Positions 1 to 64,000 of a DNA stretch of 64,000 bases are shown one piece after another (within the stretch, counting starts at the first letter, position 1; every line of letters starts with the position of its first letter). The translations under genes were made by a program, and so were the position numbers. Source of the stretch: Gracilimonas sediminicola. Its GTDB lineage: Bacteria > Bacteroidota > Rhodothermia > Balneolales > Balneolaceae. The notes beneath the pieces were generated by a model that saw only the letters and a program-made list of their open reading frames with translations, had not been told where the DNA came from and ran no database searches. The stretch covers positions 124,001 to 188,000 of the forward strand of contig NZ_JANDBC010000001.1 of NCBI RefSeq assembly GCF_024320785.1, read 5' to 3'.

Positions 1-156
1 CAATTTTAACAGAATTTATTCCCGAAGCAGCCGCTCGAACGTTTGCTTCTAACCCCAATCTCTTTAATGAGACCGTAATCAATTTGCACCGTAAATTAAT
101 GCGATGGTTCGTTTGCAGGGGTTTCAGTGGCTTCCGGGAAAGGAAGAATTTTACTA

Positions 157-1902
157 ATGAAGAATCAAATTATTATTCACTCTTCGGGCAATCAGACCCG
201 TATCGCGCTTTTAGAGAACAACGAGTTAGCGCAGCTATTCATAGAAACGGAAGAAAACCAGCGTACCGTTGGTAACATTTATGTAGCCCGTGTTCATAAG
301 GTATTGAGCGGAATTCGCGCCGCCTTTATCGATATGGGTACTCCCAAAGATGCCTTTTTACACTTTTCCGATGCCGGCGACCACCTTGATGAATATATCA
401 CTAAGCTAAACGGTTCGAATGCTATTCCCGGCCATGCCAAAAAAGACATCGAGAATAAAGACAACCTCTCGAATGTTCAAAAACAGATTTTAGCGGGCAA
501 AATGTTACGTACCGGCCAGAAGTTGCTGGTTCAAATTGTTAAGGAACCGATTGGCTCCAAAGGGCCACGAATTTCTACCGACATTACCATTGCAGGACGT
601 TTTCTTGTACTTATCCCAATGGGTGATTACATCGCGGTTTCCAAAAAAATCGGGCATTACAAAGAACGCCGCCGGTTGAAAGGGATTCTAAATAATATGA
701 TCCCCGATGGTTTTGGTGTAATTGTAAGAACCGTTGCCCAGGGACAGGATAAAGAAGCCCTTGAAGATGACCTTCGAAATGTATTGAAGAAGTGGGAGCA
801 GATTGTAGATAAACTGGAAGATGCCAAGCCCCCTTCTCTGCTCTATCGTGACCTGAATATGACGGAGAGCCTGATTCGTGATCTGTTCGCCAAAAACTAC
901 GACCGGGTTTTGATTGATGATCCTGAAATGTATCGTCAGATTAAATCTTACGTTGGGCAGATAGCTCCGCAAATGGTCCCCAATGTGGAATTGTATAAAG
1001 GCAAAGAGCACATCTTCGACTTTATGAAGATTGCCCACGACGTTAATTCCATTTTCAGCCCGCGCGTAAGAATGAAATCAGGCGGTTACCTGATCTTTGA
1101 GCAGACCGAGGCCATGTATGTGGTGGATGTGAATTCCGGCCCATACGCTGCCAAAAAGAAACAAGAGGACAATTCCCTTAAAACCAACCTTGAAGCCGCC
1201 AGAGAAGTCGCTAAACAGCTCAGGCTAAGAGATATCGGTGGCATTATCGTTGTTGACTTCATTGACCTGAGGGATGACAAAAACCGCAAGAAAATTTATG
1301 ACGAGCTCAAGAAAGAATTCGTTAAAGATCCGGCCAAGACCAATGTAATTGGCATGAGTGATTTTGGGCTGGTTCAGATTACACGACAGCGTATTCGCCC
1401 AAGCGTGGTGAACTCGGTTTCTAAAGTATGCCCGGTTTGTGGCGGCTCCGGAAATGTAGTTACACAAGACACCATTCTTACCGATCTGGAAACCTGGTTA
1501 AGCAAGTTCAAACACAACACCAACTACCGCGCAGTTGACCTGTATGTAAACCCATTTCTGAAGTCGGTTCTGACAAAAGGTCTGATGAGTACGCACTGGA
1601 AGTGGATGGCTAAATTCCGCATTAAAATATCCCTGATTGGTGATGAAACGGTTTCTATGAATGAATTCCGTGCTACGCTGGTAGGTTCAGACATTGACAT
1701 TACTGATATTGTAATGAGAGATGAATCGATTGAAGAAGTGCTTGATCGTGAAGGCGAACTCATTGAGCTTGAGAGCGGTAAGGGAGATAAAGAGAATCTG
1801 GATATCTCTAAAAAAGAGAGAAGCAACTCAAGCAGATCGTCAGGCCGTAATGACAATTCGAACGGAAGAGACAATTCTAAGTACTATAAGTCTTCTAACT
1901 AA
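157..1902 (+). CDS. rng: Ribonuclease G/E family endoribonuclease
   Basis: Cytoplasmic endoribonuclease of the RNase G/E family, which acts in rRNA maturation and mRNA decay. An N-terminal S1-like RNA-binding region (NIYVARVHKVL, AAFIDMG) is followed by the catalytic core. The metal-binding aspartates sit in VVDVNSGPY and VVDFIDLRDD, and the zinc-link CPVCGGSG is intact. The last ~45 residues are a Ser/Asn/Arg-rich tail of low complexity. An in-frame GTG at 127 would add ten residues, but ATG 157 has AAGGAAG about ten bases upstream and begins the conserved region, so I prefer it. It is 55 bp upstream of hslV on the same strand and probably heads that operon. RNase G is more likely than RNase E because the long C-terminal scaffold of RNase E is absent. 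Confidence 0.93.
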   Translation: MKNQIIIHSSGNQTRIALLENNELAQLFIETEENQRTVGNIYVARVHKVLSGIRAAFIDMGTPKDAFLHFSDAGDHLDEYITKLNGSNAIPGHAKKDIENKDNLSNVQKQILAGKMLRTGQKLLVQIVKEPIGSKGPRISTDITIAGRFLVLIPMGDYIAVSKKIGHYKERRRLKGILNNMIPDGFGVIVRTVAQGQDKEALEDDLRNVLKKWEQIVDKLEDAKPPSLLYRDLNMTESLIRDLFAKNYDRVLIDDPEMYRQIKSYVGQIAPQMVPNVELYKGKEHIFDFMKIAHDVNSIFSPRVRMKSGGYLIFEQTEAMYVVDVNSGPYAAKKKQEDNSLKTNLEAAREVAKQLRLRDIGGIIVVDFIDLRDDKNRKKIYDELKKEFVKDPAKTNVIGMSDFGLVQITRQRIRPSVVNSVSKVCPVCGGSGNVVTQDTILTDLETWLSKFKHNTNYRAVDLYVNPFLKSVLTKGLMSTHWKWMAKFRIKISLIGDETVSMNEFRATLVGSDIDITDIVMRDESIEEVLDREGELIELESGKGDKENLDISKKERSNSSRSSGRNDNSNGRDNSKYYKSSN

Positions 1903-1957
1903 GGCTTGGCTTGGTTTTTGTTTTTATCGGTTCAACTATCATTAAAAAATTGAATAC

Positions 1958-2506
1958 ATGAGTTTATCTGAACTACACGCAACAACGGTAGTCGGCGTTA
2001 TCCATAATGGGAAAGCCGCTATCGGGAGTGACGGACAGGCTACCATGGATAAAACCGTGATGAAAAGCACCGTCAAGAAAGTACGCAAGCTGCACGAAGG
2101 CAAAATACTGGCCGGATTTGCCGGTTCTACCGCCGATGCCTTCACCCTTTTTGAGAAATACGAGGAAAAGCTGAACGAGTATAACGGCAACATGGAACGA
2201 GCCGCCGTTGAGCTTGCCAAAGAATGGCGAAAAGACAAATTTCTGCAAAAGCTACAGGCTTTGTTGGTGGTAATGAACAACGAAAAAGGATTATTGATAT
2301 CCGGCCAGGGTGATGTAATTGAGCCCGATGATGAGATAGCAGCCATTGGAAGCGGTGGATCCTATGCCCTTTCAGCAGCAAGAGCGATGAAAAAACACGC
2401 TTCAGAATTATCGGCTGCCGAAATCGTTGATGAGTCACTGCATATTGCAGCCGACATCGACATTTATACCAATCACAACATTACGATTTTAGAAATAGAA
2501 GATTGA
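1958..2506 (+). CDS. hslV: ATP-dependent protease proteolytic subunit HslV
   Basis: Proteolytic subunit of the HslVU (ClpQY) protease, a cytoplasmic proteasome-like double ring that degrades misfolded and regulatory proteins. The product is 182 residues, the usual family length. The catalytic N-terminal threonine is Thr9 in HATTVVGV, so an eight-residue propeptide should be removed. [14 protein letters not shown] and the C-terminal [13 protein letters not shown] are family signatures. The stop codon is one base before the hslU start, which fits translational coupling and a 1:1 partner. Assignment is secure. Confidence 0.97.
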
Positions 2507-2507
2507 T

Positions 2508-3917
2508 ATGCTAACTATTCAGGAAAAGAATTTAACACCTCAGCAGATTGTAGCTGAGTTAGACAAATACATTGTAGGGCAGAAATCAGCAAAAAGATCC
2601 GTTTCCATTGCCCTTCGAAACCGCTGGAGACGACTCAATTCTGATGAAGAAATCAGAGATGAAATTGTACCCAATAACATTCTGCTGATTGGTCCTACCG
2701 GCGTCGGTAAAACTGAAATTGCCCGTCGCTTGGCTAAGCTGGCCCATGCTCCCTTTATGAAAGTGGAAGCCTCAAAATTTACTGAGGTTGGTTATGTTGG
2801 TCGTGATGTGGAATCGATGATCCGCGACCTGACCGATGTTGCCATCAGTATGGTGAAACAGGAAATGCAGGATCGGGTTAAGGAGAAAGCGGAGCACAAA
2901 GCGGAAGAGCGAATCCTTGATATCCTCATCCCTCCCGTAAAAAAATCCGGTGTTGGGTTTAACAGCAGCTCAAGCAGTGAAGATTTTGACCCGCAGAATG
3001 CAAGCGATTCAGAACTTAACGAACGAACCCGCGACCGCTTCCGTGAAAAACTCAGAGATGGCGAACTGGAAGACCGGGAAATTGAAATTGAAGTAAACTC
3101 TTCCAAAAACCCGATGATGAAAGTATTTGGTCCTCAGGGGATGGAAGAAATGGGCATTAATCTGCAGGATATGCTCGGCAACCTTGGCAAAGGAAATAAA
3201 AAGACCAAGCGTAAGCTTCCCATTAAAGAAGCCCGGGAAATTCTGACTGAAGAAGAAGCCGAAAAACTGATCGACCATGAATCTGCGGTTCAGGAAGCAC
3301 TGGAACGTGTTCAAAAACAAGGAATCGTATTTATAGACGAGATTGATAAAATCGCCGAATCCTCAACCGGAAGCGGTGGCAAAGGCGGACCTGATGTAAG
3401 TCGTCAGGGCGTGCAGCGCGATCTCCTCCCTATTGTTGAAGGCAGCGCCGTAAACACCAAGCACGGCATCGTAAAAACCGATCATATTTTATTCATCGGT
3501 TCCGGAGCATTTCATGTCTCAAAACCTTCGGATTTGATTCCTGAACTTCAGGGACGTTTCCCAATCCGTGTTGAGTTGAATTCCCTTACGGAAAACGACT
3601 TTATTGACATTCTCTCCAAGCCCAAAAATGCCCTCACCAAGCAGTACATTGCCATGCTGGATACCGAAGGCGTGGAAATTGAATTTAAGGATGAGGCCAT
3701 TCGGGAAATTGCCCGCATTGCTGCCGAAGTGAATGCATCCGTAGAAAATATCGGAGCAAGAAGGTTACATACCATAATGTCGTCCCTGTTTGATGAGCTG
3801 CTTTTTGCCGTTCCCGACGACATCAACTCCGGTAAGATCACGATCGATCGAGGCTATGTTGACAAGCAACTGGCCGGCATTGTGAAAGACAAGGATTTAA
3901 GTCATTATATCCTGTAA
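2508..3917 (+). CDS. hslU: HslU ATPase subunit of HslVU protease
   Basis: AAA+ unfoldase ring that binds, unfolds and feeds substrates into HslV. The protein has 469 residues. Walker A is GPTGVGKT at about residues 62-69 and Walker B lies in GIVFIDEIDK at about 272-281; between them is the charged I-domain (roughly 110-240) that handles substrates. It ends in DLSHYIL, the hydrophobic tail that in this family inserts into HslV to activate it. The ATG follows the hslV stop by one base. A 14-bp perfect hairpin follows about 35 bp after the stop. Confidence 0.97.
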   Translation: MLTIQEKNLTPQQIVAELDKYIVGQKSAKRSVSIALRNRWRRLNSDEEIRDEIVPNNILLIGPTGVGKTEIARRLAKLAHAPFMKVEASKFTEVGYVGRDVESMIRDLTDVAISMVKQEMQDRVKEKAEHKAEERILDILIPPVKKSGVGFNSSSSSEDFDPQNASDSELNERTRDRFREKLRDGELEDREIEIEVNSSKNPMMKVFGPQGMEEMGINLQDMLGNLGKGNKKTKRKLPIKEAREILTEEEAEKLIDHESAVQEALERVQKQGIVFIDEIDKIAESSTGSGGKGGPDVSRQGVQRDLLPIVEGSAVNTKHGIVKTDHILFIGSGAFHVSKPSDLIPELQGRFPIRVELNSLTENDFIDILSKPKNALTKQYIAMLDTEGVEIEFKDEAIREIARIAAEVNASVENIGARRLHTIMSSLFDELLFAVPDDINSGKITIDRGYVDKQLAGIVKDKDLSHYIL

Positions 3918-3954
3918 GGAAATCCATTGTCGTCTTTCATTTCGTATTAAAATC

Positions 3955-3988
3955 AAAGAAGGCGTTAACTTGTTTTAACGCCTTCTTT
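3955..3988 (+). terminator. Hairpin after hslU
   Basis: A perfect 14-bp inverted repeat (3955-3968 and 3975-3988, core AAGGCGTTAA/TTAACGCCTT) with a six-base loop. The T run is short, so it may be a terminator or a 3'-end stabilising stem for the rng-hslV-hslU transcript. Confidence 0.7.
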
Positions 3989-4080
3989 GTAATTGTACTA
4001 TACTACATTATTTAGTACAATCGTTTGAAATGAAATTATTTGCCGCTTTTTAGGTTTTTACTACCATACACTGATGTAAG

Positions 4081-5985
4081 ATGATATTTATGCACTTGAA
4101 AAAAATACTGTACCCCAACCTTCTCATACTTTTTATTCTTGCGGCTCTCCGCTTTACAGGCGTTGATCCTGTACTTCAGGCCGAAACGGATGACACCAAG
4201 AATTTAACCAAATATCATCAGGCACAGCGCAGTATTGTCGCTAATTATTTTCGGGAACCGGACTTAAATAATATGTATAAAACCAGTATCAAGCGGATGG
4301 TTAAAGCCATCAAGGATTCTACCCTGCTGGTTGACGGCACCCCGATTGACACTACCTTCCAGGGAGTTCAGATCAACAGCATCAGGGATTCTTTTTCGAA
4401 TTTTGAGAAGGCTTATTTATACATCTCCAATAACAGCCCTGAAGAAAATATGACCCGGCTCACTGAAGAAGCCATTAAAGGCATGTTTTCCACTCTTGAC
4501 CCCCACTCGATGTATATCGAACCGGAAGACAACGAGCAGATTCAAGCCGAGTTTGCCGGTAAGTTTCAGGGAATTGGCGTTCAGTTCCAGGTTATTAAGG
4601 ACACCATAACCGTTGTTACTGCTATTTCGGGAGGTCCCAGTGATCAACTTGGCATCCGCTCCGGAGACCGTATTATCGCCATCGAAGATTCCTCCGCTAT
4701 CGGTTTCACGAATGAAATGGTTGTAAACCGACTTCGCGGTGAGAAAGGCTCAAAAGTGAAGGTTACCGTTAAACGACCGAATGTAAAACAGCCCATCAAT
4801 TTTGTTATCACCCGGGATGACATCCCGCTTTATACTGTGGACACCTCCTACATGCTGGATGAGAAAACCGGATATATCAAGATTAACCGGTTTGCGGCTA
4901 CCACTCACGATGAATTTATGCAGGCCGTTGAAGAGCTTGAGAAAGAAGGCATGGAAAGAATTGTTCTTGACCTTCGGGGAAATCCGGGAGGCTACCTGAG
5001 CCAGGCTATCGCTATTGCTGAGGAATTCTTTCCGCAGGGAACAGAATTGGTTTCTACCAAGAGCAAGAACAGCCGCTTTAATGGCGAATACTTCTCCCGC
5101 AAAGATGGGGAACTCAAAGAAGAGCCCGTTATCATTTTAGTGGACGAAGGCGCTGCATCTGCCAGTGAAATTGTTAGTGGAGCCGTACAGGATCATGATC
5201 GCGGACTCATTGTTGGAAAAAGAACATTTGGTAAAGGTCTCGTTCAGCAGCAATACGAACTGGTTGACAAAAGCAGCGTCCGGGTTACCATTTCACGATA
5301 TTACACTCCTTCCGGGCGTCTCATTCAGAAACCATTTGTAGAAGGTGGTGAGCAATACGCGTATGAAATCTACCGTCGTGATAATGCCATGAATGATGCC
5401 TCCGAATTCATTGATCACGTGCCGGATTCACTGAAATATTCTACCGATGCCGGACGAACCGTTTATGGCGGCGGCGGTATTGTTCCTGATTATATCGTCC
5501 CTTCAGACACTACCACATCTGCCTATGTATTCAACTTCTCCATCCGTGAGCGAGCTTCCTTCGATTATGTACGCTCTTTCCTTGATGAGCAGGGAGATGC
5601 ATTCCGCAGCGAGTGGGAAAATAATTTTGAAGGATTCCGAAATACCTTTGAATGGGAACAGAAGCATGTTGATGGGGTTAAGTCATTGCTTCTGGAACGT
5701 GGCATGGTAGTTACGGATACTGTGAGCTCTCCAAAATTCCAGAATGATTCTCTATTTGTGCCTAACGGTCACTTTGAAGAAATCTCTTACCTGGTTGAGG
5801 GCAGGATGAAAGCTGAACTGGCTCGTCAGATTTGGGGCATGCAGTACTTCTATCCTATTGCCAACGATATTTTTGATAAAACCCTGAAGGAATCTATGAC
5901 TCTTTGGGATGCGGTTGCCAGGCTGGAAGCCCTTGCCAGCGGAAAAGCAGAAGCCAACATTGGGAACCTGCAAAACCAGAATTAA
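4081..5985 (+). CDS. S41 family C-terminal processing peptidase
   Basis: Periplasmic serine protease of the CtpA/Prc family, which trims exported proteins at their C termini. The 634-residue product begins with a signal sequence (MHLKKILYPNLLILFILAAL), then a helical region, a PDZ domain (around 160-240; GIGVQFQVIKDTITVV, GIRSGDRIIAI) and the S41 catalytic domain. The probable nucleophile is Ser362 in GAASASEIVSG and the lysine base is Lys385 in GKRTFGKG. A ~200-residue C-terminal extension beyond the catalytic core, ending in GNLQNQN, resembles larger Bacteroidota-type S41 proteins. A second ATG three codons in (4090) would also give a good signal peptide. It stands alone between two terminator-like hairpins. 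Confidence 0.9.
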   Translation: MIFMHLKKILYPNLLILFILAALRFTGVDPVLQAETDDTKNLTKYHQAQRSIVANYFREPDLNNMYKTSIKRMVKAIKDSTLLVDGTPIDTTFQGVQINSIRDSFSNFEKAYLYISNNSPEENMTRLTEEAIKGMFSTLDPHSMYIEPEDNEQIQAEFAGKFQGIGVQFQVIKDTITVVTAISGGPSDQLGIRSGDRIIAIEDSSAIGFTNEMVVNRLRGEKGSKVKVTVKRPNVKQPINFVITRDDIPLYTVDTSYMLDEKTGYIKINRFAATTHDEFMQAVEELEKEGMERIVLDLRGNPGGYLSQAIAIAEEFFPQGTELVSTKSKNSRFNGEYFSRKDGELKEEPVIILVDEGAASASEIVSGAVQDHDRGLIVGKRTFGKGLVQQQYELVDKSSVRVTISRYYTPSGRLIQKPFVEGGEQYAYEIYRRDNAMNDASEFIDHVPDSLKYSTDAGRTVYGGGGIVPDYIVPSDTTTSAYVFNFSIRERASFDYVRSFLDEQGDAFRSEWENNFEGFRNTFEWEQKHVDGVKSLLLERGMVVTDTVSSPKFQNDSLFVPNGHFEEISYLVEGRMKAELARQIWGMQYFYPIANDIFDKTLKESMTLWDAVARLEALASGKAEANIGNLQNQN

Positions 5986-6012
5986 CCGTTCATTCTGAAA
6001 TTTATTTAAACT

Positions 6013-6039
6013 AAAAAGGCCTCAAATGAGGCCTTTTTT
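6013..6039. terminator. Bidirectional terminator between convergent genes
   Basis: A 12-bp stem (6013-6024 pairs with 6027-6038; core AAGGCCTCA/TGAGGCCTT) with T runs on both strands. It separates the S41 peptidase from the convergent acyl-CoA ligase and probably serves both. Confidence 0.85.
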
Positions 6040-6065
6040 ATTGCAATGGATTAGGGTTACCTGGT

Positions 6066-7943
6066 TTAGTCATCCTTAAAAATATCCTCAATCAGATGAC
6101 CGTACTTATCAGAAATCACCCGTCGTTTTACTTTCAGGGTTGGGGTAATTTCTCCTGTTTCTACGGTGAATTCGTTGGGTACCAGGCGGAAGTCGCGGAT
6201 TTTTTCATGGGAGGCCAGCTCTTTGGAAAACGAGCGAATCTCTTTCTTGTAGATATCCTTCACTTCGTCCAGCTCAATAAGCTCTTCGTTGTTTGAGAAC
6301 TTGAGTCCCTGCTCTTTGGCAAACTTCCCGACCACTTCAAAGTCAGGCACAATAATAGCGGCCATGAAATTCTGTGCTTCCCCCACAACTACAATCTGAT
6401 CAATCCACTTACTGGTTTTGAAAAGATCCTCAATAGGCCCCGGATAGATGTTCTTACCACCCGCATTTACAATCATGTGCTTAATGCGATCGGTTATTTT
6501 CAGAAATCCTTCATCAAACTTGCCTACATCACCGGTATGAAGCCAGCCGTCATTGTCTATCATCTCTTTGGTGGCTTCCTCATTGTTCCAGTACCCTTTC
6601 ATCACGTTCGGGCCTTTACAGAGAATTTCACCGGCCTCAGAACTGGTATTGGTTGGATAATCTTCTCCGCTAATCTGGGCCAGCAATTTACCATCCTGAA
6701 GACTTTGGATTCCCACGGTGACGCCCGGTATAATGGTTCCAACGGCGCCTACTTTCTCCTGCCCGGGCTTATTGGCAGCCATTACGGGTGATGTTTCTGT
6801 TAATCCATATCCCTGAAGAATATTCATCCCAGCACACTGGAAAAAGGTATCAATCTCCGGAGGCAGTGCAGCACCACCTGAAACAAACAGGCGAACATGC
6901 CCTCCCGTACGTTCTTTTAGCTTATCAAAAACCAGTTTGTCAGCTATTTTCTTTTGAAGGGTAACCAGCCCGCGTTTTCCTTCTGAGTACTTGCGCCCGG
7001 TTTCAACGGCCCAGTTAAATATTTTCTTTTTGGTATCACTGCCCTCTTCCACACTTTTCACAATAAGGTTGTACATCTTCTCAAAAAGGCGGGGCACACT
7101 AATCATGATAGTGGGCTTGGCCTCGGGCATGTTTTTGGAAACGGTATCCACACTTTCCGCATAGTAAACCTCAACACCGGAGGAAATCATGGCATAATAG
7201 CCGGCCGTGCGTTCAAATGAATGGCACAGTGGTAAAAAGGAAAGCAGTCTGTCATTATCATCCCAGTAAATGTGCTGAGTAGCTGCCTTTACATTACTAA
7301 CAATATTATGATGGGTAAGCATAGCACCCTTTGGCTTACCCGTGGTGCCGGACGTATAAATTAAAGTAGCTACATCTTCCGGCTCTACTTCCATCGTTCT
7401 CTTCTTGATGGTTTCCCTGTGTTCTTCAAGATGCTTACCGCCTTCAATCAGCATATCGTCGAACATCTTCACATAACTTTCTTCCATCAAATGCTCGAGT
7501 TTTGGAACATCGAAGGCAATTACTTCTTTCAGATCGTCGCAGTTATCGAAAATCTCGACCGCCTTTTTGAGCTGAAGTCCGGTTGATACAAAGAATATTT
7601 TTGCTCCGGAATCCTGTAAAATGTACTCGCACTGCGCCGGCGGAAGCGTTGTATATAACGAAACATTTATGCCACCCACCAGCTGAATGGCAAGATCGAT
7701 AGCGGCCCATTCGTAGCGGTTTTCACTTAAAATCCCGACACGGTCTCCTTTTTCTACACCCTGCTCAATCAGGTAGGCAGCTATTGAATAGACATCATCG
7801 GTAACCTGTTCCCAGTAAATAGGTTGGTATTCAGAATCCGGGTTGGGCTTAAAATAAAACTGAGCTTTTTCAGCTCCGTCGTATTTGCGGGATAGATTCA
7901 AGAATAATTCAGTCAGTGTTTCAAAAGGGACTATTGTAGGCAT
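6066..7943 (-). CDS. Long-chain fatty acid-CoA ligase (AMP-binding)
   Basis: AMP-forming acyl-CoA synthetase that activates fatty acids with ATP and CoA for degradation or lipid synthesis. The protein has 625 residues, typical of the FadD/ACSL group. The P-loop-like motif is LIYTSGTTGKPKGAML at about 190-205, the adenylate motif is GYGLTETSP, and the hinge with the TGD motif is WLHTGDVGKFDEGFLKITDR. The C-terminal lysine region is near TPTLKVKRR. Substrate chain length cannot be read from sequence; the ACSL-like layout supports long chains. It is transcribed alone, divergently from the fur-family gene. Confidence 0.9.
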   Translation of the reverse strand: MPTIVPFETLTELFLNLSRKYDGAEKAQFYFKPNPDSEYQPIYWEQVTDDVYSIAAYLIEQGVEKGDRVGILSENRYEWAAIDLAIQLVGGINVSLYTTLPPAQCEYILQDSGAKIFFVSTGLQLKKAVEIFDNCDDLKEVIAFDVPKLEHLMEESYVKMFDDMLIEGGKHLEEHRETIKKRTMEVEPEDVATLIYTSGTTGKPKGAMLTHHNIVSNVKAATQHIYWDDNDRLLSFLPLCHSFERTAGYYAMISSGVEVYYAESVDTVSKNMPEAKPTIMISVPRLFEKMYNLIVKSVEEGSDTKKKIFNWAVETGRKYSEGKRGLVTLQKKIADKLVFDKLKERTGGHVRLFVSGGAALPPEIDTFFQCAGMNILQGYGLTETSPVMAANKPGQEKVGAVGTIIPGVTVGIQSLQDGKLLAQISGEDYPTNTSSEAGEILCKGPNVMKGYWNNEEATKEMIDNDGWLHTGDVGKFDEGFLKITDRIKHMIVNAGGKNIYPGPIEDLFKTSKWIDQIVVVGEAQNFMAAIIVPDFEVVGKFAKEQGLKFSNNEELIELDEVKDIYKKEIRSFSKELASHEKIRDFRLVPNEFTVETGEITPTLKVKRRVISDKYGHLIEDIFKDD

Positions 7944-8062
7944 ATTGATTAAATTTATTCCATAGATAACTGCGCCCGAAATATAATACTCTTGAAATCA
8001 AAAGCACGGGTTTCAAAAGCAAGTTTACATATCGTATATTACAGCGTAAATTAATTGAAGTT

Positions 8063-8569
8063 ATGGCACATCCAGCACACGAAGATACTGTAAATTTAGT
8101 AAAGGAGATTTTTCGCTCCTACCTTAAAGAAAGAAATCAGCGGCAGACACCGGAGCGTTTCATGGTTCTGGAAGAAATTTACACCGCTGACGGTCACTTT
8201 GACGCCGATGATATCTTTTTCAGAATGAAGGAAGCCGGCACCCGTGTGTCGCGTGCAACGGTGTATAACACTCTCGATCTTTTGGTGGAATGTGGCTTGG
8301 TTCAGCGTCAGCAATTCGGGAAGAGCCAGTACTATTATGAGCGTGCCTATGCCTATCAACAGCACGATCATATCATTTGCCGCGACTGTGGACATGTGCT
8401 TGAATTCTGCGATCCCCGCATTGGAGAAATACAGCGTATGCTCTCAGAAATTCACGATATGGATATTGACGGACATTCCCTCCACTTCTTTGGTACCTGC
8501 AGCGATAAAGAAGCTTGCAAAAAAAGACAGGAAAAAGGAAGTAAGTTAGCCGACCTGAAAGAATCCTGA
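8063..8569 (+). CDS. Fur-family metal-dependent transcriptional regulator
   Basis: Ferric uptake regulator family repressor, 168 residues, that binds DNA as a metal-loaded dimer. The N-terminal winged helix carries RVSRATVYNTLDLLVECGLV (about 61-80). The metal site is HDHIICRDCGHVLEF (His101, His103, Cys106, Cys109), and a second cysteine pair, Cys146 and Cys152, gives the structural zinc site. Whether it senses iron, peroxide or zinc cannot be decided; the layout is closest to Fur itself. It is divergent from the acyl-CoA ligase, with a 119-bp AT-rich shared promoter region in which I found no clear Fur box. Confidence 0.9.
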   Translation: MAHPAHEDTVNLVKEIFRSYLKERNQRQTPERFMVLEEIYTADGHFDADDIFFRMKEAGTRVSRATVYNTLDLLVECGLVQRQQFGKSQYYYERAYAYQQHDHIICRDCGHVLEFCDPRIGEIQRMLSEIHDMDIDGHSLHFFGTCSDKEACKKRQEKGSKLADLKES

Positions 8570-8582
8570 TTTACTGATCAAT

Positions 8583-9968
8583 TCAATAGTTTTGGTGTAT
8601 ATACCAAAGCACTTTTTCCATCTCTTCTTTCACTACACCCGAGGAAGTAACATAGTGATTGTTCATAAATGAGAAGATCAACTTTCGCCCGGTTCTCGTA
8701 ATTAAGTAGCCGCTAAGGCAGTGATTATTACTCAGAGTTCCCGTCTTCGCAAATACATACGGCTCGTCTCCTTCTCTGTGCGCATACCAACTACTGATGG
8801 TTCCTGATGAACCCCCTGCCGGTAAATGCCGGAACAGTAATGAGTCCTTTTCAAACTCCCTGTCGATAAGCTTCAGCAACTCCACCATATTTGTGGGAGT
8901 GAACATATTATAACGGGATAGCCCGGAACCGTCTCTCCAAACCGGCTCTTTACTGAAATCATTAAAAAACTCTGCAGATGTGTTAGCAATTACAGCTCCG
9001 GAATTCATCGGCAGATTCTGTTCGGCGGCGATATTTAACAGTAACTGTTCGGCCAAAAAGTTATCACTGGGCTGCAGCATACGGGTAAGCACCGTATCCT
9101 TTTCATTTCCATACAAGCGATTCACTTTTTCCGGCCTAACCCGATCTACATAGTTTACCTTCTTGTTCAGTGTATCACTAAGCAAACTTGTTATAAGCTC
9201 CGGCGTGTAGTGGAATGGTCGATAGCTGGTGTATTGAATAGTGTCTGCCTTCGGGCTGTACTCAATGGTATTATAGTTGAAATCCCGGTACAAGAACGGA
9301 GATTCCTTTCCCGGTCGCTGTTCGGCCATCTCGATACTGGATCTGAAGTACTCCGGCTTAATGATATAGCCTTCTTCATTTTCAGCGATCTTGGTCTGGC
9401 TGATTTCCTGAATCTCTATCTCGGCTACGTTTCCATACATCGGAAACGGGCTTTTTTCTGTCGAATAGTAGTATTGATAATCTCCCCAGGCCCAGCCAGG
9501 ACCTAACAGCTCATCTTCGTAATGGTTATCGGAATAATACAGTTCATACGGAGTGTTTTTTAAAAAAGAATATGCCGTTGTATCACTGAAATCCGGGTGC
9601 AGGAATGTAGGGTCGCCGGTTCCCCAGAAAATGAGCGAATCCCCGTTAATGATATAGTCAAGAGCCGGCAAAGAGTCGGGCAATTGTTTCAGGGCCGCAT
9701 AGAAAGTGAAAAGCTTGGTATTGGATGCCGGTGTAAAATACTTATCGGCATATCTTTGGAAGAGCGTTGTGTCTTTCTCTGGATCATGTAGAATAAATCC
9801 GGTAAAATTATCTGAAAAGACAGTTGAAGAATCAAATATTAATGCTAATGGGGAATGCTCTTCCTGTTCCGGGCGTACTTCCTCACTCACTGGTTCTGTA
9901 CTTTTACAGCCCATTAACATCAACAAAGGCAGTAGAAAAAATAAAGGCGTACGTTTCAAAAAAAGCAT
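8583..9968 (-). CDS. dacB: D-alanyl-D-alanine carboxypeptidase/endopeptidase (PBP4, S13)
   Basis: Class C low-molecular-weight penicillin-binding protein that trims or cleaves peptidoglycan cross-links in the periplasm. All three active-site motifs are present: SNTK at 82-85, SDN at 301-303 and KTG at 408-410. The N terminus is a lipoprotein signal with lipobox LMGC (Cys21), so the enzyme should be membrane anchored, unlike soluble E. coli PBP4. Length is 461 residues. It is the last gene of a minus-strand run cinA - barrel - ftsX - dacB, 28 bp after ftsX, which fits a cell-wall and division role. Confidence 0.9.
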   Translation of the reverse strand: MLFLKRTPLFFLLPLLMLMGCKSTEPVSEEVRPEQEEHSPLALIFDSSTVFSDNFTGFILHDPEKDTTLFQRYADKYFTPASNTKLFTFYAALKQLPDSLPALDYIINGDSLIFWGTGDPTFLHPDFSDTTAYSFLKNTPYELYYSDNHYEDELLGPGWAWGDYQYYYSTEKSPFPMYGNVAEIEIQEISQTKIAENEEGYIIKPEYFRSSIEMAEQRPGKESPFLYRDFNYNTIEYSPKADTIQYTSYRPFHYTPELITSLLSDTLNKKVNYVDRVRPEKVNRLYGNEKDTVLTRMLQPSDNFLAEQLLLNIAAEQNLPMNSGAVIANTSAEFFNDFSKEPVWRDGSGLSRYNMFTPTNMVELLKLIDREFEKDSLLFRHLPAGGSSGTISSWYAHREGDEPYVFAKTGTLSNNHCLSGYLITRTGRKLIFSFMNNHYVTSSGVVKEEMEKVLWYIHQNY

Positions 9969-9996
9969 AAATAATGGTTATATAAGTTAATCCTGA

Positions 9997-10881
9997 TCAG
10001 CCGGAGATATAGGTTTCCTGAATAAAGCGACGGGCGGCCCAGCGACTTCCCCACCAGCCCATAATCAGAGACAGAATCAGCATAGCTCCCACCAGGAAGT
10101 ACCATCTTCCATAAGGCCAGCTGAGGGTGCCCAGGTCGGCCAGGTAAAAAGGAATGGCAAATTCGAAAATAAAGAAGACACAAATCACGGCCAGTCCCCC
10201 GGCTATCAATCCCTGTAGGATTCCCTCTACGATAAAAGGACTTCGAATAAACTTGTTGGTGGCCCCTACCAGCTTCATAGCACGGATTAAATCACGCTTG
10301 GCATAAATGGTAAGGCGAATGGTATTATATACCAGGATTAAAGCTGCCAGAAGGATTAGTAAAGCTATCCCTCCACCAATAAAAGTAAATGTATTCAGGT
10401 TCGATTCCATCACCCGCAGTAAAGCCGCATTGTATTCAATTTCATCGACGCCTCGTAAGTTTCTGAGCTGAGAAACCATCGTCTCGATTTTATCCGCGCC
10501 GGCGTCGGTATCCACGCTCAACCGGAATGAAGCCGGCAAAAAGTTCAGTTCCGCTAATTCTTCGACTCCAGCTCCAAATTCCTTTCGCATTATAGCGGAA
10601 GCACTGTCTTTGGAAATATAAGTTACTTCCTGAACCAACTCCTCTTGCTCCAGTTCCTGCCGGATCTGATTGGTTGTGCGTTCATCCACATCAAACAAAA
10701 AGACTTCCACTTCAATCAGATCTTTGATAGACATGGCCTGACTGTAGATATTGAAACCAATCCGGGTAAGAACACCCAATAAAAGCACCGCGATAAACAG
10801 GGAAAGTATAGATGTAGTAGCCGCGAGTTTGGCCCTTTTGATTCCTGTAAATCCTTCCTTTACTATATATTTTAGACTCAT
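9997..10881 (-). CDS. ftsX: Cell-division ABC transporter permease FtsX
   Basis: Inner-membrane subunit of FtsEX, which couples cell division to activation of peptidoglycan hydrolases. The 294-residue protein has one N-terminal TM segment (about 20-42), a periplasmic domain (about 45-155; VEVEVFLFDVDERTTNQI) and three C-terminal TM segments (about 165-190, 215-240, 260-282). AKRDLIRAMKLVGATNKFI is the cytoplasmic coupling loop typical of FtsX. The partner ATPase ftsE is not in the window. The start is one base after the stop of the upstream barrel gene, so translation is probably coupled. Confidence 0.92.
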   Translation of the reverse strand: MSLKYIVKEGFTGIKRAKLAATTSILSLFIAVLLLGVLTRIGFNIYSQAMSIKDLIEVEVFLFDVDERTTNQIRQELEQEELVQEVTYISKDSASAIMRKEFGAGVEELAELNFLPASFRLSVDTDAGADKIETMVSQLRNLRGVDEIEYNAALLRVMESNLNTFTFIGGGIALLILLAALILVYNTIRLTIYAKRDLIRAMKLVGATNKFIRSPFIVEGILQGLIAGGLAVICVFFIFEFAIPFYLADLGTLSWPYGRWYFLVGAMLILSLIMGWWGSRWAARRFIQETYISG

Positions 10882-10882
10882 A

Positions 10883-12856
10883 TTAATTTCTGAATTGTGC
10901 TCTTATTCCTACAATTAACCGTCGTGGAGGCATCGGAAATCCGGCCGCCTCAAAGTAGCCCGCCTGTCCTAATCCGTCAAGCGCATTTTCCCACCTCATT
11001 ACTACCATTATTCCCCGCACCCGCGCCGAAAGTTCCCCATCCAAGCGAAAGAACGGAGGAAGCTGCTGATAGGAACTATTTCCCTGCCAGTAGCTTAACT
11101 CAGTGTTATAGGTGCGGGCCGAGTAAAAGGTAGGAGATAATAAGGTTTTTACACCAATTTTTAGATAGGCGGCCCGATCAAATACATAGCCTTTTACAAA
11201 AGCTGAGTTTCTTAGCCAAATAATCTGGTCCCGGTGATTGAGGGCTGCAAGATTACTTCCCGGATTTTCGTAATCAAACTGCTGGGCCGATGCCGAACTC
11301 TCTATTTCAAACCGGTGGTTTTCGAACCGGGCATACGCCGTTCCACTCAGCTGGGTAAAACTTCCGCTGTTTGAAAATGTACTGTCCGGACTTAAAAAAG
11401 TGGCATTCTCGGCAGATTTCACCCTTCCGGAAACGACAAAGGTAAGTGTTGGGAACAAACTCACATCCAAGCTTGCAGCAGCAGAAATACCTTCCTCATT
11501 CTGAAGATCGGGGTTCCCCGCATAATTCTTAGACTGCCAGTAGAGCGCTTGCATCGTGGGTATTCGGCTGTACCTTGAGGCACTGACATTCACTCGGTGT
11601 TTTCTTGAAATCAGCGAATTTATTCCAACCGTGAAATCCTGCCCAAAAGATCCTTCACTACGGTTTGTTACTCTGGCTTTTCCATACAGTTCTGAGCCTT
11701 CTATAATCTCATAACCTATAGTGCCCTCTCCTTTTACTTCCGTCCAGCTGTTTTCCGATAACACAAAATCATCTTCGGTAGCAAAATTTTGGGCATTCAC
11801 TTCACCCCGTACACTCAGGTTGTTCCATTCAAACTCCTTGAATAATCTTCCGCTTATTGTTCTGAGATCCCATCCTAAAGTATCTCCGGTAAATCGCAGT
11901 GATTTTTTGTTTTTGGTCATGGAGATTTCAAGCCCACCGTCTTCAGCCGAAGAGGTGTCTTTGCGATGGTAAATGCCTCCGATTAAATCCCATCTTGTAA
12001 ACTCAGATTTTCCGGACGTGCTGTTTGGCACCGAGGTAAATTCATCGAAAGGGAAAGTAGCCGGGTCTCCTACGTTGTAGCCAAACGGTTCATCGTTACT
12101 CAGCTGATTTCGTAAATACATTCCCCTGACCAGAAATCGGTCATTCAGGTGATGATACACTCTCCCAACCACCTGACTCCCTCTTATCTCACTGTTTGGG
12201 TAATAACCTCCACCTCTTCGGTCCCAATAAGAAATCTCCACATTGGTCCGCTCAGAAAAGTTTTGGGCAACCATAAATTCCAGATTTCGGTAGCTCCCGG
12301 TGGCCTCATCATAATTGAGGTAACTGATGGGTTTGATGATGTAATAATCCCGCAGCCTGATATCGGAATAATAATTTCCCTCCCACGATTCTGAAGCTAC
12401 CCCAATTTTGCGATGCGGAACCAGGTTGTAATTTGGCAGTCCGGTAACCGGATTATTCAGTGAAAGTCCTTCCATTTCCAGCTGCTGTTCCAAAGGCTGA
12501 TATCCATTTATATGAAAGGCATCTACCCGGCCATTAGTACCTTGCCTGAATGAAATTACATCACGCCGGTATGCCTGAAAATCTCCCCAGTTTGGCCAGA
12601 CTTGCCACCTCATAAGGCTGTCATTAGTAATCCGGGTTGAACCGGTTGGAGCGAGTTCTCTCCACGGGGTAACCTGTCCGGGTTCCGGTTTTTCTTCTTT
12701 CTTCTGAAGGGTGGTATCCCGGGGTGAAGTGGAAAGAGAATCGGATGTGGATAGTTGAGATTGGGTGGAGTCAACCGCCGCTGAATCAGCGACCTGCCCG
12801 AGTGCAGGGACCCAAAGGAGCAGTAAAACGATATGGAAAGCGGTCAGTTTCTTCAA
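10883..12856 (-). CDS. Outer-membrane beta-barrel protein, TonB-receptor-like
   Basis: Probable outer-membrane barrel of 657 residues. A signal peptide (MKKLTAFHIVLLLLWVPALG) is followed by a Ser/Thr/Asp-rich linker and a short plug-like segment (RQGTNGRVDAFHINGYQPLE, around 105-125). The rest is alternating aromatic strands typical of TonB-dependent receptors. No full TonB box or CarboxypepD_reg domain is visible, and the last residues (RAQFRN) lack the usual terminal aromatic. The start is TTG at 12856, overlapping the cinA stop (TTGA); no ATG lies nearby and the signal peptide begins there. It lies between cinA and ftsX in an apparent operon. Substrate unknown. Confidence 0.72.
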   Translation of the reverse strand: MKKLTAFHIVLLLLWVPALGQVADSAAVDSTQSQLSTSDSLSTSPRDTTLQKKEEKPEPGQVTPWRELAPTGSTRITNDSLMRWQVWPNWGDFQAYRRDVISFRQGTNGRVDAFHINGYQPLEQQLEMEGLSLNNPVTGLPNYNLVPHRKIGVASESWEGNYYSDIRLRDYYIIKPISYLNYDEATGSYRNLEFMVAQNFSERTNVEISYWDRRGGGYYPNSEIRGSQVVGRVYHHLNDRFLVRGMYLRNQLSNDEPFGYNVGDPATFPFDEFTSVPNSTSGKSEFTRWDLIGGIYHRKDTSSAEDGGLEISMTKNKKSLRFTGDTLGWDLRTISGRLFKEFEWNNLSVRGEVNAQNFATEDDFVLSENSWTEVKGEGTIGYEIIEGSELYGKARVTNRSEGSFGQDFTVGINSLISRKHRVNVSASRYSRIPTMQALYWQSKNYAGNPDLQNEEGISAAASLDVSLFPTLTFVVSGRVKSAENATFLSPDSTFSNSGSFTQLSGTAYARFENHRFEIESSASAQQFDYENPGSNLAALNHRDQIIWLRNSAFVKGYVFDRAAYLKIGVKTLLSPTFYSARTYNTELSYWQGNSSYQQLPPFFRLDGELSARVRGIMVVMRWENALDGLGQAGYFEAAGFPMPPRRLIVGIRAQFRN

Positions 12857-14139
12857 GGAAGTTGCTTTTTAAGATCATAAGGCATCGTTTCAATTCCTTT
12901 TAAGATACGGCGTGTTATTTCGAGCAGCACCATTTTTGTCCGTTCTTTATTCATGAGCCGGTCTTTGGTAAACATCGCTTTAATTGCAAAATGTGCTCCA
13001 TCCTTTTGATAATACCCCATCCAAACCGTTCCAACCGGTTTTTCTTCGGTACCGCCGCCGGGCCCGGCAATTCCCGTTGTGGAAATTCCGATTTCGGTGT
13101 CCAGTTTTTCGGCTACACCTTTGGCCATTTGCAATGCCACTTCTTTACTCACGGCTCCCACCGAGTCCAAATCATCCTGAGAAACACCAAGCTGCTTCAC
13201 TTTCATATGGTTCGCATATGACACAATTCCGCCATCAAAGTAATCACTGCTTCCGGCCACGTCTGTAAATGTGTTGGCGATAAGTCCACCTGTACAGCTT
13301 TCGGCAACTGCTATTTTCAGTCCTTTTTCCTTCAATAATTCCCCAACGGCTTCACTGATGGAAAAGTCTTTTCCCTCTCCGTAGATATACTTACCCGCTT
13401 TTTGGTAAATGACATCGGTCAGTTTTTGGAGATTGTCTTTTGCTTCTTCCTTAGTCCTTCCCTTACCATTCAGCCGCAGGGTTACTCCACCCGGCGAGGG
13501 TAAAAAAGCGAGGCTTACTCCGTTCTCAAAATAATCTGACAAATCTCCCAAAACCTGATCGCTCAGTGTGCTCTCACCAATTCCGGCCGTTTTAATGTAA
13601 TGAGAGTACAAATAGCCAATATCACCAAAAGCTTCCCTGAGTTTTTGGGCTACCCGCTTTCTCATCAGGTATTTCATCTCGTAAGGAACGCCCGGCAACA
13701 CAGCAAGGTAACTGCCGGCCTCGAACCACATTCCCGGTGCCGTTCCGGCTTTATTGAATAATACTTCTGCATTTTCCGGTACTTCAGCCTGACTGTAATT
13801 CGACTCTGAGAATGGAATATTACGTTTCTCAAAAAGGGATTTAATGTAATCCAGCGAATCTTGATGGAGCTTGTATCCCACATCAAACAGTTCAGCTACT
13901 GCTTTTTTGGTCATATCATCGTGGGTGGGACCAAGTCCGCCCGTGCAAATCACAACCTCTGATTCCTGCATGGCCGTTTTAATGGTCTTCTTTATGAGAT
14001 CAAGTTCGTCTGAGATAGTGTGAACCTGTGTCACCGTGAAGCCCAAACCTGTAAGAAATTCACCCAGCCAGGATGCATTGGTGTTAACGGTATCGCCAAT
14101 AAGAAGTTCGTTGCCGATGGAGATGATCTGTACTTTCAT
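12853..14139 (-). CDS. cinA: CinA-family nicotinamide-nucleotide amidohydrolase
   Basis: Two-domain CinA protein of NAD salvage (NMN deamidation, ADP-ribose pyrophosphatase), also called competence/damage-inducible protein. The N-terminal MoaB/MoeA-like domain starts MKVQIISIGNELLIGDTVNTN and contains VVICTGGLGPTHDDMT. The C-terminal amidohydrolase domain carries KIAVAESCTGGLIANTFTDV and GISTTGIAGPGGGTEEKPVGTV. I take ATG 14139 as the start; the frame is open ten codons further but that stretch has no similarity. About 428 residues, the usual length. It is the first gene of the run leading to ftsX and dacB. Confidence 0.93.
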   Translation of the reverse strand: MKVQIISIGNELLIGDTVNTNASWLGEFLTGLGFTVTQVHTISDELDLIKKTIKTAMQESEVVICTGGLGPTHDDMTKKAVAELFDVGYKLHQDSLDYIKSLFEKRNIPFSESNYSQAEVPENAEVLFNKAGTAPGMWFEAGSYLAVLPGVPYEMKYLMRKRVAQKLREAFGDIGYLYSHYIKTAGIGESTLSDQVLGDLSDYFENGVSLAFLPSPGGVTLRLNGKGRTKEEAKDNLQKLTDVIYQKAGKYIYGEGKDFSISEAVGELLKEKGLKIAVAESCTGGLIANTFTDVAGSSDYFDGGIVSYANHMKVKQLGVSQDDLDSVGAVSKEVALQMAKGVAEKLDTEIGISTTGIAGPGGGTEEKPVGTVWMGYYQKDGAHFAIKAMFTKDRLMNKERTKMVLLEITRRILKGIETMPYDLKKQLP

Positions 14140-14187
14140 GAGGCCTAAATTCCGTATTAGCCAGCCCAATTTCCACAGCTATTTAAC

Positions 14188-14269
14188 AGGTGTTAGGCGC
14201 AAGGTTTTAGGTGTTAGGTTTTTGTACATACTTTATTCACTAAAACCTAACACCTTGTATCTAACACCT
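14188..14269. repeat. Imperfect inverted repeat of AGGTGTTAG units
   Basis: The left arm (14188-14222) holds AGGTGTTAG twice; the right arm (14241-14269) holds the complement CTAACACCT/CCTAACACC twice. The arms pair over most of their length with one short internal bulge. It lies in the 208-bp divergent intergenic region between cinA and pgsA and could be a mobile palindromic repeat or a hairpin in the pgsA leader. Confidence 0.7.
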
Positions 14270-14287
14270 ATTACCAAAAAATCTATC

Positions 14288-14341
14288 ATGTTATGGTCTG
14301 AATTACTTAGTAAGTTTGGCGGTCACAAGAAGGCTGAATAG
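14288..14341 (+). CDS. Possible 17-residue leader peptide before pgsA
   Basis: A tiny frame (MLWSELLSKFGGHKKAE) starts at ATG 14288 and stops six bases before the pgsA start. Its AAGAAGG codons also supply the only purine-rich stretch upstream of pgsA. It may be a leader peptide that couples translation, or simply the ribosome-binding region. I do not recognise it. Confidence 0.25.
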   Translation: MLWSELLSKFGGHKKAE

Positions 14342-14347
14342 TTATCG

Positions 14348-14941
14348 ATGAAGAACATCCCCAACATACTGAGTGCCATACGGATGGTGCTGGCTCCCAT
14401 ATTCCTGTTCATGTATATACAGGACGAACTTATCTGGCGCTCGCTCAGCATCGCAGTTTTTGCTACAGCGGCTGTTACAGATTACTTTGATGGTAAGATA
14501 GCCCGATACTATCAGCTGGAAAGCGATTTCGGAGTTTTCATTGATCCCCTTGCGGATAAATTCCTCACCTTCGCCGGCTTCTTTTGTCTTCCTTTTCTGG
14601 ATGTATCCCAATTTCCATGGTGGGCCGTTATCCTGATTGTGATTCGGGATGTGTTCATCACTGCGCTCAGGCTGTATGCAAGCCGTAAAAAAATCCCCCT
14701 GAAAACCCGCTTTACAGCAAAGGCCAAAACCATGGTCCAGATGCTCTTTCTCTACACTGTTTTGCTGCTCGGGGTGTTTAAACAGGCCGACATAGAGTTT
14801 GCTGATGCAGCAGCACAATTCTTTAACTCGGGTGTGCTGTACTACGTCATGATGTTTGTAACGGCACTCACCGTGTACTCCGGTGCTGAATACATTTGGA
14901 GTAACAGCCAATTGTTCAAAACTCAAAACCAGCCCTCGTGA
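14348..14941 (+). CDS. pgsA: CDP-diacylglycerol-glycerol-3-phosphate 3-phosphatidyltransferase
   Basis: Inner-membrane enzyme that makes phosphatidylglycerophosphate from CDP-diacylglycerol and glycerol-3-phosphate, the committed step to phosphatidylglycerol and cardiolipin. The 197-residue protein has the full CDP-alcohol phosphotransferase motif (D-x2-DG-x2-AR-x8-G-x3-D-x3-D), running from DYFDGKIAR to GVFIDPLAD, and several TM segments. Its stop overlaps the GTG start of pgpA, whose product performs the next reaction, so the pair forms a two-step operon. Confidence 0.94.
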   Translation: MKNIPNILSAIRMVLAPIFLFMYIQDELIWRSLSIAVFATAAVTDYFDGKIARYYQLESDFGVFIDPLADKFLTFAGFFCLPFLDVSQFPWWAVILIVIRDVFITALRLYASRKKIPLKTRFTAKAKTMVQMLFLYTVLLLGVFKQADIEFADAAAQFFNSGVLYYVMMFVTALTVYSGAEYIWSNSQLFKTQNQPS

Positions 14942-15423
14942 ACGGCCTGAAATTATTTGTAGGAAGCGGATGCTACTCCGGTCTTTTTCCAAAAGCACCC
15001 GGAACCGCCGGAAGTTTGATAATGCTGCTCCCTCTTTATTTCATTCTACAGGTTAACGCCACCTGGCTGATTTTACTTATTACATTAGCATGCTCACTGG
15101 CGTGCTTTTGGGTATTCGGATATTTTGAGGAAGAATTCGGCAAAGACCCGGGCCAGTTGGTAATGGATGAATGGGCCGGTCAATCGCTCACGTTTTTTAC
15201 CGTTGGCCTGGCCGGTAGTACCGAACACCATGTTATCATTTTATTAACGGGATTTATGCTCTTTCGCTTTTTTGACGTATTAAAGCCATTAGGGATAAAA
15301 AAAGTGCAGAATCTGCCGGGTGGATGGGGAATTTTTGCGGATGATTTATTGGCAGGATTATATGCGCTTCTGTGCTTAAAAACCCTTATTTTTGTCTGGC
15401 CAAATATCTTTGGGATGGTATAA
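14938..15423 (+). CDS. pgpA: Phosphatidylglycerophosphatase A
   Basis: Membrane phosphatase that removes the phosphate from phosphatidylglycerophosphate to give phosphatidylglycerol. The 161-residue product has the N-terminal GSGCYSGLFPKAPGTAGS motif, the acidic LVMDEWAGQSL motif and the FRFFDVLKPLGI motif of the PgpA family, with three or four TM segments. It begins at GTG in a four-base overlap with the pgsA stop. Downstream is pyrE, 46 bp away. Confidence 0.94.
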   Translation: MNGLKLFVGSGCYSGLFPKAPGTAGSLIMLLPLYFILQVNATWLILLITLACSLACFWVFGYFEEEFGKDPGQLVMDEWAGQSLTFFTVGLAGSTEHHVIILLTGFMLFRFFDVLKPLGIKKVQNLPGGWGIFADDLLAGLYALLCLKTLIFVWPNIFGMV

Positions 15424-15469
15424 TAATTCACTCATCGCAGCGGTACCAATAACAGAATTTAAAAGACTT

Positions 15470-16126
15470 ATGATACTCAATAACTCATTTGCGCGTGAGC
15501 TGGCTGCTCATTTGCTTGATATTAATGCTGTAGTTCTCAGACCGAACGACCCATTTACGTGGACTTCAGGCTGGAACTCGCCTATCTACTGCGATAACAG
15601 GCTCACCTTGCGATTTCCGGAAATACGGAATAAAATTGAAAATGAATTCACCGCTATCATCCAGGAAAAGTACCCGGATGTAGATGTGGTGACAGGCACA
15701 GCTACGGCCGGAATCCCCCATGCAGCATGGGTAGCTGCAAACCTGAACAAGCCTATGGCCTATGTGCGTGCAAAAGCGAAGGCTCATGGAATGGGTAATC
15801 AGATTGAAGGTGGTGTCAAGAAAGGAGAATCTACCGTTGTAATCGAAGATCTGATTTCTACCGGCGGGTCAGCCATTTCTGTAGTTGAGGCCCTGAAGTT
15901 TGTGGGGGCAAAAGTTGATGCTGTGTTATCCATCTTTACCTACGATTTTGATAAAGCTTCCAAACGATTTTCAGATACGGAAGTACCGGTTTATACCCTT
16001 ACCGACTATAAAACACTGGTAAACGTAGCTATTGAAAAAGGGGTAATCGACGGCGATGACCTTGACTTGCTTTCCAGCTGGAGAGATCACCCGGAAGTGT
16101 GGCCTGATAGTCCTTCGGATGAATAA
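15470..16126 (+). CDS. pyrE: Orotate phosphoribosyltransferase
   Basis: Cytoplasmic enzyme of pyrimidine synthesis that joins orotate and PRPP to form OMP. The PRPP-binding motif TVVIEDLISTGGSAIS is intact, as are DPFTWTSGWNSPIYCDNR near the N terminus and VTGTATAGIPHAAW. I choose ATG 15470; the frame is open 26 codons further upstream but that stretch overlaps the pgpA end and lacks similarity. About 218 residues, normal for the family. It lies in a plus-strand run pgsA-pgpA-pyrE-miaB. Confidence 0.93.
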   Translation: MILNNSFARELAAHLLDINAVVLRPNDPFTWTSGWNSPIYCDNRLTLRFPEIRNKIENEFTAIIQEKYPDVDVVTGTATAGIPHAAWVAANLNKPMAYVRAKAKAHGMGNQIEGGVKKGESTVVIEDLISTGGSAISVVEALKFVGAKVDAVLSIFTYDFDKASKRFSDTEVPVYTLTDYKTLVNVAIEKGVIDGDDLDLLSSWRDHPEVWPDSPSDE

Positions 16127-16160
16127 TTTGTATATTTCGAATTCATAAAATTTTAGTTTA

Positions 16161-17519
16161 GTGAAAGAAAAGAAATTCTACATAGAGACCTACGGTTGTC
16201 AGATGAACTTTGCAGATTCTGAGATCGTGAATTCCATCCTGCTTGAAGAAGGCATGAGGCCGGTTCATGAAGCAGAAAGCGCGGATGTTGTTCTGGTAAA
16301 CACCTGCTCCATTCGTGAAAACGCGGAAACCAAAGTCTGGAACCGCCTCAAAGAGCTTCGATCCATAAAAAAAGAAAACGGAGACCTTACCGTTGGCGTG
16401 CTGGGCTGTATGGCTGAGCGCATCAAAGACCGGATTATTGAACAGGAACACCTTGTCGATATCGTAGTGGGCCCTGATGCATACCGTGATATCCCTCGTT
16501 TACTGCAGGAAGTTGAAGACGGACGAAAAGCCGTGAATGTGCTTCTCTCACTCGAAGAAACCTATGCCGACATTGCCCCCGTCAGAACCACCGGCAACGG
16601 TGTAAATGCGTTTGTATCCATTATGCGCGGGTGTGATAATATGTGTTCGTTCTGTGTAGTTCCTTTTACGCGGGGACGTGAACGCAGCCGACCGATGGAA
16701 TCTATCCTCAGAGAAATTAAACAGCTGAGCGATGAAGGATATAAAGAAGTTACGCTACTGGGACAAAATGTGAATTCATATCTGGATGGGGAGAACACCT
16801 TCACACGACTGATGGATGAGGCCAGTAAAGTAGATCCTGAAATGCGTTTTCGTTTTTCCTCTCCTCACCCCAAAGACTTCCCGAACGACCTTCTGCACCT
16901 GATTGCTGAGCGTCCTAATCTGTGTAATTACATCCACATTCCGGCCCAGGCCGGCAGCGACACCATGCTGGAGCGTATGCGTCGCCCTTACACGAGAGAA
17001 GAGTATTTGGAGCTTATTCAAAATATGAAGTCCATCATTCCGGGCGTTTCTCTTTCTACGGATATCATTGCAGGGTTTTGTGATGAGACAGAAGAAGAAC
17101 ATGAGCAAACCCTTACCTTGATGGCTGAGGTGGAATATGATCTGGCCTATATGTTTGCCTATTCGGAACGGGAACGTACGCTGGCTCACCGGAAATACGA
17201 AGACAACGTACCGGAGAAGGTTAAGAAGCGCCGGTTGACTGAAATCATCAACCAGCAGATGGATATTCAGGAAAGAAGAAATCAGGATGAAATCGGGCGT
17301 CGTCACGTAGTACTGGTAGAAGGAACCAGTAAGCGTTCTGAAGAGCAGATGAGCGGACGTACCGATACTAACAAAATGTGTGTTTTTGACCGCAAAGATT
17401 TTGAGAAGGGCGATTATGTAGAAGTGGAAGTAACCGATGCCACTTCAGCCACCTTGATTGCACGCCCTATCAAGAAAACGACGCTGACTGAATATTACGG
17501 AGCTGAAGTTGTAGCCTGA
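16161..17519 (+). CDS. miaB: tRNA-2-methylthio-N6-dimethylallyladenosine synthase MiaB
   Basis: Radical SAM methylthiotransferase that converts i6A37 to ms2i6A37 in tRNAs. The N-terminal UPF0004 domain holds the auxiliary cluster cysteines Cys13, Cys49 and Cys83. The radical SAM cysteines are Cys158, Cys162 and Cys165 in [10 protein letters not shown], followed by the MiaB-type [13 protein letters not shown]-terminal TRAM domain is present. It is 452 residues and starts at GTG 16161. MiaB is preferred over RimO because of the RGRERSRP signature. The next gene starts on the base after its stop. Confidence 0.95.
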
Positions 17520-18962
17520 GTGAAAGCCAAGGCCACATATCTTTTCGCCTTAAGCTTTCTCTGCCTGTTTCTGGGAACTACAGCCAAAAGTATGGCCCAG
17601 CAGCCTTCGTTGGGTATTGTCTGGGATCATCCCGCCGATACTTCAGAAGCTAAAAATCAGTTGGATACTTTTGCCCAGCATGGCATTGATTACCTACAGC
17701 TTGATCATCCGGTAAGTCCTGATCTGCTGGCTTTATTGAGAGAGGCCCCTTTTACTATTCTCATACAACTGGATAAAACCTATCTAACACTCAGTGAGAT
17801 CCGCTCCCGTCAAAGTAATCTCCTTCAGCAATTTGGAGAGGCTACCGACCTCTATCGTTCCTATCTGAATTTTGCTGCCATTGGTTTATTGAGCAATAGC
17901 CAGACGTCTCACCCGGAGTTTGACGATATGTTTTCTCCCATTCTGGATTCCTTGTCGGCCCGGTCAAATAAAGACTTTTACTTCTACGCCTCAGATCAAT
18001 GGTCTTATTTCAACACACCTTATAAACCATTTGCTATCCTTTTTGCGGACTCGGTTTTCCAACGAACCGATATCGCCGCTTTTGATAAGCAATTCGGGTG
18101 GGAAGTCAATCAAAATTCGAGTCTTATTTTCTTTCTGCGAGCTGAATGGTTCGATGAAGCCATTTCTGCATATCCCGAATTCTCGGAAAGTCTCATGCAA
18201 TATGAGCAGAGTCAGGAATGGAAAATACCGTTACCTGCAACCATTGAATCAGGAAGTACACAAAGCTGGATGGTGCTCATGTTGGTTGTTCTGTGGCTTA
18301 GCTTAGCTGTATTATTCAAACTACTACCCTATTTGCGGCCTATGCTGCTGCGCTACTTTCTTGCACACCGGTTTTTTGTGGATGACATACTGCACTATCG
18401 TGAACGTGCACTAACCGGTGGTATAGCTCTTATGGCAATGCATGCATTATTTTCCGGAATGGTGTTTTATATTTTGGCACAAACTTCGATTAGTTTAACC
18501 GGGCTTGATGCTTTTTTCCATCACTTGCCGACCCTGGCAATTTTTGGAACCAATTATGCCTCTTTCTTTGGGATCGGAGTTATTATAACCCTGCTCATAC
18601 AGACTGTGGCGTTGCTATGGCTTTATCTTCCGGCAAAGAACCTGGAACATTTCAGTCAGGCAGTGAACCTGTATTCAGGCACCTTCTTTCTCGACTTTCT
18701 GATTGTAACCATATTGGTTACGCTGTACGTGACAGGTTTTGGGCCCACTGCCATTCTGATTTTTGGCGCTTTGTTCGTACTGATTTGGTACGGGGCTTTT
18801 AATATCTCCGCTTTTGATATCTCCCGTAGTTCGGGGCCGGGAACAGCTATTTACCTGTTACTAACGGTAGGGATGCATACCCTGATCTCAATCGGCTTAC
18901 TGGTTCTCTTCTTTACAAACGATTCCATTGTGCAGGTTTTTGAGCTGGCTCTCACCCTTTGA
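17520..18962 (+). CDS. Unknown membrane protein with large exported N-terminal domain
   Basis: I do not recognise this 480-residue protein. A signal sequence (about 1-27, ending SMAQQ) leads into a ~220-residue exported domain that starts GIVWDHPADTSEAKNQLDTF and looks alpha/beta in composition. Six or more hydrophobic segments follow (about 245-270, 300-325, 340-370, 385-415, 420-430, 440-475). The GTG start directly follows the miaB stop, so the two are probably translated together. The exported part (GIDYLQLDHPVSPDLLALLRE) has the flavour of a glycosidase-like barrel, but I see no catalytic motif and assign no function. Confidence 0.75.
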   Translation: MKAKATYLFALSFLCLFLGTTAKSMAQQPSLGIVWDHPADTSEAKNQLDTFAQHGIDYLQLDHPVSPDLLALLREAPFTILIQLDKTYLTLSEIRSRQSNLLQQFGEATDLYRSYLNFAAIGLLSNSQTSHPEFDDMFSPILDSLSARSNKDFYFYASDQWSYFNTPYKPFAILFADSVFQRTDIAAFDKQFGWEVNQNSSLIFFLRAEWFDEAISAYPEFSESLMQYEQSQEWKIPLPATIESGSTQSWMVLMLVVLWLSLAVLFKLLPYLRPMLLRYFLAHRFFVDDILHYRERALTGGIALMAMHALFSGMVFYILAQTSISLTGLDAFFHHLPTLAIFGTNYASFFGIGVIITLLIQTVALLWLYLPAKNLEHFSQAVNLYSGTFFLDFLIVTILVTLYVTGFGPTAILIFGALFVLIWYGAFNISAFDISRSSGPGTAIYLLLTVGMHTLISIGLLVLFFTNDSIVQVFELALTL

Positions 18963-18981
18963 CACCCGCGCAATTTAAGTG

Positions 18982-19437
18982 CTATAAGGATTGGAAAGTT
19001 TGGGCTGCTGCTTCTGGAATCACAGAATCATCATACTCACCTGAAGCTGCATTATCTCCTGCTACAATACGCCCTACATGTCCCAGCCGTTCGTGCGGAA
19101 GGCAAAAGTAATCATAGATGCCTTCTTTGGTGATCTCCAGAAACCAGACATCCCCTTCATTCAGCATTCCCGAATCAAATGAAGAGATTGACTCAGGCAT
19201 CCTTAACGGCCGGCGGTTGTCCGGATGATAAGCCGTGACGGTATGCATCCCTTCCAGAACTTCAAACCTGATTACATCACCCCGACTTACTTTTAAAAGT
19301 GCCGGTACAAATCGAGCATCGGCACCCGTTCCCCTAACTTCCACAGTAAGTGTGTCCGCAGAGCGTTGTTGAAAAGCCTGTACCGGTTCCGTACCGACCA
19401 AGAGCAAAAGAATGGCTATGGAGTACATCGTTTTCAT
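18982..19437 (-). CDS. Cupredoxin (plastocyanin/pseudoazurin-like) with variant copper site
   Basis: Exported blue-copper protein of 151 residues, probably an electron carrier in the periplasm. A signal peptide ends near VQAFQ. The copper ligands expected for the fold are His65 (GMHTVTAYHPDN), Cys112 and His115 in FCLPHERLGH. The axial position, normally Met, is His120. It is the last of three genes (SUMF1-like, SCO, cupredoxin) linked by ATGA overlaps downstream of nirK, so it may donate electrons to NirK, or it may be a copper carrier rather than an electron carrier given the altered ligand. The C-terminal ~30 residues are acidic and probably flexible. Confidence 0.82.
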   Translation of the reverse strand: MKTMYSIAILLLLVGTEPVQAFQQRSADTLTVEVRGTGADARFVPALLKVSRGDVIRFEVLEGMHTVTAYHPDNRRPLRMPESISSFDSGMLNEGDVWFLEITKEGIYDYFCLPHERLGHVGRIVAGDNAASGEYDDSVIPEAAAQTFQSL

Positions 19438-20042
19438 TGCATGGTATGGTGCTTCAGCATGTCCTCAACTTTTCGGGCAGCTGATACCATGGGTTGATTT
19501 AGTCCTTCTACACGAACCGCCACTTTTCCTTCCGTATCCAATACACTTACCAGGTTAGAGTGTGCAAATTCACCATCGCTTTTCTTCACATACTGAACGC
19601 CCAGCATCATAGCCAGGCTTCGGATATCAGCTTCTTTTGCCGTTACGAAATGCCAACCTTCAATATTCAATTGCTCGTATTCGGCATATTTTTTCAGTAC
19701 TTCGGGTGAATCATTTTCCCGGTCGAATGAAACGGCCAGCACATTCACAGAACTTCTTAAAGATTCATCTATCGAATTGTACAAGCGCCACGTATCTCTG
19801 ATCAGGATTGGGCAAACCTGGGTACAATTCCCATAAAACATCACTACAATCACCGGTTCCCCCTTAAATTGACTTAACGTTACCGACTCATTTCGGTGGG
19901 TAATCCACTCAGCTTTTAGGTGATACATTGAATGTTCAGATACCTTCTCTGCCTTCAGCGTTGCTGAATCGCCGTGATGATGTTGAGCCACTGCGGACAT
20001 TGAACTCAATAGAAAAGCGGATAGAATGAATAATGTTCTCAT
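19434..20042 (-). CDS. SCO1/SenC family copper chaperone
   Basis: Exported thioredoxin-fold copper protein of the SCO family, which delivers copper to CuA-type or related sites. The copper ligands are intact: Cys73 and Cys77 in GNCTQVCP and His161 in EFAHSNL. A signal peptide (MRTLFILSAFLLSSMSAVAQ) is followed by HHH, a possible extra metal contact. The frame is open sixteen codons further upstream but that segment overlaps the preceding gene and is not a signal sequence; ATG 20042 overlaps the preceding stop as ATGA. Its context suggests maturation of NirK or of the CuA site of NosZ. Confidence 0.9.
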   Translation of the reverse strand: MRTLFILSAFLLSSMSAVAQHHHGDSATLKAEKVSEHSMYHLKAEWITHRNESVTLSQFKGEPVIVVMFYGNCTQVCPILIRDTWRLYNSIDESLRSSVNVLAVSFDRENDSPEVLKKYAEYEQLNIEGWHFVTAKEADIRSLAMMLGVQYVKKSDGEFAHSNLVSVLDTEGKVAVRVEGLNQPMVSAARKVEDMLKHHTMQ

Positions 20043-20854
20043 AGTTCTGAATTTTTGGAGGATTCCCGATCTTCGAGATTGTAAGCACATCTGAAGCCTA
20101 CCATACCCGTTGTTGTTTTTGGATTGAAGCTCATCCGTGTGATATACCGAATGGAAGCGGCATAACTATATGTATTTCCAAGTTGCTGAAGCCTGCCAAC
20201 TGTGCCACAATCCAGCGAAAGTTCATCGGCTATAATGGGCTTGTAGTCTTCCACCCATTCCATAATCAAACCAAATTGATCCTGAACCCCATGCCGGTTT
20301 TGTATTCCGGTTGAACCAACAGCTTTGGTGTTTTTGGCATCCACGCTTGAATACCAACCAATTAGTTCGGTACTGAACCGGTTCATTTCCTGCATGGAAT
20401 CAAAATCCATTAGCTGGGCCGAATATTCCCACTCATTCAGGGCAGGTAATCTTCCTCCTTTATCGGAGCAATAGGCATTGGCCGCAAACCATGAAACGTG
20501 TGTTACCGGACGATTTTCTCCAATTTCTTCAAGACCGGGAGTACTTGCCTCCTGCCAATGATTCAGGTAATTCTGAGCTGCAAAAATGGACGGTATTTCG
20601 TCTTTTTGCCAGCTATCATTTTCCTGAAGAAATTGGAGAAAATCTTCGTTGGTAACTGCTGTTTTATCTATATAAAAAGAGTCCACTGAAATGGGCTCAC
20701 CTTTAACTTCGGGTAATATAGAATGAAAAGATCCCGCCGGAATCAATACCTGCTCTTGTTGTGCCATCACCGGATTCAACAAACTAACCAATATGCCAAC
20801 TATACCGGTCAGGGCCCAACTTTTTAAGCCGTATATGTTCCTTTGGGATCTCAT
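20039..20854 (-). CDS. SUMF1/formylglycine-generating-enzyme-like protein, probably non-catalytic
   Basis: Exported protein of the SUMF1 (FGE-sulfatase) fold, 271 residues. A signal sequence ends near NPVMAQQ. Family features are VLIPAGSFHSI, YIDKTAVTNEDFLQF, RPVTHVSWFAANAYCSDKGGRLPALNEWEYSA (about 110-145) and a C-terminal GFRCAY. The cysteine pair used by true formylglycine enzymes, normally upstream of the terminal GFR motif, is not visible, so oxidase activity is unlikely. No sulfatase gene is nearby. It lies downstream of nirK, separated by a terminator-like hairpin, and is coupled to the SCO gene. I infer a structural or maturation role for NirK. Confidence 0.8.
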   Translation of the reverse strand: MRSQRNIYGLKSWALTGIVGILVSLLNPVMAQQEQVLIPAGSFHSILPEVKGEPISVDSFYIDKTAVTNEDFLQFLQENDSWQKDEIPSIFAAQNYLNHWQEASTPGLEEIGENRPVTHVSWFAANAYCSDKGGRLPALNEWEYSAQLMDFDSMQEMNRFSTELIGWYSSVDAKNTKAVGSTGIQNRHGVQDQFGLIMEWVEDYKPIIADELSLDCGTVGRLQQLGNTYSYAASIRYITRMSFNPKTTTGMVGFRCAYNLEDRESSKNSEL

Positions 20855-20875
20855 CGTTTTCTTTCTTTTTTGAAA

Positions 20876-20905
20876 AAATATAAGGGCGAAATGAATTCGC
20901 CCTTA
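20876..20905 (-). terminator. Terminator after nirK, before the SUMF1-SCO-cupredoxin genes
   Basis: A ten-base perfect stem TAAGGGCGAA/TTCGCCCTTA (20881-20890, 20896-20905), followed on the minus strand by a T-rich tract. It lies only 26 bp upstream of the next start codon, so the downstream genes probably depend on read-through. Confidence 0.82.
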
Positions 20906-20957
20906 CAGTATCTACTATTCAGATTTTCAAATCAGTGAGCTTTTCAGCTTCACCGTT

Positions 20958-22085
20958 TTACTTTTCCTGTCTTGGGCCTGCTTTTAGTGTACCGGTTGCG
21001 CCTAATTCTGCATCGGCAAACTCGTGGTCAATCAGGATGTACTTGCCTTCTTCAGGTACAATCATGTCCAAAGTTGCTGAGCCGGAAGCTCCTACAAGTA
21101 CAGTCTGCATTCCGCGCATTTCATTGAATGGGTGACCTTCAAGCCATACTCGGTCAAAGATGCCGCCAATTACGTGGAAGCTGGAGGTTCCGCTTGGTCC
21201 GTTATTGGAGAAGTGGAAACGTACTCGTTCACCGGCATTGGCTTTCAGTGGCTGGTCGTGCATAATGGTTTGGTGTCCGTTAAATACAACGTGGGAAGGC
21301 TGACGATTTGAAGCGCCTTCAAAGTCGTACTGATACAATTCGCCGGGACCTTTTTCCAGGTAGTACTCGGATTGAACCACTACATATTCGCGATCAACTT
21401 CATAATCGGTTGGGTAACCGTCTTTAGGCGAAACTACAACTACACCATGTTGCCCCATTGCGGTGTGCATAAGAACACTTGGAGTTCCGCAGTGATAGAT
21501 GTAAGAACCTGCGTAGTTTGCAATCCAGTCAAATTTAATGGATTCACCCGGCCCTATGGTTCTCCATTTGTCATCTTTAGCTACGGTTCCTGCGTGGAAG
21601 TCCATAGAGTGTGGCATAGGCATGATGGCCGACTTATTTTTTTGATAAGTATTTTCAGCTACCTGTTGCATGAATGGAGAGCCGCCTTTTGAAGGCTCTG
21701 TAATAGTCACTTCTTCATCTGATCGGTTTTTCATGGTGAATGTAATCCGATCTCCTTCCTTAACGTGAAGTACGGGGCCCGGAACCGTTCCGCCAAATGT
21801 CCATGCACGGTATCGTACACCTTCGGCCACTTCGATTTCCTGAACCAGGATATCTATTCTTACCTCATGATGCTTGTTGCCTTCGTAGTCTAAAGGTTTA
21901 AGGTTAGGCAGCAGGGTAACATATTCTCCTACAACGGGAGGTCCGTCATAATCTTCAGTGAATACTTCTGCTTCCGGCATACCGAATGTCATACCATCCA
22001 TTGTATATTCGGCTGTTTGAGCTACTGCCAAACTTGTAAATAATAAACCGAACAACATGGAAAGAGTTAGTTTTGAGAGTCTCAT
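20958..22085 (-). CDS. nirK: Copper-containing nitrite reductase NirK
   Basis: Periplasmic enzyme that reduces nitrite to NO. The 375-residue protein has a signal peptide (ending SLAVAQ) and two cupredoxin domains. Type 2 copper ligands are His164, His198 and His354; catalytic Asp162 and His304 are present. Type 1 ligands are His159, Cys199 and His207. At the axial position, five residues after His207, there is Gln212 instead of the usual Met (HTAMGQHG); Met210 is close by. An AAGA-N8-TCTT box lies 28 bp upstream of the start. It is probably regulated by the Rrf2/NsrR-like protein encoded at 38660-39112. Confidence 0.94.
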   Translation of the reverse strand: MRLSKLTLSMLFGLLFTSLAVAQTAEYTMDGMTFGMPEAEVFTEDYDGPPVVGEYVTLLPNLKPLDYEGNKHHEVRIDILVQEIEVAEGVRYRAWTFGGTVPGPVLHVKEGDRITFTMKNRSDEEVTITEPSKGGSPFMQQVAENTYQKNKSAIMPMPHSMDFHAGTVAKDDKWRTIGPGESIKFDWIANYAGSYIYHCGTPSVLMHTAMGQHGVVVVSPKDGYPTDYEVDREYVVVQSEYYLEKGPGELYQYDFEGASNRQPSHVVFNGHQTIMHDQPLKANAGERVRFHFSNNGPSGTSSFHVIGGIFDRVWLEGHPFNEMRGMQTVLVGASGSATLDMIVPEEGKYILIDHEFADAELGATGTLKAGPRQEK

Positions 22086-22112
22086 AGTTGTGTAATTTTA
22101 AATTGAAGTTTT

Positions 22113-22128
22113 AAGAGTTTTTTGTCTT
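22113..22128 (-). promoter_or_regulatory. NsrR-like operator upstream of nirK
   Basis: Minus-strand sequence AAGACAAAAAACTCTT, matching AAGA-N8-TCTT, ends 28 bp before the nirK start. The same pattern precedes the nos cytochrome, ric and rrf2 genes. The link to the Rrf2 regulator is inferred from shared placement. Confidence 0.65.
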
Positions 22129-22387
22129 TTATTCGTTTTGAATGTTCTTTATTACATGATAAGCGAGCATTATGAATTTAAAATGAAGACGTAAAATAGT
22201 TTTATGCTTAGTATTTCAGCACCGTTGTTATAACCTGTTTTGCGAAATTAGAATTAAGCTTTAAGTCATTTAATTTCAATTATATTTGAGATAAATTGTT
22301 AGTTTATTGTGTAAATTATTATCCGGAAACTCAAATGTTCATTCGGGTATCTGTAGCGTTCTTATACCGTTATAATTTCAGACAACC
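22129..22387. other. AT-rich divergent intergenic region between nirK and the DUF3565 gene
   Basis: The 302-bp space between nirK and the next gene holds no supported gene. Apart from the operator next to nirK it contains GTTATAAC (22227-22234), an eight-base palindrome inside TTGTTATAAC that recurs upstream of the gene at 33658. I found no FNR-type TTGAT-N4-ATCAA site. Confidence 0.5.
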
Positions 22388-22573
22388 ATGAAGCAACCCA
22401 TTACAGGATTTCACAAAGATGAAAAAGGCGATTGGGTGGCGGAATTGAAATGCGGGCATAACCAGCATGTGCGGCACAACCCTCCCTGGCAACTCCGCCC
22501 GTGGGTGGTTTCCGAAGAAGGACGGAAATCAAGATTGGGGACCCAATTAAATTGTAAGAAGTGTGAAAAGTAA
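22388..22573 (+). CDS. DUF3565 domain protein
   Basis: A 61-residue protein of the DUF3565 family, known by sequence only. It shows the family pattern ITGFHKDEKGDWVAELKCGH, QHVRHNPPWQLRPWV and a C-terminal CKKCEK. The Cys23/His pair and the terminal Cys-x2-Cys could bind a metal, probably zinc, but that is inference. The function is unknown. It starts the plus-strand group opposite nirK. Confidence 0.85.
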   Translation: MKQPITGFHKDEKGDWVAELKCGHNQHVRHNPPWQLRPWVVSEEGRKSRLGTQLNCKKCEK

Positions 22574-22621
22574 AACTTTAGTATAATCCACCGTTGGCTG
22601 AACTTAATTAAATCAAAAGTC

Positions 22622-23101
22622 ATGACCGCTTCCGTCTTTTTTCGCACCGTTATTTCCGGCTTTATTGCCACCTTTGTTATGGCCATGGTAGCTTTTCTTT
22701 TGGGTGGAATGGGCTTCCCCGCTTTAGACATCGGGTACATCTTAACCGAAAGCTTCAATCACTCCCTCCCCGGTGACCCTTACCATATAATTTTTGGCAA
22801 CCTGGCTTACAACATTGGCGGAATTCTGCTGGCGCTGGTCTGGGTAGCATTTCTACGGCATAGGATTCCGGGAAAGTGGATTACCCAGGGGTTGATTTAT
22901 GGCCTTATTATTTCTGTTGTAGCCGGGGTCATCATTTCACCCTTTGTATCGCTGGCAGCCGGTGAAAACTTTGGGATCTTTTATACAAACACCTGGTTTC
23001 CCGGCCTTATGATTTTGGCCGGCTTGTTTATGCATCTTGCCTATGGTCTCACCCTCACATTATGCCTCAGGGTTGCAGGTGTACCTGAATTGGATAAATA
23101 A
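22622..23101 (+). CDS. Small 4-TM membrane protein, unknown
   Basis: A 159-residue integral membrane protein with four hydrophobic segments (about 5-30, 55-80, 90-112, 125-150). It contains YHIIFGNLAYNIGGILLALV and a C-terminal MHLAYGLTLTLCLRV. It resembles small uncharacterised membrane proteins of the DUF6789 type, but I am not sure of the family. It follows the DUF3565 gene by 48 bp in a neighbourhood of copper and nitrite genes. Confidence 0.75.
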   Translation: MTASVFFRTVISGFIATFVMAMVAFLLGGMGFPALDIGYILTESFNHSLPGDPYHIIFGNLAYNIGGILLALVWVAFLRHRIPGKWITQGLIYGLIISVVAGVIISPFVSLAAGENFGIFYTNTWFPGLMILAGLFMHLAYGLTLTLCLRVAGVPELDK

Positions 23102-23104
23102 TAT

Positions 23105-23120
23105 CAGACATTTTTATCTT
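23105..23120 (+). promoter_or_regulatory. Degenerate NsrR-like box
   Basis: CAGACATTTTTATCTT differs from AAGA-N8-TCTT only at the first base and lies 69 bp upstream of the His/Cys-rich protein start. It is weaker than the other boxes and farther from its gene. Confidence 0.3.
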
Positions 23121-23188
23121 TTTTTCATTTGCTTTGCAATACTTGCAGAAGTTTTTCTTAATTTGATATGCATTAATCAAATTCTCTC

Positions 23189-23632
23189 ATGAATTCCCAA
23201 CACCCATTTTATCGGTTTGTCGGAATGGCGGTTATAGCCATGATGCTGTGGAATGTTGCCGGCTGGCTGGGTATGGGTATGTTAATGCATCACGCTCACA
23301 CCGGTGGTGCAGAAAATCACTGCGAAGTCATTTTTTGCAGCTGCGAGATTGAGGATGGCCAAAAAATCTGCACCTGTCACCATCATGGAATGGATGGTGC
23401 TGAGAACCATCACAATCCCGAAAACCAGACAGAAGACTGTTATTATACTGCGCCGCATTCCAACGGCTCCTCCTCTACCCCTTCTTTGGTAATCACCGCC
23501 AAATATAATGCACTGCAAAACTCCACTGAAACATGGATTTCACCTCCCGGAGAAGAATTATCTCGATTGATGTATGATGAACCTACATTTTCTGGAATAA
23601 CCCGGGATCTGTTACGCCCACCGCGCGCTTAG
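23189..23632 (+). CDS. His/Cys-rich exported or membrane-anchored protein
   Basis: Unrecognised protein of 147 residues. One N-terminal hydrophobic segment (about 8-32; VGMAVIAMMLWNVAGWLGMGML) is followed by a region packed with possible metal ligands: MHHAHTGG, ENHCEVIFCSCEIEDG, ICTCHHHGMDG, NHHNPEN. The ligand spacing suggests copper or zinc binding outside the membrane, which fits its place before a Met-rich lipoprotein and a copper receptor. The C-terminal third is ordinary and proline-rich at the end. Its TAG stop lies inside the left arm of a long inverted repeat. Confidence 0.7.
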   Translation: MNSQHPFYRFVGMAVIAMMLWNVAGWLGMGMLMHHAHTGGAENHCEVIFCSCEIEDGQKICTCHHHGMDGAENHHNPENQTEDCYYTAPHSNGSSSTPSLVITAKYNALQNSTETWISPPGEELSRLMYDEPTFSGITRDLLRPPRA

Positions 23633-23696
23633 TTTTGTTTATCCCACCCGAAGTACTTGCCTAAGTACTTCTTATACATCTTTTAAACAAAACTAA
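23629..23696 (+). repeat. Nested inverted repeat between metal-protein genes
   Basis: A perfect 13-bp outer pair (TTAGTTTTGTTTA at 23629-23641, complement at 23684-23696) encloses a perfect 9-bp inner stem (GAAGTACTT at 23650-23658 with 23663-23671, loop GCCT). The left arm includes the stop codon of the upstream gene; the right arm ends 12 bp before the next start. It could act as a terminator/antiterminator or RNA processing structure; there is no T tract. Confidence 0.75.
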
Positions 23697-23708
23697 ATTC
23701 ATATCATT

Positions 23709-24515
23709 ATGATTACGCTAAATAATTATAGCCAGGTCATGGTTATGGCGGTACTGGTATTTGCTGCCATTTCTTGTGACTCCAATAACAATGCTGACTC
23801 TGACTTAGAACTCATTCCCGTTAACTCTGTAACTGTAAACGGATATACGGTTTCCTTGCACGCCCAGACAGAACTTGAAACCGGTGCCAACCATTTGTAC
23901 TGGGAAATTGAGGAAGATGGTAAGACCGCTGACATTCAATCATTTACCATCACACCCATGATGGATATGGGACAAATGATGCATTCCACCCCCTTCAATC
24001 AGCCTGTTACTTCAGAAGAAGACGAAGACTACCTTGAAAATATGGCGGTCTTTATTATGCCCAGCGGAGAAATGGGCAGCTGGTCCATCACTTTTGAGAT
24101 TACGAAGATGGACGGTGAGACCGTCTCAGGAGAGCTGCCTGTTGAGATTGCCTCGTCCTGGAAATTTACATCCACACGTAGCGAAAATGACAAGGTTTAC
24201 TATATAAGCTGGTATTCCCCGCGAAAACCGGTAAGTGGTAACAATGAGCTGGTATTTCTGATTCACACACGTACCGGAATGATGAATTTTCCAGCTGTGG
24301 AAAATGCTGAACTATCCGTTTATCCCTACATGGATATGGGCGGAGGCAGCGGTCACTCCACCGACTATACCACACCGGTTGCCATGGGTGATGGATTTTA
24401 TGAGGGAGAAATCAACTACAGCATGAGCGGTGTCTGGACAACGTCCGTAGAACTTATTGCTGAAAACGACACGCTTCCTGAAGTGATGTTCGAATACAGT
24501 GTACAAGCAAAATAA
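23709..24515 (+). CDS. Lipoprotein with two Met-rich YtkA/FixH-like domains
   Basis: Predicted lipoprotein (lipobox AISC) of 268 residues. It appears to be an internal duplication: each half has a beta-sandwich-like stretch with PMMDMGQMMHSTPFNQP (about 82-100) in the first and PYMDMGGGSGHSTDYTTPV (about 205-225) in the second. Met-Asp-Met plus His is typical of copper-related YtkA/FixH-type domains. Neighbours are a His/Cys-rich protein and a copper-receptor-like protein, so a role in binding Cu(I) outside the inner membrane is likely but unproven. Confidence 0.75.
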   Translation: MITLNNYSQVMVMAVLVFAAISCDSNNNADSDLELIPVNSVTVNGYTVSLHAQTELETGANHLYWEIEEDGKTADIQSFTITPMMDMGQMMHSTPFNQPVTSEEDEDYLENMAVFIMPSGEMGSWSITFEITKMDGETVSGELPVEIASSWKFTSTRSENDKVYYISWYSPRKPVSGNNELVFLIHTRTGMMNFPAVENAELSVYPYMDMGGGSGHSTDYTTPVAMGDGFYEGEINYSMSGVWTTSVELIAENDTLPEVMFEYSVQAK

Positions 24516-24521
24516 TTATCA

Positions 24522-24570
24522 GTTCAGAAATAGGTTGTTGGGTTTTCGTCCCGACAGCTTATCGCTGAAC
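24522..24570 (+). promoter_or_regulatory. Structured leader before the copper receptor gene
   Basis: Outer arms GTTCAG (24522-24527) and CTGAAC (24565-24570) enclose a 7-bp stem TGTTGGG/CCCGACA (24536-24542, 24550-24556; one G-T pair). A competing stem CAGC/GCTG overlaps the right side. It ends 20 bp before the receptor start. It may be a weak terminator or an attenuator. Confidence 0.4.
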
Positions 24571-24590
24571 ATTAAAAAAAATCCAAAATC

Positions 24591-26801
24591 ATGAGAACAA
24601 TTATTTGCTTTCTCGCCCTCTTTATTATCGGTCTTGAACAGGCTCCCGCACAAGAAATTGCAGTCCGGGTGCTTGATAAAATCACAGATGAGCCGGTTAT
24701 TCGCGCTCACGTTATGGATGAAGATGGAACCGTACTCACCGTAACCGATATAGACGGCTATTTCAGTATCAATCCCGATAAGCATGCACATATTCAATTA
24801 ACCGCAGTTGGTTATTCAGCCCTGCACGTTCACCTGAGTACTGATACAGAGGTTATTTATCTAAATCCCGCCATATTTAAAGATTCCAAAGAACTAATGG
24901 TGGTGGCAAATAAGGATGGCGACAATAATGTGCATGCCTATCACAACCAAAAAGCCTCAACGGAAATGGCCGAGTTTCTTGATAATATTGACGGCGTGTC
25001 CACCAATAAACGAGGAGCTTTTGGCTGGGAACCGGTAGTACGGGGACAAAGCGATCAACGCATGAACCTGGTTATTGACGGCATGCAGGTGTTCAAAGCC
25101 TGTGTGGATAAAATGGATCCAATCACCTCTTATGTAGAAACCAATAACCTGTCTAAGCTGGAAATTGATAAAAGCGGAACCGGGGTTGCTCAAAATGGAA
25201 CCGGAAACAGCACGGTAAACCTGGTTACTCAGAAAGCGGAGTCGAACTTATTTTCGATGGAAGTAAACGCGACCTACCGAATGCCGGATCAGTTCAGGAA
25301 CTTCAGCATTACCGGTAATACCTCGGATGCCTCAGGCAGGAATGCCGTTCGATTCTCCGGCAGTTACAAAAAAGCTGAGGATTTTACTGCCGGAAACAGA
25401 CAAACCATCAACAACACGCAGTATGAGAAGCTGAACCTCAACCTGAGCTATCGGCATACCTTCCCATCCAGGCACTCCATTGAAGCCGGCTATATAACGG
25501 ACAAAGCCTACGACATCGGGTACCCTGCCCTGCTGATGGATGCGACCAAAGCCCTCGCCGATATCGGGCAGATTCAGTTTAACTTTGCTTCTTCCGATCG
25601 AAAATATCAGATCAAATCCATTCAGCTGTATGCAAACTCAATTCGGCATACCATGGATGATTACAGCCGGGATGTTGCCAATCGGCCTGTTATGCGGGGA
25701 ATGCACATGCCCATGTATGGTGAAACCACCACTTTTGGGGCCCGCTTCAACGGTTCGCTTCCTAAAAATACCCAATGGTACCTGAACAGTTACACTTCTG
25801 AGGCCTACGGTGATATGGAAATGAACAGCCTGGATCCGGGCGTACAAGACATGTTCATTTATAATCTGGACGAGGTTAAAACCAATGAGGTAAATTTTGG
25901 GCTCCGTCACCGTTTTGAACTCTCTAATTCATTGCTCTTTAAACTCGAAGAAAATGTTCGCTTTAAAAGCCTGAGAACCGATAGTGATAATTACGGTTCC
26001 TTTTTTGAAGGACTGTATGACCGTGATTTAACCCCACGAAACAAGTTCTTACTATCTGCCTCCGGAAGTTTGTTGTGGCTGATGAATAACCAATGGAGCA
26101 TATCGGGCAACTTGGTGTACTCAGAGCGAATGGGGAATCATATGGAGCTGTTCGGGCATTATATCTACAATTATGTGGATGGATATTTTTATGATGGAAA
26201 TCCCTGGTTGAAAACCGAACGGTCCATCAACGCCGATGTGAATACTACCTGGGAAAATGAGCGCCACTCCCTTTCAGTAACTTTGTTTCATAAGCAGTAT
26301 TTCAATTACATAGACGGCATTCTGGCTGACAACGTAAGTACCCCTGCCTTCCAGTTTAAGCAGTATGCAAATGTGGGAGATGCCACCATTTCTGGCTTTG
26401 AGATCCGAAGCATTAATAAGATCAGCCATCAAATAAGCTTTGATAACCGGATTTCTTATCTCTATGCTCAAAACCAAACACTGGATGAGCCCCTGCCTCT
26501 CATTCCACCTTTAAAAGGGAATAATTCTGTTCACTTTCATCACAAGCAGAACATGATAATGGCAGAAGTGGAATGGGCCGCCGCACAAAACCGGATAGCT
26601 GAAACTGCTTCCAACGAGGATAAAACGGAAGCGTACGCGATTCTGAATTTTACATATGAGCGTACCTGGATGAATGGAAGCTTGTCTTCAATACTCAGTA
26701 TCAACAACCTGCTGGATGATTACTACCACACCCATACCAGTATAGGAAATGTACCGGAAGCCGGGCGTAATGTAATGCTTTCAATCAGATACCAGTTCTG
26801 A
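24591..26801 (+). CDS. TonB-dependent copper receptor, OprC/NosA-like
   Basis: Outer-membrane receptor of 736 residues: signal peptide (ending QAPAQ), CarboxypepD_reg-like domain (about 22-95), plug (about 110-225; VVRGQSDQRMNLVIDGMQ) and barrel ending in IRYQF. Two motifs match the copper site known from OprC: Cys171-x3-Met175 in KACVDKMDP and His353-x-Met355 in RHTMDDY. OprC/NosA-type receptors import copper and were first linked to nitrous oxide reductase. Its position facing the nos genes fits copper supply to NosZ and NirK. A terminator follows. Regulation is unclear; a hairpin leader precedes it. Confidence 0.86.
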   Translation: MRTIICFLALFIIGLEQAPAQEIAVRVLDKITDEPVIRAHVMDEDGTVLTVTDIDGYFSINPDKHAHIQLTAVGYSALHVHLSTDTEVIYLNPAIFKDSKELMVVANKDGDNNVHAYHNQKASTEMAEFLDNIDGVSTNKRGAFGWEPVVRGQSDQRMNLVIDGMQVFKACVDKMDPITSYVETNNLSKLEIDKSGTGVAQNGTGNSTVNLVTQKAESNLFSMEVNATYRMPDQFRNFSITGNTSDASGRNAVRFSGSYKKAEDFTAGNRQTINNTQYEKLNLNLSYRHTFPSRHSIEAGYITDKAYDIGYPALLMDATKALADIGQIQFNFASSDRKYQIKSIQLYANSIRHTMDDYSRDVANRPVMRGMHMPMYGETTTFGARFNGSLPKNTQWYLNSYTSEAYGDMEMNSLDPGVQDMFIYNLDEVKTNEVNFGLRHRFELSNSLLFKLEENVRFKSLRTDSDNYGSFFEGLYDRDLTPRNKFLLSASGSLLWLMNNQWSISGNLVYSERMGNHMELFGHYIYNYVDGYFYDGNPWLKTERSINADVNTTWENERHSLSVTLFHKQYFNYIDGILADNVSTPAFQFKQYANVGDATISGFEIRSINKISHQISFDNRISYLYAQNQTLDEPLPLIPPLKGNNSVHFHHKQNMIMAEVEWAAAQNRIAETASNEDKTEAYAILNFTYERTWMNGSLSSILSINNLLDDYYHTHTSIGNVPEAGRNVMLSIRYQF

Positions 26802-26837
26802 TGTAGCTAATTGTTGGTTGGTTAGTAAGTTAAAACT

Positions 26838-26875
26838 AAACCCTTTTTCGTGTAGAAGCGGAGAAGGGTTTTTTT
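26838..26875 (+). terminator. Terminator after the copper receptor
   Basis: AAACCCTT (26838-26845) pairs with AAGGGTTT (26864-26871), followed by a T run. It separates the receptor from the convergent nosY. Confidence 0.75.
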
Positions 26876-26903
26876 CTTCATGAATGGCTTATCAGCTACA
26901 ATC

Positions 26904-27695
26904 TCAAAAGTCCATTTTTCGGAACCTTCTGGTACTTCCCCATAAAGGCAGGGCAACCCAAATAAGCATACTTGCAGCTGCAGTTATCATTCCATAAAAA
27001 CTGCCGAAGAACCGGTTAAATACAGCACCGGTGTATCCCATCAGCGCAGATATATCAAACTCCAGCAAAACGATAATACGAGCAAGATCGATGGGGTTTA
27101 GCATTGTTAATGCCAGCATGGGTTTTTCGATGGGGTAATCTCCCAGTACAAAAATAGTCAGCAGTACCAGGCCATCATATAACACGGCCAGGAATAGCCA
27201 GCCAACCAATGCAAACCCGAGTCCTTTAATCCGGTCTTCAAAAAAAGTAAGTCCCAGCCAGAAACCTATTCCGGTAAATAGTAATGTTAGGATTAACCCT
27301 AACCCGAGCAGGAGCAAAATAGGCATAATCTGTTCGCTGAAAACCATTCCGTTGTATAGCATGGGGATAAATGTACCCAAAATGAAAGCCGCAGATAGCG
27401 GTACTGCGAGCCCACCGTAAAGCCCCCAGAACAAGGTTTTGCGATTTAAGGGTTGTGCCAGCAGCAGTTCGGTAAATTCCCGGGACTGATAAAGGTACAG
27501 CGCGCCATAAATCATGCTTACCAGGGGAATTAACAAGAGCATTACGTTTGAAATACTGAGCAACGCTTTAGGACCTGCTCCCCCAAACCTGATCAGTGCA
27601 TCCGTGATCAAAAAATAGATCAGTGCATAAACGAAAATCCATTTTCCCCTTATAAGATCTTTCCATTGATAGTTTAGAATGGTTAGTGCTTTCAT
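26904..27695 (-). CDS. nosY: NosY ABC-2 type permease
   Basis: Inner-membrane permease that works with NosF and NosD in assembly of the CuZ cluster of nitrous oxide reductase. It is 263 residues with six hydrophobic segments (about 18-40, 48-70, 93-118, 120-148, 155-182, 230-252). It contains LYQSREFTELLLAQPLNRKT, the cytoplasmic coupling segment typical of NosY. It starts in an ATGA overlap with the nosF stop. Assignment rests on sequence and on the nosD-nosF-nosY order. Confidence 0.92.
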   Translation of the reverse strand: MKALTILNYQWKDLIRGKWIFVYALIYFLITDALIRFGGAGPKALLSISNVMLLLIPLVSMIYGALYLYQSREFTELLLAQPLNRKTLFWGLYGGLAVPLSAAFILGTFIPMLYNGMVFSEQIMPILLLLGLGLILTLLFTGIGFWLGLTFFEDRIKGLGFALVGWLFLAVLYDGLVLLTIFVLGDYPIEKPMLALTMLNPIDLARIIVLLEFDISALMGYTGAVFNRFFGSFYGMITAAASMLIWVALPLWGSTRRFRKMDF

Positions 27696-28402
27696 GCTGC
27701 TGCTTCCTCCATCATTTTTGCAACAGCACCTTCCAGGCGTTGTGCTTTGTGTTTTTTCAATAGGTCGGCCATGGGACCGTGGTATTTTATTTTTCCTTCA
27801 ACTATAAAAATCAGGTAGTCTGCCAGTTCTTCTATTTCACTCATAATGTGAGTGGTCAGCAAAATGGTTTTTCCGACTTCTTTAAGCTCTCTTACCTTTT
27901 TTTTGAACTGTACGCTTGAACGGGGGTCGAGCCCTGCCGTAGGCTCATCGAATATGAGGATTTCAGGGTCATACATCATGGAGAGCACGGCTCCCACTTT
28001 TTGCCTATTTCCGCCCGACAACGTTCTCATTCTTTTTTTGAGTTCCGGCCCTAACCTGAAATGCTCAATAAGCTCCTGATCTGCCACGGGCTGATAACCA
28101 CGAATATTCTTTATGAACCTGAATAACTCTTCCACCGTCATGTTCTCGGGATACCGGGCTACCTGCGGCATATACCCAATTTGTTCGCGATACTCCCATC
28201 GGTTATTTACCAACTCACCATTTATTCTTATATCCCCTTCGGTTGGTTTAATTAAACCAAGGATGCTTTTAATAGTGGTTGTTTTACCGGATCCGTTTGG
28301 GCCCACAATACCGGTAGCCTGCCCTGAGGGAATCTCCAGGTCGAGATCATCCAGCACCGTTAACCGGCCAAATTTCTTTTTTAATCCTCGTAGTTCAATC
28401 AT
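27692..28402 (-). CDS. nosF: NosF ABC transporter ATPase
   Basis: ATPase partner of NosY, 236 residues. Walker A is GPNGSGKT (about 34-41), the signature is LSGGNRQKV, and Walker B is EILIFDEPTAGLDP. It should power a NosD-linked transport or conformational step in CuZ maturation at the inner membrane. It overlaps nosD upstream and nosY downstream by four bases each (ATGA), so the three are translated together. Confidence 0.93.
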   Translation of the reverse strand: MIELRGLKKKFGRLTVLDDLDLEIPSGQATGIVGPNGSGKTTTIKSILGLIKPTEGDIRINGELVNNRWEYREQIGYMPQVARYPENMTVEELFRFIKNIRGYQPVADQELIEHFRLGPELKKRMRTLSGGNRQKVGAVLSMMYDPEILIFDEPTAGLDPRSSVQFKKKVRELKEVGKTILLTTHIMSEIEELADYLIFIVEGKIKYHGPMADLLKKHKAQRLEGAVAKMMEEAAA

Positions 28403-29640
28403 TTTAGCTGATCCATTTGTGGTTTTATATCGATAAGGGTTTCCGGTGTTAAGGCTGGCATTACTTTTTCAGCTGCATCCAGAATATCGATTAATAAACT
28501 TCTTAACAGTAACAGGGATTGGGGTTGTTTCTCAACAAGAATAGTAAACAACCTGACCGGGTGGTGCGGTACATCTCCTACTCCATCCCGATCCAGATCA
28601 TAGCCTTCGTATTGGCTCCAGTAGTTACCTGTAAATTCATTGAAGTTTCTGCGGCTGTTGGTGGATACCTCAAAGGAGTTTGCCAAAAAATTATTCTCGC
28701 TGAATACATTATCCGTCGAGTTAGCCATTAGTTTTATGGCCCATCCATTTTGTTTGAACGTGTTTCCTTTTACCTCATTCCGGCTTGTTGCCTCTATATA
28801 TAATCCAACCGAATTATTTTCAAAATGATTATCCAAAATCCGGCTTCTGTTAATTTCCTTTAGAAGCATCCCATAAGCTGAAGAACCCCAGTTATCTTCA
28901 AACCTGTTACCTATAATCTCAACATTGGAGGTGTACATCACAGCCACTCCACCCCCGTTATTTCTGAATGTATTGTCAAGGTAACTGCAATTATCCGAGT
29001 ACATAAAATGAATTCCGTACCGGATATTATCTTCACTTACGTTATTTCTGATGTAAGCACCATCCACAAACTCAAAATAGAGGCCATCGCGATGGCCACG
29101 GACATAATTATTTTCAATTTTGGTGTCTTTACTATACCAGAGATGAATACCATTTCCCGAGGATGTCTCTCTTTCCCCTGAGGCAGAAAAATAGTTATTC
29201 CTGATCACGGCCTTGTCCGTTTCAGCCAGGTAAATCCCGAAGAAATTGTCGATCAGTCGAATATCCTCAATAAGAGTATTTTTAGTTTTTTCGATTAATA
29301 TTCCCGCATAATCTTCCATAAAGCTGGTGCTGGTATTTCGAATTTCCAACCCTTTTACCGTAACATCGTCGGCGGTAATCACCAGTATAAATCCCTTCTT
29401 CTCTCCGTCAATTACAGGCCGGTTATGCCCTATTATCGTAATCGGTTTATCTACCACCAGGTTGTGTTCAAGGTACGTGCCTTGTTTGATATGTAGCGTG
29501 TCATAAGACTGGGTTAGCTTCAAGCCTTCCGCTATCGTTGGTATTTCCCCGCCGGCAGAAACCGTGACAGGTTGTGCCGTTGCCTTTGGAGATGAAAGCC
29601 CCAGTAAAGCTGCTATAGCTATGAATGTTATACCTTTCAA
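28399..29640 (-). CDS. nosD: NosD periplasmic copper/CuZ maturation protein
   Basis: Periplasmic right-handed beta-helix protein (413 residues) needed for CuZ assembly in NosZ. The signal peptide is MKGITFIAIAALLGLSSPKATAQ, followed by repeated CASH/NosD-type repeats (NTLIEDIRLIDNFFGIYLAE, NTSNVEIIGNRFEDN style strands, about 60-330) and a C-terminal helical tail. The start is TTG at 29640 with AGAGG upstream; no better ATG is present. It sits between nosL and nosF. Confidence 0.92.
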   Translation of the reverse strand: MKGITFIAIAALLGLSSPKATAQPVTVSAGGEIPTIAEGLKLTQSYDTLHIKQGTYLEHNLVVDKPITIIGHNRPVIDGEKKGFILVITADDVTVKGLEIRNTSTSFMEDYAGILIEKTKNTLIEDIRLIDNFFGIYLAETDKAVIRNNYFSASGERETSSGNGIHLWYSKDTKIENNYVRGHRDGLYFEFVDGAYIRNNVSEDNIRYGIHFMYSDNCSYLDNTFRNNGGGVAVMYTSNVEIIGNRFEDNWGSSAYGMLLKEINRSRILDNHFENNSVGLYIEATSRNEVKGNTFKQNGWAIKLMANSTDNVFSENNFLANSFEVSTNSRRNFNEFTGNYWSQYEGYDLDRDGVGDVPHHPVRLFTILVEKQPQSLLLLRSLLIDILDAAEKVMPALTPETLIDIKPQMDQLK

Positions 29641-29670
29641 TTATATGACCTCTTTTATTTTTTGAAGATG

Positions 29671-30150
29671 CTATTTGTGCATCCCCATTCCCTTATTCAT
29701 TCGAATTTGGGTAACCTCTTCCCAGGCTATTACACGACCGGGTTTATCTTGAATATGATTTTCGGCAGCCTCATAAGAGGGCAAAGCCAATAATGATGCC
29801 CCCATCGGACTCTTTATGACTTCACTTCTTACAAATGACGCTTCGGTAGCATCCAGCCACATACCGGGCTGTTCGTAATTGCTTACCCACAGCTTAGCAC
29901 TGTTTAACTCTTCTTTTTTTTCATTGTTTTGATGATATGCAGCCATACACTCAATAGCATCAAATTTAAGTGCTTTTCCCTTTTCTGTGACTAATTGTGA
30001 AGCAAATTGATTATCCGTTATCATCATTTTGCAGTGGGAGCACTCATCACTTGCATAGTGAATTTCTACGGGTTCCTGGCTACAACCGGCTGCAAAAAAA
30101 AGCAATCCGATTGTGAACATTATTCTTGCCGTCTTTTTAAAAAACTCCAT
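29671..30150 (-). CDS. nosL: NosL copper-binding lipoprotein
   Basis: Outer- or inner-membrane lipoprotein that binds Cu(I) and delivers it to NosZ. Lipobox FAAGC precedes the mature cysteine; the copper motif ECSHCKMMITDNQFA supplies Cys-x2-Cys and two Met. It is about 159 residues. ATG 30150 has GAGG upstream; an in-frame GTG at 30162 would add four residues. It lies 30 bp upstream of nosD. Confidence 0.93.
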   Translation of the reverse strand: MEFFKKTARIMFTIGLLFFAAGCSQEPVEIHYASDECSHCKMMITDNQFASQLVTEKGKALKFDAIECMAAYHQNNEKKEELNSAKLWVSNYEQPGMWLDATEASFVRSEVIKSPMGASLLALPSYEAAENHIQDKPGRVIAWEEVTQIRMNKGMGMHK

Positions 30151-30194
30151 CACCGACCTCACTCAGTTAATAATTTCTATTCGTTCTAAAAAAT

Positions 30195-30764
30195 TTAATC
30201 ATCCCCGCTTTTCCACCAGGCCCAGCCTGCAATGCCCATCGAAACCAAAGCAAAATAAAAGCCCAGATGCGGCAGTGAAGTTGCATTGATATTCAACAAT
30301 TGTTTGCTGCCCAGTAATGGTGGTTGATAAGTCATGCCGGGTACTTTTATAGGAGCATCCGGGTTCAGGTTATGACCGTAATCATATCCCCAAAGGTAAA
30401 AATCTACAAGGCCCGCAATGGCTAACAGTATAAAGATCCCTAACCAAAACAAGATTAAAGTACGCTTGCCTGTTGCTGCAATAATTAAGCCTGAAATAAT
30501 AAGAAAGCCGAAGATGTAGGGCATGAGCTGTAATTCGGGTATGGATGCCGGCTCAATAGATTTCATCCCTATGTAATGGTTCAACCCGTTAATATTTTTC
30601 AAGTCGTTAGGTTGCTTTCCTTCGATGTTGTTAACCGTGATGTTCATCCCAATCCCTTCCGGGTACTGGGGTGCTTCCATGCTTATGCTCCAAATTGGGA
30701 CAAGGTAAACACCGATTAATAACAGGGCTGCAACAGCCATCCATAGTTTGTGTGATGATTTCAT
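30195..30764 (-). CDS. 4-TM membrane protein of the nos locus, unknown
   Basis: A 189-residue membrane protein with four hydrophobic segments (about 8-28, 80-98, 104-126, 165-185). After TM1 it has an exported loop with WSISMEAPQYPEGIGMNI and NGLNHYIGMKSIEP, rich in Met and His. It lies between nosZ and nosL, as do uncharacterised membrane proteins in several clade II nos loci. I think it is a nos-specific accessory protein, possibly for copper or electron delivery; no known domain is visible. Confidence 0.78.
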   Translation of the reverse strand: MKSSHKLWMAVAALLLIGVYLVPIWSISMEAPQYPEGIGMNITVNNIEGKQPNDLKNINGLNHYIGMKSIEPASIPELQLMPYIFGFLIISGLIIAATGKRTLILFWLGIFILLAIAGLVDFYLWGYDYGHNLNPDAPIKVPGMTYQPPLLGSKQLLNINATSLPHLGFYFALVSMGIAGWAWWKSGDD

Positions 30765-30790
30765 AACTGCCTCTATAATAAATGAAAGTG

Positions 30791-30820
30791 AAAAAGCCGG
30801 GAAGGGTTCAGCTTCCCGGC
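30791..30820 (-). terminator. Terminator after nosZ
   Basis: A 9-bp GC-rich stem (CTTCCCGGC 30812-30820 with GCCGGGAAG 30796-30804), then TTTTT on the minus strand. It lies between nosZ and the nos accessory genes, as the nirK terminator does in its own locus. Confidence 0.88.
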
Positions 30821-30836
30821 AATAATGGTTGCTAAG

Positions 30837-32810
30837 TTATTTACCAGTTCCGTATTTGAAATCAATGTCAGAATTTTCTGGTGATACTCGTACGTATCCT
30901 TGCATCTCCTGGTGGAGTGCTGAACAGAAATCTGTACAGTAGAATGGGAATACACCTACTTTTTTAGGTTCCCAGGTTAGGGTCAGTGTTTCACCCGGCA
31001 TAATCAGCAATTCAGAATTATTTGCTCCTATAATTGCGAAACCATGCGGCACATCCCAGTCTTGTTCCAGGTTGGTTACGTGGAAATAGACTTTATCACC
31101 CACTTTAATTCCTTCAATGTTGTCAGGGCTAAAGTGGCTTCGGATAGTAGTCATATACACATGCACTTCATCTCCATCTCGCTCAACACGGGTCTGTGCT
31201 TCTGTGGTTGCACGGTATGGGTGTGTATTATCTTCCAACTTGTAGAAACGTTTCTGTCTCTTCATCACTTTTTCAGCAGCTATACCCTGGGCATAGTGTG
31301 GCTCTCCTTCGGTTGGGAAGTCGAGCAGAAGCTGCATCTTATCGCCGGAGATATCAATCAGCTGAGCTGAGTGGAACATTTCCGGTCCTGTAGGCAAATA
31401 GCGATCCTTAGTGATCTTGTTCAGTGCCACCAGATACTTACCATCCGGTTTCTGGCTGTCGCCACCCGGAATCATTAAGTGACCCGGCGAGTAGTAGGTA
31501 TCGATACGATCAACTACCTGAGTACTTTCAATTTCCCACTTCACAACTTCGGAAGAAATGAATGCGGTGGTGTAGGCATACCCTTTACCATCAAATTCAG
31601 TGTGCAGAGGCCCTAAACCGGGATCCTGAACTTCCCCATGAAGAATGGAATCGTACTTCAATACAGGAATTCCCATTACTTCTCCTTCATAATCTTCGCT
31701 ATCAATAGCGTCAATCATTTTTGCGAAAGAGTGAACCGGGATTACTGTTGAAAGCTTACCACCGGCAATGATATACTGCCCGGATGGATCCACATCAACA
31801 CCGTGTGGAGATTTTGGTGTAGGCAGGAAGTAAACAATACCATCAAGCTCGCGAGGATCTAAGACACGTACTTCGTTAATGGTTTCAGATTTTGCAATGC
31901 CGCCTTCTTCGTGATCAATATAGTTGCGCACGTGCTTACCGGGCATCATTTTCCCTTTTCCTTCTTTTGCATACTCAGCCGCTTTTCTCCAGTTGATGGC
32001 GGCAATGAAATCCTTGTCATTTTTAGAAGCGTTAATTTCTAACAAGGTATGTGCCTGCTCACTGTTGTAGCTGGTAAAGAAAGCCCATCCATCAGAAGGA
32101 CCTTTCCCTGCATGGGATAGATCATAGTCAAAACCGGGCATCAGAATCTGGAAGTCAATGTTCATTTTACCTTCTTCAGAAACTTTGATAAATGAGAGCG
32201 TTCCTTTGAAGGTATCTTTATACGAGTCGATAGAGACATCCATATTGCTCATATCCGCATCTATGGGGATACTGAATCGGGTAGCGGCTGATACATACTC
32301 TGTATTCGGAGTTACGAAAGCAGAGGCATGGTTACCGGCCGAGTTTGGAATCTCAATGATCTCCTGTGTTTTGAACTCATCAAGCCCAATACGTGCTACA
32401 CGCGGGGTATTATTTTCGTTTATGAAAATCCATCGTCCGTCCGTTTCTCCATTGGTTTGAGAAAGTTCCGGGTGGTGAGCATCTCCCCAGGGTACAAACC
32501 CATGCGTAGTATTTAACATGGCCTTGGTTTCTTCACTGTAGCCATAACCGTTAACGGCTGCTTGTGAAAATACCGGTACGGTAAAAATGTGACGTCCCGA
32601 AGGAATTCCATACACTCCAAGCTGCCCGTTATATCCTCCAGACATAAATCCGTAGAATTCATCGAGCTCGCCGGGAGCTACATATACTTTTTGTGCGGCA
32701 TCCGTATTGGAACTAAAATTTCCGTTGCCATTACACCCGAAAAGCATAACGCTTAACAGTGCAACAGCAGGTAGCATCCAGAACCGATGACTGTGCTTTG
32801 TATTTTTCAT
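30837..32810 (-). CDS. nosZ: Nitrous oxide reductase, clade II
   Basis: Terminal denitrification enzyme that reduces N2O to N2 in the periplasm. The 657-residue protein has a seven-bladed propeller carrying CuZ histidines (DAHHPELS, SPHGVDVDPSG, GLGPLHTEFDG and others) and a C-terminal cupredoxin domain with the CuA site Cys625, Cys629, His633, Met636 (CTDFCSALHQEM). There is no twin-arginine motif; the leader is Sec-type and contains a lipobox-like LFGC, so it may be membrane anchored. These are clade II features. It lies 39 bp after the cytochrome c gene and should share its promoter and operators. Confidence 0.96.
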   Translation of the reverse strand: MKNTKHSHRFWMLPAVALLSVMLFGCNGNGNFSSNTDAAQKVYVAPGELDEFYGFMSGGYNGQLGVYGIPSGRHIFTVPVFSQAAVNGYGYSEETKAMLNTTHGFVPWGDAHHPELSQTNGETDGRWIFINENNTPRVARIGLDEFKTQEIIEIPNSAGNHASAFVTPNTEYVSAATRFSIPIDADMSNMDVSIDSYKDTFKGTLSFIKVSEEGKMNIDFQILMPGFDYDLSHAGKGPSDGWAFFTSYNSEQAHTLLEINASKNDKDFIAAINWRKAAEYAKEGKGKMMPGKHVRNYIDHEEGGIAKSETINEVRVLDPRELDGIVYFLPTPKSPHGVDVDPSGQYIIAGGKLSTVIPVHSFAKMIDAIDSEDYEGEVMGIPVLKYDSILHGEVQDPGLGPLHTEFDGKGYAYTTAFISSEVVKWEIESTQVVDRIDTYYSPGHLMIPGGDSQKPDGKYLVALNKITKDRYLPTGPEMFHSAQLIDISGDKMQLLLDFPTEGEPHYAQGIAAEKVMKRQKRFYKLEDNTHPYRATTEAQTRVERDGDEVHVYMTTIRSHFSPDNIEGIKVGDKVYFHVTNLEQDWDVPHGFAIIGANNSELLIMPGETLTLTWEPKKVGVFPFYCTDFCSALHQEMQGYVRVSPENSDIDFKYGTGK

Positions 32811-32849
32811 GGTACTTTTATTTGGTTGGTAGGTTGGTTTTATGTTTTG

Positions 32850-33314
32850 TTATTCTAAATCTGAAGCAAAGAACTCCACAATGGCTCGCGCCTCTTCCTG
32901 AGAGAGTCCCTGATTAGGCATTGGGCTCATATATTCCTGAAGTAATTTTTTTGCTTCCGGATGATTTTTGGTCATACCGTCAGGATTCAGGATCATATTC
33001 ATCACATAGGTTGGTGAGCGTTGTTCGAGTACATCTCCTACAGCAGGCCCGATATATCGTTCATTAACTTTATGGCAGGCAGAGCACTTTAACTCAAAAA
33101 TTTCTTTTCCTTTTTGAGCAAGCTCCATATCCACTTCACTTCCTAAAGATATGGTCTCGCTAACCGGACCTATCCCATGCTCAAGTTCGAAAGCAGAAAG
33201 GCCGCTTTCATTCTTTTTCTTAGCTTCCGGTTGTTTATTTCCATCACCGCCACAACCACTCATTATTAGAGCAATCAGCAAGCTCATAACCGCTATAATT
33301 CTGGACATATTCAT
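32850..33314 (-). CDS. Monoheme cytochrome c lipoprotein of the nos locus
   Basis: Class I cytochrome c of 154 residues, a likely electron donor to NosZ. Lipobox IMSGC predicts a lipid anchor. The heme site is CSACH and the axial Met lies in YMSPMPNQGLS. ATG 33314 and ATG 33308 are both usable. It is the first gene of the nos run, directly downstream of two tandem AAGA-N8-TCTT boxes, the proximal one 24 bp from the start. It should be controlled by the Rrf2-type regulator. Confidence 0.9.
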   Translation of the reverse strand: MNMSRIIAVMSLLIALIMSGCGGDGNKQPEAKKKNESGLSAFELEHGIGPVSETISLGSEVDMELAQKGKEIFELKCSACHKVNERYIGPAVGDVLEQRSPTYVMNMILNPDGMTKNHPEAKKLLQEYMSPMPNQGLSQEEARAIVEFFASDLE

Positions 33315-33337
33315 AGTAATTAACCTGATTTCGTTTT

Positions 33338-33353
33338 AAGACAATGTTGTCTT
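33338..33353 (-). promoter_or_regulatory. NsrR-like operator 1 upstream of nos genes
   Basis: AAGACAATGTTGTCTT is a near-perfect palindrome (seven-base arms) and the best copy of the AAGA-N8-TCTT box. It ends 24 bp before the cytochrome c start. Confidence 0.7.
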
Positions 33354-33362
33354 TTATTATTT

Positions 33363-33378
33363 AAGACAAAATTATCTT
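33363..33378 (-). promoter_or_regulatory. NsrR-like operator 2 upstream of nos genes
   Basis: AAGACAAAATTATCTT, a second box 25 bp centre-to-centre from the first. Two boxes may allow cooperative binding. Confidence 0.6.
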
Positions 33379-33657
33379 TTTTATATGAAGGGTTTATGAA
33401 TTTTCCTTTGAAACCATTCTCTTGCAGCTATTTAATTTGGTTCCAATAACCGGTAATCTCGGTATAATAACACCGCATCAAAGTAAAGAAAGCATAACCC
33501 TGACCTTGCCTGTTAGTATTTACCATAATTAGTTCCACCCTTCTCTCGATTGCTACTTAAAGCACAATACAACCTGATGGTGCTTGTTATAACAACTTCT
33601 TCCCCTTCCCAAAATCAGGTTAATATAGTCTTCACATTAAAAGACTATCTATGAAGT
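33379..33657. other. Divergent intergenic region between nos and the DUF2892 operon
   Basis: No gene is supported in the 343 bp between these units. Besides the two operators it holds a 12-bp palindrome TTGTTATAACAA (33584-33595) and an inverted repeat ATAGTCTT/AAGACTAT with an 8-bp spacer (33625-33648) close to the DUF2892 start. The latter is the AAGA half-site in everted order. Either may be an operator for the rightward operon. Confidence 0.5.
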
Positions 33658-33909
33658 ATGAGCAGTAAAAATATTTTATTCACAAACTGGCATGCCATGA
33701 GGTGGGTAGCCCTTGGTATTGCTGTGTTCTTTGCCACCCTGGCCATTATTGACAGGGAAATTATAACCGGGATGTTAGCCGCTTTCTTTCTCTTTCAAGC
33801 AGTTACCAATAAAGGCTGCATGGTTTCGCCATCTTGTGGAATCCCCGTAGATGAAAACCAAACATCCTTTAAAGAATATGAAGAACCGGATTTTACCGAG
33901 ATTAAATAA
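33658..33909 (+). CDS. DUF2892-like small membrane protein
   Basis: An 83-residue protein with one or two TM segments (about 12-50), then TNKGCMVSPSCGIPV with two cysteines. It resembles DUF2892 membrane segments found beside rhodanese or redox proteins. Function unknown. It begins a four-gene plus-strand operon with thioredoxin, OsmC and DUF302 genes; the next gene follows by 6 bp. Confidence 0.7.
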   Translation: MSSKNILFTNWHAMRWVALGIAVFFATLAIIDREIITGMLAAFFLFQAVTNKGCMVSPSCGIPVDENQTSFKEYEEPDFTEIK

Positions 33910-33915
33910 ATAATT

Positions 33916-34242
33916 ATGGAAAGCAACGACACAAAAAAGAAATCATTCTCCGAAATCATAAAAGGTGAAACACCCGTTTTGGTTGATTTTTATGCCGATT
34001 GGTGTGCTCCCTGTAAAATGATGCCCCCTATTTTAAAACAACTGAAATCTGAAATGGGAGATCGGTTAAACATTATCAAAATTGATACTGAACGGAATCC
34101 TGACGTAGCTATTCGATATCAGGTTAGAGGCATCCCAAATCTTATTCTTTTTCGAAAAGGAGAAGTGCTTTGGCAACAAGCGGGAGTAGTGCAAATGCCA
34201 CAGCTAAAACAACTTATTGAACAAAAATTGGAGCAATCATGA
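33916..34242 (+). CDS. Thioredoxin
   Basis: Small thioredoxin of 108 residues without a signal peptide, so cytoplasmic. The active site is WCAPC (Cys30, Cys33) instead of the classic WCGPC, and the cis-proline is in VRGIPNLILF. It would reduce disulfides in partner proteins such as the OsmC-type peroxidase encoded next. Its stop overlaps the start of that gene (ATGA). Confidence 0.93.
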   Translation: MESNDTKKKSFSEIIKGETPVLVDFYADWCAPCKMMPPILKQLKSEMGDRLNIIKIDTERNPDVAIRYQVRGIPNLILFRKGEVLWQQAGVVQMPQLKQLIEQKLEQS

Positions 34243-34688
34243 TGGCTGACAAGCACCTGTATGACGTGGACCTGAAATGGGAACATGACCGCATTGGAAC
34301 ATTGAGTTCCGATAAACTCGACGACAATATTGAAGTGGCCACTCCACCAGAATTTCCCGGAGGGATTGAAGGAACCTGGTCTCCGGAGCATCTCTTCGTC
34401 GCCTCTATAAGCAGTTGTTTTATGACTACTTTTGCTGCGATCGCAGAATATTCTAAACTCGACTATGAATCACTGGATGTACCATCAACCGGTGTGCTTG
34501 CAAAGGTAGATGGCAAATATGCAATCAAAGAGGTTTATTTGAAGCCCAGGCTTGTAATTACCGATGAAAAAGCCAAAGACAAAGCTTACCGGATTCTGGA
34601 AAAAGCCGAAGAAGCGTGTCTTATTTCCAGGTCTGTAAAAACCGAAATCATACTGGAACCAAAGGTGACAATAGCCGTGTTGAATTAA
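34239..34688 (+). CDS. OsmC/Ohr-family peroxiredoxin-like protein
   Basis: OsmC-family protein of 149 residues, a thiol peroxidase fold that reduces organic peroxides in the cytoplasm. Both redox cysteines are present: Cys60 in SISSCFMTTF and Cys127 in EACLISRSVK. GTWSPEHLFVAS is a family signature. It overlaps thioredoxin, a plausible reductant. Within a nitrosative-stress island it may detoxify peroxides or peroxynitrite-derived species; that is inference. Confidence 0.9.
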   Translation: MMADKHLYDVDLKWEHDRIGTLSSDKLDDNIEVATPPEFPGGIEGTWSPEHLFVASISSCFMTTFAAIAEYSKLDYESLDVPSTGVLAKVDGKYAIKEVYLKPRLVITDEKAKDKAYRILEKAEEACLISRSVKTEIILEPKVTIAVLN

Positions 34689-34715
34689 TAAATCCGAACA
34701 CAAATCTTAGATACA

Positions 34716-35102
34716 ATGTCTTATCATTTCAGCAAGAAACTCGAACTCTCTTTTGACGATGCAATTGAGAAAACCACGGCCGTTTTAAAAGAAGAAGGCT
34801 TTGGTGTGCTCACTGAAATCGACATTAAGGAAACACTCAAAAAGAAACTGGACGTAGATTTTCGGAAATACCGGATCTTAGGAGCCTGCAATCCACCCAA
34901 TGCCCATAAAGCGCTACAAGCTGAAGGTCATATCGGATTAATGCTTCCATGCAATGTAATTGTTCAGGAGCATGAAACCGGTGAAGTAGAGGTATCTGCT
35001 GTTGACCCTGTTGCGTCTATGCAGGCTATTGAAAACGCAGAATTAGGTGATGTTGCTAAGGATGTACAGAATATGCTGAAGCGTGTTATCGAGAAGCTTT
35101 AA
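34716..35102 (+). CDS. DUF302 domain protein
   Basis: A 128-residue DUF302 protein. Family marks are EEGFGVLTEIDIKETLKKKL, YRILGACNPPNAHKAL and GLMLPCNVIVQEHETG, with two cysteines (in ACNP and LPCN) that could bind a metal or heme. The biochemical role is unknown, though DUF302 proteins often lie near sulfur and redox genes. It is last in the operon and its stop overlaps the convergent gene by four bases. Confidence 0.88.
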   Translation: MSYHFSKKLELSFDDAIEKTTAVLKEEGFGVLTEIDIKETLKKKLDVDFRKYRILGACNPPNAHKALQAEGHIGLMLPCNVIVQEHETGEVEVSAVDPVASMQAIENAELGDVAKDVQNMLKRVIEKL

Positions 35103-35515
35103 GGCCTATTTTTGTTAAAGCTTATAATTCTTTTCCAATGCAGGCTGATGAATAGTACTACGGCTGAGAACTCAAGCCCTCGTGCAACAAGGTGTATATA
35201 ATCACCCGCCTCGGTTAATTCAGCAAAAACCATTAACCAAATTCCGAGGTTAAAGAGTAAGACCATGAGGTAAGCAAGAAAGCGATTACCTCTCGCTTCA
35301 CCCTTAAGATATCGGGGCAAAATCCAGTAAGCCACTCCCAGTGTAAACTGGATGATCCAGCCAAATATCATCAGCTCGATGTGAACCGGCAGAAGCCCCC
35401 AAATTTCAGGGTCAATATTCATCGCTTTATTGATTAGCATCAGCGCCCCAAGAAAGGCTCCAACTATCAGGCAAACGAGTGAGCTCTTGATAAGCAAGCG
35501 AGATGGGAGTGTCAT
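35099..35515 (-). CDS. Small heme-copper-oxidase-like 4-TM protein (copy 2)
   Basis: Membrane protein of about 138 residues with four TM segments. TM2 carries LPVHIELMIFGWIIQF and then VAYWILPR, similar to the heme-ligand helix of subunit I of heme-copper oxidases, but the protein is only about a quarter of that length. It is a diverged paralogue of the next upstream gene. ATG 35515 lies one base after that gene's stop; a longer frame would overlap it. Possibly binds one or two hemes in a heterodimer with its neighbour. Confidence 0.72.
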   Translation of the reverse strand: MTLPSRLLIKSSLVCLIVGAFLGALMLINKAMNIDPEIWGLLPVHIELMIFGWIIQFTLGVAYWILPRYLKGEARGNRFLAYLMVLLFNLGIWLMVFAELTEAGDYIHLVARGLEFSAVVLFISLHWKRIISFNKNRP

Positions 35516-35516
35516 A

Positions 35517-35951
35517 TCAGCGGGAGCTTTTCTTCTTGCGCCGTTGTGCTTTTGAAAGTACCCGGGGCCAGATTTCAATTACGTAGCAAAGTACAGCCAC
35601 AAATTGGAGAATAGCTGAAATAACGAGCAGAACCTTCCAATGATCTCCTTCAGAGAGAATAATCATCGGTTCAGAGACAAACCGCTGGATCAATCCCAGG
35701 TTCAGAAATCCATAGGTAAGCCACGCCCATTTTTGATTTTGAAAGCTCTCTTCTTTGATCCGGCCCGGAAACATCCACAACGAAACGCCCATAATAATTT
35801 GGGTTATCCACCCCACCATTAACATGTGCCAGAACATGGGAACCACGTTTGGAACCCCAAGGGCATCAACCTGAAGAAGTATCCCAACCAGCAACGCTCC
35901 TAAAAAATAAACCAGCCCGGTTTTTAGAAACAGACGAGTTATTAGTGGCAT
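35517..35951 (-). CDS. Small heme-copper-oxidase-like 4-TM protein (copy 1)
   Basis: Membrane protein of 144 residues with four TM segments (about 8-28, 38-62, 78-95, 108-128). It shares with the following gene a TM2 of the form FWHMLMVGWITQIIMGVSLWMFP, with one conserved His, and ends in a Lys/Arg-rich tail (KAQRRKKKSSR). It lies 15 bp after the 606-residue gene. The pair probably forms a membrane heme complex tied to NO chemistry by context. Confidence 0.72.
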   Translation of the reverse strand: MPLITRLFLKTGLVYFLGALLVGILLQVDALGVPNVVPMFWHMLMVGWITQIIMGVSLWMFPGRIKEESFQNQKWAWLTYGFLNLGLIQRFVSEPMIILSEGDHWKVLLVISAILQFVAVLCYVIEIWPRVLSKAQRRKKKSSR

Positions 35952-35966
35952 AGGGGAATGTTTTTT

Positions 35967-37787
35967 TTAAGCAAGAACTAACGCAGAAGACTGTAAAGAC
36001 TCATAGAGTTCACCTAACCGCTTACTCTGTTCTTCCACTGTCCTGGTAATCGATTCAAGATTCTCATGCTCATAAGCCTGCCCCTTTGAAATCTCAAGGC
36101 AGTATGCCATTCCATCTTCCAGGTTTTTCTTAAAGCGAGTCAGTTTTCTAAGATCGTCAGCGGGGCTTTCGCTCTGGTTGATCAACTCCTCAAAATAATC
36201 CACATACATCACCAATTCTTTAGCAAACATGTGCGGGCGTTCTACCGGCACCAACGAGTCAATTTTGCCATAGATATGAGCAACCATCTCCTGAAGGCTG
36301 TATTGCCGATTAAACCATGCAATGTTCGGGCCGGGACAAATCGCTTGTGGGGCTCGGTTAGGCTTCAAAATTCCCAATGTAATTAAAGCTCCATTTCCCA
36401 GGTGATCACAAAGACAAGCTTTATCCAGCACTTTCTCCCGTTGCTTTGCTTTTAAACCATCAGATACTTCACTCTGATTAATCTGGTCAATCTTCAGCAA
36501 CTGGTATTGAGTTGAGGCCGTGCAAATCGGGTTTTCTGTAAATTCTGTGTTGGATTCTAAAAAACCTTTTGGGCACTGAGAACCGGGTTTACCTTTTTCT
36601 ATTCGCTTTTGATGCCATTTTGCCGAACCCGTATTTTTTACATTGTTGAAAGGAACACCCAGGGGTGAGACTCCCGATAAATACAGGTCCTCTTCTTTGG
36701 CCTGCTGCAGAAGTTGCATAGTTGGTTCGTCTACCGTTGTAGCTTCAGGAACCATCAGAAACGGACTTCCCCATCCGGTGGCATCCATTTCAAAGTCTTG
36801 CAGTAACCGCCGTGCTTCACCGCTGGTACCAATTCCCCCCTGCACGGTAATTCTGGGGTCGTTATCGACCCATTCAGTGCTAAACTCCCGGCCTCGTTCT
36901 TCTTCATAAAACTTATCAATCAACGGCTGAATGGAAGAACTCAACATCTCTTTCTTCTCACGAAATTCTTTGAGTAAGGACGGCAATAAATACCCATCGG
37001 AGGCGAATGCGTGTCCCCCACAGTTCAAGCCAGACTCAACACGATATTCAAATATTTCCAAGCCCTTTTTAGCCAGGTATTTTCCCTGTATCAATGCGGA
37101 CCGAAAATCACTCACTTTCAGAATAATTTTCTTTTTGATTTGTCCTTTTACATCCCGATAGAAGTCTTCGAACTCAGCCAGGTAGTTATATAGACGGGGA
37201 TTGAAACCGGCTGAGAGAATAAGACTGGAGGAAAGTTGGCTGTTTGCATATCCCCGAAGTGCAGCACTGCCATCGCTGTATTCTGCTGTCATCGGCTGGC
37301 CGCTTTTTGGAAAACTAAAGCCATCCACTTTCGACATAATATTTACATCTATTGAGCCCGGCCTCATCTCACCGGTAAGCTCTGATGCGATAAAATCGCG
37401 TGTGGATCCTGAAGCCATTTCTACCAATTTCTGATACTTTTTCTTGAGATCAGAAGAATCGGGGAGCATTTCAAAATACCTGGACTTTTCATTCTTCCGA
37501 AAAAAAGGCTGCTTTTTGATATCCTCAAATTTTTGATTCACAATCTCATGAACCAGATCAAGGTATGCGGTAATACGGCGAGCCCTGCCATCTTCTGCAT
37601 TCCGAGGAATATTCTCATAGGGAAGCTCAAAAAGAGTAGCATAATGCTTTCGGATACGTTCAATCAGCAGATCATCCACTATTGAGATAACTGAATTGAT
37701 GCCATACGGAGCTACTCTGATAGGTGAATCGATTGAATGGCCTGTTCCCATTACAGGAATAGAAAAAGTGTGTAGAGAATTTTGCAT
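35967..37787 (-). CDS. Unknown 606-residue protein, possible flavin TIM-barrel with cysteine cluster
   Basis: Unrecognised cytoplasmic protein of 606 residues next to ric. The centre looks like a TIM-barrel: KKKIILKVSDFRSALIQGK, ESGLNCGGHAFA (about 251-261) and TVQGGIGTSGEARRLL (about 314-329), followed by TGWGSPFLMVPEAT. The glycine motif resembles the FMN phosphate site of nitronate monooxygenase-like enzymes. C-terminal to it are Cys405, Cys422, Cys458, Cys460 and Cys484 (CPKG, ICTAST, ACLCDH, ICPGPN), which could hold an iron-sulfur cluster. The last ~100 residues are helical. No signal or TM segment. The context implies NO or nitro-compound chemistry; this is inference. Confidence 0.72.
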   Translation of the reverse strand: MQNSLHTFSIPVMGTGHSIDSPIRVAPYGINSVISIVDDLLIERIRKHYATLFELPYENIPRNAEDGRARRITAYLDLVHEIVNQKFEDIKKQPFFRKNEKSRYFEMLPDSSDLKKKYQKLVEMASGSTRDFIASELTGEMRPGSIDVNIMSKVDGFSFPKSGQPMTAEYSDGSAALRGYANSQLSSSLILSAGFNPRLYNYLAEFEDFYRDVKGQIKKKIILKVSDFRSALIQGKYLAKKGLEIFEYRVESGLNCGGHAFASDGYLLPSLLKEFREKKEMLSSSIQPLIDKFYEEERGREFSTEWVDNDPRITVQGGIGTSGEARRLLQDFEMDATGWGSPFLMVPEATTVDEPTMQLLQQAKEEDLYLSGVSPLGVPFNNVKNTGSAKWHQKRIEKGKPGSQCPKGFLESNTEFTENPICTASTQYQLLKIDQINQSEVSDGLKAKQREKVLDKACLCDHLGNGALITLGILKPNRAPQAICPGPNIAWFNRQYSLQEMVAHIYGKIDSLVPVERPHMFAKELVMYVDYFEELINQSESPADDLRKLTRFKKNLEDGMAYCLEISKGQAYEHENLESITRTVEEQSKRLGELYESLQSSALVLA

Positions 37788-37880
37788 AGGAATTAATTTA
37801 TTGCTTGTTAGCGGAGGGGTAAAACGATCAACCCCAATCTACAATACACTACATTTGTGAAGAGCGAATGAAGCGGAATG

Positions 37881-37911
37881 AAAAAGGGTGGCTTATAAAC
37901 CAACCACCCTT
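37881..37911 (-). terminator. Terminator after ric
   Basis: On the minus strand AAGGGTGG (37904-37911) pairs with CCACCCTT (37884-37891), then T5. It starts six bases after the ric stop and isolates ric from the 606-residue gene. Confidence 0.82.
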
Positions 37912-37916
37912 ATCTA

Positions 37917-38621
37917 TCAATTTAACCGTTGCTCAAGTTCCAAAGCTTTTGGAAAGAGAATGTTATTCTCCAGATGTACATGCTTGTGTAAATCCTTCTG
38001 GAAGCCTGCCAGGTTCTGGAACAGTACGCGGTATGAAGCGCATGCATTCTCCGGCGGATTAAAACCTTGGGTTAGTTCTTCGATCTTGGCCATTAAATCG
38101 CCGGCCTTATCATGCTCGACTTCCAGGGCTTCAACTATAGCCTCTTTTACCGATCCCTTTTTCTGTTCCTGAACCAGCTCTTTAATCTGGGGAAACAGTT
38201 CCTCTTCTTCTTTTTGAAGATGACCCAGCATTTCACTTCTAAGCAATCGTACATTCTGAAGAATATCAAGTAGTTCCGGATCTCTCTCGCCATGAACCTT
38301 GGCTACTTTTTCAGCATAAAAATCAATTTCCGGCAGCATTTTCCGCACAAAACTATGGTGATTATTAACGATGTAATCCACCAGAAAGTCCAGCGACCAG
38401 TCATTGTAATTATGATTTTCGCCGGTATCTAAATCAAGTGCATTAAGATCGGTTTCAATTTTATTTACATCCAAGCCCTTTTTAGTACAAGCTTTCTCAA
38501 GCGATACTTTTCCGCCACAGCAAAAATCAAGACCATACGATCTGAATACCTGGGCTGCTCTGTAATCTTCGGCAACAATCTGCCCTACTGTTTTCTGTGA
38601 TAGTGTTTCTGAATTAACCAT
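37917..38621 (-). CDS. ric: Iron-sulfur cluster repair di-iron protein RIC (ScdA/YtfE)
   Basis: Di-iron protein that repairs iron-sulfur clusters damaged by NO and peroxide. The N-terminal DUF542 domain holds the paired Cys34-Cys35 in GLDFCCGGKVSLEKAC. The hemerythrin-like domain follows with its His/Glu ligands (VDYIVNNHHSF, VHGERDPE, LQKEEEELFP, VEHDKAGDLM, HKHVHLENNILFP). It has 234 residues. An AAGA-N8-TCTT box ends only five bases before the ATG, so repressor binding would block the leader region. The upstream neighbour is the presumed regulator gene. Confidence 0.94.
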   Translation of the reverse strand: MVNSETLSQKTVGQIVAEDYRAAQVFRSYGLDFCCGGKVSLEKACTKKGLDVNKIETDLNALDLDTGENHNYNDWSLDFLVDYIVNNHHSFVRKMLPEIDFYAEKVAKVHGERDPELLDILQNVRLLRSEMLGHLQKEEEELFPQIKELVQEQKKGSVKEAIVEALEVEHDKAGDLMAKIEELTQGFNPPENACASYRVLFQNLAGFQKDLHKHVHLENNILFPKALELEQRLN

Positions 38622-38625
38622 ATTT

Positions 38626-38641
38626 AAGAGTATTTTATCTT
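38626..38641 (-). promoter_or_regulatory. NsrR-like operator upstream of ric
   Basis: AAGATAAAATACTCTT on the minus strand, five bases upstream of the ric start and 19 bases after the rrf2 stop. Confidence 0.62.
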
Positions 38642-38659
38642 TTATTAATTTAAATTTTT

Positions 38660-39112
38660 TTACTGCCAGGCAAATGATCCATCAGCAGTGATGCGAAACT
38701 TATTCGCTCTCCCTTCACGGGCTAAATGCTTCAAGTCTGTACGTTCCAGCATTTCCTTAATCGACTCGCGAACAGTCAGCCAGCTATCGTGTAATGGACA
38801 GGGAGCCGATGATCCGCATCCCGGCAAGCCAAGTGCGCATTGTGTGAAAAGCCCCGGTCCATCTATCGCAATAACTACGTCTAACAAAGTTGCCTTCTTT
38901 CCTTTTTCCGATAGGCGGATTCCTCCATTTGGCCCTTTATAGGATTCCATTAAAGAATCTGCGGTAAGCTGTTGCAGTATCTTCGTAAGAAAATGGAAGG
39001 AAATTTCCAGTTCTTCACTAATTTCGCGAATAGATGTATACTCCTGCTCTGCTCTTGAGGCAAGGTATAAACTGGCTCTCAAACCATATACACAAGACTT
39101 GGATAACAACAT
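38660..39112 (-). CDS. Rrf2-family regulator, NsrR-like
   Basis: Transcription factor of 150 residues. The N-terminal winged helix (about 1-65) has TSIREISEELEISFHFLTKILQQL. Three cysteines, Cys92, Cys99 and Cys105 (CALGLPGCGSSAPC), match the spacing of NsrR-type [4Fe-4S] ligands. NsrR proteins repress NO-responsive genes until NO destroys the cluster. The gene has an AAGA-N8-TCTT box 11 bp upstream of its own start and lies next to ric, so autoregulation and control of ric, nirK and nos are likely. An IscR-like role is less likely as no isc genes are near. Confidence 0.88.
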   Translation of the reverse strand: MLLSKSCVYGLRASLYLASRAEQEYTSIREISEELEISFHFLTKILQQLTADSLMESYKGPNGGIRLSEKGKKATLLDVVIAIDGPGLFTQCALGLPGCGSSAPCPLHDSWLTVRESIKEMLERTDLKHLAREGRANKFRITADGSFAWQ

Positions 39113-39122
39113 AAATTTATTT

Positions 39123-39138
39123 AAGAGTTAATTGTCTT
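39123..39138 (-). promoter_or_regulatory. NsrR-like operator upstream of the rrf2 gene
   Basis: AAGACAATTAACTCTT on the minus strand, 11 bp upstream of the start. It suggests autoregulation. Confidence 0.65.
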
Positions 39139-39174
39139 AAATATAGGAAAAAAAACGGAGTCTTCCATCCTTTA

Positions 39175-39214
39175 TCAAAAAAAATCCATACCGCCCTTTC
39201 TGGCGATATGGATT
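39175..39214 (-). terminator. Terminator after flagellin
   Basis: A 13-bp stem (39202-39214 with 39183-39195, one G-T pair, six-base loop), followed on the minus strand by a run of T. A strong Rho-independent terminator, as expected for an abundant transcript. Confidence 0.92.
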
Positions 39215-39240
39215 CACTATGTTGTTTGCTGGATTTCGGC

Positions 39241-40200
39241 TTATCCGAGGAATCCAAGCACAGACTGTGGTCCCATGTTAGCTTGCGCCAGGGATGAAGT
39301 CGCTGTCTGCTGAAGAATCTGAAGCTTAACAGATTTACTTTGTTCTTTTGCAAAGTCGGTATCCATGATACGAGACTTGGCAGATTCGTTAGCGCTGATC
39401 GACTCAGAAAGGGTCTCTTCACGTACAGAAAGAGAAGACTGAGTGATACCAATGTCATTCACTCGGTTCGACATTTCATCAATCGCACCGTCAACCGCAC
39501 TCAGGAAGCTACGGAAGTCAGCTGAAGTTGCTGTAGTAGCGAAACTCAATGCTCCTTGTCCACTGGTTGTAGCTGCAGTAGCTGAGATAGCTGCACCTGC
39601 AGCAGCACCACCACCGGCGGTTGTTGTAGCACCCAGAGAAGCGTCTCCACTGGAAGCAAACAGCTCGCCAACGTTTACAGCATCGATGTTTGTAGTAATT
39701 GTATCGGAAGCTCGCTCACCCACCTGGAAAGTCAGTGACAATGAACCGGACATATCATCGGTAGCACCGTTCAGCAGGTCGAAGTCCTGGAATACGGTTT
39801 GGTTAGCGATTTCGTTGATATCGTCGCCCAAGGCTTTGATCTGGTCGCCGATGTAGCCACGCTCGGTGTCGCCTAACGTGTCGTTAGCAGCCTGTGTAGC
39901 CAGGCCTTTCATCTCAACGAGGCTGTCCATAATGGTGTCGAAGCTGGACTCTGCAATGTCCAATACCGACTTGGCATCGCCTACGTTCTGAAGAGATTGC
40001 TCCAGTCCGGCTGTTCTACTTTTCAATTTGGTTGCAATCGAGTACCCGGCAGCATTGTCTTCTGCTTTGTTAATTTTAAGACCGGTTGACATACGCATAC
40101 GGCTGTCGGCCAGGTCACGGTTTACTCGGTTTAGTGATAACTGTGAGTCCAGTGACTGCACATTCGTATTTACTCTGTTTAGATCTCCAAAACTTGCCAT
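39241..40200 (-). CDS. Flagellin
   Basis: Structural protein of the flagellar filament, 319 residues. The conserved N-terminal D0/D1 region has SLNRVNRDLADSRMRMSTGLKIN and DNAAGYSIATKL; the C-terminal region has ESAKSRIMDTDFAKEQSKSVKLQILQQTATSSLAQAN. The surface domain between them is short (about 170-235) and very rich in Ala, Gly, Thr and Ser. The ribosome site AAAGGTGA precedes ATG 40200. No other flagellar gene is in the window. A sigma-28-like promoter candidate and a strong terminator flank it. Confidence 0.96.
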   Translation of the reverse strand: MASFGDLNRVNTNVQSLDSQLSLNRVNRDLADSRMRMSTGLKINKAEDNAAGYSIATKLKSRTAGLEQSLQNVGDAKSVLDIAESSFDTIMDSLVEMKGLATQAANDTLGDTERGYIGDQIKALGDDINEIANQTVFQDFDLLNGATDDMSGSLSLTFQVGERASDTITTNIDAVNVGELFASSGDASLGATTTAGGGAAAGAAISATAATTSGQGALSFATTATSADFRSFLSAVDGAIDEMSNRVNDIGITQSSLSVREETLSESISANESAKSRIMDTDFAKEQSKSVKLQILQQTATSSLAQANMGPQSVLGFLG

Positions 40201-40254
40201 GATTATTCACCTTTTTAGTTTTAGTTATTGATTCCGTTGTTTTGGTTACTGCAG

Positions 40255-40280
40255 TTATCGTAGGTGAAATAGCGTTCTTA
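40255..40280 (-). promoter_or_regulatory. Possible sigma-28-type flagellin promoter
   Basis: Minus strand TAAG-N14-TACGATAA resembles the sigma-28 consensus TAAA-N15-GCCGATAA and ends about 55 bp upstream of the flagellin start. The match is partial. Confidence 0.4.
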
Positions 40281-40705
40281 AATTTGAGTTTAAATTTTTT
40301 TGATATTTTTTAAATTAATCTCATAAATCACCCTTTGGAGGTCCTAACCAATGTTTTTGGATAGGAAAATCTTTCAATTTTTCTCTTTCCAACCCAAAAT
40401 TTTGGGACTCAAAGACAAAATTTTGTGAGTGACTCGTGAGTGTGAAAGCATTTGGGTTTTAAATATACCAGCCCTTCGCAAACCGACCCACCCCGGCCCT
40501 CCCTATTGCGCTACGCTTATATGGAGGGAGCGCCGAATTAAAAGATTGTTCCCATAACTCAATTCTTTTCACTATACCAACCCTCACCAACGAGTCCTCT
40601 TTCCCTGCGGCCCCAACTAAGGATTGGATATATTATAGACGCGCCGGAGGGAGAGACAGAGAGAGGGTCCTCTATGAAAAGGCAACCAACTACCCCAAAC
40701 AAAAA
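40281..40705. other. Non-coding stretch rich in palindromes
   Basis: The 557 bp between flagellin and alanine dehydrogenase hold no supported gene. It contains a 14-bp perfect palindrome CCCAAAATTTTGGG (40393-40406) and, nine bases on, a 12-bp one ACAAAATTTTGT (40415-40426), then GTGAGT-like repeats. A second GC-rich block has CCCTCC near 40499 facing GGAGGG near 40525, and a purine run near 40647-40670. Part may be the flagellin leader or a degraded repeat. Confidence 0.5.
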
Positions 40706-40728
40706 AGGGCGGACAAACTGTCCGCCCT
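40701..40728 (-). terminator. Terminator after alanine dehydrogenase
   Basis: A 10-bp perfect stem AGGGCGGACA/TGTCCGCCCT (40719-40728 with 40706-40715, three-base loop) followed by T6 on the minus strand. Confidence 0.92.
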
Positions 40729-40757
40729 ACAGGTAATAATTAGATTTGGCCATAGAC

Positions 40758-41873
40758 TTAATTAAGAACAGAATCCACTTCGTCCCATTCCATGTCGAAG
40801 GCTTCGGCTACATCCTGATACACAATGGTACCGTTGGCGATGTTCAGGCCTTTGAGGAGCTCCGCATCATCTTTCAGGGCTTTCTTCCAGCCTTTGTTGG
40901 CCAGTGATACCGCATATGGAAGCGTCACGTTGGTGAGTCCCATGGTAGAAGTGTAAGGAACCGCGCCAGGCATGTTGGCCACGCAATAGTGCACCACATC
41001 TTCAACCATATAAACAGGATCTTTGTGGGTGGTTGGCTTGGAGGTTTCAAAACATCCGCCCTGGTCAATGGCCACGTCAACCAATACGGTTCCGGGCTTC
41101 ATTTCTTTTAGCATATCTCGGGTAATCAAGTGCGGGGCTTTGGCGCCGGGCTTCAGTACTGCACCTATAATCAGATCCACATCCGGAAGCATCTTGCGGA
41201 TATTCGCTTCCGATGAGAACATGGTGTTCACATTCTTGTCCATTACATCATCGAGGTAACGCAGGCGTGGCATATTGATATCCATGATGGTAGTATCGGC
41301 GCCCATACCGGCAGCGATTTTGGCCGCGTTCACACCTACAACTCCACCGCCTAATACCAATACTTTAGCCGGAGGTACACCGGGAATTCCACCCATCAGT
41401 TTTCCTAAACCGCCTTTGGGTTTTTCAAGGTAAACAGCTCCTTCCTGAGCAGCCATTCGTCCTGCTACTTCACTCATCGGTATAAGCAGCGGTAATGAAC
41501 GGTCAGTTTTTTCTACCGTTTCATAAGCGATGGCAATACATTTTGAGTCAACCACGGCTTTTGTAAGCGCTTCTTCAGCTGCAAAATGAAAATAAGTAAA
41601 GATCACTTGTCCTTCCCGCATGCGTGGATACTCAACGGCGATCGGCTCTTTCACTTTCATGATCATTTCGGCCTTCTTCCATACTTCCTCCACGTCGTCA
41701 ATAATGGTAGCACCGGCATCGATATAATCCTGGTTGCTGAACCCGCTGCCAACACCAGCATTTTTTTCGATTAACACTTCATGTCCGTTGCGCTTCATCT
41801 GAACAACGCCGCCGGGCTGAATAGCTACCCTGTTCTCGTGGGTTTTAATCTCTTTAGGAACTCCAATAATCAT
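40758..41873 (-). CDS. ald: Alanine dehydrogenase
   Basis: Cytoplasmic NAD-dependent enzyme that interconverts alanine with pyruvate and ammonia. The 371-residue protein starts MIIGVPKEIKTHENRVAIQP and has the substrate-site ERTDRS-like segment (VEKTDRSLPLL), the nucleotide-binding KVLVLGGGVVGVNAAKIAAGMGA split around residue 170-190, and DVAIDQGGCFETSKPTTH. All are typical of Ald. It is transcribed alone with a strong terminator. A TACCTTTG element (41913-41920) upstream fits a Bacteroidota-type -7 box. Confidence 0.96.
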   Translation of the reverse strand: MIIGVPKEIKTHENRVAIQPGGVVQMKRNGHEVLIEKNAGVGSGFSNQDYIDAGATIIDDVEEVWKKAEMIMKVKEPIAVEYPRMREGQVIFTYFHFAAEEALTKAVVDSKCIAIAYETVEKTDRSLPLLIPMSEVAGRMAAQEGAVYLEKPKGGLGKLMGGIPGVPPAKVLVLGGGVVGVNAAKIAAGMGADTTIMDINMPRLRYLDDVMDKNVNTMFSSEANIRKMLPDVDLIIGAVLKPGAKAPHLITRDMLKEMKPGTVLVDVAIDQGGCFETSKPTTHKDPVYMVEDVVHYCVANMPGAVPYTSTMGLTNVTLPYAVSLANKGWKKALKDDAELLKGLNIANGTIVYQDVAEAFDMEWDEVDSVLN

Positions 41874-41912
41874 GATTTAAAACGTTTGGTTATGCTGTCA
41901 TTTAAAGGGATG

Positions 41913-41920
41913 CAAAGGTA
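41913..41920 (-). promoter_or_regulatory. Possible Bacteroidota-type -7 box for ald
   Basis: Minus-strand TACCTTTG fits the TAnnTTTG -7 element about 40 bp upstream of the ald start. I saw no good -33 TTTG at the expected distance. Confidence 0.35.
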
Positions 41921-42062
41921 GGTATTTTTATCCAAAACTGACGAATGAATATTTCATATTAAGTTGTAAAACTATTTTGTTATTTGTGGTTAATGTCTAA
42001 AAATTTGAATCATTTGTGCTAATTTCATCCACTCAACTTTCGGAAACTAAATTATTGACCCT

Positions 42063-44528
42063 ATGCACGCTTTTTCTACTAAACTTATTACTGCTTGTGT
42101 TCTCTCCTTCTTACTAATTGCAGGCTGTACCTCTTCCAAAGAAACAACATCAAACCCCGCTCAAAAACCCTCCCGATCTGCCAGCCCTTCCTCTAATGGT
42201 ATTAAGCCTTACTCGGAAGTAATCACCGATAAAGCCAAAACCGATGAAGGCTTGTTTGATGTGCATTGGGTTGATGACAAACTCTACTACGAAATTCCGG
42301 ATTCCCTGCTAAACCGAGAGATGTTACTGGTAAGTCGTATCGCACAGGTACCAACCGATTATTTCGGGTTTTTCTCTGGAGGATCAAAAACCGCTGAACA
42401 GGTACTTACTTTCGAGCGTCAGCGCGATCAGATTTTAATCCGAAAGCAATCCTACAATGCCGTTGCCAGCGATACGCTGCCGATCTATAAATCAGTGAAG
42501 GCTAATAATTTTGCCCCCATTCTCGCTGCCTTCCCGATAGAAACCATTGGCAAAGACTCGGCTTCTGTGGTTATTGAAATGACCGAATTCTTCACTTCCG
42601 ATATTGAAGCCATAAGCGGTGCCATCAGCTTTTTACGAAGGCAATATCAGGTGCGGCGCCTGGATGGAAACCGAACCTATATTGAGTCTGCCAAGAGTTT
42701 CCCGAAGAATATTGAAGTCCGCCACGTACTTACCTACGATGCCGGCAATCCTCCCTCCGATCAGGGTACCAATACCCTGTCTATGCTGATGAATCAGTCT
42801 ATGGTGCTACTTCCCGAGGAGCCAATGCGACCCCGTTATGAAGACTATCGTGTGGGTTGGTTTACGGTCGATCAAATTGACTACGGACTGGAAGCTCAAA
42901 AAGCGAAGGAAGTCAGTTACATTCGCCGGTGGAGACTGGAACCCAAAGATCCCGAAGCTTATGCACGGGGCGAACTGGTAGAGCCGGTAAAACCGATAGT
43001 GTATTACCTCGACCCCGCTACTCCCAAGAAATATGTGCCATATGTAAAGCAAGGTGTGGAAGACTGGAATGAAGCCTTTGAAGCTGCAGGCTTTAAAAAT
43101 GCTGTGATTGCCAAAGAAGCGCCCTCCCCGGAAGAAGATCCGGACTGGAGTCCTGAAGACATTCGCTATTCCACCGTTCGCTGGGTAGCCAGCACCATTA
43201 GGAATGCGGTTGGGCCAAGTGTGAGCGATCCCCGAACCGGCGAAATTATTGAAAGTGATATTGTTTGGTACCATAATCACATGCGTTCTTATCGCAACCG
43301 GTTGATGATTGAAACGGGAGCTGCTAACCCAGATGCCCGAAAACTACAGCTGGATGATGACCTGATTGGCGAAACCATGCGCCGGGTAATTGCTCACGAA
43401 GTGGGTCATGCTATCGGACTTCCCCATAACATGCAGTCCAGTTCGGCTTATCCTGTGGATTCCCTTCGCTCCGGTACTTTTACGCAAGAGTATGGAATCG
43501 CAACCACCATCATGGAGTATGCACGCCAGAACTACATTGCTCAGCCCGGTGATGAGAACATCCGGTTCATTCGAAAAATCGGACCCTACGATAAATATGC
43601 TGTAAACTGGGGATACCGTGTAATTACTGAGGCTGAAACTCCCGAAGATGAAAAACCCATTCTGGACAGCTGGATTGAAGAAAAAGCCGGCGACCCTGTT
43701 TATCGTTTTGCTTCTTCCACAGGCTGGGATCCTTCTTCTCAAACCGAGGATTTATCCAACGATCCGGTTCAGGCCAGTACCTATGGACTCATGAACCTGA
43801 AACGTGTGGTTCCGAATTTAATCGAATGGACTTCCACTCCGGGTGAAGGTTATGATGATCTGGAAGAAATTTATGGTGAATTGGTTTTCCAATGGGCTCG
43901 TTATGCCGGCCATGTTTCCACCAATATTGGCGGTGTTTACCAGGAGCGAAAGGCTTCCGATCAGGACGGAGTGCTTTATACCCCGGTGCCTGCTGATTAC
44001 CAAAAAGAAGCCATGGATTTCCTCAATGACCATGTTTTCACTACGCCCGACTGGCTGCTGGACAAGGAGATCCTCCGCCGTATAGAACACGCCGGAGCCC
44101 TCGAAAGAGTCAAAAACCTGCAGGCTCGTTTACTGAATGATGTGATGGATGCCGGCGTAATGCTGAGACTGAACGAAGCACATACTTTCGATGAAGATGC
44201 CTATGCCCCGCTTGACATGCTGGAAGATTTACGACGCGGTGTTTGGAGTGAAGTGTACTCCCCTGCTGCAATCGATCCCTATCGCCGTAACTTGCAGCGA
44301 ATGTATATTCAGAACATTGAAGAGATGTTTGAGAATGATGAAGTCGGAAGGTCATGGAATCCGGTAGATGTGGCTACTTCTGATATCCGCCCACTTTTAC
44401 GGGTTGAGCTTAATACTCTTCAGGCTGATCTTCAAAGAGCTCAGAGTCGTATCCCCGATGCCGTTTCCAAAGCGCACATTGCGGACATCCTTGAGCGCAT
44501 TGACGGGATTTTAAACCCAACTGATTAA
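42063..44528 (+). CDS. Zinc-dependent metzincin lipoprotein protease
   Basis: Exported metalloprotease of 821 residues with lipobox IAGC near residue 22. The zinc motif HEVGHAIGLPH gives His445, Glu446, His449 and His455. It matches the large DUF5117/DUF5118-type metalloproteases common in Bacteroidota: an N-terminal conserved domain with LVSRIAQVPTDYFGF, a middle domain with YYLDPATPKKYVPYVKQGVE and the catalytic region, then a helical C-terminal domain. Substrate is unknown; it likely acts on proteins outside the inner membrane. It is monocistronic with a terminator. Confidence 0.88.
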   Translation: MHAFSTKLITACVLSFLLIAGCTSSKETTSNPAQKPSRSASPSSNGIKPYSEVITDKAKTDEGLFDVHWVDDKLYYEIPDSLLNREMLLVSRIAQVPTDYFGFFSGGSKTAEQVLTFERQRDQILIRKQSYNAVASDTLPIYKSVKANNFAPILAAFPIETIGKDSASVVIEMTEFFTSDIEAISGAISFLRRQYQVRRLDGNRTYIESAKSFPKNIEVRHVLTYDAGNPPSDQGTNTLSMLMNQSMVLLPEEPMRPRYEDYRVGWFTVDQIDYGLEAQKAKEVSYIRRWRLEPKDPEAYARGELVEPVKPIVYYLDPATPKKYVPYVKQGVEDWNEAFEAAGFKNAVIAKEAPSPEEDPDWSPEDIRYSTVRWVASTIRNAVGPSVSDPRTGEIIESDIVWYHNHMRSYRNRLMIETGAANPDARKLQLDDDLIGETMRRVIAHEVGHAIGLPHNMQSSSAYPVDSLRSGTFTQEYGIATTIMEYARQNYIAQPGDENIRFIRKIGPYDKYAVNWGYRVITEAETPEDEKPILDSWIEEKAGDPVYRFASSTGWDPSSQTEDLSNDPVQASTYGLMNLKRVVPNLIEWTSTPGEGYDDLEEIYGELVFQWARYAGHVSTNIGGVYQERKASDQDGVLYTPVPADYQKEAMDFLNDHVFTTPDWLLDKEILRRIEHAGALERVKNLQARLLNDVMDAGVMLRLNEAHTFDEDAYAPLDMLEDLRRGVWSEVYSPAAIDPYRRNLQRMYIQNIEEMFENDEVGRSWNPVDVATSDIRPLLRVELNTLQADLQRAQSRIPDAVSKAHIADILERIDGILNPTD

Positions 44529-44553
44529 ACGAACAGTATTAGGTATTAGAATT

Positions 44554-44587
44554 ATAGCTTCTGTGTAAAAGCAGGAGCTATTTTTTT
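44554..44587 (+). terminator. Terminator after the metalloprotease gene
   Basis: ATAGCTTCT (44554-44562) pairs with AGGAGCTAT (44573-44581, one G-T pair), followed by T6. It lies between convergent genes. Confidence 0.85.
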
Positions 44588-44855
44588 ATTTAAGCTTCAG
44601 AGCTTTCAGAACACCTTTTTCGGTGATTTTTACGTGTCCGTACAGGAACGGCCCGCCTATACTCGCTATGTTAATCAGTTCTTTATTCTCAAGGTATTCC
44701 AGCAGGTTCTTAAGTTCTGCTCTGTCAACCTCAAGTTCTTCAGCAAGCTCTTCGACTGGTATTTTTTTATCGGTATCTTTTTCACACAGCTCCCCAAGTT
44801 GTAAGAGTAGCTGTTTAGCCCTGCTATTAAAATCTCCACCAATTAACATATACAT
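44586..44855 (-). CDS. Small winged-helix-like protein, unknown
   Basis: An 89-residue protein with a predicted helix-turn-helix: KIPVEELAEELEVDRAELKNLLEYLENKELI followed by a wing-like GPFLYGHVKITEKGVLKAL (about 30-88). It resembles small MarR- or DUF-type DNA-binding domains, but no family is clear. It may regulate itself or the divergent kinase gene, since a GTTAATG-N9-CATTAAC inverted repeat lies between them. Confidence 0.6.
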   Translation of the reverse strand: MYMLIGGDFNSRAKQLLLQLGELCEKDTDKKIPVEELAEELEVDRAELKNLLEYLENKELINIASIGGPFLYGHVKITEKGVLKALKLK

Positions 44856-44908
44856 GCTTAATTCAATCGTTGGCTAAGAATCCCCAATTCAGCTAAAGAG
44901 AAGGTTAC

Positions 44909-44931
44909 GTTAATGTTAAGCTATCATTAAC
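44909..44931. promoter_or_regulatory. Inverted repeat in the divergent promoter region
   Basis: GTTAATG (44909-44915) and CATTAAC (44925-44931) with a 9-bp spacer, between the small winged-helix gene and the sensor kinase gene. A candidate operator. Confidence 0.35.
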
Positions 44932-45032
44932 ATGACTTTGACGGAAATGATAAAGCGATGATTATAAGACTATTCTAATCGATTATTTGCTCAGTTAGGC
45001 GGAACTTAAGCCTTAATAAAAATAGGTGTTTT

Positions 45033-47144
45033 ATGTTAGATGGGTTGACGCTGAGGAATAGAATTTTCCTATTCTCTTCTCTTTTGTTGCTGATGGCATT
45101 CCTGCTGATGTGGATATTCGTACGTCCGCAGTACAGGGAAGCTATCATTAATGAGCGTACCACCATTGTATCCCAGCTTCAGGAATACTCCTTAAAACGC
45201 TCCGATCAGATTATCCGAAACTGGCTGAATTCCACCAATTACACAGCTGAAGAAATAGCCAAAGCCCCGGAGCAAACCCAGAATATCGTTACCAAAACCA
45301 TCAACCTGACGCCTGGCTTGATGAGAATCACCATTTCGGAGCAATCATCGACTGAGTCAGTTGACATGAGGCGTTCTTTTTATGATGAAGTTGATTTCAG
45401 TGGTATTAAATACAAATGGTATCCCTCTCGCCTGGATCCCATGATTAACGTTAGCTGGAGCCCCGACACCCTACAAAACACCCATTTCTTCATAGCCAAG
45501 CGGGTAATCCAAATCGGCGGTAATATCTTTCAGCTGGATATGTTTTTTGATGCATCGCAAATCACCCGGGAGCTTATTAACATTCCGTTGGGAGGAAATT
45601 ATGTGGCTAACATCGTCAGCGGAACCGGTGATAACATTGTCCCCGAACAGCCATTTGAATTTCCTGCTTTCCTGGTTGGTGATGCCAGCTACTCCAGTCA
45701 ATCTACCATAGAAATGAACGGGAGTAATTGGTTCGTTATGACTTCCCGGTTTCAAACCACTCCATTTTGGCATGTGATAGCGGTGGAAGACTCTTTTATC
45801 CTGCAGCCGGTGCATGATTTAATCAGGTTTTCGGTGATAACCGGTGGCGTTATTCTCTTCATCCTGTTTTGCTTTAGCTGGTATGTAAGTATTCACGTAA
45901 ACAAACCGGTTGAACAGATTATAACAGACGTAGAATACCTGAGCGCCCTGAACTTTGAACATCAGATTAAGCCCGTTTCACTCCCTGAATTTGACCTCAT
46001 GCAGGAAACGCTGGAAAACATCAGGCTTACCCTACAGCGCTATCAGAAAATAAATGTGGAAAGAATCATCCTGGAAGAATCCAAGAACAAGTACATGATG
46101 ACCTATTCCGAGGATCTGATTGGTATTTTGGATGAGAACCAGCATTTCAGCTTCCTGAATAACAATTTCCAAAACTTCCTGAACAGCCTTCAGCTGGATC
46201 CAAAGGTTATTACCCCGGATGAAATTTTGGAGCACGCTGATATCCAAACCACCAAGCTTGAGCAGAATATCCATTACCCGGACCCTTATACCATTAAGAT
46301 TAACCGGGCGGAATTGTCCCATTCTCTAAAAGAAGAGAAATCGTATTTCTATGATTTCCAGTATGTGACCATCGTTGATCAGGAGGATAATGAACAAGCT
46401 GCGATGATTATCCTGCACGACAAAACCGAAGACCGCCTGAATGATATCAAGCGAAATGACATGATTAACATCATTGTACATGAGCTTAAAAACCCGATTA
46501 GTGGGGTACTCGGGCTTTCGCAGATATTGCTGGAGAATGATAATATTGAGGATGAAGAACAGCAGGTTTTGGTAAACCAGATTCATTTATCGGGCGACCG
46601 AATGAACAAGCTGGTAAATCGCTTCCTTGAAATTCAACGACTGGAATCCGGTAAGAACTCTGCTGAATTTGAAAATGTAGATCTGGAGAAAGTAGTTGAG
46701 CATGTTCAGCAAATAACCAGCCCCCTCCTTAGCGAGAAAAACCTGAGAATAGATTCAAAGAAAACCGGCCGTGATTTTAAAGTGAAAGGAAACAGTGATC
46801 TATTATTTGATGCTGTGCAAAACCTGATCAGTAATGCCATCAAATACGGGGATGAAAACCGAACCATTGAGATTCAGCTTACTGAAACACCAGAGAACAT
46901 CCGCTTTAGCGTAACCGATCATGGTTTTGGGATAAGTACCGAAGATCAAAAGAAAATTTTCGACAAGTTTTATCGCGTCCGGTCTAAAGCAACCGCCCGG
47001 GAAAAAGGGACGGGATTGGGCCTGGCTTATGTTCGCGAGATTATGCATCAGCACGATGGGGAAATTGAGCTGGAATCGAATGAAGCTATTGGCAGCCGTT
47101 TTACCCTGGTAATCCCAAAAACAAATGGACAGAGCCTCACCTGA
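45033..47144 (+). CDS. Membrane sensor histidine kinase with PAS domain
   Basis: Sensor kinase of 703 residues. TM1 (about 10-30) and TM2 (about 265-287) enclose a ~230-residue periplasmic sensor region. A HAMP-like/PAS region (about 350-455) follows, then HisKA with the phosphoacceptor His483 in VHELKNPISG and a HATPase domain with N, G1, F and G2 boxes (NLISNAIKYG, DHGFGIS, GTGLGLAY). No receiver or separate response regulator is adjacent, so its partner is unknown. Its stop is one base before the FecR-domain gene, so the two are probably co-translated. Confidence 0.9.
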   Translation: MLDGLTLRNRIFLFSSLLLLMAFLLMWIFVRPQYREAIINERTTIVSQLQEYSLKRSDQIIRNWLNSTNYTAEEIAKAPEQTQNIVTKTINLTPGLMRITISEQSSTESVDMRRSFYDEVDFSGIKYKWYPSRLDPMINVSWSPDTLQNTHFFIAKRVIQIGGNIFQLDMFFDASQITRELINIPLGGNYVANIVSGTGDNIVPEQPFEFPAFLVGDASYSSQSTIEMNGSNWFVMTSRFQTTPFWHVIAVEDSFILQPVHDLIRFSVITGGVILFILFCFSWYVSIHVNKPVEQIITDVEYLSALNFEHQIKPVSLPEFDLMQETLENIRLTLQRYQKINVERIILEESKNKYMMTYSEDLIGILDENQHFSFLNNNFQNFLNSLQLDPKVITPDEILEHADIQTTKLEQNIHYPDPYTIKINRAELSHSLKEEKSYFYDFQYVTIVDQEDNEQAAMIILHDKTEDRLNDIKRNDMINIIVHELKNPISGVLGLSQILLENDNIEDEEQQVLVNQIHLSGDRMNKLVNRFLEIQRLESGKNSAEFENVDLEKVVEHVQQITSPLLSEKNLRIDSKKTGRDFKVKGNSDLLFDAVQNLISNAIKYGDENRTIEIQLTETPENIRFSVTDHGFGISTEDQKKIFDKFYRVRSKATAREKGTGLGLAYVREIMHQHDGEIELESNEAIGSRFTLVIPKTNGQSLT

Positions 47145-47145
47145 T

Positions 47146-48924
47146 ATGAAATACCGCTATCTGCTCATATCGCTGATGTTGTTTTCTGTTGAACCGGGAG
47201 AAATCTATGCCCAACAAAACCCGCTCACCTTTCAATCACAGGATTTGCAGCTGATCGCCCAGCGCTATACGGGAAGCACGGTCAACTGGCCCCTTGTTAT
47301 CGAAATGGCCTCGCACGATGTTGATAAAAATTCCTTTACGCTGGAACCGTCGGCCATCCTGCAGTTACAGAATTTTGCTGAGTTTTCTTCGAAAGTGAAC
47401 GAACAACAAAAGCGGATCAGTGACCTCATTAATTCCGGGGCCACCGTATTTGCTGCTGAAGAATATGCAGCCGTTAAGGAAATTATCAGCAAATATTCTA
47501 CCTCCATCAGTGAGGGTGAACTGGACCAGGCTATTGGCTATGCCGGGCAGCTGGAGCAAGCTGTCGACGAAATGGAAAGCACCCTGATGAATAACCGGAT
47601 TGTGGACGTGCAGGCTCAGCTCAGTAAAAAGAAAGGGGAAGTAAATAAGAGAGTTGGGCTACTGGGCAGCTGGTCGGACTCATTTATTGGAGATTTATTC
47701 AAGCAATCGGACGGCATCAGAACGCTGATTGAAAGCTACGCCACCCTCTCCTTTACCGACGGCAGTGATATTCAGGTAAACCCCAATACCATCGCCGTAA
47801 TCCGTAAATCCCGAATTGATAAGCTCAACAATGCAAGCGATACGGAAATTACCTTAGAAGACGGCGGTTTGTTAGCCAAACTTTCTGCCGCCGGAAAAGA
47901 CCGAAGTACATATGTATTGAACGCCGGGCCTTCACGTACTGAACTGAAAACTCAAAATTTTTATGCCGAAACGGAAGGAGTTGAACGGGCCAAGCTATCC
48001 AATTACGACGGAGAAGCCATCATTAACTCCAACGATATCACCATCACCATCCAAAAAAATCAGGGTACCATTGTAGAGGAAGGAAAAGATCCGTTACAAC
48101 CGGTGGAACTTCTTCCTGCTCCGGAACTGGACTGGTCATCGGCTGATACCCTTATCAATGAAGAGGAACTTCTTTTTGCTTTCCGGGAAATAGACGACGC
48201 TGCTAATTACCGGGTCCAATATAGTAACTCTCCGAACTTTGACGGCCAACTTACTGAAGTAACCACCACCGAAACAGCGGTAAATATTGAAAACCTGCCT
48301 ATGGGTATGACCTACGTTCGGGTTCAGGCTACGGATCAGCTTGGGCTTAGAGGACCATTTTCCAAAACAGCGAGAATTATCCGAAACGTAGATAATCAGC
48401 CCCCTCCGGTGTTTGTGGATAACATTCGGGGCAACATGTTGTTAACCTCGGGCGATACCTACGCTGTTGAAGGCGTTACTGAACCTGATGCCGTTCTCAC
48501 CATGAATGGAAAGAGAGTGTCGGTAGCTTCATCCGGTCGCTTTTCACATACCCTTTCGGATTTATCGGGAGAAACCGATATAAAAATCATATCCAGAGAC
48601 CCGACCGGTAATGTATCCGAACTGGATGTAATTGTAGCCCGGCTTACCGAAGATCGGCTCTATAATTTCAACATTGGTAAAGCTTCTGCATTACAATCTA
48701 ACCGAGTAAAAGCAGGCAGTACTATTATTTCCTCTAAAGCTTACAATGGGTTGAAGGTGATAATTTCAAACCAACAGCAGTCCCGAACTATTGCAACCGA
48801 CGGTCAGGGCCGCTGGGGGACTAAAATCACGTTTATTCCCGGCGAACTAACCATTGCCTTTAAGGACGTGAGCACAGATCAAACCTATTTAACGAAGACA
48901 TTTATTGTTGAGGCAGACCAATGA
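47146..48924 (+). CDS. LysM-like/FecR-domain/FN3-like exported protein
   Basis: Exported protein of about 592 residues. After a signal peptide it has a LysM-like start (DLQLIAQRYTGSTVNWPLVI), a helical coiled segment (about 60-165), a FecR domain (about 200-300; TLSFTDGSDIQVNPNT), then an FN3-like domain (WSSADTLINEEELLFAFREI) and two C-terminal beta domains. It is not a classic FecR anti-sigma protein because there is no sigma-factor gene or cytoplasmic part. ATG 47146 is chosen over a start 21 bases upstream, which lacks a signal peptide. The stop overlaps the PKD gene (ATGA). Confidence 0.78.
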   Translation: MKYRYLLISLMLFSVEPGEIYAQQNPLTFQSQDLQLIAQRYTGSTVNWPLVIEMASHDVDKNSFTLEPSAILQLQNFAEFSSKVNEQQKRISDLINSGATVFAAEEYAAVKEIISKYSTSISEGELDQAIGYAGQLEQAVDEMESTLMNNRIVDVQAQLSKKKGEVNKRVGLLGSWSDSFIGDLFKQSDGIRTLIESYATLSFTDGSDIQVNPNTIAVIRKSRIDKLNNASDTEITLEDGGLLAKLSAAGKDRSTYVLNAGPSRTELKTQNFYAETEGVERAKLSNYDGEAIINSNDITITIQKNQGTIVEEGKDPLQPVELLPAPELDWSSADTLINEEELLFAFREIDDAANYRVQYSNSPNFDGQLTEVTTTETAVNIENLPMGMTYVRVQATDQLGLRGPFSKTARIIRNVDNQPPPVFVDNIRGNMLLTSGDTYAVEGVTEPDAVLTMNGKRVSVASSGRFSHTLSDLSGETDIKIISRDPTGNVSELDVIVARLTEDRLYNFNIGKASALQSNRVKAGSTIISSKAYNGLKVIISNQQQSRTIATDGQGRWGTKITFIPGELTIAFKDVSTDQTYLTKTFIVEADQ

Positions 48925-51900
48925 AGAAAATAGCCTTTTGTACATATCTTCTTCTGATGTTTTTTCTATCTCCGCTGGCTTTGCTGCAGGCGCAGGATAT
49001 GTTTCTCTCTATATCGGGACGGAATACCGAGTTCAAAAGCGGGGACAACCGACATCAGTATGACATCTGGATAAAGCCGGATGCCGATGCTCCCAAAGCT
49101 ATGCTTCAGCTTTTTGATGCCGGTATTGGCGGTACCATTGATCAGATTACCACCACAAACGCCAACACCACAACCACCTATCGCATCTATCCTTTTGATG
49201 AGCTCTATTCATTCAGTGATAACCAAATTACTGAGAAATCCGGTAATAGTTCAGACCTGGAAACTTTGTCGGTGATGAACGAAGAACGATTCAAAGGCCG
49301 CTGGATTAACCTATTTGTGCTCAACGAAGAAGTTGAAAATGGATTCATCGTTCGGGTTACAGCCGATGGCGGGAATGATGTAAATAATTTTGACCTGAGA
49401 GTCAGAAATACGGTTGGTGATCCGCTTGAAGGTCAACCCTGGAAGATTATCACCATAGACCTGGGGATTGGCATTTTTGATATGTCACCGGAACAGAGCG
49501 TACAAGTGAAGCCCTACAGTCCGGGCGTTGAGCTCCCAACTTTGGAAGCCGACGGTGAAGAAGACAGTAAGATTGAAATCACCGATGCAACCGGAACGTA
49601 CTACCCACTTAGTCAGGAAAACACCCGCCTCCCTGAAAACAGCTTTGGTATTGAAAACGAATGGGCCGTAAGCATCAGCGGCTCCAGGCAGATACTGAAC
49701 AACATCGCAATTTACGGTAAGGAACGGCCTATTTTATGGTTGTATGAAGGTCACTTCCATCCGACTGCAAAACCCGATTTCAATATTCAAACCACCACCG
49801 CCAATAACTGTACGGATAAAACTTTCAGGCTCGGCAGCACTATCCTTTCGCAAAGAGAGATGCAGAATGCGGAATGGACTATTAACGAAAAAACACTGGC
49901 TACCGGTTTTTCTCCAAACATACCGTTTACCGTTCGGGGCAAACAAACCATACATGTGAAAGTACCCAACCCGGTACCGAATGTGCTGCCAAAATTCTGG
50001 GTCACTTCAACAGACATAGATATTACCAGTCCGCCCATTGCCCGCTTGCAAAGTCCAAAGGAAATTGTAGCACCCGGAGAGGTTATCACCCTTTCGGCGG
50101 AAAACTCTTACGATCTCGGCAGGCAGGAATTGAGCTATACCTGGTTTGTAAACGGACGTCCGGCAGGTAATGGGCCAACCTTTGATTTCTCTTCAGAGGA
50201 TGCCGGCACTCATATCATTTCGGTTCGGGTGAGTAATAGTGGAACTGTAGCGAGGTGTAACAACAGCCAGCGCCAGCTGCGTATCCGTGTAAATAGTCAG
50301 CCTTATGCTGAAATTCGTTACGACTCTACCTTCCAGACCGGCCAGTTACTTACCTTTTCTGCCATAAACATAAACGACAGTGACGGCGATTCCCTCAGCT
50401 ATGAATGGGAAGGATTGGGAGTTACCGGCAGCGAGAATACAAAGCGCGAGGTGGCTATAAGCCATTTAGCCACCGGCACCTTTGATGTAACCTTAACGGT
50501 TGATGATAATACTAATACCGATAATTCCCGGTTTACTATCACCGGTTCGTACACGGTTACTCCTCCCCGCGCCAAGAACGTGCAGGCATCATCGGATTCT
50601 ACTTTAAGTGATTCTACTCAATCCGGTCCTGCAACTGATAGCCTTTTGACAGATGAGATTCAGTTTGAACAACCGCTTCCCGATCCCAACGCGGTTATCG
50701 AAGCGCCGCGGGTTTCATCGGTTTCAAAAGTTGGATTTACGCTGAATGATTCTCTCACGACTTCCACCAACACCGCTTCCGATTCCGTTCTTATTGAGTG
50801 GGATTTTGGGGATGGAACAGTAGCTTCCGGTGTTCAGCCTTCTCATTTGTATGAGAAACCCGGCACCTATGCAGTCAATGTGACCATCAGGAAAGGAGAT
50901 GAGGTAGAGAAAAAGCGCCATGTGATTGTGATAAACGAATATCCGGTTGCTGATTTTACCGTGCCTGACACGCTTGCCGGCGGACACGCCTTCCGGGTTG
51001 ATGGCACCCAAAGCACAGACAAGGATGGTTTTATTACCGGCTACCAGTGGTATATAGATGGTGTGCCTGCTGCCACGGGCCCAAACCCAACGCTGACGAT
51101 CAACGACCCCGGCGAACACACCATTTCCCTGAGAGTTCAGGATAATTCCGGTCACGAAAATGCCCAGGACCTTTCCAGCAAGGATGTATGGGTGAATCAT
51201 GCTCCGGTACTTAAATGGAATATCACCCCGGATAAAATTGCGCCGGGTGATGAAGTAACGTTCGATGCCACCGAAACCTACGATCCGGATGGTGAGATTC
51301 GGGAGCTGAAATGGTCGTTCCCGGATGGAACTGAAATGAACGGCCCCATTGTAACCAAAAGCTTTGGAGAAAGCGGACCGCATTACTTTACTCTCACAGC
51401 TACCGACAATCAGGGTCTTGCTAATTCCACCATTTCTAAAGAAGGGACGGTCAACATAAACCATGAGCCTTATATCATTACAGAACGAGTAGTCCGGTCC
51501 AACTCCCTCGATATTAAACTGGATGCTTCCGAGACGTATGATGTAGATAACGACCAAGTGTTTTTTGAATGGACACTCCCGGATGGCTCCAAGCGAAATG
51601 AAGCCAGTTTCAGCTGGAGAGCTCCGGAATTTGGGGTACACATCGTGGGCTTATCCGTACATGACGGACTTGGATTATCCAACAGCCGTAACCAGGAAAC
51701 CATCCGCATACTTATCAATCGCCCAGTTGAAGCAATCGTTGATTCCCTGATTGCCACCTGTAGCGGAAAAACAGTTTTATTCAACAGTTCAAGCAGTATC
51801 GATCCAGATGGAAACGACTTTGATGTAACCTGGTATTTTGGGAATGGAGAAACCTCCAAAGAAGCGAACCCCTCTTATGTTTATGATGCCCCCGGTGTTT

Positions 51901-53525
51901 ATGAGGCCCGCCTGGAACTCACCGATGGCATCACCGAGGAAAAGACCGTTGCCAAGATACCGGTGATTGTAGAAGGTTCTCCGGTAGCCAAGATGAATGT
52001 TAGCGATACCACCATTTGTGTGAATACCGCGCTTAACCTCGATGGTTCAAACAGTGTGGACCCCTCAGGAGCTCTTCCCTCCCTGGTTTGGAGCCTTGGA
52101 GACGGAACTACTGAAAGCGGCCCAAAAGTACAGCATGTGTACACCGAACCCGGTATTTATCCACTTACCCTAACGGTTCAGGGATCCGGGTCAGCACAGT
52201 GTGGAAATACAAATCAGGTACGAGCAACCGTAAGGGTAATTCAAGGTCCGAATGCCGTTTTTAATTTACAAGAGTGGGCCAGTCCCGGTGATGTGATTAC
52301 CCTGGATGGGAGTGCTTCTTCGGCAGAAGATGAAATAATCAATGCCGAATGGAGAATTGAATATGTACCGGATGGGTCAGTAGAAACCGTTCAGGGCCTG
52401 GTTGCCGATCACCCATTTACTGAACCGGGAGAATACCTGGTGACTTTATTTCTCCAAACTGATTCATCCAGTGGCTGTAATACCGTGACCCTGACGAAAT
52501 CCATAAAAGTAAACGCTGCTCCGAATATCGTATGGAACCTTGCCGAAACGGTTCCTGCCGGTTCTGATTTAAGTCTGAATGCCTTACAATCAAATGATCC
52601 GGACGGTTTTATCAAAGAGTATAGTTGGTTCCTTGATGGGGAATTAATAAGCAAAAATGCCTCGGAGATCATTAAAACCGTTGAGCCCGGATTTCACACC
52701 GTCGCACTGGAGGTGAAGGATAACTCCCCTTCCAATAATAACCGGGTTCGTATGGAGAAACGCTTTTTCGCCAACAGTTCACCCCAGCCTGAGATAACCG
52801 CTCCCGGAAAAGTATATCTGAATCGCCAAGTCCGACTTTCGGGAGGACCTGATACCGACCGTGACGGCGATCGCCTGATTCAGCAGTGGAAGGTGAATAA
52901 CCACCTCATCGATGATTCCACCTTCACCCCCACCCAACTTCGGGAATATCGCATAACCCTGATTCAAGATGATGGACGAGGAATATCTAACTCGGTAGAC
53001 TCTGCCGTGGTTCATATCATTCCCATCGGCCATCCGGATATCGATCCCGATTATCCGGAGCAAATCAGTTTTGGGGGCAGCCTTTCCATCAGCGACCTGA
53101 AAATACCCCGGCAGGACGACTGGAGGTTTGTAGTGGACGGAGCGTATCAAAACAGCTGGTCGGCCGATACCCCGGGTCCGGACAGCCTGCACCTGATGTG
53201 GTTTTATGAGCAGCGGCCCACATCGTCTGTGAAATTCCCTATCGTGGTATCCGAGCCCCTGATGTTTACAAATGAAGCCGATACCGTACGGAATGCGGAA
53301 TGGAATCCGGCTAATCCTTTTACCGTAATCAGAGCGCCGGAAGTAAACCGTGAGGTTTCACAGGTTAAGTTTACCTGGCTGCAGGATGGAGAAGAAATTG
53401 GAGTTGGCTATCGAATCAGCCTGCCGGTTCAAAAGGGAGAGAATCGCTTCAGGGTGAGAGTGAGAGACCTGCAGGTGAAACAATCATCGCCCGTTGAAAC
53501 CGAAATGGTTATTATCACTGAATAG
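48921..53525 (+). CDS. Giant exported protein with multiple PKD domains
   Basis: Exported surface or periplasmic protein of 1534 residues. A signal peptide ends near ALLQAQ. The first ~300 residues form a separate beta-rich domain. From about 370 to 1400 it is a chain of roughly ten PKD/Ig-like modules of 80-100 residues, each with marks such as WDFGDGTVASG, HLYEKPGTYAV, WYFGNGETS and WSLGDGTTESG. No sortase or type 9 sorting tail is visible at the C terminus (VETEMVIITE), so how it is retained is unclear. It is co-expressed with the sensor kinase and the FecR-domain protein; a role in binding at the envelope is inferred. Confidence 0.82.
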   Translation: MKKIAFCTYLLLMFFLSPLALLQAQDMFLSISGRNTEFKSGDNRHQYDIWIKPDADAPKAMLQLFDAGIGGTIDQITTTNANTTTTYRIYPFDELYSFSDNQITEKSGNSSDLETLSVMNEERFKGRWINLFVLNEEVENGFIVRVTADGGNDVNNFDLRVRNTVGDPLEGQPWKIITIDLGIGIFDMSPEQSVQVKPYSPGVELPTLEADGEEDSKIEITDATGTYYPLSQENTRLPENSFGIENEWAVSISGSRQILNNIAIYGKERPILWLYEGHFHPTAKPDFNIQTTTANNCTDKTFRLGSTILSQREMQNAEWTINEKTLATGFSPNIPFTVRGKQTIHVKVPNPVPNVLPKFWVTSTDIDITSPPIARLQSPKEIVAPGEVITLSAENSYDLGRQELSYTWFVNGRPAGNGPTFDFSSEDAGTHIISVRVSNSGTVARCNNSQRQLRIRVNSQPYAEIRYDSTFQTGQLLTFSAININDSDGDSLSYEWEGLGVTGSENTKREVAISHLATGTFDVTLTVDDNTNTDNSRFTITGSYTVTPPRAKNVQASSDSTLSDSTQSGPATDSLLTDEIQFEQPLPDPNAVIEAPRVSSVSKVGFTLNDSLTTSTNTASDSVLIEWDFGDGTVASGVQPSHLYEKPGTYAVNVTIRKGDEVEKKRHVIVINEYPVADFTVPDTLAGGHAFRVDGTQSTDKDGFITGYQWYIDGVPAATGPNPTLTINDPGEHTISLRVQDNSGHENAQDLSSKDVWVNHAPVLKWNITPDKIAPGDEVTFDATETYDPDGEIRELKWSFPDGTEMNGPIVTKSFGESGPHYFTLTATDNQGLANSTISKEGTVNINHEPYIITERVVRSNSLDIKLDASETYDVDNDQVFFEWTLPDGSKRNEASFSWRAPEFGVHIVGLSVHDGLGLSNSRNQETIRILINRPVEAIVDSLIATCSGKTVLFNSSSSIDPDGNDFDVTWYFGNGETSKEANPSYVYDAPGVYEARLELTDGITEEKTVAKIPVIVEGSPVAKMNVSDTTICVNTALNLDGSNSVDPSGALPSLVWSLGDGTTESGPKVQHVYTEPGIYPLTLTVQGSGSAQCGNTNQVRATVRVIQGPNAVFNLQEWASPGDVITLDGSASSAEDEIINAEWRIEYVPDGSVETVQGLVADHPFTEPGEYLVTLFLQTDSSSGCNTVTLTKSIKVNAAPNIVWNLAETVPAGSDLSLNALQSNDPDGFIKEYSWFLDGELISKNASEIIKTVEPGFHTVALEVKDNSPSNNNRVRMEKRFFANSSPQPEITAPGKVYLNRQVRLSGGPDTDRDGDRLIQQWKVNNHLIDDSTFTPTQLREYRITLIQDDGRGISNSVDSAVVHIIPIGHPDIDPDYPEQISFGGSLSISDLKIPRQDDWRFVVDGAYQNSWSADTPGPDSLHLMWFYEQRPTSSVKFPIVVSEPLMFTNEADTVRNAEWNPANPFTVIRAPEVNREVSQVKFTWLQDGEEIGVGYRISLPVQKGENRFRVRVRDLQVKQSSPVETEMVIITE

Positions 53526-53632
53526 ATCAGTATCTGCAAGTTAATATTGGATTTAAAATATTCTATACGGTTTTATTTTCACTAAAAAAGATGGTAACAT
53601 TGAACGTTTTATAATTAATCATCAGGCTTCAT

Positions 53633-54985
53633 TTGAAGATTGTTATTATTGGTGCCGGGGAGATTGGATACGACCTCGCCAGCGTACTTTCATCAGAAAA
53701 ACACGACGTTACCGTACTTGACCGTGAGAAAGAGTGCCTCAACAAGGTATCAGATTCTCTCGATGTGCTCACCATAGAAGGAAATGCCACCTCCGTTAAA
53801 GATCTCGTAAAAACCGATGTAGCTGAAGCAGATATACTGATTTCAGTTACCAGCATCGATGAGGTGAATATGATTTCCGGTATGATCGGGAAACGGCTGG
53901 GGGCAAAAATGGTGATCGCCAGGATTCGCAGTGATGAGTTCTCTGACGACAACGCCCCCCTTACCCCCTCTGATCTTGGTATCGATGTAATGATTCACCC
54001 CGAGCTAAGTGCCGCCCAGGAAATCGCCCAGTTATTGAAGAGATCATCAGCCAGTGATGTAATTAACCTTGCGGAAGACCGCATGCAGCTGATTGGGATA
54101 CGCCTGGAACCTGATTCACCTTTAATTGGCAAATCATTAAATGAATATTCCGCCCTCCACTCTGATGTTACTTTTCGCGTGGTAGCTATTGGCAGGCGTG
54201 GGCGTACTATTATTCCCAATGGTTCGGTAAAGCTTCAGAAATACGACCAGATGTTTGTTCTGGCTAAAACCGAAAACATCCCTTTCATCATTGAAACGAC
54301 TGGTAAGAAAGAGATGGAATTGAATTCGGTTATGATTGCCGGCGGTTCTGCTATGGGAGCCATGATTGCCCGGATTCTCTGCGCCGATCCTTCCAAGAAC
54401 TGGTCCATTAAACTGATTGAACCGGATTATGATACGGCTGAGGAACTCGCTATCGAGCTTAAGGAAGTGATGGTGTTAAACGGGAATCCTACCGACCCGG
54501 ATTTACTGGCCACCGAGGGTATCAGCGACATGGATGCTTTCATAGCGGTGACTGATGACGAGGAATCCAATATCATCTCCTGCCTGATGGCCAAGCACCT
54601 GGAAGTGAAAAAGACAGTAGCCCTTGTTTCCAAACCCGATTTCATCCCGTTGGCTCAAACCATCGGGCTGGACGCCGTTATAAACAAGAAAGTAGCTGCT
54701 TCCAACGAAATTCACCGATATGTGCGCCGGGGACGCGTAATTTCAGTTACCGAACTGAGAGGCATTAAGGCAGAGGTTATTGAACTGCAAGCCAATGAAG
54801 GCTCTAAAATCACCAACAAACCCATCAAAAAATTGCGCCTTCCGGATGGATGCGTGATCGGTGGTGTTCTTTGCGATGGTTCGGTTGAAATTGCCACAGG
54901 TGCAACGGAAGTGAAGGCAAACGACCGGGTTATGATATTCTGCGTGCCTTCTGCCATCGATAAAGTAACCAAGCTTTTTCAATAA
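53633..54985 (+). CDS. trkA: Trk potassium system NAD-binding protein TrkA
   Basis: Cytoplasmic regulatory subunit that gates the TrkH channel in response to NAD/nucleotides. The 450-residue protein has two RCK repeats: Rossmann motif IIGAGEIGYDLA at the start and a second one around 238-250 (IAGGSAMGAMIA), each followed by a TrkA-C domain. The start is TTG at 53633; the codon begins the conserved MKIVIIGAGEIG. It overlaps trkH by one base (TAATG). Confidence 0.93.
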   Translation: MKIVIIGAGEIGYDLASVLSSEKHDVTVLDREKECLNKVSDSLDVLTIEGNATSVKDLVKTDVAEADILISVTSIDEVNMISGMIGKRLGAKMVIARIRSDEFSDDNAPLTPSDLGIDVMIHPELSAAQEIAQLLKRSSASDVINLAEDRMQLIGIRLEPDSPLIGKSLNEYSALHSDVTFRVVAIGRRGRTIIPNGSVKLQKYDQMFVLAKTENIPFIIETTGKKEMELNSVMIAGGSAMGAMIARILCADPSKNWSIKLIEPDYDTAEELAIELKEVMVLNGNPTDPDLLATEGISDMDAFIAVTDDEESNIISCLMAKHLEVKKTVALVSKPDFIPLAQTIGLDAVINKKVAASNEIHRYVRRGRVISVTELRGIKAEVIELQANEGSKITNKPIKKLRLPDGCVIGGVLCDGSVEIATGATEVKANDRVMIFCVPSAIDKVTKLFQ

Positions 54986-56499
54986 TGGCTCTTTCACCGA
55001 CTTCAAACCTGAACCGGGCAAAAATTGACTTCCTTGTTGTACTGGGAGTGTTGGGTGCATTTATCTTTTTTATGGGTTTCGCCCTGATGCTTCCTGCTTT
55101 TGTCGACTTTTACTATGGAGAAGATACCTGGCACTCCTTCCTGTTTTCAGCTGCTATCGCTTTTGTGGTGGGTGGTGCTCTTTGGTATTCCTTTCGCCCT
55201 CAGGAAGAGCTCAGAGTCCGCGAAGGCTTCCTGATCGTAAGTCTTACCTGGCTTTCACTTTCATTAGTCGGAGCCCTCCCTTTTGTGATCTCAGGAGTTC
55301 TCCCTTCTTTTACCGATGCCGTTTTCGAAACCATGAGCGGTTTGTCGACCACCGGCTCAACCATACTGGGCGGAACCACCAGCGACGGTTTCCGGAATCC
55401 GCAGATTGAAGACATCCCCAAAAGCTTTTTATTCTGGCGGTCACTCGCTCACTGGCTGGGGGGAATGGGTATTATCGTTTTATCATTGGCAATCCTTCCC
55501 TTATTAGGAATTGGAGGCATGCAGCTGTTTCAGGCAGAGTCACCTGGTCCTACCGCCGATAAGCTCACCCCGCGCGTACAAGAGACAGCTAAGCTTTTAT
55601 GGGGCATTTACGTAGCCTTTACTGCTGCCGAGTTCATTTTGCTGTGGCTTCATCCTTCCATGGACTGGTTCGAAGCCATTAACCATGCTTTTGCGACTAT
55701 GGCAACGGGTGGATTTTCAACTAAAAATGCCAGTATCGAGGCCTTTAACTCCGCTTATGTGGATTGGGTCATCATCATTTTCATGTACCTGGCGGGGATT
55801 AACTTTGCTATGCACTTCCGGCTTATTCAGGGCGACAAAGAGGCCTTTTTTGGCAACCGGGAGATACGCTTCTACACGCTCGTTATTTTCATCGGCATTG
55901 TAATCATTTCCGGTTCGCTGTGGGTAATTGATAACTATAACATTCTTGACGCTCTTCGGTACGGAGCCTTTCAGGTACTGGCCATTGTAACAACCACAGG
56001 CTTTGGAACCGACAATTATGAAGTCTGGAATTCCATCGGGGCCTTTTTCCTGTTCCTGCTCTTTTTTACCGGGGGTTGTGCCGGCTCAACCGGCGGCGGT
56101 ATTAAAATGATTCGCTGGATGATTCTGATTCGTAATACCGGACGAGAGATCAAGCAAATCATTCACCCCAAAGCTATCCTTCCGGTAAGAATCGGCGATC
56201 AGGCCATTAACCGAAATATCCAGCAGACGGTGCTGAGCTTTTTCATTCTCTATGTGTTCATTTTTGCAGCCGGAGCTTTTGCTATCAGTCTGTTTGGCTA
56301 CGATATCATGTCGTCTATTGGGGCAAGTATAGCTGCTATTGGTAATATCGGTCCGGGTTGGGGTGATTTTGGTCCTACCGATAACTTTGCCGGACTTCCT
56401 TATCTTGGCAAATGGATTTTGATTATGCTGATGATGGTTGGGCGGCTCGAGATTTTTACCGTGCTGATCATCTTCTCTCCTGCTTTCTGGAAACAGTGA
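54985..56499 (+). CDS. trkH: Trk potassium transporter channel TrkH
   Basis: Inner-membrane potassium channel/transporter of 504 residues. It has the four P-loop selectivity regions of the TrkH/KtrB family (GLSTTGSTIL, MATGGFSTKN, VTTTGFGTDN, IGNIGPGWGD), each with a conserved glycine in the filter, and about eight TM segments plus the GGCAGSTGGGIK cytoplasmic loop. It follows trkA with a one-base overlap, giving a complete TrkAH system. Confidence 0.95.
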   Translation: MALSPTSNLNRAKIDFLVVLGVLGAFIFFMGFALMLPAFVDFYYGEDTWHSFLFSAAIAFVVGGALWYSFRPQEELRVREGFLIVSLTWLSLSLVGALPFVISGVLPSFTDAVFETMSGLSTTGSTILGGTTSDGFRNPQIEDIPKSFLFWRSLAHWLGGMGIIVLSLAILPLLGIGGMQLFQAESPGPTADKLTPRVQETAKLLWGIYVAFTAAEFILLWLHPSMDWFEAINHAFATMATGGFSTKNASIEAFNSAYVDWVIIIFMYLAGINFAMHFRLIQGDKEAFFGNREIRFYTLVIFIGIVIISGSLWVIDNYNILDALRYGAFQVLAIVTTTGFGTDNYEVWNSIGAFFLFLLFFTGGCAGSTGGGIKMIRWMILIRNTGREIKQIIHPKAILPVRIGDQAINRNIQQTVLSFFILYVFIFAAGAFAISLFGYDIMSSIGASIAAIGNIGPGWGDFGPTDNFAGLPYLGKWILIMLMMVGRLEIFTVLIIFSPAFWKQ

Positions 56500-56513
56500 T
56501 TTCAGGTTATATC

Positions 56514-57386
56514 TCATCCCTTTAAAAATGTATCTACCCGTCGAGAAAGCCATCTCCTGAATTCTTCCGTAGTTGGCGGACTGTGACGGGTATCCGGCAG
56601 CAGCTCCGTTTCAACATTCGGAATGTGTTCTGTAGCCCTTTCAATCAATGGTTCTCCGGGAAAAGACAAATCATTGTCTGCAGCAATAGTGAGAACCGGC
56701 ATAGTTAAGTTTTGCAGTTCTTCATCAGAAGCGACCGACGGAATTTTCTTTGGAGTGATGAAGTCATTTATGGAATCACCAAGAAAATGAGCCCAATCAT
56801 CATCCCAGGTTGTTAAGAAATAATCTACCAGGTTTTTCAGATTCTCTTCGGACGGGTTGAATTTATATTTAATCATCGGAATCGTCAGGGTCATTAAGCC
56901 TTTAATCACCGGAGCCTGAAAAATGCCCGCCGGAACTAACAGGATCAACTTACCAACCCGTTCAGGAAAAGCTAAAGAAAATTCCCGGGCAATATACCCG
57001 CCTATGCTTACCCCGAATAAGTGAACCGTTTCCGGTTCAAAAGAGTCTATAACCCCGGCAAGCCATTGAGAATGACTATTGTCTTTAAATGAAAGCCGTT
57101 CAGGGATGCCTTTTACAGAAAACCCGGGAATATCCGGAAGAATGAGTTGGTAATGCTCGGCCAGGTACCTGATTTCAGAAAGCAAGTGAGCCGAACTGGT
57201 AAGCATAGCGTGCAGGCAAACCAACGGTGGCTTGTCAGGATTACCGGCCAATAAAACATGGCTTTCCCCGAATGCTGTAGGAACCATCTTAAAATTCACA
57301 TTCAGATCAACCTTAGCTAAAAAAAGTTGAAACCATTCTTCCTGTCTGTTTCGTGCTTCCTGACTCTTGAATATATCTTTTCCCAC
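56514..57386 (-). CDS. Alpha/beta hydrolase
   Basis: Alpha/beta-hydrolase fold protein of 290 residues without a signal peptide. The nucleophile elbow is GVSIGG (Ser127), the oxyanion strand is PLVCLHAMLTS, an acid is in AADNDLSF and the catalytic His is near 268 in DTRHSPP. It resembles small-molecule esterases or the BioH/2-hydroxymuconate-type group, but the substrate is unknown. GTG 57386 is the only start giving the full N terminus; its ribosome site is weak, so the start is uncertain. Confidence 0.82.
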   Translation of the reverse strand: MGKDIFKSQEARNRQEEWFQLFLAKVDLNVNFKMVPTAFGESHVLLAGNPDKPPLVCLHAMLTSSAHLLSEIRYLAEHYQLILPDIPGFSVKGIPERLSFKDNSHSQWLAGVIDSFEPETVHLFGVSIGGYIAREFSLAFPERVGKLILLVPAGIFQAPVIKGLMTLTIPMIKYKFNPSEENLKNLVDYFLTTWDDDWAHFLGDSINDFITPKKIPSVASDEELQNLTMPVLTIAADNDLSFPGEPLIERATEHIPNVETELLPDTRHSPPTTEEFRRWLSRRVDTFLKG

Positions 57387-57519
57387 TTAAGCAACACCAT
57401 CCATTTTGCGGTTCTGATTGAAGCCCTTGCACTTGTAGGCAAGCCTGCGACAAAGCTCCATAGTAATACGATTCACCTGATTTCCAAAATAGAATCGGGT
57501 TTGGTTCTCTAAGCTATAC

Positions 57520-59079
57520 TTAGTTTCCCTGCCTCATCTTAATCTGCTTGGCACACCTCATCCCATCCATGGCTGCAGAGACAATTCCCCCAGCATAGCC
57601 GGCTCCTTCGCCACAGGGATATAATCCGGCGATTTGTACATGCTCCAGGGTTTCTCTGTTTCTTGGGATTTTAACCGGACTTGAAGTACGGGATTCAGGA
57701 GCATGAACTACCGCATCATTCGTCAGGTAGCCACGCATGCTGCGGTCGAATTGGAGAAACCCCTCTTTCAGGTTTTTATGGATGAAGTCCGGCAAAACCG
57801 AACCCAGTTCAACCGAGGTAATGCCCGGTGCATAAGAGGTGTTGGGCAAGTCCTCAGAAACATCCCCTTTTATAAAGTCCCGCAGTCGCTGAGCCGGTGC
57901 CGTTTGGGTTTTCCCTCCTTCTGCCCAGGCTTTCTGTTCTATGGAGCGCTGAAATTCCATTGCTGCCAGCGGGCCGAACTTTTCAAACGGTTTAAAGTCT
58001 TCAGGCTTCAATTCTACCACAATGCCCGAGTTGGCCGTAGATCGGGCCCGGCGTGAAGAAGACCACCCGTTGGTCACAACTTCCCCCGGCGAGGTTGCAC
58101 AGGGAGCTATAACGCCACCCGGACACATACAAAACGAATACACCCCGCGATCATCCACCTGTTTAACAATACTGTAGGCAGCAGGCGGAAGATAATCTCC
58201 CCGGGTTTCACAGTTGTATTGAATGGAATCTATCAGTGACTGCGGATGCTCTACACGTACCCCAATGGCCAACGGCTTAAGTTCAATTTCTATCCCCTTT
58301 CGGTGCAGAAGCTCAAAAATATCACGGGCAGAATGCCCTGTCGCCAGGATCACTCTTTTAGCCGTAAACCTGGTTCCGTCTTGTGCAATCACTCCTTTTA
58401 TGGAAGAAGAATCAGTTATTAGATCTGTAACACGGGTATTGAAATGAATTTCTCCGCCGTGTTGTAAAATACACTCCCGCATGTTGGCTATAATATCCGG
58501 CAGTTTATTGGTTCCAATGTGAGGGTGAGCTTCCACCAGGATGTTCTTTACCGCTCCGAAACCAACCAGCAGCTCCAGCACTTTCCGGACATCACCCCGC
58601 TTTTTGGAGCGCGTGTATAGCTTACCATCCGAATAGGTTCCGGCTCCACCTTCCCCAAAGCAGTAGTTCGAATCCTCATTCACCTCATGCCTGACGTTAA
58701 TTCCCTTCAGGTCCTGAATCCGGTTTTTTGCATTTTTTCCACGCTCAATGATGACCGGCTTCAGCCCATTTTCCAGCAGCTCAAGTGCAGCAAACAAGCC
58801 TGCCGGACCTGCTCCAATTATTATCACCTCCTCGGCATTACTCACATTGGGATAATCGGGAAGAGAGATTTCATCCGGTTCAAACTCCTCGTTGATATAC
58901 ATCCGTACTTTCAGGTTGTAGTAAGCCTGTCTGGATCGGGCATCGATGGAACGACGTAAAACCTGCACATGACGCAGATCTTCCGGGGCTAACCCCTCTT
59001 TATCAATAAGGTATTCTTCCAGTAAATGAGACTCTCCTGCCACATCGGGCAGCACTCGGATTTGTAATTCTTTCTGCAT
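57520..59079 (-). CDS. FAD-dependent dehydrogenase, COG2509-like
   Basis: Cytoplasmic flavoprotein of 519 residues. The dinucleotide-binding motif GAGPAGLFAALELLENG is at about 93-109, preceded by a ~85-residue N-terminal domain (LRHVQVLRRSIDARSRQAYY) found in this family. YCFGEGGAGTYSDGKLYTRSK and a C-terminal GLYPCGEGAGYAGGIVSAAMDG fit FAD-dependent dehydrogenases of the COG2509 type. Physiological substrate unknown. It stands alone. Confidence 0.86.
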   Translation of the reverse strand: MQKELQIRVLPDVAGESHLLEEYLIDKEGLAPEDLRHVQVLRRSIDARSRQAYYNLKVRMYINEEFEPDEISLPDYPNVSNAEEVIIIGAGPAGLFAALELLENGLKPVIIERGKNAKNRIQDLKGINVRHEVNEDSNYCFGEGGAGTYSDGKLYTRSKKRGDVRKVLELLVGFGAVKNILVEAHPHIGTNKLPDIIANMRECILQHGGEIHFNTRVTDLITDSSSIKGVIAQDGTRFTAKRVILATGHSARDIFELLHRKGIEIELKPLAIGVRVEHPQSLIDSIQYNCETRGDYLPPAAYSIVKQVDDRGVYSFCMCPGGVIAPCATSPGEVVTNGWSSSRRARSTANSGIVVELKPEDFKPFEKFGPLAAMEFQRSIEQKAWAEGGKTQTAPAQRLRDFIKGDVSEDLPNTSYAPGITSVELGSVLPDFIHKNLKEGFLQFDRSMRGYLTNDAVVHAPESRTSSPVKIPRNRETLEHVQIAGLYPCGEGAGYAGGIVSAAMDGMRCAKQIKMRQGN

Positions 59080-59136
59080 GCCTCAAAAATACGGAATTGC
59101 AGGGTTTTAACTAACCGAATCCGGAACTAAGCTCCC

Positions 59137-59799
59137 TCAATTATTCATAGTGAGTGCAACCAACTCAACAGAAATGGAGATCTCAGCATCCACAAAATTA
59201 TTGTCGATAAGGCTCGTAATTCGTTTCCAGTAACTTCCCTGATAAGAGATATTATACTCAAACCGGTCGATAGTAAAGGAAGCCGTGTAACGAAAGTTTG
59301 ACTCATCAGATGCTTTTGTGGCGGAAAATTCCACTGTCCGGGTTACATCTCTGATCGACAAATTGCCAGTTATCCTCACCCGATCGGCTTCCAGCTTTTG
59401 GGTTTGGGTGATTTCAAATCCGGCTGTTGGATATTTCTCCACATAAAAGAAGTCTTCACTTTCCAGATGCTCGGTTAAATATCGCCGCGGAACCGGATCA
59501 CTTTTGGGGATGTCGGTTACCGTTATGGAGTGCATATCGGCTATGAAATAACCGCTGGTCAGCTGACCACCATCTAATTCCAGGTGGCCTTCACGCAACT
59601 TCAGGATTCCCTCGTGGCTGTCGGAACCTCGCATTTCGGTTCCTCTCCATTTTACTACCGATTGCTCGGTATCCACAATCAGGTTTATGCTTTCGGTTGA
59701 GTCTGTTCTTTGCTCTCCGTTACTTTGACCCGCTGCGAATACACAGGAAGCACCGGCAATCAGAATAAAAAAGATGGTATGGAAGATTGCCTTATTCAT
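59137..59799 (-). CDS. YceI-family lipid-binding-like protein
   Basis: Exported YceI-family protein of 220 residues, a lipocalin-like barrel that binds isoprenoid-type lipids in characterised members. The signal peptide ends near CVFAAGQ. Family marks are the TEQSVVKWRG start, GILKLREGHLELDGGQLTSGYF, HLESEDFFYVEKYPTAGFEI and NLSIRDVTRTVEF. Its start overlaps the dioxygenase-like gene by eight bases, so they are co-translated. Confidence 0.9.
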   Translation of the reverse strand: MNKAIFHTIFFILIAGASCVFAAGQSNGEQRTDSTESINLIVDTEQSVVKWRGTEMRGSDSHEGILKLREGHLELDGGQLTSGYFIADMHSITVTDIPKSDPVPRRYLTEHLESEDFFYVEKYPTAGFEITQTQKLEADRVRITGNLSIRDVTRTVEFSATKASDESNFRYTASFTIDRFEYNISYQGSYWKRITSLIDNNFVDAEISISVELVALTMNN

Positions 59800-60427
59800 A
59801 GCCTCTCACATTTTTACCCAGAATGAAATCTCTTTCTCCAACCAGGATGCCGTTTTCTTTTTTCAGGGATACAACGCCTGAACTTCCTCCTCTGGGTGCA
59901 ACCGGATTTTGCTGGTCATCATCCAACCGTGGATCATCTTCAAAAAAGTAGGCCCCCAACCAGTAGTATTTTCCATTCGGTTCCAGAACAATGGGATGAA
60001 TGTGTGCCGGTTGTGTTGCGTATTTACCGGGCCGGAAGGTGTAGAAGGTATACCTGCCGTCAGCATCGGTTTTAACCCATCCGTGAATGTAACCGTAGCT
60101 GCGTTCCCAACCGGTTTCACCGCCTCGTTTGGGATATACTCCATCTGCGTTGGTTTGATGAACGAAGAGAATCACCCCCTCTGCCGGTGTCTTACCGTCG
60201 CTTTCATAAATAGTACCGGTGATTTTGATTTTGGGTTCATTGTCACCGAATTCAGGTAAGGTGTCAGTTGGGGAAAGTTGGCGGTCGCCAAAATCCAGCA
60301 CGGCTTCACAACCCTGGCACGGACCTCCAACCAGTCGCGCATTTCTCAAGGCCGACTCCTGCGCAAAACTGCAGCCGGAAGCCATCATCAGTAGCAAAAG
60401 CGAGAGTTGTATTTTGATCATATTCAT
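59792..60427 (-). CDS. Intradiol ring-cleavage dioxygenase-like lipoprotein
   Basis: Exported protein of 211 residues with lipobox ASGC and the intradiol dioxygenase fold. The non-heme iron ligands are conserved: Tyr98 (DGVYP), Tyr136 (RPGKY), His142 and His144 (PAHIHP). Classic enzymes of this group cleave catechols in the cytoplasm; lipoprotein forms are of unknown substrate. CQGCEAV near residue 37 adds a cysteine pair. ATG 60421 is an alternative start. It is coupled to the YceI gene. Confidence 0.86.
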   Translation of the reverse strand: MNMIKIQLSLLLLMMASGCSFAQESALRNARLVGGPCQGCEAVLDFGDRQLSPTDTLPEFGDNEPKIKITGTIYESDGKTPAEGVILFVHQTNADGVYPKRGGETGWERSYGYIHGWVKTDADGRYTFYTFRPGKYATQPAHIHPIVLEPNGKYYWLGAYFFEDDPRLDDDQQNPVAPRGGSSGVVSLKKENGILVGERDFILGKNVRGYE

Positions 60428-60551
60428 TAGTTTGGGATTAGTGTTTAAAGGAAAATGTTACACTTCACCCGCTAATGTAGGTATTCAGAAAGGCTTTACG
60501 ACCTCCATTAACATGACCTGAGTAGTTTGCCGAACAAGATGAGTAGAACCG

Positions 60552-61394
60552 CTACAGCAGATTTCCCCTGAGCGCATCTGCATAATTACGGCTGAGCCGA
60601 ACCTGATTCCCGTCATCCAATATCACATCATAATCCCCGTTCCCTCGCGACTGTAATTCCTCTATTCGATGAATGTTCACGATAGTGGATTTGTGAATTC
60701 GTTTAAATTGATCAGGCAAGTCTTCGATGATATTCTTCAGGCTGTCGAGTACCACGTGCTTTTGATTGTCGGTGAAAATATCGAGATAGGCACCATCCGA
60801 ACTGATCCACTTGATGTCGTTTATATCCACCACCAGGTTACTTCGTCCATTCTTTATGGTTATGGTTTGGGGCTGAACTGTTTGTGATTGTTCTTCCCCG
60901 ATTCGTCTTCGTTTTACAAAAATAGTCAACCCCGAAAGAGCCGTATAAACCGACAGTGCTATATACAATCGGGTGGATAATTTTTCAAAGAGGATATAGA
61001 GCAGGGTCATCGGGTTGTCGTGGATGAGAATGGAAACCCCGAATAGTATGACGGAAAAAATGAGCAGGTGTATAAATGTTACCATCATGATTTGAACACC
61101 CAGCACAGCGATATAGAAAAAGCCGGATATTCGTTCTCCTGCTTTGGCTATGCCATAATCCAGTGCTACAAAAAATGGGATAAATAGCGGCCAAAAGAGT
61201 TTGTAGGCTAATGACTCTCCTGCTCTGAAGGCACTGTCCTGAATCACCGAACTTATGTAATCCTGACCGAATTCCAGAAAAGCAATGAACAGCCAGAACG
61301 CACAAAAGCCAATAAAATACTTTTTATGATCCGCAGAAAATAACCCCGTTGAAGGGACTTTTATAGGTTGATAAAGCTGCTTAAAGTAACTCAT
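60552..61394 (-). CDS. Membrane-bound LytTR-family transcriptional regulator
   Basis: Regulator of about 280 residues with four N-terminal TM segments (about 25-45, 60-80, 90-125, 130-160) and a C-terminal LytTR DNA-binding domain (about 180-278; NDIKWISSDGAYLDIF, KRIHKSTIVNIHRIEEL, VRLSRNYADALRG). It has no receiver domain, so it may bind DNA from the membrane and sense a signal through its TM part. ATG 61394 is chosen over a TTG 15 bases upstream. It lies downstream of a HisKA_2 kinase on the same strand and may work with it. Confidence 0.88.
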   Translation of the reverse strand: MSYFKQLYQPIKVPSTGLFSADHKKYFIGFCAFWLFIAFLEFGQDYISSVIQDSAFRAGESLAYKLFWPLFIPFFVALDYGIAKAGERISGFFYIAVLGVQIMMVTFIHLLIFSVILFGVSILIHDNPMTLLYILFEKLSTRLYIALSVYTALSGLTIFVKRRRIGEEQSQTVQPQTITIKNGRSNLVVDINDIKWISSDGAYLDIFTDNQKHVVLDSLKNIIEDLPDQFKRIHKSTIVNIHRIEELQSRGNGDYDVILDDGNQVRLSRNYADALRGNLL

Positions 61395-61516
61395 AATAAG
61401 TGGTCGCAATTGCAGGATGAAAGCCTTTGGTCAGTGAACAGGCAACGCTTTTATCTAATAAAATATTGAGAGCTTGGCAAGAAGTTGGATACCCCGGGCT
61501 GTAAAAGATACCATTT

Positions 61517-63673
61517 TCAGGCACTTTCGTTAGGGAACTGAAGCCGGACAACCGTTCCCCCCGCATCTTCAGCGCCTTTAATGGTCAGCTTTCCGGAAAG
61601 TTGATCGGTAAGCATATCCATGAGGGTAAAACCAAGAGAATCATTTCTATTCTCAATAATATGATCAGGTATTCCAGAGCCATTATCCATAATCTGTAGA
61701 TCAACCTGTCCTTTATGCTGCTCAATCTTAAGTGAAAGTTCGGCCGTTTCATACTCCTTAAAGCCATGCCGGACACTGTTACTTACCACTTCATTCAAAA
61801 TCAAAGCACAGGGAATAGCATCATTCACGGTCAGGATGACGGGCTCAAGATCATAACTTACATGTACTTGTTCTGCCTCAAATGCCGTAAGCACAGAATC
61901 AACCAGTTGTTCCACTAACTCGTGGAATTGAAGATCCTCAAGTGACTCATTCTGATACATCGTTTCATGAATCCGGGCCATCGTATGGATACGCTGATAG
62001 CTGTCGGTCAGTTCTTTGGCCAATTCCTCATTCTGGGTGTACATCACTTTCAGTTCCATTAGCCCGGAAACCACAGCGAGGTTGTTCTTCACGCGGTGAT
62101 GAACCTCTTCAAGCAACACTTCTTTTTGCTTAAGCGACTTCTCGATACTCCGTTTGTATAGCACCCTATCAGTGACATCATGCAGTACCGATTGTATAGC
62201 TGTTAAACCATGAAAGCGAGCTTGTGTTGAGTGAACTTCAAGATACCGAACCTCACCGTTCTTGCGCATAAAGCGAAGATCAGCGGGCGGTTCTGTTCCC
62301 CCCGCATTAAAATTTCTTAGCCTGCTTTTCACCTTTTCACGGTCGTCCGGATGAATAAACTCAAGCAGAAAATGCCCCACTATCTCACTTTCTTTATCGG
62401 TACCATAAAGTTTCAGTACGGCGTCATTGACAAAAATAATCTCTTCACCCTTAGTCAGAACCACTGCATTTGGATTATCTTTTACCAGTCCTTCCCAACG
62501 TTCTTCACTTTCTTTAATCTTATTCATTAACAGCATATTGGCTGTAATGTCTCTCACAAATCCTACTACAAGAGGTTCATCTTCCACGCCGTCAATAAGG
62601 GTCAGGCTCGATTCCAGAATCACATCATTTCCTGAACTATTTAAGTGACTGGTCTTAAACTTCACGTTTCCGGTTTCCATAGCCTCTTTAATAATCTCAA
62701 ATATCTCCTCATCATTGAAATTACTTTCCAGTTCCCGAATAGTCATCTTTTGCAGCTCTTCCCTGGTATATCCCACCATTTGGCTGTATGCCGGATTGAC
62801 GTCCAATATGTTTCCTTTGGCATCAGCAAGTATATATCCGTCATTTGTAGATTCCAGCAGCTTCGAATTAAACACACTTTGCTTAGTAAGCTCCCGCATA
62901 ATGGCATTGTGCTCTGTTATATTCTTTACAATGCCTGCGATATAGATTCCATCATCCCGCTCAAGGGCCACCAGGGTTCCTTGCAATTCCAGGTTACTCC
63001 CCTGCCGTGATCTGTGAATTACTTCAATACTTTGCGATTGATTCTTTTTCAGAGAATCAATGAGTTGCTGCTGATCATCGGGGGTAAGATCGGGGTTGAT
63101 ATCGAAAATGGTCATTCCTAATACTTCTTTCCGGCTGTAGCCCGTCATCCTGCAATAAGCGTTGTTCACTTCTTTGATTCGTCCTTCAGAATCCACCAGC
63201 AAGTATCCATCCGATAATAGCTCTATAAACCGGGTATGCTCCTTAACCTGATTCTCAATAGTCCGAACATGGCGGTTTTGCTTGGTCAAATCCTGAATGT
63301 AGGCTACAATATCAACCCCATTCTTTTCAAACTCTCCCGGATAAAAACAAACCAATTGTACATCTATGGTTTCTTTATCGGCCCCAATCATTTTTGTAAA
63401 CAGAGAAAAAGAATTAGTGGAATGAGTGATAAGCTCCAGCCATTGCTGATTTATTTTCTCTCGATCTTCTTCAACGAAATAATCAGATACAGACCGGCCG
63501 ATAATTTTGTCTCTGCTCTCTCCCAATAATTCACTCAGCCGGATGGGAACATTCATCCAAAGGCAGTCACGATTAATGTACGCCTTCATAATCGGAAGAA
63601 ACTGTTCAGCTGTTGTTATAACAGATTTCCCGGGGATGCTAACCGCTCTTTTTTTGCCACCGCTCTTTTTCAT
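61517..63673 (-). CDS. Multi-PAS sensor kinase with HisKA_2 domain
   Basis: Soluble sensor kinase of 718 residues with no TM segment. It appears to hold four PAS domains (about 20-135, 145-265, 270-390, 395-510), two with GYSRKEVLGMTIFDINPD-like signatures. The kinase core has a HisKA_2 phosphoacceptor motif EEVHHRVKNNLAVVSGLM (His525/526) and a HATPase domain (CALILNEVVSNSVRHG, MDNGSGIP). Such kinases often lack an adjacent response regulator. It is followed by the LytTR gene after 122 bp. Confidence 0.92.
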   Translation of the reverse strand: MKKSGGKKRAVSIPGKSVITTAEQFLPIMKAYINRDCLWMNVPIRLSELLGESRDKIIGRSVSDYFVEEDREKINQQWLELITHSTNSFSLFTKMIGADKETIDVQLVCFYPGEFEKNGVDIVAYIQDLTKQNRHVRTIENQVKEHTRFIELLSDGYLLVDSEGRIKEVNNAYCRMTGYSRKEVLGMTIFDINPDLTPDDQQQLIDSLKKNQSQSIEVIHRSRQGSNLELQGTLVALERDDGIYIAGIVKNITEHNAIMRELTKQSVFNSKLLESTNDGYILADAKGNILDVNPAYSQMVGYTREELQKMTIRELESNFNDEEIFEIIKEAMETGNVKFKTSHLNSSGNDVILESSLTLIDGVEDEPLVVGFVRDITANMLLMNKIKESEERWEGLVKDNPNAVVLTKGEEIIFVNDAVLKLYGTDKESEIVGHFLLEFIHPDDREKVKSRLRNFNAGGTEPPADLRFMRKNGEVRYLEVHSTQARFHGLTAIQSVLHDVTDRVLYKRSIEKSLKQKEVLLEEVHHRVKNNLAVVSGLMELKVMYTQNEELAKELTDSYQRIHTMARIHETMYQNESLEDLQFHELVEQLVDSVLTAFEAEQVHVSYDLEPVILTVNDAIPCALILNEVVSNSVRHGFKEYETAELSLKIEQHKGQVDLQIMDNGSGIPDHIIENRNDSLGFTLMDMLTDQLSGKLTIKGAEDAGGTVVRLQFPNESA

Positions 63674-63746
63674 GCACGCACATAATTCGTCAATGTTGTG
63701 TACTGCTCATCCGATTCCTTCAATTAACAAATTTTTGATGTTTAAA

Positions 63747-63772
63747 CCCATTATTAAATAGTTTAATAAGGG
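63747..63772. repeat. AT-rich palindrome upstream of the multi-PAS kinase
   Basis: CCC-A-TTATTAAA-TAG-TTTAATAA-GGG: 8-bp perfect arms flanked by CCC/GGG with a one-base bulge. It could be a weak terminator for the gene at the right edge or an operator for the kinase. Confidence 0.5.
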
Positions 63773-63865
63773 CGATCTGACTAAGATTATACAGCCGAAA
63801 GTTATTAGAGCAATCAGCAAAAGCCTGAAAGATTTGATTCCGTTTAAGCTAAGGCCTGCAATCGG

Positions 63866-64000
63866 CTAATCAGATGAATCGATATTAGGTTCTCTAAACT
63901 TTTTAGCAATAATAATGGAGATGATGACCCCGACCAGGAAACCTGCCCACTCATTTCCCATTACTCCACCAATAGCTATACAAACAAGTATCACACCGAT
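63866..64000 (-). CDS. C-terminal end of a small membrane protein (partial)
   Basis: The window ends inside a minus-strand gene whose last 44 codons are visible. It reads as one hydrophobic helix pair (IGVILVCIAIGG, FLVGVIISIIIA) and a charged tail KKFREPNIDSSD before TAG. The rest lies outside the window, so no family can be named. Confidence 0.55.
   Translation of the reverse strand: MGVILVCIAIGGVMGNEWAGFLVGVIISIIIAKKFREPNIDSSD

Follow-up and report, generated by a model that had tools for sequence, protein, structure and literature searches.

The gene at positions 35967-37787 of the window, which is the whole 64,000-nucleotide stretch of the Gracilimonas sediminicola contig NZ_JANDBC010000001.1 that was analysed, raises the question of what kind of enzyme is encoded beside ric. 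A sequence-only reading had described a 606-residue protein with signs of a nitronate-monooxygenase-like flavin barrel and a possible Fe-S cluster, located between ric and two small membrane proteins, and had proposed that it handles NO or nitro compounds. The open reading frame, which begins with ATG and encodes 606 residues, was found at exactly these coordinates, to which we add that it lies on the minus strand. GLNCGG (residues 253-258), GGIGTSGEA (residues 317-325) and Cys405, 422, 458, 460 and 484 were all at the residues claimed for them, and the protein has seven cysteines altogether (256, 405, 422, 458, 460, 484 and 563). The flanking genes were also as described, and both small proteins matched the start of COX1 (Table 1). 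With moderate confidence, we favor the interpretation that the protein is an FMN barrel of the nitronate monooxygenase (NMO) superfamily, that its fold is nearest to those of PfaD, the trans-AT enoyl reductases and FabX, and that it carries a probable [4Fe-4S] cluster.

Table 1. Features of the 606-residue protein gene and its surroundings, listed in the direction of transcription (window positions).
Feature	Position	Strand	Remarks
ric (ScdA/YtfE, iron-sulfur repair di-iron protein), neighbor	37917..38621	(-)	TIGR03652, 250 bits, E=2e-74
Terminator-like hairpin after ric	37884..37911	(-)	10 pairs, T tail; pattern scan
Leader of the 606-residue protein gene	37788..37883	(-)	Partly conserved among relatives, also in L038, which lacks an adjacent ric
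606-residue protein gene	35967..37787	(-)	Example of an uncatalogued family, putative FMN barrel; six invariant cysteines
PVMG	37746..37757	(-)	Residues 11-14; near invariant in 47 homologs
Helical segment, strand 1 to strand 2	37368..37673	(-)	Residues 39-140; AlphaFold pLDDT about 75-92
VNIM	37335..37346	(-)	Residues 148-151; invariant or nearly so
ESGLNCGGH	37011..37037	(-)	Residues 251-259; Cys256 and His259 invariant
QGGIGT	36825..36842	(-)	Residues 316-321; putative FMN-barrel phosphate-binding loop
GWGSPF	36759..36776	(-)	Residues 338-343; matches the superfamily GS/GT phosphate motif
SPLGVPF	36648..36668	(-)	Residues 374-380; common to CLC-type NMO-like proteins (SPTGFPF)
Cysteine segment, putative Fe-S subdomain	36336..36575	(-)	Residues 405-484; C-x16-C-x35-C-x-C-x23-C; low pLDDT
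ICPGPN, putative C-terminal FMN-contact motif	36324..36341	(-)	Residues 483-488; may resemble the PfaD motif
C-terminal helical region	35973..36230	(-)	Residues 520-605; AlphaFold model
Small COX1-like membrane protein	35517..35951	(-)	15 bp downstream of the 606-residue protein gene; possible co-transcribed partner
Second small COX1-like membrane protein	35099..35578	(-)	Overlaps the 35517..35951 protein

A match to the protein was present in 142 of the 395 sampled genomes of the same phylum (141 substantial matches and one short fragment), and because nearly all of these matches were full length, with 44-97% identity, the open reading frame represents a real gene and not a chance one. The source genome contains a single copy. 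Elsewhere, the family was found in Balneolaceae, Deltaproteobacteria, Desulfobacterales, Myxococcales and Flavobacteriales MAGs (in which binning errors are possible), and plasmid records and viral contigs yielded no homolog at the sensitivity used. The family tree comprised two main clades; since the taxonomic family of the source organism occurs in both and the Deltaproteobacterial copies are nested inside one of them, the tree suggests horizontal transfer in the history of the family. One Myxococcales homolog (L005:1996-4542) has a frame that continues to 848 residues, and its additional C-terminal portion includes a heme-c-type CAGCH motif; this is either a real fusion or an assembly effect.

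Cys256, 405, 422, 458, 460 and 484 were invariant in all 47 aligned homologs, whereas Cys563 was absent from the conserved positions. The pattern of NCGGH followed by C..C..CxC..CxGPN was kept in 29 of 29 further loci, which partly come from the same genomes as the other homologs. G257-G258-H259 and Q316-G317-G318 were at least 95% conserved among the 47 homologs; that is, both the GGH histidine and the GG phosphate loop are retained. Searches against Pfam, NCBIfam, PHROGs and PDB sequences gave no assignment for the protein, and no sequence family assigned FMN or an Fe-S cluster to it. In particular, PF03060 (nitronate monooxygenase) showed no match at E<=1 to the protein or to the homologs L006 and L003, and TIGR02814 (PfaD; curated cut-off, 449 bits) had no match to the protein even at E 1. 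A literature search found no publication on the family. Thus roughly one in three of the phylum's sampled genomes carries the gene, yet the searched libraries contain no model for its family.

An AlphaFold model built from a seven-sequence alignment had a mean pLDDT of 66 and contained strands at residues 31-36, 146-150, 188-191, 220-225, 245-251, 312-316 and 368-371, while region 340-500 was poorly resolved. Foldseek gave no significant match for this model (E >= 0.3). In a second structural aligner, for which rows within 1 Z count as tied, the top PDB match was PfaD 4z9r (Z 14.9, rmsd 6.1, 252 residues aligned), followed by a second PfaD, the trans-AT PKS enoyl reductases, including MlnA ER 4z38 (Z 14.0, rmsd 4.8, 250 aligned), and FabX 7e1q (Z 13.7, rmsd 4.1, 255 aligned); FabK, IMPDH and nitronate monooxygenases ranked close below. 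The other model, made for a homolog with 46% identity (pLDDT 58), gave a ranking of the same kind: the first five rows were PfaD and enoyl reductases, the next two were FabX (Z 10.8 to 9.9 over these seven rows), and unrelated barrels began at 9.4. The two models are not fully independent because they share the same seven input sequences. Judging from the models, an FMN-type TIM barrel is very likely, and the flavin-barrel proposal of the sequence-only reading was supported to this extent: both low-confidence models matched the FMN barrels of NMO, FabK, PfaD and FabX, and the conserved motifs map onto FabX positions. Its likeness to nitronate monooxygenases held at the level of the superfamily fold, but the nearest characterized fold relatives were the acyl-ACP enzymes PfaD and FabX.

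Profile comparisons were performed in hhalign with a 47-member family profile, in which the columns of the 606-residue protein served as reference and shuffled profiles served as controls. None of 148 genomes of the phylum contained a PfaD above the TIGR02814 cut-off; therefore, the PfaD sequences, which formed a profile of eight PfaD-type genes, and the CLC-type sequences were taken as DNA from plasmid records. The family scored 36.5 against PfaD, whereas none of 60 shuffles went above 25.9, a result that speaks for relatedness and not for membership. The scores against NMO/FabK (23.4) and IMPDH (20.9) were both inside the shuffle ranges, and the C-terminal profile of PfaD alone gave no signal against the family. 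Given the structural rankings and a PfaD profile score above all shuffles, the barrel probably belongs to the PfaD/FabX branch, yet it is outside TIGR02814 and PF03060 by their cut-offs. The models and the weak profile scores thus support both the fold and its nearest relatives.

The family shares with PfaD (TIGR02814) and the trans-AT PKS enoyl reductases (4z9r, 6lkc, 4z38, 4cw5), which are the best structural matches of both models and the best profile match, the predicted FMN barrel, GGH, GGIGT and a C-terminal GP-containing motif. It differs from PfaD in its extra conserved cysteines and C-terminal part, and no PKS or PUFA context was seen. FabX from H. pylori (7e1q), a dehydrogenase/isomerase of the NMO superfamily with FMN and [4Fe-4S], is the next-ranked fold, and the likeness would extend to the catalytic histidine, the FMN positions and a cysteine subdomain between the barrel and the last FMN contact. 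However, FabX has 363 residues against 606, and its cysteines are spaced x3, x3, x11 instead of x16, x35, x1, x23. Nitronate monooxygenase and FabK (PF03060, TIGR03151) have the superfamily fold and loop motifs in common with the family but are without the cysteine subdomain, while the family is without a Pfam match and its profile score against them lies within the shuffles.

In FabX, FMN is surrounded by G22-G25, N99, E175, G180, H182, G220-G221, Q240-T243 and F339-G341 (PMC8626469). The strongly conserved segments PVMG, VNIM, ESGLNCGGH, QGG (316-318), GWGSPF and ICPGPN follow one another in the same order as the FabX motifs, and our residue mapping rests on this order rather than on an inspected superposition. 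Accordingly mapped, PVMG would be the first-strand FMN loop (G22-G25 in FabX), and VNIM would match N99. ESGLNCGGH was paired with the GGH of PfaD (EADSGGH) by hhalign, and His259 may be the counterpart of the catalytic His182. ICPGPN appears to resemble the PfaD motif I-W-C/A-GPA-x-GAFN, for which the C-terminal profile score was not significant. This mapping would also bring Cys484, within ICPGPN, and Cys256, beside His259, close to the flavin.

From these comparisons, we infer that the N-terminal two thirds would form an FMN barrel with His259 as the catalytic histidine of the GGH motif. The protein would most likely be a two-electron FMN oxidoreductase, in which His259 would accept or donate a proton and FMN a hydride equivalent. 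The most likely substrate class may be an acyl thioester or a similar activated carbon acid; because this assignment draws on the nearest folds only, it is a tentative guess by analogy. The specific form of our interpretation, an acyl-ACP or acyl-CoA dehydrogenase/isomerase or reductase of fatty-acid metabolism analogous to FabX or PfaD, is likewise possible but not probable. PfaD, the trans-AT enoyl reductases and FabX were the top structural matches in both models and PfaD was the best profile match, but no fatty-acid gene recurred beside the homologs. A matched set comprised 80 genomes (40 with and 40 without the gene, matched by family); all co-occurrence p values are raw single-test values, and kinship was handled through the family matching only. 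Gene-bearing genomes in this set lacked a desaturase more often (11/40 versus 3/40, p 0.037), a hint that the protein replaces a fatty-acid desaturase, but the trend was reversed over 267 genomes, where desaturases went with the gene (81/23/72/91, OR 4.5). The source genome itself has two fatty-acid desaturase matches. We therefore rejected replacement of the desaturase, and the protein is not a simple desaturase substitute since the gene goes with desaturases across the larger sample.

Beyond the barrel, the five invariant cysteines at residues 405-484 lie in the interval corresponding to the FabX cluster, whose ligands C300, C304, C308 and C320 come after the barrel, in the place that the NAD(P)H-binding part occupies in FabK (PMC8626469). 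In 2021, this [4Fe-4S] cluster was described as absent from all other NMO family members characterized to date (PMC8626469). The spacing differs, and the FabX motif C-x3-C-x3-C-x11-C was not found in the 606-residue protein, which has C-x16-C-x35-C-x-C-x23-C. A comparable pattern was present in CLC-type proteins from Streptomyces, Deinococcus and Nonomuraea (L157-L159), which contain SPTxFPF and then C-x19-C-x22-C-x-C; those from Streptomyces and Deinococcus are annotated as nitronate monooxygenase, and the Nonomuraea protein is unannotated. In an unguided hhalign alignment, C405, C422, C458 and C460 were paired with the four cysteines invariant in the CLC-type proteins, and SPxGxPF was also paired, which is suggestive of a correspondence. 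The score of 33.0 was marginal against a shuffle maximum of 32.5, and when only the C-terminal part was compared, 5 of 80 shuffles reached a score as high. Moreover, the CLC-type proteins match Pfam NMO, whereas the family does not, and they are without an equivalent of Cys484. No solved structure covering their cysteine part was found.

We consider an Fe-S cluster in the 606-residue protein probable. The earlier suggestion of one gained from the six invariant cysteines, five of them where FabX holds [4Fe-4S], but it is unproven because the cysteine region was low-confidence in both models. The alternative that the cysteines bind zinc or form redox disulfides is unlikely: invariant cysteines do not specify a metal, and CxC with distant cysteines is a non-standard [4Fe-4S] motif, but the structural neighbor FabX has [4Fe-4S] at the same fold site (PMC8626469). 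In the preferred Fe-S reading, the five-cysteine subdomain, which would follow the barrel and precede the C-terminal FMN-contact motif, would probably bind one [4Fe-4S] cluster at the site taken by the cluster in FabX and by the NAD(P)H-binding part in FabK, and this cluster would pass single electrons to or from a carrier protein in place of NAD(P)H. If this is true, a differently built cysteine subdomain at the same fold site would suggest that Fe-S enzymes of the NMO superfamily are widespread and misannotated; the subdomain is partly common to proteins labeled nitronate monooxygenase.

The NO or nitro-compound role proposed by the sequence-only reading would make the protein an enzyme that reduces or oxidizes NO, nitronates or nitro compounds in nitrosative-stress defense; association with ric in other genomes and co-occurrence with ric and nirK had been named as checks. 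Co-occurrence was indeed found but was modest. Over 395 genomes, 98 had both ric and the gene, 43 the gene only, 57 ric only and 197 neither (OR 7.9); in the matched set, ric was present in 32/40 versus 20/40 genomes (OR 4, p 0.009) and nirK in 14/40 versus 4/40 (OR 4.8, p 0.014). For nosZ, the corresponding counts over 395 genomes were 67, 74, 61 and 193, but the association was gone in the matched set (p 0.36), and 37 gene-bearing genomes lacked ric as well as nosZ. The anaerobic ribonucleotide reductase marker NrdD was rare and showed no significant difference (5/40 versus 1/40), and NnrS was too rare for comparison.

Adjacency to ric was, among the matches listed, limited to close relatives. 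The order ric, 606-residue protein gene and small COX1-like proteins recurred in close relatives of the source; ric lay within 2.5 kb of the gene in at least 16 of the 141 carriers, a number that rose to at least 22 for a distance of 12 kb, and all cases below 2.5 kb belonged to the taxonomic family of the source, among the matches listed (best 150 ric positions). Association with ric in other genomes thus stood as co-occurrence, whereas adjacency, among the matches listed, did not extend beyond these relatives. Because a terminator-like hairpin follows ric (the pattern scan found 6 hairpins in the region versus 4.2 expected), the gene is probably the first of a transcription unit separate from ric. 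A general operon with ric was rejected because the neighborhoods differ in most loci and this hairpin lies between the two genes. Elsewhere the neighbors vary and include phosphoglycerate kinase, NadA/NadB, heme A synthase, tryptophanase-like lyases, MauG and DNA gyrase, among others; ric, Rrf2, DUF302, nos, NadA and tryptophanase-like genes were each seen again at a small number of distant loci. Upstream of the 47 homologs, there was no enrichment of an FNR, CRP or NsrR box or of a palindrome.

An NO or nitro role could draw on the ric neighbor in relatives of the source, on the ric and nirK statistics, on the ric, Rrf2 regulator, DUF302, nos and MauG genes near some distant homologs, and on a barrel superfamily that includes nitronate monooxygenases. 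Against it are the confined adjacency with an intervening hairpin, the vanished nosZ link, the carriers without ric and nosZ, the absence of enriched FNR- or NsrR-type boxes and the acyl-ACP enzymes as nearest fold relatives. As the proposal leaned on a ric neighborhood found mainly in close relatives, with ric apparently a separate transcription unit, and as modest co-occurrence is what now speaks for it, we rate this role as improbable. Less probable still is a chance neighbor of ric, namely a housekeeping oxidoreductase that serves tryptophan or NAD metabolism. Tryptophanase-like lyases, NadA/NadB and a tryptophan 2,3-dioxygenase-like gene do recur near some homologs, but each was limited to a few of the 47 loci, and none kept a consistently shared direction.

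The modest co-occurrence with ric and nirK makes a denitrifying or facultative setting plausible for our preferred FMN-barrel enzyme, and an anaerobic one is plausible as well; many carriers are Bacteroidota with facultative or nitrogen-oxide-using lifestyles. The protein is a candidate electron-carrier-linked flavoenzyme of facultative and denitrifying Bacteroidota. The fuller proposal of a new FMN/[4Fe-4S] family with a cluster motif unlike that of FabX, which would couple a carrier protein to a new substrate when much of the Bacteroidota respires at low oxygen or on nitrogen oxides, is rather doubtful.

Several minor observations concern the surrounding genes. The overlapping membrane proteins at 35099-35951 (144 and 159 residues) match the first third of COX1 only, cluster together and are co-directional with the 606-residue protein gene. 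Tryptophanase-like lyases were found near homologs in L040, L044, L005 and L047, and NadA in L006, L050, L054 and L064, with NadB too in three of these; in L006, a tryptophan dioxygenase-like gene lies 11 bp upstream. A family of 405-434 residues (L002:9883-11151, L037:11282-12499, L040:16733-18037 and L059:10922-12166) had no Pfam or NCBIfam match apart from one sub-cutoff hit (E 0.3), and its member is directly downstream of the homolog in L002 and L037. The window also contains a DUF302 gene at 34716-35102 (+), and in unrelated families (L046, L055, L056 and L058) DUF302 genes again lay no more than 10 kb from the homologs. Finally, the multicopper oxidase at 20958-22085 (-) is NirK-like, with 189 bits against TIGR02376 (cut-off, 296), and may be a divergent copper nitrite reductase or a relative.
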